A DNA stretch of 22,487 nt. Origin: a virus. This document shows positions 1 to 22,487 of the stretch, in pieces. Each line of letters opens with the position of its first letter. Within the stretch, counting starts at the first letter, position 1. The notes beneath the pieces were generated by a model. The model was given only the letters and a program-made list of their open reading frames with translations. It did no database searches and had not been told where the DNA came from. The DNA lies in the IMG/VR virus record IMGVR_UViG_3300025816_002203, positions 1 to 22,487 of that record; one strand, given 5' to 3'. A program made the translations under genes and the position numbers.

Positions 1-32
1 CTCCGATAAGCCCAAAATAAGAGCTTTCGGAG
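1..32. other. Imperfect hairpin at window edge
   Basis: CTCCGA and TCGGAG form the outer stem and AGC/GCT an inner one, around an A-rich loop. It lies just before a terminator and may be the 3' structure of a transcript entering from the left. Its function cannot be told from this edge. Confidence 0.35.
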
Positions 33-45
33 CTAATTATAACAC

Positions 46-85
46 ATACCCTCTTTTTCTAACCAAAAAGGGGGTATTTTTATAT
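46..85 (+). terminator. Rho-independent terminator
   Basis: ACCCTCTTTTT pairs with AAAAAGGGGGT (one G-U) across a 6-nt loop and is followed by ATTTTTAT. It probably ends a plus-strand transcript from a gene outside the window. Confidence 0.7.
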
Positions 86-336
86 CATATAACATCATTT
101 CAGTTGGTATATGTACAAAGGACCATGAAAGTATAGTGAAAGTATATAGAATAGATTTAATATTAGATGGAAATATTAATAGGAATAATTATAGCAGTAA
201 TTTGGCATATCAGATCATGTAGGATTAAGGATGAGTTAGATAGACATTAGGAGAGGGTAAGAATAGACAGTAAACATAGGGGTATAATAGAATAATCAAT
301 GAATGATTGGGTAAAGGAAGGGTATTTAGAGGATCT
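86..336. other. Non-coding AT-rich stretch, no gene seen
   Basis: Stops are frequent in all frames and no promoter of the window's usual geometry is clear. GGTATAAT at 281-288 has a good -10 but no -35. The stretch has purine-rich repetitive words (TAGA, GAAAGTATA twice). It shares ATATAGAATAGA and AAATATTAATA with the candidate RNA at 2766-2895. It may be an untranslated RNA ended by the hairpin at 337-383, but this is weak. Confidence 0.3.
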
Positions 337-383
337 GTTCTTTTTTTATTTCTAAAAAATAAGAATAAAGAACATATTTTTTT
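337..383 (+). terminator. Probable terminator hairpin
   Basis: GTTCTTT (337-343) pairs with AAAGAAC with an inner TTATTT/AAATAA stem, followed by ATATTTTTTT. The stem is AT-rich, so it is weaker than others here. Confidence 0.5.
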
Positions 384-414
384 CTCCATTATTACTATCT
401 CTATATACCTATTA

Positions 415-530
415 TCTTAATAAACCCCAATAAAAACCAATAAAACCAAACTAAAACCAAAACCAGTTTAAGTTCAAGTTCAATAAACCAAACCAGTTCA
501 AACCAGTTCTATAAACCAGTTCAGTATAAT
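415..530. repeat. A/C-rich iteron-like repeats (AACCAGTTCA)
   Basis: AACCAGTTYA/T occurs four times (461-470, 491-500, 501-510, 514-523), two copies directly abutting. It is preceded by AATAAAACCAA-type repeats. The top strand of 415-490 has almost no G, a strong strand asymmetry. Such phased short repeats are typical of initiator or regulator binding arrays; the binding protein is unknown. Confidence 0.6.
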
Positions 531-589
531 GTTAAATACTAATTAAATAGCCGCAAAAAAGTAAAATTTATGATTTATCAAAATGGCGC

Positions 590-683
590 GAAACTGGGAT
601 TCGCTGACACTATTGCCTTTTAGTATAGCTAGTTAAATTTAATAAAAAAAACGGCTTGAAACTGGGATTGGCTGACACTTTTG
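590..683. repeat. 26-bp direct repeat, two copies
   Basis: Copies at 590-615 and 658-683 agree at 24 of 26 positions (GAAACTGGGATT-S-GCTGACACT-W-TTG). They are 68 bp apart. They are not palindromic and lie between the AACCAGTTC array and the AATTGTGAAT units, so they look like protein-binding sites of the same control region. Confidence 0.7.
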
Positions 684-725
684 GGAAAAAGGCTTTTTGA
701 AAACGGCTTTTGGTGCAATATCTTG

Positions 726-830
726 AATTGTGAATGGGATTTAGCGAAATACGGTCATATTCAATTGTGAATCATATTCTGCCAAATACCAGCCCAATTG
801 TGAATCAAAAAATCTCAAATACCCTGCCCG
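726..830. repeat. Three bipartite direct repeats (candidate iterons)
   Basis: Each unit is AATTGTGAAT, exactly 11 variable bases, then AAATAC. The units start at 726, 763 and 796 (periods 37 and 33 bp); the last two continue into related C-rich words. Two constant half-sites at fixed spacing suggest a factor touching successive helical turns. An AT-rich tract follows (840-1030). Confidence 0.65.
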
Positions 831-839
831 AGATCTTCA

Positions 840-1030
840 TTTAAAATATTATGCTTATTTTTTATTAGAAAATATTGTCATATTATTATATCAGCCAGCG
901 GAAAAAAGTTATCTTTTTGTTTTATGGAAAAAGAGTGCTATTATTTTGCGCTTTTCAGAATGATATTTAATGATGATTTTAACACTCATAAAAATATTTT
1001 TTTTACTTTTGTGACATTTTTAACATTTTT
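840..1030. other. AT-rich tract, candidate DNA-unwinding element
   Basis: This stretch is strongly AT-rich with runs of T and A and no ORF. With the adjacent iteron-like repeats and the downstream RuvB-like gene it fits an origin unwinding region, or simply the upstream region of the promoter at 1035. It contains GGAAAAAGAGTG-TATTATTTT at 927-948, close to the box found upstream of several early promoters, but with no -35/-10 attached. Confidence 0.4.
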
Positions 1031-1034
1031 GGGG

Positions 1035-1062
1035 TTGACCTGAATTGGATATATGGTATGCT
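1035..1062 (+). promoter_or_regulatory. Early promoter of the 1074 gene
   Basis: TTGACC (1035-1040), 16 bp, TATGCT (1057-1062), with TGG before the -10. Transcription should start about 7 nt downstream, leaving at most a few nucleotides before the ATG at 1074. The same TATATGG-TAT context recurs at 2749-2761 and upstream of the 3217 gene. Confidence 0.7.
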
Positions 1063-1073
1063 GAATGTACGTT

Positions 1074-1319
1074 ATGAAAACAAAAGGTGGAATCACATAC
1101 ATCGGAGTATCATTGGGAGAACTGAAAAAGTACTTTACTGATGATGCTGTCATTCATGTTTCAAAGAAGTTTCTGAAATCTTATGAGTTAATATCTGGTA
1201 TGGAGGAGGAGACTAAGCCTGTAGTAATAAATGTCACAAACAAAGCTCAGGAAGTAGTAAAGACAGAAGAACCTGCTGCTGCTCCAATTGAGATAAATTC
1301 TTTTGATGGAGACTGGTAA
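1074..1319 (+). CDS. Small acidic-tailed protein of unknown function
   Basis: 81 residues. An ATG also exists at 1065, but it lies 2 nt after the -10 hexamer and would not be in the transcript, so the ATG at 1074 is chosen. The N-terminal half (GGITYIGVSLGELKKYF, then VIHVSKKFLKSYELI) looks like a small alpha/beta fold. The second half is low-complexity (Glu, Thr, Pro, Ala) and ends in an acidic tip, NSFDGDW, reminiscent of the protein-interaction tails of single-strand DNA binding proteins; that likeness is a shape argument only. It sits between the putative origin region and the RuvB-like gene, each with its own promoter, so a role in replication is plausible but unproven. Confidence 0.75.
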   Translation: MKTKGGITYIGVSLGELKKYFTDDAVIHVSKKFLKSYELISGMEEETKPVVINVTNKAQEVVKTEEPAAAPIEINSFDGDW

Positions 1320-1344
1320 ATCTTAAAAATATCTTTTTTGAGCA

Positions 1345-1372
1345 TTGACATAAGTTGAAACTTACTTTAAAT
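1345..1372 (+). promoter_or_regulatory. Early promoter of the RuvB-like gene
   Basis: TTGACA (1345-1350), 16 bp, TTAAAT (1367-1372), then 11 nt to the ATG at 1384. The same 11-nt geometry is seen at 1074 and 3906. The upstream in-frame TTG at 1372 falls inside the -10 and is not a credible start. Confidence 0.7.
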
Positions 1373-1383
1373 TGATTACTGTT

Positions 1384-2391
1384 ATGACAAACACTACTAC
1401 TACTACTACTAAAATCGACCTGTTTCCCAATGTTGTTGGGCAATATCCTGCAAAGCGTAAATTTGAGTTTTACATCAAAGGATTTGAGAGAACAGGTATT
1501 GTTCCTAATATCCTGTTAACTGCTCCAAAAGGTGCAGGTAAGACCATGCTGGCAAGAGCATTTGCTAGGAATCTCGTCATCGAAGATGTTCGCGAGATAG
1601 ATGACGTATTACATGATGTTATCGTGCCTAAGAGATATCTTGAGTTTAATTGTGCTACGATTAAGAATCTCAGGCAATTCGTTGAACAGATAATGGTTCC
1701 TTACATGCAAGGTGGATCTAAGGCTACATTCCTGTTCGATGAATGTCACATGTTACCCAAGGATGTTACCATGGCGTTATTAACTATCACTAATCCCAAT
1801 AAAAATAATTTTAATACTTTTAGCTACGAGGGAAGTGATATTGATATTGATTTCAGAAAATTAACATTCATTTTCGCCACTACTGAACCTCAAGATGTAT
1901 TTCATGCATTGATTGATCGTATGAAAAAAATTGACCTTGACGATTATTCTTATGACGAATTAGCTCAGATCCTCATGTTGAATACTGATAAGATCAAGTT
2001 TTCTGGTGATATTGTTGTAAAACATATTGCTCCTACTCTCAGAGGTAATGGTCGTTCTGCTCAGATGATGGCAACGGATATCGTAAGTCATTGCGCTCAG
2101 AATAACATAAAAACATTTAAATTAAAAGATTGGAATGTTATGTGCAAAGTGCTTGACATTTTACCTTATGGCTTAGAGAAGCTGGAACTCAGGTATCTGA
2201 ATATCCTTCGACGTAATGGATGTATCAGGTTATATAACTTAGCAGCAAAATTACAGATGACTAGATCAGCAATCCAATCTAATACAGAAGTTTATCTGCA
2301 AAAGTTAAATCTAATTGAAGCTACTGCTCATGGCAGACAGTTAACCGTCAAAGCTAAGGAACTCTTTGAGAAAAAAATATTGACTTCTTGA
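1384..2391 (+). CDS. RuvB-like AAA+ ATPase
   Basis: 335 residues. A P-loop APKGAGKT lies at about 47-54, Walker B FLFDECH at 116-122, a sensor-1-like ATTEP at 165-169 and a candidate arginine finger in IDRMKK near 179. The last 65 residues (LRRNGCIRLYNLAAKL...) look like a winged helix. This order, AAA+ core then C-terminal winged helix, is that of RuvB, the hexameric motor that drives Holliday-junction branch migration; phage versions are known. The usual RuvB length is about 330-350. No RuvA or RuvC is visible in the window. A clamp-loader or other AAA+ remodeller remains possible. The N-terminus has a run of six ACT codons (poly-Thr), a likely variable microsatellite. It probably acts in recombination or replication of phage DNA. 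Confidence 0.8.
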   Translation: MTNTTTTTTKIDLFPNVVGQYPAKRKFEFYIKGFERTGIVPNILLTAPKGAGKTMLARAFARNLVIEDVREIDDVLHDVIVPKRYLEFNCATIKNLRQFVEQIMVPYMQGGSKATFLFDECHMLPKDVTMALLTITNPNKNNFNTFSYEGSDIDIDFRKLTFIFATTEPQDVFHALIDRMKKIDLDDYSYDELAQILMLNTDKIKFSGDIVVKHIAPTLRGNGRSAQMMATDIVSHCAQNNIKTFKLKDWNVMCKVLDILPYGLEKLELRYLNILRRNGCIRLYNLAAKLQMTRSAIQSNTEVYLQKLNLIEATAHGRQLTVKAKELFEKKILTS

Positions 2392-2438
2392 GTAAAAAAA
2401 TTGGACAAGTACCCCTTGAGTGCATAGTATAATTGTGT

Positions 2439-2633
2439 ATGAGAAATACAGTATATCGTGTTAATGTAACTCAAGAGGGTAACTCTCTATCCGTGGATTC
2501 AGTAGAGAAGTTGCGTAAATTCAATCAGCATCGAAGCGAATGGGAATCGGTAGCTAAGTCTACCTTCACTGCTTCAAATAAAGATGGTAATACGTTGAAG
2601 TTTTCCAAGAAAACTGGTAAACAGAAACGTTAA
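2439..2633 (+). CDS. Small basic protein of unknown function
   Basis: 64 residues from the ATG at 2439, which lies 5 nt after a perfect TATAAT (2428-2433); the upstream in-frame TTG overlaps the -10 and is rejected. The -35 is weak (TGGACA about 20 bp upstream). The sequence is polar with a lysine-rich C-terminus (LKFSKKTGKQKR), suggesting nucleic-acid contact. A strong terminator follows, so it is a single-gene unit. No family recognised. Confidence 0.65.
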   Translation: MRNTVYRVNVTQEGNSLSVDSVEKLRKFNQHRSEWESVAKSTFTASNKDGNTLKFSKKTGKQKR

Positions 2634-2672
2634 TAGAATCCCCCTCAAATAGTAGTCCTCATAACACACTAT

Positions 2673-2703
2673 CTCCTCACTCGAAAGAGTGGGGAGTTTT
2701 TTT
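2673..2703 (+). terminator. Rho-independent terminator
   Basis: CTCCTCACTC pairs with GAGTGGGGAG around a GAAA loop and is followed by seven T. It ends the 2439 gene. Confidence 0.85.
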
Positions 2704-2733
2704 ATTGACAAATCTTTGATTGCCAAATAAAGC

Positions 2734-2761
2734 TTGCCAAATAATATGTATATGGTATAAA
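2734..2761 (+). promoter_or_regulatory. Promoter of a probable small RNA
   Basis: TTGCCA (2734-2739), 16 bp, TATAAA (2756-2761), TGG before the -10. TTGCCAAATAA occurs as a direct repeat at 2720-2730 and 2734-2744. An ATG at 2761 overlaps the -10, so no leaderless gene is made. Confidence 0.6.
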
Positions 2762-2765
2762 TGTA

Positions 2766-2895
2766 TTACGTTCCATCGAGTGATGGTAATGTATCATAGG
2801 GTAAATAAATATTAATAAATATATAGAATAGAGAGATAAGCGTTTTCCGATAAAATTGAAATAAGGGAGGACATGTGCGTGTCTTCCCTTTTTTT
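2766..2895 (+). ncRNA. Candidate ~130-nt small RNA
   Basis: A good promoter lies just upstream and a strong terminator closes the unit, with no ORF beyond about a dozen codons between. The 5' end can fold as CCATC-GAGT-GATGG; the middle is A/T-rich and unstructured (2800-2850). It shares words with 130-180. It could be a regulatory RNA or a leader for a gene now lost. Confidence 0.5.
2863..2895 (+). terminator. Rho-independent terminator
   Basis: AAGGGAGGACA pairs with TGTCTTCCCTT (one G-U), hexanucleotide loop, then a run of T. Confidence 0.85.
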
Positions 2896-2903
2896 ATGAT
2901 TGT

Positions 2904-2947
2904 AAATAACAGAAGGCGAAATAACAGAAGGCGAAATAATGAACCCG
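2904..2947. repeat. 15-bp tandem repeat, two and a partial copy
   Basis: AAATAACAGAAGGCG occurs at 2904-2918 and 2919-2933, followed by the related AAATAATGAACCCG. A similar AAATAATGAGCGCG ends the tandem repeat at 7825-7880. It lies between converging terminators and has no coding potential; a binding array is possible. Confidence 0.55.
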
Positions 2948-2986
2948 AAATAAATAAATAACAAATAAGATGTATTATATTTTTGG

Positions 2987-3012
2987 GTAAAAAAAATCCC
3001 CTTTCGGGGATT
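2987..3012 (-). terminator. Rho-independent terminator
   Basis: On the minus strand AATCCCC-GAAA-GGGGATT is followed by eight T, just after the stop of the 3017-3217 gene. Confidence 0.85.
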
Positions 3013-3016
3013 GTGC

Positions 3017-3217
3017 TCAGTAGTCTTCCTCATAGTAAGTCTCATCAAGGTCACTCGGATTCCCCTGATGACCTCCAAGACCGCATCGATCCCGATAACC
3101 ATAACAGCATTCCTCGCAAAAATATCCTGCGTAAACATTATAACTGTCACGGTGTTGAATCTGGCGCGATGGTTTAAGCTCGCGGCATTTTGGGCATTTC
3201 TTTTGAGGTGATTCCAT
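3017..3217 (-). CDS. Small zinc-ribbon protein
   Basis: 66 residues. Two knuckles, CPKC near residues 8-11 and CEEC near 34-37, suggest one zinc-ribbon; the C-terminus is acidic and Tyr-rich (DETYYEEDY). The start is set by the promoter: on the minus strand TTGCAA, 16 bp, TATGCT, then 6 nt to the ATG at 3217. A longer reading frame runs upstream through the palindromic repeat to 3379 but would lie before the transcript start. The partner or target is unknown. A terminator follows directly, so it is a one-gene unit. Confidence 0.75.
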   Translation of the reverse strand: MESPQKKCPKCRELKPSRQIQHRDSYNVYAGYFCEECCYGYRDRCGLGGHQGNPSDLDETYYEEDY

Positions 3218-3251
3218 GTAGTAAGCATACCATATTAATCTGGCATTGCAA
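3218..3251 (-). promoter_or_regulatory. Leaderless early promoter
   Basis: Minus strand: TTGCAA (3246-3251), 16 bp, TATGCT (3224-3229), 6 nt, ATG. Confidence 0.7.
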
Positions 3252-3293
3252 GTTTTATTATCATTATATTTTAAAAAGATATTTTCATTAGAA

Positions 3294-3385
3294 GCTTGAC
3301 ATTCATAAGGTCTTGAATATAAGGTACTTAGAGCTCCGAGGGGGCCCCTCCGCGGCCCTAACCCCCTCATTATCAACACTTTAGG
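3294..3385. repeat. Palindromic GGGGCCCC repeat, copy A
   Basis: The core is GAGGGG-G-CCCCTC nested in CG/CG, GC/GC and TTAG/CTAA pairs. The left arm starts CTTGACATTCATAA and contains a promoter (TTGACA 3296-3301, 16 bp, TATAAG 3318-3323). The right arm, reversed, matches the left arm of copy B (GTTGA-ATA..GGGGTTAGGGC). See the repeat finding. Confidence 0.7.
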
Positions 3386-3431
3386 GGTCTTTCAAAATCA
3401 CAAGAAAAGAATTGTGTCAAGAAAAAATCTT

Positions 3432-3695
3432 TTAAATCCCAACCTCCTTGTCATAGGCAACAGCCTTCTTATAATCTATTCTACAATAGCTACAAGTTTT
3501 TTTGCTGTATCTAAAGCCGTATTTAAAGCCGAGTAGAAACCCATTGATTTCCTCAAGTGATCTGCTATCGAAAACCGCCTCGTTATCTTTTGTCAAGAAA
3601 AACATTGATCCAGTTTTATCGAAACAAAAACCAAGTTCTTTTGCCAAAGAATTCACATTCCATTTCATTACCGGTGGTCTAGTATATTGCCTCAT
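3432..3695 (-). CDS. Hypothetical protein, second gene of a two-gene unit
   Basis: 87 residues. It starts 4 nt after the stop of the 3700-3906 gene and has no promoter of its own, so it should be co-transcribed with it. The sequence has a mixed alpha/beta look (LAKELGFCFDKTGSMFFL) and one CSYC motif near residue 68. No Shine-Dalgarno is present; translational coupling is likely. An in-frame ATG ten codons in (KWNVNSL) is an alternative start. No family recognised. Confidence 0.65.
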   Translation of the reverse strand: MRQYTRPPVMKWNVNSLAKELGFCFDKTGSMFFLTKDNEAVFDSRSLEEINGFLLGFKYGFRYSKKTCSYCRIDYKKAVAYDKEVGI

Positions 3696-3699
3696 GCTT

Positions 3700-3906
3700 T
3701 TAGTATCCTAAAAAGTCCAAGCACTGTTGCCTATCCCATTCCGAAGCGTCAATCCACTCAGAACCGGCTTGTCCGCCTCCACTGTAAACATCCTCCACTA
3801 AAAGCTGAGAATGTTGTTTATTGGTTGCATAACGTTTGAAAGATTCCATATCGCTTGAATATTCATGGAGTTCTAGTATCTGAATTAGTTTGTCTATAGC
3901 GGTCAT
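3700..3906 (-). CDS. Small hypothetical protein
   Basis: 68 residues from the ATG at 3906. The promoter on the minus strand is TTGACG (3940-3945), 16 bp, TTAAAA (3918-3923), then 11 nt to this ATG; the in-frame TTG at 3945 is the -35 itself, so a longer protein is rejected. The N-terminal half is helical (IDKLIQILELHEYSSD), the C-terminus acidic and ends SEWDRQQCLDFLGY. It is transcribed divergently from the GP88-like gene, the two -35 boxes being 36 bp apart, which would allow shared control. Confidence 0.65.
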   Translation of the reverse strand: MTAIDKLIQILELHEYSSDMESFKRYATNKQHSQLLVEDVYSGGGQAGSEWIDASEWDRQQCLDFLGY

Positions 3907-4009
3907 ATGTCCAGTAATTTTAAGACACTTTTTATTTTGCGTCAATGTAAAAGATAAATTTTATTTTTATCATTTATGGGGTTGACATCTTTTATTTATC
4001 AGGTATATT
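3907..4009. promoter_or_regulatory. Divergent early promoter pair
   Basis: Minus: TTGACG (3940-3945)/TTAAAA (3918-3923). Plus: TTGACA (3982-3987), 16 bp, TATATT (4004-4009), then 6 nt to the ATG at 4016. Both transcripts would be leaderless or nearly so. Confidence 0.7.
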
Positions 4010-4015
4010 GATTGC

Positions 4016-4765
4016 ATGAGTTCACTTAAGATAACTTTTGAAAACGCCAAGCTGAAAGGCATATGGCATTATTCACTTCCAAGCGGTTATACTTGCCCCG
4101 GTGCAAAATGCTGCAAGACATTTGCCGATAGAGAAACAGGCAAGATCACCGATGCACAAACGCCAGTTGATGGTATGTCTTTTCGTTGTTATGCTGCAAT
4201 GGATGAAGGACGTTTGCCCAATGTCCGCAAGCCAAGATGGGAAAACTTTGATTTATTAAAATCATTGAAAACTACAGCGCAAAAAGTAAAGCTTATTGTC
4301 AAGAGTATAAAAGAAACTGGTTTAACTCGCGGAGGAACCTTGCGCGTCCATATTGGTGGTGATTACTATTCACAGTCTTATTTTAACGCATGGATGAAAG
4401 CATCAAGCTTTTTCCCGAATATTGTTTTTTATTCTTATACTAAGAGCTTGAAGTTTTTATTATCTTACGTCAAGGAAAACGGTGGCTTGCCTGATAATTT
4501 TGTTTTTACTTGTTCGCGTGGTGGAAAGTATGATAATTTAATTCCCTCAACTATGGTCAAAAGCGCAAGAGTTTTCTTTTCTCAAGAAGAGGCCAAAGCT
4601 TTGGATCTTGACATTGATCACACAGATGATTTTGCAATCTCTGGCAAGGATGATTTTGCATTAGTCATTCATGGAAACCAGCCAGCAGGGACAAGTGCAA
4701 GTAAAGCTTTACAAGCTTTGAAGAAAAAAGGCTTTACAGGCTACGGTAAAAAAAGTAAGATCTAG
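4016..4765 (+). CDS. GP88-like phage protein
   Basis: 249 residues. The opening (LKGIWHYSLPSGYTCPGAKCC), the RCYAAMDEGRLPNVRKPRW block and the LRVHIGGDYYSQSYFNAW block match my memory of the GP88 family found in actinobacteriophages and other phages and plasmids. Its biochemical role is not established. The conserved Cys residues (CPGAKCC, RCYA) and the HIGGD motif suggest metal or nucleotide binding, which is inference. It begins a four-gene plus-strand unit (22-, 51- and 130-residue proteins follow with 5-7 nt gaps). The start is fixed by a promoter whose -10 ends 6 nt before the ATG. Confidence 0.75.
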   Translation: MSSLKITFENAKLKGIWHYSLPSGYTCPGAKCCKTFADRETGKITDAQTPVDGMSFRCYAAMDEGRLPNVRKPRWENFDLLKSLKTTAQKVKLIVKSIKETGLTRGGTLRVHIGGDYYSQSYFNAWMKASSFFPNIVFYSYTKSLKFLLSYVKENGGLPDNFVFTCSRGGKYDNLIPSTMVKSARVFFSQEEAKALDLDIDHTDDFAISGKDDFALVIHGNQPAGTSASKALQALKKKGFTGYGKKSKI

Positions 4766-4770
4766 AAAGT

Positions 4771-4839
4771 ATGTGGTTAGTATGCGGTTTGATTTTGGGT
4801 GCGGTCTTATGGGTAATGTCTCAACAACCTATGGAATAA
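4771..4839 (+). CDS. 22-residue single-TM micro-protein
   Basis: MWLVCGLILGAVLWVMSQQPME, stop TAA. It is almost wholly one hydrophobic helix. It lies 5 nt after the GP88-like stop and 7 nt before the next ATG, as expected of a coupled gene, but there is no Shine-Dalgarno. It may be a real membrane peptide or a coupling ORF; comparison with related phages would decide. Confidence 0.4.
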   Translation: MWLVCGLILGAVLWVMSQQPME

Positions 4840-4846
4840 AATACAA

Positions 4847-5002
4847 ATGGAAGAACACAAAGAATACAAAGTAAAGTTGACAGCTCAAGAAATTTTTGAG
4901 TTGAAAGATCATCATAGAGAACTAATGGAAGATACATTCACGTATGAGGGCGCGCTTGTCCTCGGAGTGGTAGATCAAATATTAAAACAAGATAAAGAAT
5001 AA
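4847..5002 (+). CDS. 51-residue hypothetical protein
   Basis: A charged, mostly helical small protein (YKVKLTAQEIFELKDHHREL... VLGVVDQILKQDKE). Its leader, GGAATAAAATACAA, is nearly the same as that of the next gene (GAATAAAATACT), a Shine-Dalgarno-free A-rich leader. Third gene of the 4016 unit. No family recognised. Confidence 0.6.
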   Translation: MEEHKEYKVKLTAQEIFELKDHHRELMEDTFTYEGALVLGVVDQILKQDKE

Positions 5003-5008
5003 AATACT

Positions 5009-5401
5009 ATGAAAAACAAAAAATTAATTAGCTATATTTCACACATTATCGAGTCACAAGATTTTTCAATCCCCATAAAAGTAAATTTGATTGGCGGAGT
5101 GATGGAAATCTTTTCTGCGACTTCCTTAGAGCCACAAGCTCAAGAAAAAAGACCTCAAGAAAAAAGACCTCAAGAAAACAAAACAGAGAAAAAACAAAAG
5201 ATTGTTTCTACTGCAAGATATTGGAAATACAAAACTGAGCAAGATCCGAACAGTAAACCGAAAGGCGAGAAGATTAGAATGTCAATAAAAAGAGGGGTAT
5301 CAAAAAAACGTATCTGCGCTTATTTTAACTTGACAGAATATCAATATCGCGCTCATAAAGCTGTCTGCGCGAGAATGGAAAGAAAAACTGTGAAAAAATA
5401 G
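5009..5401 (+). CDS. Basic protein with repeat linker and HTH-like C-terminus
   Basis: 130 residues, fourth gene of the 4016 unit, 6 nt after the previous stop. A helical N-terminus is followed by a linker with QEKRP repeated (a 15-bp tandem DNA repeat near 5137-5175), then a very basic C-terminal half. The segment IKRGVSKKRICAYFNLTEYQYRAH reads like a helix-turn-helix, so DNA binding is likely but not proven. The repeat copy number may vary between relatives. Confidence 0.6.
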   Translation: MKNKKLISYISHIIESQDFSIPIKVNLIGGVMEIFSATSLEPQAQEKRPQEKRPQENKTEKKQKIVSTARYWKYKTEQDPNSKPKGEKIRMSIKRGVSKKRICAYFNLTEYQYRAHKAVCARMERKTVKK

Positions 5402-5468
5402 TCTTGACAATGTAAGATTTTAAAGGTAATGTAGCGGCATCGTATTTTGCTGGTTAATTCATCGCCTT

Positions 5469-5499
5469 GAGGGTAACTACATAAAAGCCCTCGTCTTCT
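5469..5499 (+). terminator. Weak candidate terminator
   Basis: GAGGG (5469-5473) pairs with CCCTC (5488-5492), followed by GTCTTCTT. It could end the 4016-5401 unit; no better hairpin is present. TTGACA at 5404-5409 has only a poor -10. Confidence 0.35.
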
Positions 5500-5504
5500 T
5501 AAAC

Positions 5505-5602
5505 TATTGAATATCAAGGGGTTAGGGCTGCGCCGGGGCCCCCTCGGGGCTGTAAACCCTTTAAAACCAAGGACTTACATCGTTAGCGCTGGCATCCAAT
5601 CA
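5505..5602. repeat. Palindromic GGGGCCCC repeat, copy B
   Basis: The left arm (TTGAATATCAAGGGGTTAGGG) matches the right arm of copy A read in reverse; the right arm (GTAAACCCTTTAAA..CAAGGACTTA) matches copy D. There is no -35 in this copy. The right end runs into the 3' end of the 5575-6012 gene and supplies its stop codon. Confidence 0.7.
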
Positions 5603-6012
5603 CCGACCCAGATTTCTTTATTATTTATTAAAGTATATTTATATGACTCTAATATAGATTCGCCGCTATCTTTTTTTATAAAAGTTTTATATTTATAAGG
5701 ATTATATACTACTTGAAAATCAGTAGAGAATATTTTCTTTCCACCGCCCCAAGGAATCGTAGGTCCATAAGTTTCCACCAGTTGACCGCATACGAAAGCA
5801 TGAACGTTTTTTCTTTTCTCTTTTAGGACCTTGGCTCTACCTGCTGGCTGAACTCTGAACTTTACATTTTTAAGAACAACCGCATGTGGATGATCAACAA
5901 CCACGCCTTTGACTCTCATACTTAGGCATTTTCTGTGAAGGTTATAATAAACAGACACAGTTTTTCCTGAGTTGATGAGATCCATTTTTTCGCTATCTGA
6001 TATTGATTTCAT
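5575..6012 (-). CDS. Conserved hypothetical phage/bacterial protein
   Basis: 145 residues. The block VSVYYNLHRKCLSMR...VVDHPHAVVLKNVKF..QPAGRAKVL..KRKNVHAFVCGQLV resembles a widespread family of unknown function that carries an RKNVHAFV..G motif in phages and proteobacteria (recalled, not searched). The N-terminus reads like a small beta-rich domain. The ATG at 6012 is 6 nt after TAGAAT (-10), with TTGCGT 16 bp upstream. The last six codons (MPALTM) and the TAA lie in palindromic repeat B, so the repeat has probably replaced the original C-terminal codons. Confidence 0.7.
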   Translation of the reverse strand: MKSISDSEKMDLINSGKTVSVYYNLHRKCLSMRVKGVVVDHPHAVVLKNVKFRVQPAGRAKVLKEKRKNVHAFVCGQLVETYGPTIPWGGGKKIFSTDFQVVYNPYKYKTFIKKDSGESILESYKYTLINNKEIWVGDWMPALTM

Positions 6013-6046
6013 GATTAAATTCTATTGTATTTTTTTCTGAACGCAA
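6013..6046 (-). promoter_or_regulatory. Leaderless early promoter
   Basis: Minus strand: TTGCGT (6041-6046), 16 bp, TAGAAT (6019-6024), 6 nt, ATG. It follows closely after the terminator of the upstream gene. Confidence 0.7.
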
Positions 6047-6057
6047 GAATTACTTTC

Positions 6058-6084
6058 ATAAAAAAGCCCCCTTTTCAGGGGGCT
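6058..6084 (-). terminator. Rho-independent terminator
   Basis: Minus strand: AGCCCCCT-GAAA-AGGGGGCT followed by TTTTTT. It ends the DUF932 gene. Confidence 0.9.
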
Positions 6085-6089
6085 GTGAT

Positions 6090-7010
6090 TTAATTTGTGG
6101 CGAGTGATACTTCATCCACCTCGATTTTCTCCTTGTCCGGGATTCTTGTTGTCAGCTTGGTGAAGGTCGCATCGTTATTGGCAGCTTCACTTAATCTACT
6201 AAGAACATTTCGATTGGCTCGATTTGATAGTTCAAACCTATGCTCGGCTACATTGTGCGTCAAGTGCTGAGTTACTGCATTGTAAAGGTTATACATATTT
6301 CGAGGGTGGTCAATTGCAGCGTGTCCCGCGTTTACCTTATAGGTTTCATCAATCCAGATTGGAGTTATGGAATCTTTCATGCAAGTTGAGATCATCTTTT
6401 TATCTGCTAAGTTTTCCAAGATGAGAACTCCTTGCTCTTCAGTTATCAACATGTCATTTAAATGGCGAAACATATCAGCCGACTCTCGGAATTTCGTTGC
6501 GCATTTTAAAACTGACTCAGCGATTGAATCCAGTTTCAGCTTCTTACTATGCTGTTGATTTAATTGGCTATCAGCTTTCAAGCTCATCATCCCATTAGAG
6601 CAAACCAATCGGCGTAAACCAATTGACCAACTTAGTCCAGAACTGCGATCAAAAGAATTGTTGAGGATCAAACGCATTGAAACCACATCCCCTACATTGA
6701 TTTTTTCCTTAACGGCAGGGAAGTCATAAACGCCGTAAAAACGAGAACCTCCTTGAGTGACAAGTTTTTCTGATTCATACTGCCCAAGATTAGTTCTTTC
6801 AAGTGCCTGTTCCACTTTTTCTATTACTGTTCCATTATTTACAATTTCATAATGCTTGCTTGTCGATCCAATGCATTCATTGGTGTCTGTTCTGTAATTT
6901 CCCATTACATGTGATGGGTTTCCATCGGCGTCTGATAATGGGCGCTGCTCCACTTGAAAGTCATAGTGGTTGGATTGAAGTGATTTTTTTGGTATGGATT
7001 GTTTTCTCAT
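6090..7010 (-). CDS. DUF932 phage/plasmid-like protein
   Basis: 306 residues. The stretch GTVIEKVEQALERTNLGQY, the KLVTQGGSRFYGVYDFP block and the VSMRLILNNSFDRSSGLSW..GLRRLVCSNGM block match the DUF932 family (also the TIGR03299 phage/plasmid-like proteins). This family is common in phages and plasmids; its role is not known for certain. Length fits. Unlike its neighbours the promoter (TTGACC 7070-7075, 17 bp, CATTAT 7047-7052, minus) lies about 37 nt from the ATG, so the mRNA has a leader of roughly 30 nt ending GAATAAATACT without a Shine-Dalgarno. A perfect terminator follows the stop. Confidence 0.8.
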   Translation of the reverse strand: MRKQSIPKKSLQSNHYDFQVEQRPLSDADGNPSHVMGNYRTDTNECIGSTSKHYEIVNNGTVIEKVEQALERTNLGQYESEKLVTQGGSRFYGVYDFPAVKEKINVGDVVSMRLILNNSFDRSSGLSWSIGLRRLVCSNGMMSLKADSQLNQQHSKKLKLDSIAESVLKCATKFRESADMFRHLNDMLITEEQGVLILENLADKKMISTCMKDSITPIWIDETYKVNAGHAAIDHPRNMYNLYNAVTQHLTHNVAEHRFELSNRANRNVLSRLSEAANNDATFTKLTTRIPDKEKIEVDEVSLATN

Positions 7011-7046
7011 AGTATTTATTCAGTGATAGGTTTTAACTTCGAATTA

Positions 7047-7075
7047 ATAATGACATTTTTTTCTGATATGGTCAA
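7047..7075 (-). promoter_or_regulatory. Early promoter with short leader
   Basis: Minus strand: TTGACC, 17 bp, CATTAT. The start should be near 7040, giving a ~30-nt A-rich leader before the DUF932 ATG. Confidence 0.6.
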
Positions 7076-7095
7076 CAATATTTTATGATTATTTT

Positions 7096-7770
7096 TTATG
7101 CGGTTAGAAATTTATGAGCTTTTAAAGTATTGGTGAAAGCCATCATTAGCATTGGGCTGTAAGGGTTTGTGCTGTAACGATGTGACCAGATGTTAATCCA
7201 TCCCTGTTCGCCAAATCTTTCTAAAAGGTGTGGCTCAAGATTACTTGCATAATAACCATGTTTAAATTCCATAGGGACGTTTTTATTATGGCGGATACTC
7301 TTGGCGTAAAAAGTCACGACCACGACAGAATGGGGGGCGCATTGTCTCGTTGACTCTTCAATACGTTCTGTATTCGCTGCCCCACAATAATCACGCCAAA
7401 TGAACATGGGGTTTGTATATTTTGCGCGTCCAGTAGCAGGGCTTTCAACATATCCGTTTTCTGGGAGAGGTAACTCCACGTAAGATAAAACATCACGATT
7501 TTGATCCAATAACCTATTAACACGCGGAGTTTCCATATTATTTTTATATACAATTCCATCTCCTTCGTAACAGAAAAGTTTTACGTTTTCTTGCCTTGCT
7601 CGTTTTAATATATGACGTTCTAAATTAAATCCAGTAGCAGGAAGCCCCGCAAACGCTTTTTCTTTTCCCTTGAGCATTTTTTCAAATTCAGCTTCTAGTC
7701 CTGCGACCATATGGCGAGCTTTGATTTTTTCATTATTTTTTTCAATTGAAGGTGAGTAGCTTGTGTTCAT
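7096..7770 (-). CDS. Hypothetical protein, possibly methyltransferase-like
   Basis: 224 residues. After a charged N-terminus, the segments HILKRARQENVKLFCYEGD, then PMFIWRDYCGAANTERI, then SVVVVTFYAKSIRHN recall the layout of phage class I methyltransferase-like proteins (acidic residue after strand 2, a W-DYCG strand, then a VTF strand). The glycine-rich SAM loop is not evident, so this is a weak structural guess. The ATG at 7770 is 6 nt after CATTAT with TTGACC 17 bp upstream. A 22-bp tandem repeat (7825-7868) lies just upstream of the -35 and may be its operator. Confidence 0.55.
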   Translation of the reverse strand: MNTSYSPSIEKNNEKIKARHMVAGLEAEFEKMLKGKEKAFAGLPATGFNLERHILKRARQENVKLFCYEGDGIVYKNNMETPRVNRLLDQNRDVLSYVELPLPENGYVESPATGRAKYTNPMFIWRDYCGAANTERIEESTRQCAPHSVVVVTFYAKSIRHNKNVPMEFKHGYYASNLEPHLLERFGEQGWINIWSHRYSTNPYSPMLMMAFTNTLKAHKFLTA

Positions 7771-7805
7771 GAGAAAATAATGTCATAATATAATCTCAGG
7801 GTCAA
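7771..7805 (-). promoter_or_regulatory. Leaderless early promoter
   Basis: Minus strand: TTGACC (7800-7805), 17 bp, CATTAT (7777-7782), 6 nt, ATG. Confidence 0.65.
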
Positions 7806-7824
7806 CCATAAAAGTAACTTTTTT

Positions 7825-7880
7825 AAATATGAAGTGTGATCTAGTCAAATATGAAGTGTGGGACAGTCAAATAATGAGCG
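7825..7880. repeat. 22-bp tandem repeat, candidate operator
   Basis: AAATATGAAGTGTG-NNNN-AGTC occurs at 7825-7846 and 7847-7868, followed by the partial AAATAATGAGCG. Two helical turns per unit and a position 20 bp upstream of the 7770 gene's -35 suggest a regulator-binding array. Confidence 0.6.
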
Positions 7881-7941
7881 CGGCTCTTTAATAAAAAAAA
7901 CTTTTTTCCGCAGATCACTTTATGATATAAAGTAAGTATTC

Positions 7942-8066
7942 GCTTGACATTCGTAACCTATTTACTATTAAGGGTTTACGTCTGCTCGGGGGCCCCTTCG
8001 CAGCTGTAAAGTGCTTATTATTAGGGGTTTATAGATATTTAGGTAAGCATTCAGCGTGCCAAGGTG
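7942..8066. repeat. Palindromic GGGGCCCC repeat, copy C
   Basis: The core hairpin is TTTAC..CTGC..GGGGGCCCC..GCAG..GTAAA. The left arm carries TTGACA (7944-7949), 16 bp, TATTAA (7966-7971). The right end, read in reverse, is CCTTGGCACGCTGAATGC, matching copy D's right end (CTTGGCACGCC). It is the fullest copy together with D. Confidence 0.7.
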
Positions 8067-8101
8067 GAAAAAGAAAAATCCGCGAAATTAATCGCGGATT
8101 T
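8066..8101 (-). terminator. Terminator hairpin
   Basis: AAATCCGCG (8076-8084) pairs perfectly with CGCGGATTT (8093-8101). On the minus strand it is followed by TTTCTTTTT, so it would stop leftward transcripts from the 8277-8468 gene. Confidence 0.75.
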
Positions 8102-8133
8102 AACTTGACAAGCGGGAAAACCATTAAACCCAT

Positions 8134-8212
8134 TTGTCGTTTCACATAAGTAGTATATGAACATGTGAAAATGTCGGGGATTGTTTTAAGTCAGCCCCGA
8201 CTGACTGTTTCT
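8134..8212 (+). ncRNA. Promoter plus two mutually exclusive hairpins
   Basis: TTGTCG (8134-8139), 16 bp, TATGAA (8156-8161). The RNA begins near 8168 and can pair GTCGGGG (8173-8179) with CCCCGAC (8195-8201), or AGTCAG (8189-8194) with CTGACT (8201-8206); the two stems exclude each other. A 15-codon ORF (ATG 8171) spans them. No gene follows on this strand, so an attenuator-like or antisense RNA is possible. Confidence 0.4.
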
Positions 8213-8276
8213 CCATAACACAACAACATAACCAATAACAAATCCGATTCACCTCCATCGGCAGGGAAATTTAAAA

Positions 8277-8468
8277 TTAGATCGTTTCCTCATTCGGCCA
8301 GATTTTAAAACCTTTATGCCAGATACTCACCTCTTGATTTTTACCGTATCGGTTCAAGATCTGCTCGGCTTCTTCAAAAGCTCTCAGCAAGCCTTCATTT
8401 GTTCGCGGGAAAGTCTCGTAAACATCTTTTGTGTGCTTGAGCCTGTAAACGTTATCATTAACTTTCAT
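8277..8468 (-). CDS. Small hypothetical protein
   Basis: 63 residues with a predicted helical middle (EGLLRAFEEAEQILNRYG) and a C-terminal strand-like end (VSIWHKGFKIWPNE). The promoter is textbook for this phage: TTGACA, 16 bp, TAAATT, 6 nt, ATG. It begins MKVN like its upstream neighbour at 8794, an effect of duplicated start regions. A weak CCGAT/ATCGG hairpin follows at 8244-8261. No family recognised. Confidence 0.7.
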   Translation of the reverse strand: MKVNDNVYRLKHTKDVYETFPRTNEGLLRAFEEAEQILNRYGKNQEVSIWHKGFKIWPNEETI

Positions 8469-8502
8469 ACGTTCAATTTACCAGATTAAAAGAGTTTGTC
8501 AA
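8469..8502 (-). promoter_or_regulatory. Leaderless early promoter
   Basis: Minus strand: TTGACA (8497-8502), 16 bp, TAAATT (8475-8480), 6 nt, ATG. The -35 lies just beyond the stop of the 8504-8794 gene. Confidence 0.75.
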
Positions 8503-8503
8503 A

Positions 8504-8794
8504 TTATATTTCTCGCATTGCTGTCGCATATATCGGATCTCCAACATGGCGAACTCCCATAACTTCCCACGGTGCCATATCAGTTGAGATATCATCCTCA
8601 AAACAATAGTAATCATGATGACGATTTTTCCAATCATACATATAGATATATGTTTTGCCGTTCCATGTGGAAGGGACTTCATCGCCATCACAGGCGACAC
8701 AATAAGGCGCGTTCTTAAATGCTGCGGAAAAAGTCTTGCCGTTTGGCATGGTGTAGGTGACGATTCCGGTTTCAGTATCCTTGTTAACTTTCAT
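8504..8794 (-). CDS. Hypothetical protein with CxxC
   Basis: 96 residues. It looks beta-rich (ETGIVTYTMPNGKTFSAAF, then GKTYIYMYDWKNR) with a single CVAC pair near residue 32 and acidic stretches. It starts 6 nt after CATAAT with TTGCGT 16 bp upstream, and carries the shared upstream box (8829-8849). The stop abuts the next promoter, showing very tight packing. No family recognised. Confidence 0.7.
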   Translation of the reverse strand: MKVNKDTETGIVTYTMPNGKTFSAAFKNAPYCVACDGDEVPSTWNGKTYIYMYDWKNRHHDYYCFEDDISTDMAPWEVMGVRHVGDPIYATAMREI

Positions 8795-8850
8795 GATTTA
8801 ATTATGTCAGTTTTAAAGATTAACGCAAGGAAAAAGAGTGATTATTTTTA
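8795..8850 (-). promoter_or_regulatory. Leaderless early promoter with upstream box
   Basis: Minus strand: box AAAATAATCACTCTTTTTCC, then TTGCGT (8823-8828), 16 bp, CATAAT (8801-8806), 6 nt, ATG. The box overlaps the 3' end of the 8848-9285 gene. Confidence 0.75.
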
Positions 8851-9285
8851 GAGCTTGTAAAAAGCATGTTGACCAATTACTTTTACAGGTTTTTTGCCTT
8901 TTGCCCAATAAGGTTTCTTTTTCATCCATGTTGCGTGATAGTGGTTGCTGTAACCAACCAAGGCACGATTCATTGAGTTGACATTCTTGGCAAAGTATAT
9001 CGCCATCTTTGCCTGTGGCAAGTCAAGCAAGTGTTCAAGATCTTTTAAACTTTTGCCGTTCCAACATGAGAATTGCCATTTCGCTAAACAGATTTGTTTT
9101 GCTGTTTGCTTTCGTTCAATTGCTCGTTGTTGAATAACGGCACAAACTGCGCCCATTCCATTGTCGCCCTCTCCTCTTGCTTCTGCAAGTAGCGTGATTG
9201 CCACAATTTTTTGTTCATCTGTAATTGATGACGCCAATGCCGAGATTGATTGAAGTAAGAGAATTGCATATATTAAAGATTTCAT
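8848..9285 (-). CDS. SleB-type cell-wall hydrolase with signal peptide
   Basis: 145 residues. Residues 1-18 (MKSLIYAILLLQSISALA) form a signal peptide, so the enzyme should be exported to the periplasm or wall. The family marks of cell-wall hydrolases (SleB/CwlJ, Hydrolase_2) are TLLAEARGEG with the probable catalytic Glu at 35, NHYHATW at 114-120, and the C-terminal VIGQHAFY. It cleaves peptidoglycan (lytic transglycosylase type is typical). It is short, the catalytic domain alone. The in-frame TTG at 9318 is the -35 and is rejected as start. Not next to an obvious holin; its use could be lysis or wall remodelling. Confidence 0.85.
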   Translation of the reverse strand: MKSLIYAILLLQSISALASSITDEQKIVAITLLAEARGEGDNGMGAVCAVIQQRAIERKQTAKQICLAKWQFSCWNGKSLKDLEHLLDLPQAKMAIYFAKNVNSMNRALVGYSNHYHATWMKKKPYWAKGKKPVKVIGQHAFYKL

Positions 9286-9338
9286 AGTATAAGGTAACAT
9301 ATTAAAGGGGATTGTCAAGCCCTCCTTTTCAGGAGGGC
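9286..9338 (-). promoter_or_regulatory. Hairpin abutting a leaderless promoter
   Basis: On the minus strand GCCCTCCT-GAAA-AGGAGGGC (9319-9338) directly touches TTGACA (9313-9318); then 16 bp, TACCTT (9291-9296), 5 nt, ATG. The hairpin has no U-tract, so it may stop the upstream 9346-9558 transcript weakly while sitting against the hydrolase -35. Confidence 0.6.
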
Positions 9339-9345
9339 CGTTGAA

Positions 9346-9558
9346 TTATTGACGCAGTATGTCAATTATTTTGTTAGTATTGAATCTTCTAAGAGGTCCA
9401 ATATTCCCATCAACTACTTTATGACAGATAATATGATCTGAATGTTTTTCAACTTGAGTAATGCAGTATTCCATCATCTTTTGACCTTTCACGTAGAAAA
9501 GAGAATATTTTGCGTTTGAAATGATGTTGGTTAGTTTGTTTTCTAAGATGTTGTTCAT
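9346..9558 (-). CDS. Small protein with WYL-like strand motif
   Basis: 70 residues. The C-terminal part (MMEYCITQVEKHSDHIICHKVVDGNIGPLRRFNTNKIIDIL) reads as successive beta strands ending RRFNTNKI, like the closing strands of small SH3-like/WYL modules; the 11034 gene ends in a similar way. This is a weak likeness. Promoter: TTGCAA, 16 bp, TATATT, 6 nt, ATG, with the upstream box at 9593-9613. It starts MNNILEN, close to the MDKILEN of the next micro-gene upstream, so the cassette (promoter plus first codons) was duplicated. Confidence 0.65.
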   Translation of the reverse strand: MNNILENKLTNIISNAKYSLFYVKGQKMMEYCITQVEKHSDHIICHKVVDGNIGPLRRFNTNKIIDILRQ

Positions 9559-9614
9559 GGTTTTAATATAACAGTTTTTGAGGTTGTTGCAAGGAAAAAG
9601 AGTGATTATTTTTA
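9559..9614 (-). promoter_or_regulatory. Leaderless early promoter with upstream box
   Basis: Minus strand: AAAATAATCACTCTTTTTCC box, TTGCAA (9587-9592), 16 bp, TATATT (9565-9570), 6 nt, ATG. Confidence 0.75.
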
Positions 9615-9728
9615 ATCTATCTTGTTTGCGAGATGATCAAACAGGGCTTCGAATCTTTCACCCGAAGCTAGTAGGGTATTTTCAAGCCAGACACCGAGAG
9701 CAATCATATTTTCTAAGATCTTGTCCAT
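9612..9728 (-). CDS. 38-residue micro-protein
   Basis: MDKILENMIALGVWLENTLL..., ending LFDHLANKID. It is amphipathic to hydrophobic helical and could associate with a membrane or partner. It is supported chiefly by its promoter, which follows the shared geometry exactly (TTGTAA, 16 bp, TAGATT, 6 nt, ATG) and carries the upstream box. The first six codons resemble those of the 9558 gene. Confidence 0.6.
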   Translation of the reverse strand: MDKILENMIALGVWLENTLLASGERFEALFDHLANKID

Positions 9729-9785
9729 GGTTCTAATCTATCAGATTCAAGGAGTATTACAAGGAAAAAGAATGATTATTTTTTC
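9729..9785 (-). promoter_or_regulatory. Leaderless early promoter with upstream box
   Basis: Minus strand: AAAATAATCATTCTTTTTCC box, TTGTAA (9757-9762), 16 bp, TAGATT (9735-9740), 6 nt, ATG. The TAA in this -35 is also the stop codon of the next gene upstream. Confidence 0.7.
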
Positions 9786-9894
9786 CCATCTCCCAAGATC
9801 TCAACCCGTCCAAGTATTTGCGTGAGGCCTTGTCTCTTGCGGATTTTTTGGCTGCGGCTCGTGCTAGGAATTGTTTGAATTCTTTATCTTTCAT
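9757..9894 (-). CDS. 45-residue basic micro-protein
   Basis: MKDKEFKQFLARAAAKKSAR...YLDGLRSWEMGKNNHSFSL. A lysine/arginine/alanine-rich helix suggests nucleic-acid binding. Its last residues (NNHSFSL) are encoded by the shared promoter box of the next gene, and its stop is that gene's -35, so coding and regulatory DNA overlap. Promoter: TTGCAA, 16 bp, CATACT, 6 nt, ATG. Confidence 0.6.
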   Translation of the reverse strand: MKDKEFKQFLARAAAKKSARDKASRKYLDGLRSWEMGKNNHSFSL

Positions 9895-9960
9895 ACTTAT
9901 AGTATGACAGTTTTTTCAAACATTGCAAGCGTTTTCTGAAAAAAAGTATGATTATTTTTT
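9895..9960 (-). promoter_or_regulatory. Leaderless early promoter, variant box
   Basis: Minus strand: AAAATAATCATACTTTTTTT, about ten extra bases, then TTGCAA (9923-9928), 16 bp, CATACT (9901-9906), 6 nt, ATG. Confidence 0.65.
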
Positions 9961-9983
9961 GTCTGAAGTATTTTAAATTAAAA

Positions 9984-10105
9984 GCTTGACATGCATAACT
10001 CGTTGAATATAAACACTTTAGGGCTCTGAGGGGGCCCGGCCCGAGCCGTAAACCCTTTAAAGTCAAGGACTTAGAGCGATCGCAGTAAGCATCTGGCGTG
10101 CCAAG
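9984..10105. repeat. Palindromic GGGGCCCC repeat, copy D
   Basis: The left arm has TTGACA (9986-9991), 16 bp, TATAAA (10008-10013). The core GGCTC..GGGGGCCC..GAGCC is flanked by TTTA/TAAA. The right arm (GTAAACCCTTTAAAGTCAAGGACTTAGAGCG) matches copy B. The ends read CTTGACATGCA and, reversed, CTTGGCACGCC, i.e. short imperfect terminal inverted repeats. Confidence 0.7.
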
Positions 10106-10133
10106 ATTAATTTAAAAAAAGTGCACAAAAAGC

Positions 10134-10245
10134 TTGTTATTGTTTTTTGTTTCCCTATAATAATAAGTGGACCCCTGATGACGCGGATACACAAGGACAA
10201 AAAGAAAGGGCCGAAGCCCTCCTTGTCAAGGTTTATTTTTATTTC
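10134..10245 (+). ncRNA. Candidate short plus-strand RNA
   Basis: TTGTTA, 16 bp (mostly T), TATAAT (10156-10161). The RNA would start near 10168, has no ORF, and ends in a compound hairpin: ACAAGG (10191-10196)/CCTTGT (10221-10226) around AGGGC-CGAA-GCCCT, followed by TTTATTTTTATTTC. It would be antisense to the 3' end of the 10239-10649 gene. Confidence 0.45.
10197..10226 (-). terminator. UUCG-loop terminator
   Basis: On the minus strand AGGGC-TTCG-GCCCT is followed by TTCTTTTTGT. It ends the 10878-to-10239 unit; the other strand may serve the plus-strand RNA. Confidence 0.8.
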
Positions 10246-10649
10246 TTTACCATCACCTGATAACATTGGATCTTCTTATAGAATGAAAAGTCTGATTCAT
10301 TCCAAGAATCATCTGGAGTATCACCGTCAAAGATTGAATCCTTGAAAACTTCCATTTCAAAATCACAAAGGATACTGATAACATTATAACCATTTGAAAC
10401 ATGAGGAAGACAAGGGTCTTCATCGGGGCAAATGTTGTCGAGCTTTACTCTATCCCATAGCAGCTCTAATACTTCACAACCTGAGATCCATTGTCGTTCA
10501 TGTTGTGATACTAACCCCATCACCATTTGATAAACTGCTTTGCTTTTATCTGCTTGAATAAGCAACTGTTCAAAATGCTTAAGGCATTCTTTGTATTCCA
10601 TGCGCTCATACTGTGTGAGTTTCTCTTCTATGTTAGTGATTGTATTCAT
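10239..10649 (-). CDS. Hypothetical protein, second gene of a unit
   Basis: 136 residues from the ATG at 10649. It lies 13 nt after the stop of the 10663-10878 gene and has no -10, so it should be co-transcribed. Its leader (AACAGAATACAAACC) is A-rich and resembles that of the 11034 gene. The protein is largely helical (EEKLTQYERMEYKECLKHFEQLL), then acidic (CPDEDPCLPHVSNGY, FDGDTPDDSWNESD). A longer frame from TTG at 10676 overlaps the upstream stop and is rejected. No family recognised. Confidence 0.65.
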   Translation of the reverse strand: MNTITNIEEKLTQYERMEYKECLKHFEQLLIQADKSKAVYQMVMGLVSQHERQWISGCEVLELLWDRVKLDNICPDEDPCLPHVSNGYNVISILCDFEMEVFKDSIFDGDTPDDSWNESDFSFYKKIQCYQVMVKK

Positions 10650-10662
10650 GGTTTGTATTCTG

Positions 10663-10878
10663 TTATATGTTATCAACGGATGCGTTAAGGAAAACCGAGG
10701 AGTTATTCTCCATTGTTTGTATTATATGATCTTGTTCTGAGATCTTTTCTTTCAGGTAATCTTTTCTTTCCTCTGAAAGAGCTTTCTTTTGCTCATCCTC
10801 AAGGAGACGCTTGTGACTTGAGGCTGAAGTGATGACCTTGTAGTAAAGGGACATGTTGAAGTCTTTCGTTGTTTTCAT
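10663..10878 (-). CDS. Small coiled-coil protein
   Basis: 71 residues, nearly all charged helix (SHKRLLEDEQKKALSEERKDYLKEKISEQDHIIQTM), probably a short coiled coil. The promoter keeps the rule: TTGCGT (10907-10912), 16 bp, TAAATT (10885-10890), 6 nt, ATG, with the upstream box in the form AAAATAATGACTCTTTTTTG. First gene of a two-gene unit. Function unknown. Confidence 0.65.
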   Translation of the reverse strand: MKTTKDFNMSLYYKVITSASSHKRLLEDEQKKALSEERKDYLKEKISEQDHIIQTMENNSSVFLNASVDNI

Positions 10879-10935
10879 GATATAAATTTAACATATTTTA
10901 AGATTAACGCAACAAAAAAGAGTCATTATTTTAAA
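10879..10935 (-). promoter_or_regulatory. Leaderless early promoter with upstream box
   Basis: Minus strand: AAAATAATGACTCTTTTTTG, TTGCGT (10907-10912), 16 bp, TAAATT (10885-10890), 6 nt, ATG. Confidence 0.7.
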
Positions 10936-10967
10936 AAAGATTATCTTATCTTTTTTTAAAAAAGTGC

Positions 10968-10995
10968 TTGATTTAATCGGTAGGTATGGTATCTT
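10968..10995 (+). promoter_or_regulatory. Early promoter with ~30-nt leader
   Basis: TTGATT (10968-10973), 16 bp, TATCTT (10990-10995), TGG before the -10. The start is expected near 11002, giving a leader with AACAGAATAACAATAAAAAC and no Shine-Dalgarno before the ATG at 11034. Confidence 0.6.
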
Positions 10996-11033
10996 GTATG
11001 TATAAAGTTTAACAGAATAACAATAAAAACATT

Positions 11034-11249
11034 ATGACTAAAGTAACTATTAACTACGAACCAGCAAAACATGACGGCATCGAAAACACTGATAACTCTA
11101 TTTTTCGCTATGTCGTCGAAACTGATGAGCCATTTGAAAACCTATCCAACGGAGAAAAGTTTGCAGGCTTTGGTGGGAAGTGCGTTGAAACTGGTGAGTA
11201 TAAGCGTTTCCGATGGGATCGGATTGAGTCAATCGTTCATCACGGTTAA
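11034..11249 (+). CDS. Small hypothetical protein, WYL-like end
   Basis: 71 residues. A strand-rich protein (FRYVVETDEPFENL, EKFAGFGGKCVETGEYKRFRWDRIESI). The end, YKRFRWDRIESI, resembles the RxFRLDRI strand of WYL/SH3-like modules and the end of the 9346-9558 protein; it is too short to assign. It is the last early-type gene before the GC-rich boundary and keeps a sigma70-like promoter. Confidence 0.65.
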   Translation: MTKVTINYEPAKHDGIENTDNSIFRYVVETDEPFENLSNGEKFAGFGGKCVETGEYKRFRWDRIESIVHHG

Positions 11250-11480
11250 GGCTCCGGCCTTCTAGGTAGGGCAACCCCCTACCTAGCAAAGACCCCCCCT
11301 TTTCTAAAAGGAGATATCTCTCTGAGGTGTGGGGTGACCGGGGGGTGGTAAATCTCATTCTCCCCTCCCCCTTTTTCCTAAGTTTTTCAAAAATACGCGA
11401 GACATCGCAAATAAATAATTTTCAAAAATACTCAATCCTAAAAATAAGTTAGTTAATTTCAAAAAACCCAATTAAAATTC
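11250..11480. other. GC-rich untranslated boundary region
   Basis: No credible gene. It holds a perfect 10-bp hairpin CTAGGTAGGG/CCCTACCTAG (11262-11286, loop CAACC) that may end the 11034 transcript, a run of seven C facing a later run of six G, the palindrome GAGATATCTC (11311-11320), and a polypyrimidine run (11351-11379). From 11384 it turns AT-rich and has a 13-bp direct repeat TTTTCAAAAATAC (11384-11396, 11419-11431) upstream of the 11484 gene. Confidence 0.5.
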
Positions 11481-11483
11481 AAT

Positions 11484-12095
11484 ATGCTTTACGTAGATTC
11501 GGAAAATATAAGAGAAGATTTAGAAAGAAAAGAAAAAGCTATAGATTTATCAAATTATTATTATCAACCTAATTTTTTATCACAAAAAGAGATAGATTTT
11601 CTTATAGAAATAGCAGAAGATAAGACTCAGAGGGCTACGACTTTTAGCGGCGAAAGTAACGAAAAAAGAAGAAGTAATGTTGGTTGGATATCGCCAAAAG
11701 AAGATGGCAGAGATAATTCTTGGGTATTCCAAAAGATAAGCGCGTTAGCTTCGGCTGCTAATAAACATATGTATAATTTTGATATATGTGGGATGTACGA
11801 ATGTTTACAGTATACTGTATATAATGGAGATGAAAAAGGTTTTTATTGCGCTCACGTAGATCACGGTAAAAATTTTTACAAAAGAAAATTAAGCATTGTA
11901 ATTCAACTAACTGATCCAGCGGAGTACGAAGGGGGAGATTTATTAACTATAACTAGTGATTCACCTAATGTCGTTCCTAAAGGTTTAGGGATGGCGGTCA
12001 TATTTCCTTCTTGGATGCTACATGAAGTTACCCCTGTAACAAGTGGAACTCGAAGGAGTTTGGTATGTTGGATATCAGGTCCCCCTTTTAGATAA
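11484..12095 (+). CDS. 2OG-Fe(II) dioxygenase (prolyl 4-hydroxylase-like)
   Basis: 203 residues. The double-stranded beta-helix iron site is visible: H124 and D126 in FYCAHVDHG, the distal H180 in SWMLHEV, and an arginine at 190-191 (GTRRSLVCW) to bind 2-oxoglutarate. The N-terminal YYQPNFLSQKEIDFLIEIAE is typical of phage PKHD/P4H-like proteins, common in cyanophages and marine T4-like phages. The reaction would be hydroxylation of a protein or other substrate using oxygen and 2-oxoglutarate; the substrate is unknown. Length is usual. No clear promoter; a 13-bp direct repeat lies upstream. It is the first gene after the boundary. Confidence 0.85.
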   Translation: MLYVDSENIREDLERKEKAIDLSNYYYQPNFLSQKEIDFLIEIAEDKTQRATTFSGESNEKRRSNVGWISPKEDGRDNSWVFQKISALASAANKHMYNFDICGMYECLQYTVYNGDEKGFYCAHVDHGKNFYKRKLSIVIQLTDPAEYEGGDLLTITSDSPNVVPKGLGMAVIFPSWMLHEVTPVTSGTRRSLVCWISGPPFR

Positions 12096-12121
12096 ACGAT
12101 GGTAGTTTTTCTAAAATCTTT

Positions 12122-12150
12122 TTGAATTCCCCTTAACCGAAGCTCATAAT
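12122..12150 (+). promoter_or_regulatory. Possible sigma70-like promoter
   Basis: TTGAAT (12122-12127), 17 bp, CATAAT (12145-12150), 9 nt to the ATG at 12160. Weaker than those in the left half. Confidence 0.4.
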
Positions 12151-12159
12151 ATATTCAAT

Positions 12160-12402
12160 ATGAAAATATGTACTAAATGCAAAGAAGTCCTACCTTTATC
12201 AGACTTCAGGAAGCAAGGTAGTACTAAAGATGGGTTGAAGTACTACTGCAAGGAATGCGACGACAAACTCGCGAAAAGCTACTATCAGAGAAATAAAAAT
12301 AAAATTACTGATAAGGTAAAGGAGTGGCAGAAGAATAATCCAAATAAAGTAAAAAGCTATAAGAAATCTTACTACGGTAAAAATAAACCTAGCTCGAATT
12401 AA
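12160..12402 (+). CDS. Zinc-binding domain protein (HNH-associated type)
   Basis: 80 residues. CTKC (4-7) and CKEC pair as a zinc ribbon in the setting MKICTKCKEVLPLSDFRKQGSTKDGLKYYC, which is the N-terminal module usually found before an HNH domain in phage endonucleases. Here it is followed only by a very basic tail (YYQRNKNKITDKVKEW... SYKKSYYGKNK) and a stop, so the nuclease part is absent. It may be a stand-alone DNA-binding protein or the remnant of a homing endonuclease. Confidence 0.7.
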   Translation: MKICTKCKEVLPLSDFRKQGSTKDGLKYYCKECDDKLAKSYYQRNKNKITDKVKEWQKNNPNKVKSYKKSYYGKNKPSSN

Positions 12403-12418
12403 GATTTTAAAAAAAATA

Positions 12419-12453
12419 GATTTTACACTATTTTTTGTGTAATATGTTTTAAC
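12419..12453 (+). promoter_or_regulatory. Late-type motif GTGTAATATG
   Basis: GTGTAATATG (12437-12446), 7 nt before the 12454 ATG, with no -35. TTACAC...GTGTAA forms an inverted repeat around a T-rich loop. Confidence 0.55.
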
Positions 12454-12882
12454 ATGGGACTTAATTTAAATTACGCCAAGGAAGACGGACAGCAGGCTGA
12501 CTATTGGAAGATCAGTCGTGTTGAAAATTGGTTTCAAGGAACAACAGGCCCTCAATACGCAGCTAATGTTAATACCTTGGGATTTACAAATGAAACTTAT
12601 CGCGATCAAGGAGCTCCATCGGTTGATGGAAACATGTATACATGTCCTTATTCTGGAGCTCGAGATTATTATCCTTATGTGGATGTCACCGGGGTTTCTG
12701 GAGAAATAACCGGTAAACAACGCGTCGGTCCTCCACTACCATCAGACTGGGATTGGGCTGAAAACGGAGTATCCGGTTGGATGCAGAGAAGTGACGATAT
12801 TAGAAGCGGCGCTTATACTTGGTTGAAAAATTGTGTACCTTTCTTTTCGGGATCAGTAGACGCACTTACAATAGGAGAATAA
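12454..12882 (+). CDS. Putative virion protein, paralogue 1
   Basis: 142 residues. Rich in Tyr, Trp, Gly and Asn with few charges, as in phage surface or fibre proteins. Its last 75 residues (VTGVSGEITGKQRVGPPLP...GWMQRSDDIRSG) align with the next gene: SGE.TG..RVGP.LP, VSGWM, DIR.GA.TW, NCVP.FSG. The pair is therefore a tandem duplication. No fold recognised; the structural role is inferred from composition and position. Confidence 0.65.
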   Translation: MGLNLNYAKEDGQQADYWKISRVENWFQGTTGPQYAANVNTLGFTNETYRDQGAPSVDGNMYTCPYSGARDYYPYVDVTGVSGEITGKQRVGPPLPSDWDWAENGVSGWMQRSDDIRSGAYTWLKNCVPFFSGSVDALTIGE

Positions 12883-12884
12883 TT

Positions 12885-13319
12885 ATGGGACTTTATAAAT
12901 CAATTACAACACCCGCTGGCTCAACACTAAATTACTGGGATTTTGGTATCGTTGAGGTTAATACCGCCGCATCAGAAAAAAAAGATCAAAATGCTGTTGT
13001 CAACATTTGGGGCTATCATGATGTAGATTACTACAATGCAGGCAAACCCCCAATTGAAAGATGGAATCAATACCCGTGTAATATGATTAGTGGCACCGAT
13101 TACTATTCATATGATATGTTAACAGGTGTAAGCGGAGAAGTAACAGGTCAAAAACGAGTTGGTCCTGATTTGCCTGACGGATGGAGCTGGACAGAAAACA
13201 GTGTTTCTGGATGGATGTCTAGCAGCTCTGATATTCGTAACGGCGCTCAAACATGGGCTCTTAATTGTGTACCTGCTTTTTCAGGTGCCGTAGTAACTGG
13301 TCAGGTATACCCAGACTAA
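12885..13319 (+). CDS. Putative virion protein, paralogue 2
   Basis: 144 residues from the ATG at 12885, 2 nt after the previous stop; AGGAG 7 nt upstream is one of the few Shine-Dalgarno sequences in the window and sets the start. It begins MGL like paralogue 1, and its C-terminal half (GVSGEVTGQKRVGPDLPDGW, SVSGWMSSSSDIRNGAQTW) is clearly homologous. The N-terminal halves have diverged (NYWDFGIVEV, VVNIWGYHDVDYY), fitting a conserved attachment part and a variable exposed part. This is an inference. Confidence 0.7.
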   Translation: MGLYKSITTPAGSTLNYWDFGIVEVNTAASEKKDQNAVVNIWGYHDVDYYNAGKPPIERWNQYPCNMISGTDYYSYDMLTGVSGEVTGQKRVGPDLPDGWSWTENSVSGWMSSSSDIRNGAQTWALNCVPAFSGAVVTGQVYPD

Positions 13320-13336
13320 AAAAAGAAAATAAAATT

Positions 13337-13609
13337 ATGAGTAATACAGATAAAACAGGAGGAAGAGATATTAACTATTGGAGACGCCGTATGGGTCTTA
13401 AAGAAGATGGTAACGTAGGTGTTGGTTCTACCTCAGGTAACGTAGGAGCCCCTGCTGGGGGTTCTGGAGGTTCTTCAGGTAACGTGGGTATGGGAGTGAC
13501 TGCTCCTACGCCTGCTGCTCCTACAGCAAGCCCTAAACGTAGAGCTTCTAAACCAACAGTAGGTAACGTTGGTTCAAGCGGCAATGTTGGTGTCGGATCG
13601 ACTTCCTAA
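13337..13609 (+). CDS. Gly/Ser-rich repeat protein (GNVG repeats)
   Basis: 90 residues. It starts with MSNTDKTGGRDINYWRRRMGL and is then low-complexity: GNVG occurs six times, and GNVGVGSTS appears both near residue 25 and at the very C-terminus. A Pro/Ala/Thr hinge (TAPTPAAPTA) and a basic patch (PKRRASKP) lie between. Such regular Gly-rich repeats suggest a fibrous or decoration element. It follows the paralogue pair by 17 nt and is closed by a terminator. The NYW motif also occurs near the start of paralogue 2. Confidence 0.65.
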   Translation: MSNTDKTGGRDINYWRRRMGLKEDGNVGVGSTSGNVGAPAGGSGGSSGNVGMGVTAPTPAAPTASPKRRASKPTVGNVGSSGNVGVGSTS

Positions 13610-13633
13610 CGAAAGTATAAATTAGTTCCTCAG

Positions 13634-13668
13634 TCGCAGCCCTTTAATTGGGGCTGCGATTTTTTTTG
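13634..13668 (+). terminator. Rho-independent terminator
   Basis: TCGCAGCCC (13634-13642) pairs perfectly with GGGCTGCGA (13651-13659), then a run of T. It ends the 12454-13609 unit. Confidence 0.9.
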
Positions 13669-13694
13669 GTATATTCTTATTGAGGTACTATTTA

Positions 13695-14069
13695 TTACTG
13701 TATCCGACCCTCTGCCTCGGCTTCTTTATCGTTAACGAACATCTCAGGGTCTTCGATTAGGCCGTGAATAGGAGCACTCCATGTAATTTCTACTATTTTC
13801 TTGCCGCCGATGTAAGCATTAAATGCTGATAATAACATAGTAGCTTCGGAAGATATAGAACTTCTTTCATCTTCATAGCCGGGCATGACAGTTAAGCTCT
13901 TACCTTCTGGACCTAACCCAGTCCAAGGACCATTACAGTTGACCAAGGACCATTTTTTACTTTCGTTTTGCTGATAAGTTGCAACTGCGGTCCAACTAAA
14001 ATCATCACTGATCCATTGCGCGGTGATTCCGTATTCATGCTTTAGAAGTATTTGTTGGTTGAATTTCAT
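13695..14069 (-). CDS. Hypothetical protein, second gene of a unit
   Basis: 124 residues, starting 6 nt after the stop of the 14076-14360 gene, so probably co-transcribed. It looks beta-rich with many Trp (ITAQWISDDFSWTAVATYQQ, KWSLVNCNGPWTGLG, VEITWSAPIHGL). The C-terminus is acidic (FVNDKEAEAEGRIQ). Given its partner, a lysis or virion-associated role is possible. No family recognised. Confidence 0.65.
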   Translation of the reverse strand: MKFNQQILLKHEYGITAQWISDDFSWTAVATYQQNESKKWSLVNCNGPWTGLGPEGKSLTVMPGYEDERSSISSEATMLLSAFNAYIGGKKIVEITWSAPIHGLIEDPEMFVNDKEAEAEGRIQ

Positions 14070-14075
14070 AATTTT

Positions 14076-14360
14076 TTACTTAAGGTTGTCAGATTGGTGT
14101 TTAGCTAACTCTATTTCTATTTGTCTTAATCTACCGTCAAGACTTCTTAGGTTTGCAGTATTATCCGCTGTGGATTTTTGAAGTACAGTAATTTCAGTAA
14201 TTTTTTTATCCATTTGTATTAAATGGTCTTCTAATTTTTCGAATTCAATTTTGCTTGGAAATAAAGTTTGTAAGTAAGCAAGAACCCCTATACCTATAAT
14301 TGGTGCAAATTTTAAAAATGCATCTAGGTCCGTAAAGCTAATTTTTTTGTTCTCTCCCAT
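14076..14360 (-). CDS. Membrane-anchored coiled-coil protein
   Basis: 94 residues from the ATG at 14360, which lies 9 nt after a GTGTAAACAT late motif; a longer frame from 14393 would start upstream of that motif. A single hydrophobic segment, FAPIIGIGVLAYLQTLF (about residues 18-34), is followed by a coiled coil (LEDHLIQMDKKITEITVLQKSTADNTANLRSLDGRLRQIEIEL). This topology fits a holin-like, spanin-like or virion membrane protein; the sequence does not decide among them. It is transcribed divergently from 14432. Confidence 0.65.
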   Translation of the reverse strand: MGENKKISFTDLDAFLKFAPIIGIGVLAYLQTLFPSKIEFEKLEDHLIQMDKKITEITVLQKSTADNTANLRSLDGRLRQIEIELAKHQSDNLK

Positions 14361-14431
14361 CTTCGTAATATGTTTACACGTTTTTAAAAGCATAGAAAGA
14401 TTTTTTTGTGTAATTTTAGTTAATTATTTAC
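14361..14431. promoter_or_regulatory. Divergent late-type motifs
   Basis: Minus: GTGTAAACAT (14370-14379), 9 nt to the ATG at 14360. Plus: GTGTAATTTT (14408-14417), 14 nt to the ATG at 14432. There is no -35 in either direction. Confidence 0.55.
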
Positions 14432-15136
14432 ATGGCTCAATTAAATGCAAACACCCCGTATATTCAATGCTTCATAAGAAATAAATATATATTCAGCCCC
14501 GAAGATAAAGGGTTGACGGAAGGTTATATATTTGGAGCAAAATCTATGATTAATAGACCAATGCACTTTCACTTTCAATCTTGTCTTGGTGCAATTTTTT
14601 GGCAGATTCCTATATCAGCGTTTTGTCATAAGGAAGACTACGATATCCTAAGTGAAGATGAAGAAAAACGTTTATCTTTGTTGCAAACATGGGATTGTCA
14701 AGACAACAATATCGCAGTAACGACATTTGGGTTCTTACAGAATAAACGAGTAGACATCCATTGTCGTGATAATGTGTGGCGTTCAGGTAAATATATATTT
14801 ACTATTGACGATTACGAAGGAGATTTAAATGAACTTAACATTGGGTACGCTAATGATCAAGACTCGAAGTGTTTTCATTTTATAGAATTGGATGATGGTA
14901 ATTATGCTATACCCCCTAATAACCTTTTACGGTGGCACAATGCTGATTTTATAGTCCCCTACCCTAAGGATACCCCTCCTAAAATTAAAATGTTTAATGA
15001 ACCTTTATGTTCGGAAGATATAGACAGGTCTTACGGAAATACTCCATACTTTTTTTATAACCACTATTCAAAAGAAGAAGAGTCGAAGAAAGAGAAAGAT
15101 AACAAACTATCGTCAAAAGAGTATCGTTCAGCCTGA
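14432..15136 (+). CDS. Hypothetical phage protein
   Basis: 234 residues. A beta-rich, aromatic sequence (YIQCFIRNKYIFSPEDKG, IFGAKSMINRPMHFHFQ, FIELDDGNYAIPPNNLLRWHNADFI) with a highly charged, probably disordered C-terminal tail (EEESKKEKDNKLSSKEYRS). Four of the Cys are scattered, so no zinc site is evident. A GTGTAATTTT motif lies 14 nt upstream and a strong terminator follows, so it is a single-gene late unit. No family recognised with confidence. Confidence 0.65.
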   Translation: MAQLNANTPYIQCFIRNKYIFSPEDKGLTEGYIFGAKSMINRPMHFHFQSCLGAIFWQIPISAFCHKEDYDILSEDEEKRLSLLQTWDCQDNNIAVTTFGFLQNKRVDIHCRDNVWRSGKYIFTIDDYEGDLNELNIGYANDQDSKCFHFIELDDGNYAIPPNNLLRWHNADFIVPYPKDTPPKIKMFNEPLCSEDIDRSYGNTPYFFYNHYSKEEESKKEKDNKLSSKEYRSA

Positions 15137-15152
15137 CCTTTACAAATACAAT

Positions 15153-15187
15153 AAAAAACCCCCGAATTCACGGGGGTTTTTATTTTT
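15153..15187. terminator. Bidirectional terminator
   Basis: AAAAAACCCCCG-AATTCA-CGGGGGTTTTT is symmetrical, with T-runs in both directions. It separates the convergent genes ending at 15136 and 15202. Confidence 0.9.
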
Positions 15188-15201
15188 GCATGCTTTAATT
15201 T

Positions 15202-15765
15202 TTAGTACAAGTCCGAATAGTCCACTGAAGCAGAAGCTTCGCTGACTTTTATTCCGAACTTTTTGGCCGCAGCTTTAATTTTTTTCAGGGCTGTTTTTTT
15301 GGCTTCTTCACTAATGTCAGTTTGGTCCAAACGCGCTAGGGCATTGCGTACATGAGCAGCATCGTTAATTGGGAGATGTCTTAATGAACGGGGGACTGTC
15401 TTACCTTCATCGTCTTTTTCTCCTCCGGGCTCAATATATGCAAAATTAGAATCAGGAAGATTATTTTTTTCTTTTGAGCTTAAGACAGCGCTTTTCATCT
15501 GCTCAAGATTTTCCTTGTCGTATTTTTTATCTTTTTTGATATCAACGATTTCGACGCTTTTTTTCTCGGAAGGTTTACCCTTTTTGAGTTTTTTAATTTT
15601 ACTATCGTCGTCTTTTAAAGCATCTTTTTCATGCTTTTCTTTTTCTTTTTGGTTATCACGTTTAAGCTCTTTAGTGTCAATTTTTTCATACTGCTTCTTA
15701 CTCATAGCAGCTTCTTGTTCTTCGCGCCATTTAATAATCTTTTCTGAAAAGTCTACAATTTTCAT
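15202..15765 (-). CDS. Lys-rich protein with DUF6582-like C-terminal domain
   Basis: 187 residues. The N-terminal two thirds are a highly charged helical region (KIDTKELKRDNQKEKEKHEK). The last 75 residues (LPDSNFAYIEPGGEKDDEG.., VPRSLRHLPINDAAHVRNALARL.., ALKKIKAAAKKFGI) match the small domain known as DUF6582, often found at the C-terminus of phage prohead proteases, portals and related head proteins. Its role is unclear. Here it is on a Lys-rich carrier without a protease, which could be a scaffold-like or DNA-associated head protein. GTGTAATTAG lies 11 nt before the ATG. Confidence 0.75.
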   Translation of the reverse strand: MKIVDFSEKIIKWREEQEAAMSKKQYEKIDTKELKRDNQKEKEKHEKDALKDDDSKIKKLKKGKPSEKKSVEIVDIKKDKKYDKENLEQMKSAVLSSKEKNNLPDSNFAYIEPGGEKDDEGKTVPRSLRHLPINDAAHVRNALARLDQTDISEEAKKTALKKIKAAAKKFGIKVSEASASVDYSDLY

Positions 15766-15786
15766 GTTTCTTAAACCTAATTACAC
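15766..15786 (-). promoter_or_regulatory. Late-type motif GTGTAATTAG
   Basis: Minus strand: GTGTAATTAG (15777-15786), 11 nt before the ATG at 15765, in the gap after the mini-MscS gene. Confidence 0.5.
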
Positions 15787-15814
15787 GGTTTTAAGATAGG
15801 TCGGGGTATTTTTT

Positions 15815-16327
15815 TTATTTTCTGGGTCTTTTTAATTTATCTGCTTTTTCTATTACCTCTATTTGAGTTGGAGCAGGAGGTAGTGGAACTTCTTCCCATC
15901 CAACAAAGCCGGGATCGCTAGCTTTGGGTAAATAAGGTTGTCCTCCGTTCTTAGGGAGGGCTTTCTCAATAGTAAGGTGTTTTAACTGCTCGTTAGGTAC
16001 TAACATCTTACTACGTCGATCTGACATGTAAAAAACTGTATTGCGAATTCCTACTCGAACTATACGAGCTTGACGACCTGATATATAAATAATATCATCA
16101 TTATTAAAATCATTTCCCATAAACACAAGTAAACCTTGAGCAAAATTTATAATCATATCCTTCGCTATAATAGTGCAAATAGCTATTAAAAGAATCCATC
16201 CATATTCTCCAAGTAAACTTTCTAAGACCACTCCTATCTGTCCTTTATCTATAGATTCTGGAGATAACTTAGTGAAGTTTTCACTTGCATTAGCTAAATT
16301 AGTAATTGTATTTTTGATCTCCCCCAT
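15815..16327 (-). CDS. Mini-MscS-like membrane protein
   Basis: 170 residues. One hydrophobic segment (about 43-70: WILLIAICTIIAKDMIINFAQGLLVFMG) runs into NDFNNDDIIYISGRQARIVRVGIRNTVFYMSDRRSKMLVPNEQL (72-115). This matches TM3 plus the beta domain of MscS channels: the N.AQGLLV pore-helix pattern, GD/DDxI, G..G.V..I..R.T, and the closing PN motif. MscS itself has about 286 residues with three TM helices; here TM1 and TM2 and the C-terminal alpha/beta cage are missing, replaced by a Pro-rich tail. It may form or modify a mechanosensitive pore in the inner membrane, or dominantly join host MscS rings. The promoter motif GTGTAATATT lies 13 nt upstream. Confidence 0.75.
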   Translation of the reverse strand: MGEIKNTITNLANASENFTKLSPESIDKGQIGVVLESLLGEYGWILLIAICTIIAKDMIINFAQGLLVFMGNDFNNDDIIYISGRQARIVRVGIRNTVFYMSDRRSKMLVPNEQLKHLTIEKALPKNGGQPYLPKASDPGFVGWEEVPLPPAPTQIEVIEKADKLKRPRK

Positions 16328-16373
16328 AACTTTTCATTTTAATATTACACTAAAAGTGTGTATCATATTAGTG
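16328..16373. promoter_or_regulatory. Divergent late-type motifs over a palindrome
   Basis: Minus: GTGTAATATT (16341-16350). Plus: GTGTATCATA (16358-16367), 6 nt before the ATG at 16374. The two meet at TTACACT-AAA-AGTGTGTA, so one symmetrical site may serve both directions. Confidence 0.55.
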
Positions 16374-17135
16374 ATGTCAAGAGTTAAACACACAGGGGAC
16401 TTTGAGTCCCTTGAAGTTACCGACGGAAAGGTGAAAATTCACCAAAGGGATACAATTAAGCCAAGGGAAAACTTTTATATAGAAGAATTACCATGGACAG
16501 AAAAGCAAAAACGCTTTATAGAAATATCATTAAATAAATCTACAAGACTAATGCTGTGTAAAGGGCCTGCTGGGAGTTCTAAAACCTTAATAGCAGTTTA
16601 TGCTGCTCTTAACCTTCTTAACGACTCTAAAATCTCTGATGTGATATATATGCGTTCTGCAGTAGAAAGCTCGGATTCTAGGTTAGGTTTTCTTCCCGGG
16701 GATGCCGATGAGAAGTTGCATTATTATAATTTGCCTTTTATGGATAAGTTAGACGAGCTTTTAAATGAAGACACTGTAAAAAAACTACAAAGAGACCAGA
16801 GAGTGTCAATACATCCCGTAAATTTTGCTAGGGGTATGAGTTGGAATGGAAAAGCTATTCTTTTAGATGAAGCTCAAAACAGTTCTTTTAGAGAAATTGT
16901 AACAGTCCTAACTCGAATTGGCAGATATTCTAGAGCTTTTATAATGGCTGACCCTATGCAAACAGACTTGAAGAACGGTAATAGGGGAGGGTTTGAGAAA
17001 ATATTTTCAGCTTTCGATAATGAAGAAAGTCGAGATATGGGAATCCACACCTTTGAATTTGACGAAAGTGATATTGTCAGATCTGCTATAACAAAATTTA
17101 TTGTACAAAAAATAAATACTATTGAGAATCACTAA
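16374..17135 (+). CDS. phoH: PhoH-like ATPase
   Basis: 253 residues from the ATG at 16374 (the upstream frame to 16173 overlaps the divergent gene). After a phage-specific N-terminus comes the PhoH core: WTEKQKRFIE, Walker A GPAGSSKT (64-71), YMRSAVESSDSRLGFLPGD, Walker B ILLDEAQN (162-169), and the sensor-like ADPMQTD. PhoH proteins are P-loop NTPases related to helicase domains, common in marine phages; RNA-related functions are suspected but the role in phage is unsettled. It is convergent with, and overlaps by 17 bp, the 17119-17397 gene. Confidence 0.9.
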   Translation: MSRVKHTGDFESLEVTDGKVKIHQRDTIKPRENFYIEELPWTEKQKRFIEISLNKSTRLMLCKGPAGSSKTLIAVYAALNLLNDSKISDVIYMRSAVESSDSRLGFLPGDADEKLHYYNLPFMDKLDELLNEDTVKKLQRDQRVSIHPVNFARGMSWNGKAILLDEAQNSSFREIVTVLTRIGRYSRAFIMADPMQTDLKNGNRGGFEKIFSAFDNEESRDMGIHTFEFDESDIVRSAITKFIVQKINTIENH

Positions 17136-17397
17136 TATTTTGTTTTATAAGTCTCGCTACAAGAGCAGAGAATTTTCTAACTTTATATTCAGGGATATCC
17201 CAAAAGAAAGCATGAGTGACCTCTTCGACGAGGACACTCATTTTTCTTCTGTCTTTTAGGGTCGGATCTATTTCAATAGTCGGTTTTTCAGATTCTGGAT
17301 CACTGCATAATCCATCAGCTTTATATTTATAATGAGGTTTTTTCCATATTAGTTCATATTCAATACCGTCCGAATTAGTAAAGCGGGAATCTCGCAT
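17119..17397 (-). CDS. Putative metallopeptidase-like small protein
   Basis: 92 residues from the ATG at 17397, 8 nt after GTGTACTCTA; the longer frame to 17526 would overlap the opposite gene and start before the motif. The helix VLVEEVTHAFFWDIPEYKVRKFSALVARLI carries EExTHAxxWD..E, a pattern found in short phage proteins regarded as zincin-like (one His plus acidic ligands). A complete HExxH is absent, so catalysis is doubtful. Upstream residues are beta-rich (EYELIWKKPHYKYK; PTIEIDPTLKDRR), as in SprT/ImmA-like minimal proteases. Confidence 0.6.
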   Translation of the reverse strand: MRDSRFTNSDGIEYELIWKKPHYKYKADGLCSDPESEKPTIEIDPTLKDRRKMSVLVEEVTHAFFWDIPEYKVRKFSALVARLIKQNISDSQ

Positions 17398-17467
17398 ATA
17401 TAAAATAGAGTACACTTTTTTTGAAAAACTAGCAGGAATTAATAATATATATAGTGTAACTTTTTTT
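17398..17467. promoter_or_regulatory. Divergent late-type motifs
   Basis: Minus: GTGTACTCTA (17406-17415), 8 nt to the ATG at 17397. Plus: GTGTAACTTT (17454-17463), 4 nt to the ATG at 17468, which begins the unit running to the terminase. Confidence 0.5.
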
Positions 17468-17857
17468 ATGAAAGCGTATTGTCCAGATTGCGGTTCAGCA
17501 ACAGAGTATTCTTTAAGTAAGCCCAAATTTTGTGCTTCTTGTGGTAAATCTTTTTCTTTGACTGCGTCAGCGCCGGTTAAAAAAATTTTTAAACCCCGAG
17601 CTAGAACTGTTGAGCCTCAAATTGAAATAGAGGAAGAAGAAGAATTTTCAATTCCGGATATTGATAAACTACAAGTTAGTATCGAAGCGTCTAGATTTAA
17701 AAATGTAAGTAAGATAGGGGATATTATGGGATCTAATACGGAGAGTGACGAAGAAGGGTTTCGAAGAGAAGTAGATTCTAGTTACTCTTTGGAAACTTTT
17801 GAACAGGACTTTATGAGGGATGCTGGAAGTTCACGCAAATCTGATGCGAAAACCTAA
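17468..17857 (+). CDS. Zinc-ribbon protein with acidic region
   Basis: 129 residues. An N-terminal zinc ribbon (CPDC at 5-8, CASC at 22-25) is followed by a basic linker (KKIFKPRARTVEP), an acidic run (EIEEEEEFSIPDID) and a disordered-looking tail. Zinc ribbon plus acidic linker suggests a nucleic-acid or RNA-polymerase contact factor. It is the first gene of a unit of overlapping genes and overlaps the sigma-like gene by 14 nt, so the two may be made together. Partner to the sigma factor is a reasonable guess only. Confidence 0.65.
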   Translation: MKAYCPDCGSATEYSLSKPKFCASCGKSFSLTASAPVKKIFKPRARTVEPQIEIEEEEEFSIPDIDKLQVSIEASRFKNVSKIGDIMGSNTESDEEGFRREVDSSYSLETFEQDFMRDAGSSRKSDAKT

Positions 17858-18527
17858 ATTAAAATTTGAAGATCATATTGAACAAATAGATAAGGAAATA
17901 AAGAAAAGAAGATCCAAGTGGAACCTAACAGCTCTCTCATGGATGGACTTTGATGACGTTTCTCAAATTCTTAGGATCCATATATTTAACAAATGGCATT
18001 TATATGACATTAACAAACCGTTAAATCCGTGGATTAATAGAATAATTTCTAATCAGATTAAAAACTTAATCCGTAACAATTATGGTAATTACTGTAGACC
18101 CTGTCTGAAATGTGCTGCAGCAGAAGCTGGAGACTTATGTTACATATACGGTAAACAAAGTGAAGCCTGCCCTCTTTTTGCTAACTGGAGCAAGACAAAA
18201 AAACAAGCTTATAACGCTAAACTCCCCGTCTCGATAAACGATCATACCTATGAGTTAAACGCTGCCGAATACAGCAATATTGATATTATAAGAGTTATGG
18301 AAAAAGTTAACGCAAAGATGAGGGAAAGTCTAAAACCAGCTGAATGGAAAATATACAAAGCTCTGTATATTGATCATATGTCTGAAGAAGATGCTGCAAC
18401 ATTGATGGGGTATAAAACAAATGAAAAAAACCGTGTCCCCGGGTATAAACAAATTAAAAATGTAAAAAAAGCTATTATTAATAAAGTCAAAAAAATGTTA
18501 AATGATGGCGATATAGAAATACTATGA
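17844..18527 (+). CDS. Divergent sigma factor with Cys-rich insertion
   Basis: 227 residues from the ATG at 17844 (a start at 17820 would also work). Residues 36-80 (DFDDVSQILRIHIFNKWHLYDINKPLNPWINRIISNQIKNLIRN) read as sigma region 2, including the WI.RI..N..KN..R helix that contacts the -10. Residues 163-219 (LKPAEWKIYKALYIDHMSEEDAATLMGY... IKNVKKAIINKVKKML) look like a degenerate region 4. Between them CRPCLKC (84-90), C99 and C109 form a likely zinc-binding insert. T4 gp55-type late sigma factors are similarly reduced. It probably directs the host RNA polymerase to the GTGTAA motifs before late genes, including the one that starts its own unit. Confidence 0.7.
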   Translation: MRKPKLKFEDHIEQIDKEIKKRRSKWNLTALSWMDFDDVSQILRIHIFNKWHLYDINKPLNPWINRIISNQIKNLIRNNYGNYCRPCLKCAAAEAGDLCYIYGKQSEACPLFANWSKTKKQAYNAKLPVSINDHTYELNAAEYSNIDIIRVMEKVNAKMRESLKPAEWKIYKALYIDHMSEEDAATLMGYKTNEKNRVPGYKQIKNVKKAIINKVKKMLNDGDIEIL

Positions 18528-19633
18528 GCGCTAAAACGTTTACCCTTAGTCCAGACCAAGAACTAGCTATCCTAAAATTATGGAACAGCGGAGAAGATAA
18601 GAATCTTTATATAAATGAGATTATGAAATCTATCTTTCCCGATTTACCAAAAGATAAACAAGACGGGAGATCTAAAGAAGGAAGAGCTGTTAAAAAATTT
18701 TTATTAAACAAGGGTCTAGAAGCTAAAGTTACAAGTAAGCATTACCCAAAAGAAAAAACTGAATTAACCGAAGATCAAAAAGAGTATATATATAATAATT
18801 GTGGGTCTATGAGGGCTATGGAAATAGCTCGAGTTATATTTGAAGAACCTAAAATATCTGCACTCGATCTTAGATATAAAATTCTTTTAGAGTACTTAAA
18901 CAATATAGACAATAAGGTAAAGTACTCTGACGTTACACCTGAAGAGACCCCGGAAGGAGGATATGCTCCCCCCAAATCTGAAGCAAGAGCATTAGTAAGA
19001 GTTAATAAGTATGTTCATAACGGTATAGATAAAAATAAAGTTACTTCTAAACATAAAAGAAATCTTTCCACACTAATCGGGTACATGCATACGTATCGAT
19101 TCTTACATCAAATTGGTACATATTCTATAGAAACTGATAGGGAATTATTCGAGAGTAGTTTTGTAAGATATACATGGGACAAAGATGACCTTACTCAAGA
19201 AGAGGTGGATCAGTATATTGTTTTATCAGCAGAGGTGGTAATAGCTTCGAATATCCAACGAAGAGTTGAAAGACTGCAAACTCTATTAGATCAAAACGCT
19301 GAAGATACGGAAGGCCGCAGGATGGCAATGAGTTTGGTTGAAGCAATCAATACTGCACAAACTGAATATAATCAATGTGTAAACAGGCAAACTAAACTAC
19401 TGAATGAGTTAAAAGAAAAAAGAAGCCAACGGATGAGTAAACAGATGCAGCAATCTGCTTCTATTTTAAATCTGGTAGAACTTTGGAAAGATGAAGAGTC
19501 TCGCAATAAAATGATTAAGATAGCCGACCTTAGACGTAAAAATATTTCTTCGGAGATAGAAAGACTCGGGTCTATGGAGGAGATAAAGTCTAGGATAATG
19601 GGTATAAGCGAAGAAGAGGTTTTAAATGGTTAA
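18524..19633 (+). CDS. HTH/coiled-coil protein of the packaging unit
   Basis: 369 residues; its ATG overlaps the sigma stop (ATGA), so translation is coupled. The N-terminus has two HTH-like segments (LSPDQELAILKLWNSGED... INEIMKSIF; TEDQKEYIYNNCGSMRAMEIARVIF). The middle is helical, and the C-terminal third is a long coiled coil (VERLQTLLDQNAEDTEGRRMAMSLVEAINTAQTEYNQ... LKEKRSQRMSKQ). Position just before the nuclease and large terminase and the HTH plus coiled-coil build fit a DNA-recognition subunit of packaging, though 369 residues is longer than typical small terminases. No family match known to me. Confidence 0.65.
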   Translation: MSAKTFTLSPDQELAILKLWNSGEDKNLYINEIMKSIFPDLPKDKQDGRSKEGRAVKKFLLNKGLEAKVTSKHYPKEKTELTEDQKEYIYNNCGSMRAMEIARVIFEEPKISALDLRYKILLEYLNNIDNKVKYSDVTPEETPEGGYAPPKSEARALVRVNKYVHNGIDKNKVTSKHKRNLSTLIGYMHTYRFLHQIGTYSIETDRELFESSFVRYTWDKDDLTQEEVDQYIVLSAEVVIASNIQRRVERLQTLLDQNAEDTEGRRMAMSLVEAINTAQTEYNQCVNRQTKLLNELKEKRSQRMSKQMQQSASILNLVELWKDEESRNKMIKIADLRRKNISSEIERLGSMEEIKSRIMGISEEEVLNG

Positions 19634-20564
19634 GTGTAAAATATGTAAGAAAGAATTTACAAAAGATAAAGGGCTTCATTTACATTTGAAGGCTCATAAA
19701 ATTTCCGTAAAAGATTACTATCACAATCATTACCCTAGATATGATTTACATACAAAAAAACTTATCAAGTTTAAAAATAAAGATCAGTATTTTTCTTCAG
19801 ACTTTAATGATAAAAAAAGTTTAAAAAGTTGGCTCAAAAAGATTCCGATTGAAGAAGCTAGAGATTATTGTAAAAATTTACTTGTAAAAAGAAAGCTCGA
19901 AAAAAATATAGAGTATTCCCCGACACAAGTTGAACTGAGAACCTTACCCTTTCCTCCTATTCCTTTTTATGAAGTTATTTTTGATAATTATTATAAACTT
20001 TGTGAATCTTTAGGGTTTAAAAATAAATTGTCAGATCTTCCAAAAAAAATGGTTTTCAAAGAAAAATTTAACGAAGATCATTTAATATATATCGACTCAC
20101 GAGAACAGAAGCCTTTGAGAATTTTAGATTTCCCTACAGAGGTAAAAGGTTTGAAATTTGGGGACTACTGTTTAAATGATAAAGCTAAGACCCATAATAC
20201 TTACATAGAAAGAAAATCTGTACCTGATTTAATTGGTACTCTTAGTTCCGGTCTAGGAAGGTTTAAAAACGAAATATCTAAAGCTGCGGAAGAAGACGCT
20301 TATATGGTTATTTTAATTGAAAGAAAAATAGAAGAGTGTCTTGCTTTCAATAAATTAGCTCATGTGTATAAAAAAAATACTAGAGTTACTCCTGATTTTA
20401 TTTTTCATAATGTCAGGGACTTAATACAGCAATACCCCCACATACAATTTCTTTTCGTAGACGGAAGACAAGAATGCGTGAGGATAGTTAAAAAACTTTT
20501 ATTATCAGATGTTTTAAAAGATAAATTTGATCTTCAGCTAGCTTACGACTTAAAATTATTATAA
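19626..20564 (+). CDS. Zinc-finger plus ERCC4-type nuclease
   Basis: 312 residues. Start overlaps the preceding gene by 8 nt. Residues 4-24 form a C2H2 finger (CKICKKEF, then H20 and H24), followed by VKDYYHNHYP as in other phage zinc fingers. The C-terminal half is an ERCC4/XPF-type nuclease: IDSRE at 156-160, GDY at 179-181, the hallmark IERKSVPDL at 194-202 and RFKNE at 212-216. Such nucleases cut branched or forked DNA. Ending at the first base of the terminase ATG triplet, it is likely to act on concatemer branches during packaging or in recombination. Confidence 0.85.
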   Translation: MVKCKICKKEFTKDKGLHLHLKAHKISVKDYYHNHYPRYDLHTKKLIKFKNKDQYFSSDFNDKKSLKSWLKKIPIEEARDYCKNLLVKRKLEKNIEYSPTQVELRTLPFPPIPFYEVIFDNYYKLCESLGFKNKLSDLPKKMVFKEKFNEDHLIYIDSREQKPLRILDFPTEVKGLKFGDYCLNDKAKTHNTYIERKSVPDLIGTLSSGLGRFKNEISKAAEEDAYMVILIERKIEECLAFNKLAHVYKKNTRVTPDFIFHNVRDLIQQYPHIQFLFVDGRQECVRIVKKLLLSDVLKDKFDLQLAYDLKLL

Positions 20565-22396
20565 TGTGGTATTGTCCAGAAAAATATAAAACCTCTTTAC
20601 CTAACCTAAACGAAGAGTATAGAAAAATAGAAGGAGAAATAACAGATAGACAAGCTAAAATAACTTTAGCTAAATTTCTTCGTCAAAATTTAGGTTTTAC
20701 GACAGAACTTTTGTCAGGTATTAAATTAGCTCCTTTTCAAGAGATTACATTAAAAGCATTTTTTAATCGTAACTTTAATATGTGCGTTTGGGGGCGTGGT
20801 TGTGGTAAAAGTTTTATAGCGGCGGTTTATTGTTTTTTACAATGTGTTTTTGAACCTAGGACAAAAATATTAATTGCTGGTCCTACTTTCCGTACAGCTC
20901 GATTTATTTTTAATAACATAGAAAAGATTGTTGAGTCTAAAGAGGCTCAAATGTTAGCTCATGCTTTCGGCGTTAAATCCAAACGTAATGATCAGTTTGA
21001 GTGGAAAATCAATGAAGGTACTATTACTGCTATTCCTTTAAGTGGTGAAAAAATTCGAGGATTTCGTGCTAACATTTTGGTACTGGACGAGTTCCTATTA
21101 TTACCTGAAGAAACAATCAAAAGTGTTCTCATGCCGTTTCTGGTAGCTCCTCAAGATATGGCAGAAAGAATTAAAATAAGAGAAATGGAGGATGAACTCA
21201 TAGCAAAAGGAGATATGGAGGAAAAGCATAGAATAGTGTTTAGGAATAATTCTAAAATGATAGCTTTATCCTCAGCGAGTTTCAGCTTTGAGAATTTATA
21301 TAAAACCTATAAAGAATGGATGGGGAATATTTATTCTGATGATATTTTACAATCAAATTATTTCATATCTCAAATGGGCTTTGATTCCATCCCTCCCGAT
21401 ATGATTGATACTACAGTTATAGAAGAAGCTCGATCAGGAGGCTCTTCCAACTCTTCTTTTTTACGAGAGTATTGCGCTCAGTTTACTGATGGAAGTGATA
21501 GTTATTTTAGTGCAAAGAAAATGTACGATTGTACTATTCCAGACGGCGAAAAACCTAACACACTTTTAAAGGGCGCTAAAGACCAACAGTATATCCTAGC
21601 AATTGACCCAAGTTTTAGTAATAGTCCTAGCTCCGATTATTTCGCCATGTCCGTTTTGGAAATCGACCCAGACGCTTCTAATAACTCTACGTTAGTTCAC
21701 TCTTATGCTGTAGCTGGGGGAAATCTCAAAGATCATATAAAATACCTTTATTATATAGTGACAAGCTTTGATTTAAGTTTAATTATCATTGATAATGCCG
21801 GGTACCAATTTATTGATAGCGCTAACGAGTCTGAATTATTTACTAACTCAAAAATTAATCTTAAGTTTTTCGATTATAATAGTGATAAATCAGGAGTCGA
21901 TTATCAAAATATGTTACTCAAGGCTAAGGGTCAGTATAACAAAAAAGAAGGTGCTATCTGCTTTAAACAGTTATTTTCTACTACTTTCTTAAGAGAAGCT
22001 AACGAATACCTACAGGCTTCTATTGACCATCGTCGTATTTGGTTCGGATCTAGAACTGCTGCTTGTGGAAGTTTTTTCGATAAAGCTACTAATCAGGCAG
22101 TCCCTCTCAAGCTTACCCCTCACGATACAAAAGGCGAATTTATAGAGTTCCAAGATGACATGATTCATCAAACTAAAAAGCAGTGCGCTTTAGTTGAAGT
22201 CAAGACCACAGCTAAAGGAGCACAAACTTTTGATTTACCTCAACACTTACGTCGCAGTAGTTCTGTCAACCGAGCTAGAAAAGATAATTACACCACACTA
22301 ATGTTAGGTAATTGGGCAATTAAGGCCTATAATGATATTAAAAATACCAAACAAGAGGAAATTAACTGTACGTTTACTCCCAAAATGTTTGGTTAA
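20564..22396 (+). CDS. Terminase large subunit (TerL, T4-type)
   Basis: 610 residues, start overlapping the nuclease stop by 1 nt (TAATG). The ATPase has Walker A WGRGCGKS (76-83), Walker B ILVLDEF (171-177) and the coupling motif ALSSASF (234-240). The RNase H-fold nuclease has D348 in YILAIDPSFSN, D410 in LIIIDNAG and the acidic pair D531/D532 in FQDDMIHQTKK. It cuts concatemeric DNA and pumps it into the procapsid through the portal. Length and order are as in T4 gp17. Complete. A late motif and the next gene follow. Confidence 0.95.
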   Translation: MWYCPEKYKTSLPNLNEEYRKIEGEITDRQAKITLAKFLRQNLGFTTELLSGIKLAPFQEITLKAFFNRNFNMCVWGRGCGKSFIAAVYCFLQCVFEPRTKILIAGPTFRTARFIFNNIEKIVESKEAQMLAHAFGVKSKRNDQFEWKINEGTITAIPLSGEKIRGFRANILVLDEFLLLPEETIKSVLMPFLVAPQDMAERIKIREMEDELIAKGDMEEKHRIVFRNNSKMIALSSASFSFENLYKTYKEWMGNIYSDDILQSNYFISQMGFDSIPPDMIDTTVIEEARSGGSSNSSFLREYCAQFTDGSDSYFSAKKMYDCTIPDGEKPNTLLKGAKDQQYILAIDPSFSNSPSSDYFAMSVLEIDPDASNNSTLVHSYAVAGGNLKDHIKYLYYIVTSFDLSLIIIDNAGYQFIDSANESELFTNSKINLKFFDYNSDKSGVDYQNMLLKAKGQYNKKEGAICFKQLFSTTFLREANEYLQASIDHRRIWFGSRTAACGSFFDKATNQAVPLKLTPHDTKGEFIEFQDDMIHQTKKQCALVEVKTTAKGAQTFDLPQHLRRSSSVNRARKDNYTTLMLGNWAIKAYNDIKNTKQEEINCTFTPKMFG

Positions 22397-22406
22397 GTGT
22401 AAAATT
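22397..22406 (+). promoter_or_regulatory. Late-type motif GTGTAAAATT
   Basis: GTGTAAAATT starts at the terminase stop and lies 10 nt before the ATG at 22417. Confidence 0.5.
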
Positions 22407-22416
22407 ATATTAAATT

Positions 22417-22487
22417 ATGGCAGTAAGGAAGAAAACGGAACAAGGCTCGGAACCTTTGATGGCTATGCATGAATCGACAGCTAGTCA
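22417..22487 (+). CDS. Partial gene after terminase (portal position)
   Basis: Only the first 23 codons are in the window (MAVRKKTEQGSEPLMAMHE...). The sequence itself is not diagnostic; its place directly after TerL, with a late motif 10 nt upstream, makes a portal or other head gene likely. Confidence 0.5.
   Translation, partial: MAVRKKTEQGSEPLMAMHESTAS

Follow-up and report, generated by a model that had tools for sequence, protein, structure and literature searches.

Why should gene after gene of an uncultured phage begin at the same short distance from a promoter? The phage belongs to a family known from metagenomes and is represented here by a stretch of 22,487 nucleotides (the window; IMG/VR record IMGVR_UViG_3300025816_002203). 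An earlier note had read in it a fixed order of -35 box, 16 bp, -10 box, 6 nt and ATG, which would place the first transcribed base on the start codon itself.

Promoter-to-ATG phasing in the window

The exact pattern TTGnnn-N16-(T/C)AnnnT-N6-ATG is present at all nine ATGs for which it had been claimed (Table 1). The spacings reported for 7770 (17 and 6), 9285 (16 and 5) and 1074 (16 and 11) were also recovered from the sequence. For 1384 and 3906 the proposed 16 and 11 is a possible reading, but 17 and 10 gives better -10 boxes (TAAATT and TAAAAT). Both strands are used, as described, but not evenly: eight of the exact cases lie on the minus strand and 4016 alone on the plus. A second record, L133, matches the window at 99.6% identity where the two overlap and shows the same arrangement for the genes it covers.

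Table 1 Promoters, start codons and late-type features of the window
Feature	Coordinates	Strand	-35	Spacer	-10	-10 to ATG	Remarks
Promoter and start of 1074, GTTATG type	1035..1076	+	TTGACC	N16 ending TGG	TATGCT (1057-1062)	N11 ending GTT	
Promoter and start of 1384, GTTATG type	1345..1386	+	TTGACA	N17	TAAATT (1368-1373)	N10 ending GTT	RuvB/clamp-loader-like AAA protein
Promoter and start of 3217	3215..3251	-	TTGCAA (3246-3251)	N16 ending TGG	TATGCT (3224-3229)	TACTAC	
Promoter and start of 3906, N10 type	3904..3945	-	TTGACG	N17	TAAAAT (3917-3922)	TACTGGACAT	
Promoter and start of 4016	3982..4018	+	TTGACA (3982-3987)	N16	TATATT (4004-4009)	GATTGC	GP88 family (PF17338)
Promoter and start of 6012	6010..6046	-	TTGCGT	N16	TAGAAT (6019-6024)	TTAATC	
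Promoter and start of 7770	7768..7805	-	TTGACC	N17 ending TGA	CATTAT (7777-7782)	TTTCTC	
Promoter and start of 8468	8466..8502	-	TTGACA	N16 ending TGG	TAAATT (8475-8480)	GAACGT	
Promoter cassette and start of 8794	8792..8850	-	TTGCGT	N16 ending TGA	CATAAT	TAAATC	
Promoter and start of 9285	9283..9318	-	TTGACA	N16 ending TGT	TACCTT (9291-9296)	ATACT	Cell wall hydrolase
Promoter cassette and start of 9558	9556..9615	-	TTGCAA	N16 ending TGT	TATATT	AAAACC	
Promoter cassette and start of 9728	9726..9785	-	TTGTAA	N16 ending TGA	TAGATT	AGAACC	
Promoter and start of 9894	9892..9928	-	TTGCAA	N16 ending TGT	CATACT	ATAAGT	
Promoter cassette and start of 10878	10876..10935	-	TTGCGT	N16 ending TGT	TAAATT	TATATC	
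Late-type motif GTGTAA	12437..12456	+					11 nt before ATG of 12454
Sigma-70 region 2-like protein	17844..18527	+					Pfam PF04542, E=6.1e-5, just under curated cut-off

On a grid of 442 spacer/offset cells and the 203 ATG-ORF starts of the window, the (16,6) cell holds 9 cases, against 0.26 in the mean cell and 3 in the runner-up. Scoring against shuffled sequences, which the earlier note had suggested, sets these 9 against an expected 0.18: 300 dinucleotide shuffles gave this mean for (16,6), with a maximum of 2, and the best of 80 cells reached at most 3 under such shuffling. In these tests the TANNNT-like box, which starts 12 bp before the ATG, exceeds chance. With a GC content of 35.7% the window is rich in loose TTG and TA...T boxes, from which a reader might have picked those that match. 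The shuffle tests, the empty neighbouring cells and the phasing across species nevertheless lead us to reject chance, an account we consider hardly credible.

The nine promoters cannot be counted as independent. Those of 8794, 9558, 9728 and 10878 are homologous copies, identical at 31-40 of 54 non-motif positions (null maximum 29), and AATCACTCTTTTTCC upstream of the 8794 promoter is common to 9558. Because four of the nine are copies, about six independent cases are left. The remaining pairs mostly agree at 8-25 of the 54 positions (null 99.9 percentile 27); 7770 and 10878 reach 31. Copying of promoter cassettes before different genes explains part of the uniformity. Taken as the whole explanation, it would mean that the spacing was inherited with promoter and start codon by common descent and reflects no selection on leader length. 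This we think doubtful, since most other window promoters keep the phase without detectable similarity outside the motif.

Start context and the predicted 5' end

The start site preferred by RNA polymerase lies 7 bp downstream of the -10 box, on a purine that follows a pyrimidine (PMC5730371). Since the start usually falls at this distance, transcription from (16,6) promoters is predicted to begin on the A of the ATG and to yield leaderless messages. The context agrees with a 5' end at or beside the ATG, which is the best prediction, as the earlier note had it: among the 11 closest cases in the window, the -10 box is of the extended TGn kind in nine, a pyrimidine precedes the ATG in all, and a Shine-Dalgarno tetramer is found in none. 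C stands before the ATG in 8 of these 11, more often than at the other starts (5 of 22; Fisher P 0.009); pyrimidine at -1 as a signal by itself was rejected (P 0.28). In nine of the 11, no other start codon lies in frame between the upstream stop and the ATG (for 4016 the stop lies at -33).

Pyrimidine-rich discriminators can shift the start 1-2 bp downstream (PMC5730371); with such a shift the AUG would lose its A or AU. More generally, transcription might begin 1-5 nt off the predicted base, leaving short leaders and making the exact 6 nt meaningless for translation. The 10 nt of relatives described below and the cases of 1074, 1384 and 3906 suggest that leaders of 3-5 nt are tolerated; at 9285 the distance is 5 nt. 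Yet some six independent promoters have exactly 6 nt, a pyrimidine at -1 and A at +1, and we judge this alternative unlikely. The difference would in any case be one of degree, since in Lactococcus cremoris leaders below 5 nt form one class, apart from leaders of about 40 nt (PMC10986495).

In the left half of the window, which has roughly 20 genes, nine follow the (16,6) rule. The others have 10-11 nt (1074, 1384, 3906), a longer leader or none that can be seen, or an internal position in an operon. The view that most early genes have leaderless mRNA is thus partly upheld by the phased starts, but it goes too far in number, and 6 nt is not family-wide. That these genes are early is presumed from their content alone.

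A different constant in relatives

For this family, 269 terminase relatives were found in public viral contigs. The same promoters are phased to the ATG in relatives, but at an offset of 10 nt: the strongest cells are (17,10) and (16,10), and the -10 box starts 16 bp before the ATG. The 6-nt spacing, put forward as a general rule, is accordingly rejected for the family as a whole. GTT-ATG ends 62 of 70 offset-10 promoters, often continuing AGAGAT, and conservation at these promoters extends about 7 nt into the gene; among all ATG-ORFs of G001, by comparison, GTT precedes the ATG in 4.2%. An offset of 10 together with GTT-ATG predicts messages that begin 5'-GUUAUG, with a leader of 3 nt. All six relatives read have a phased promoter at the GP88 gene, with GTTATG every time, and the window itself holds a few promoters of this type. 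In G001, 14 of 20 promoter-ATG pairs fall in 92-119 kb, the counterpart of the left part of the window. Two observations speak against near-zero leaders throughout the family: the distant relative L136 has only one weak phased case in the stretch examined, and Shine-Dalgarno sites precede 31 of 138 G001 genes against 13 expected, so that the family does use them for some genes.

The exact signature TATACT-N7-GTTATGAGAGAT retrieved 23 IMG/VR stretches, 22 of them with genes of this phage family, whereas a control with two extra bases between -10 and GTT retrieved four, none convincingly of the family. The GTTATGAGAGAT block spans the start codon before different genes, as copied cassettes would, but around a constant phase and GTT the -35 sequence, the spacer and the discriminator all differ. 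GTTATG(AGAGAT), and possibly Y-ATG, might instead be an element for translation or regulator binding, comparable to the start-associated sequences of cluster K mycobacteriophages, with promoter distance secondary. The frequency of GTT and the conservation into the gene fit such a role, as do 41 GTT-ATG starts among the 984 ATG-ORFs of G001 (4.2%), which exceed its recognised promoter pairs. The outcome of the control and the window phage, largely without GTT yet phased, speak against it, and we hold it improbable.

We consider it likely that selection has phased sigma-70-type promoters so as to set the transcript start at or near the ATG. These promoters would be read by the host polymerase, probably at the beginning of infection, and each would serve a single gene or short operon. 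Selection would fix the distance from -10 to ATG, such that transcripts of this phage start on the A of the ATG and those of most relatives three bases before it, as 5'-GUUAUG. Ribosomes would then initiate at an AUG lying at or near the 5' end, with no Shine-Dalgarno site. The boxes, their phasing, the absence of the tetramer and the relatives' different constant are read directly from the DNA; what we infer beyond this are the 5' ends, reading by host polymerase, early timing and the translation of leaderless messages. A more speculative extension, which we put forward tentatively, is that early 5' ends fixed as 5'-GUUAUGAGAGAU (a bare 5'-AUG here) serve as a promoter-coupled signal that replaces Shine-Dalgarno, has spread as promoter-start cassettes and is recognised either by 70S ribosomes or by some factor of host or phage. 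The earlier note's proposal that leaderless mRNA could sustain translation when the host's initiation is altered is a conjecture. A phage-encoded IF3, S1 or S21 as translation helper was rejected, no homologue being found in seven family records.

Studies of leaderless translation usually deal with single genes or with a small number of bacterial groups. The present phage family appears to base much of its expression on near-zero leaders. If so, it offers a natural test set for the needs of a 5'-terminal or near-terminal AUG (0 versus 3 nt, first codons). Start annotation in such phages, where ORF callers lengthen genes at the 5' side across the promoter, would improve. TATACT-N7-GTTATGAGAGAT is a ready signature for finding the family and, via transcriptomes, its host.

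Late-type motif, host and known systems

In this phage family GTGTAA lies 5-18 nt before structural-region genes. The window has it also before 14361, 15765 and 16327 (minus strand) and 14432, 17468 and 22417 (plus strand). It falls within 25 nt of an ATG-ORF in 51% of cases, against 8% for permuted hexamers. The sigma-like protein of Table 1, with PF04542 matches above cut-off in G001, G005, G009 and G011, is a candidate reader of the motif.

Matches of the terminase to isolate phages reach only about 25% identity, and those of PhoH and GP88 are scattered over many hosts; neither gives a host. The sole genome-collection match (73%), to a contig of a Flavobacteriales MAG, shows just a single weak promoter-ATG pair in the stretch examined and may be misbinned; Bacteroidota are not known for TTGACA/TATAAT promoters. 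Collection searches with the shared upstream element AATCACTCTTTTTCCTTG returned the near-identical L133 and two other records, the latter without a match to the left-half proteins of the window; a DUF932 search gave distant relatives only, without the promoter grammar. GC-rich repeats have no Rfam match and no copies in other relatives examined, and were rejected as structured RNA, folding no better than shuffles.

T4 late promoters have TATAAATA at -10 and are read with gp55. Our family is similar in placing a -10-like motif close before late genes and, putatively, in encoding a sigma-like late factor, the protein with the region 2 match. It differs in the motif, since T4-type TATAAATA at -10 was not encountered and GTGTAA is what is enriched, and in that its tie to the protein is putative. 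TATAAAT also appears in PMC9004378.

Cluster K mycobacteriophages have start-associated sequences (SAS/ESAS; PMC3203893), with promoters in ESAS (PMC11373665). There too a short start-codon element recurs at a variety of genes, in part linked to SigA-type promoters. The cluster K element is the 13-bp GGGATAGGAGCCC just upstream of the start, which can pair with rRNA; GTTATGAGAGAT spans the start codon, without Shine-Dalgarno, and reading by eye found no GGGATAGGAGCCC in the upstream sequences of window or relatives. As with the Lactococcus cremoris classes, measured by RNA sequencing in a bacterium, the predicted 0- and 3-nt leaders would stand apart.

Among bacteria, TA-led leaderless genes are similar: their TANNNT lies about 10-12 bp upstream of the start codon (Zheng et al. 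2011, PMC3160421), and they are also found in Deinococcus-Thermus (PMC12340547). There as here, the ORF directly follows a TANNNT -10 box, Shine-Dalgarno sequences are lacking and the start codon is presumed to be 5'-terminal. Those genomes are bacterial; the phage family differs further in its full -35 boxes, TGn, tighter phasing and, in relatives, a constant GTT leader. Nor is the leaderless idea without phage precedent: most middle and late mRNAs of Thermus phage phiYS40 are leaderless (review PMC3594737). Like phiYS40, the phage studied here would rely on leaderless transcripts for whole gene classes, in phiYS40 the middle and late class with altered IF2/IF3 levels, here a presumed early class with host-type promoters. 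What appears new against the literature consulted is the uniform phasing with the GTTATG signature, which probably marks a phage family with phased, near-zero-leader transcription.

Promoter spacing in the window

The earlier note had claimed a leaderless promoter grammar for the window, with 16 bp between -35 and -10 and a fixed 6 nt from -10 to ATG. Re-reading the upstream regions of all genes on both strands bore out its spacings except at 1384 and 3906 (genes are named by ATG coordinate), where 17 bp and 10 nt is a better reading than the 16 and 11 proposed. Starts were counted as each ATG that begins an ORF of 38 codons or more (n=203), using the pattern TTGnnn-N(sp)-[TC]AnnnT-N(off)-ATG. 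Among 442 spacer/offset cells (mean 0.26), the 16/6 cell holds nine promoters and the next cell three. In dinucleotide shuffles of the upstream regions this cell averaged 0.18 and reached at most 2, and the top count over 80 cells was never more than 3. The promoters of 8794, 9558, 9728 and 10878 are clearly homologous outside the motif, therefore the count represents about six independent promoters; this is still far above chance, and the observation is correct and significant.

Adding 7770 and 9285 to these nine gives the 11 closest cases. TGn lies directly 5' of the -10 box in nine of them, including 7770 with its 17-bp spacer, and this pins down where the -10 lies. In 9/11 no earlier start is available between an in-frame stop and the ATG. 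The base preceding the ATG is C (8) or T (3), and none of the cases has a four-base Shine-Dalgarno match. Transcription start sites are preferentially selected at position 7 downstream of the -10, where an R at +1 follows a Y at -1 (PMC5730371); at the window promoters the A of the ATG occupies this preferred position.

A homologous promoter block (AATCACTCTTTTTCCTTGc...) precedes four small genes (8794-10935, minus strand) that mostly look unrelated to each other, as if it had been copied as a cassette. The N-terminal residues ILEN are also common to 9558 and 9728.

Phasing in relatives

Terminase and GP88 searches recovered a large family, from which contigs of 170, 144, 56 and 40 kb, and some smaller, were read in part. 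Here the same promoters (spacers 16-17) are phased at 10 nt to the ATG, with offset 6 a minority class; the 6-nt constant of the window promoters is not a general rule. GTT directly precedes the ATG in 62 of 70 offset-10 promoters (background 4.2%), and conservation past GTTATG extends into the first codons as AGAGAT. The GP88 gene, whose match begins at the first residue in all, has GTTATG in 6/6 relatives versus GATTGCATG in the window. TATACT-N7-GTTATGAGAGAT matched 23 stretches in IMG/VR, 22 with genes of the phage family; a control pattern with two more bases gave four matches, not family-like. Starting at position 8 (G) would leave a 3-nt leader at the GTTATG promoters. Lactococcus cremoris leaders shorter than 5 nt fall into a single class (PMC10986495), so the two constants may represent two versions of one kind of solution.

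Gene 2439 and its orthologues lack a good -35, yet close relatives retain a TATAAT/TATATT-like box 5 nt before the ATG. Upstream of the DUF932 gene, three relatives (L111, L122, L123) have a longer leader and a small GAGG-bearing hairpin, then GTTATG; the region before the window's gene (7010, minus strand) looks different.

Other elements and a candidate late class

The window (22,487 bases, GC 35.7%) yielded no tRNA and no Rfam match.

Features of the window and of the longest relative, G001 (trailing minus sign, minus strand)
Feature	Sequence	Position
Many small genes, GP88, DUF932, RuvB/clamp-loader-like AAA protein, cell wall hydrolase	window	left of about 12 kb
PhoH, ERCC4-type nuclease, large terminase	window	right of about 16 kb
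GC-rich repeat elements in AT-rich DNA, GGGGGCCC or GGGGCCCC core	window	3286-3420, 5481-5600, 7936-8075, 9976-10110
GTGTAA(TAT), close before structural-region genes	window	12437, 14408, 15781-, 16345-, 17454, 22397
Sigma-70 region 2-like protein	window	17844-18527
Sigma-70 region 2-like proteins	G001	54983-55162, 129584-129727

Across the family, 67 of 131 GTGTAA occurrences (51%) lie within 25 nt 5' of an ATG-ORF, mostly at 5-18 nt, compared with a mean of 8% for permuted hexamers. Sigma-70 region 2-like matches are present in relatives too. We infer that GTGTAA, a candidate late promoter, may mark a T4-like late class that would also be short-leadered.

Promoter-like boxes (TTGACA-N16-TAt) open three of the four GC-rich elements, which had no copies in the relatives examined, no Rfam match and folding no better than shuffles. 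The non-coding stretch 2904-2970, with repeated 'aataacagaaggcg', is 86-92% identical in relatives, where the flanking genes are about 70% identical; it is possibly an origin or regulatory site.

Probable leaderless initiation and known systems

Judged from sequence, leaderless initiation is the best explanation of the window promoters, and a quite probable one. Shine-Dalgarno sites are still used for some genes in the family. Genes for IF3, S1 and S21 were not seen in seven family records, several of them fragments, and resistance to altered initiation, the function that the earlier note suggested for leaderless starts, is a guess. A 77-kb contig of a distant relative (L136, NZWA01000041.1; terminase 73% identical) is binned in a MAG labelled Flavobacteriales, a weak host hint and possibly a misbinning.

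The fixed 6 nt is best read as the local form of a predicted near-leaderless, phased design that is more widely shared in a family of uncultured phages. The window promoters have the same layout as the 'TA-led' arrangement on which Zheng et al. based their calling of leaderless genes (PMC3160421). Leaderless phage messages are already known from phiYS40 (PMC3594737), and phage transcripts were called often leaderless in the AR9 paper (PMC5312081), so the design in the window is a variant on a known theme.
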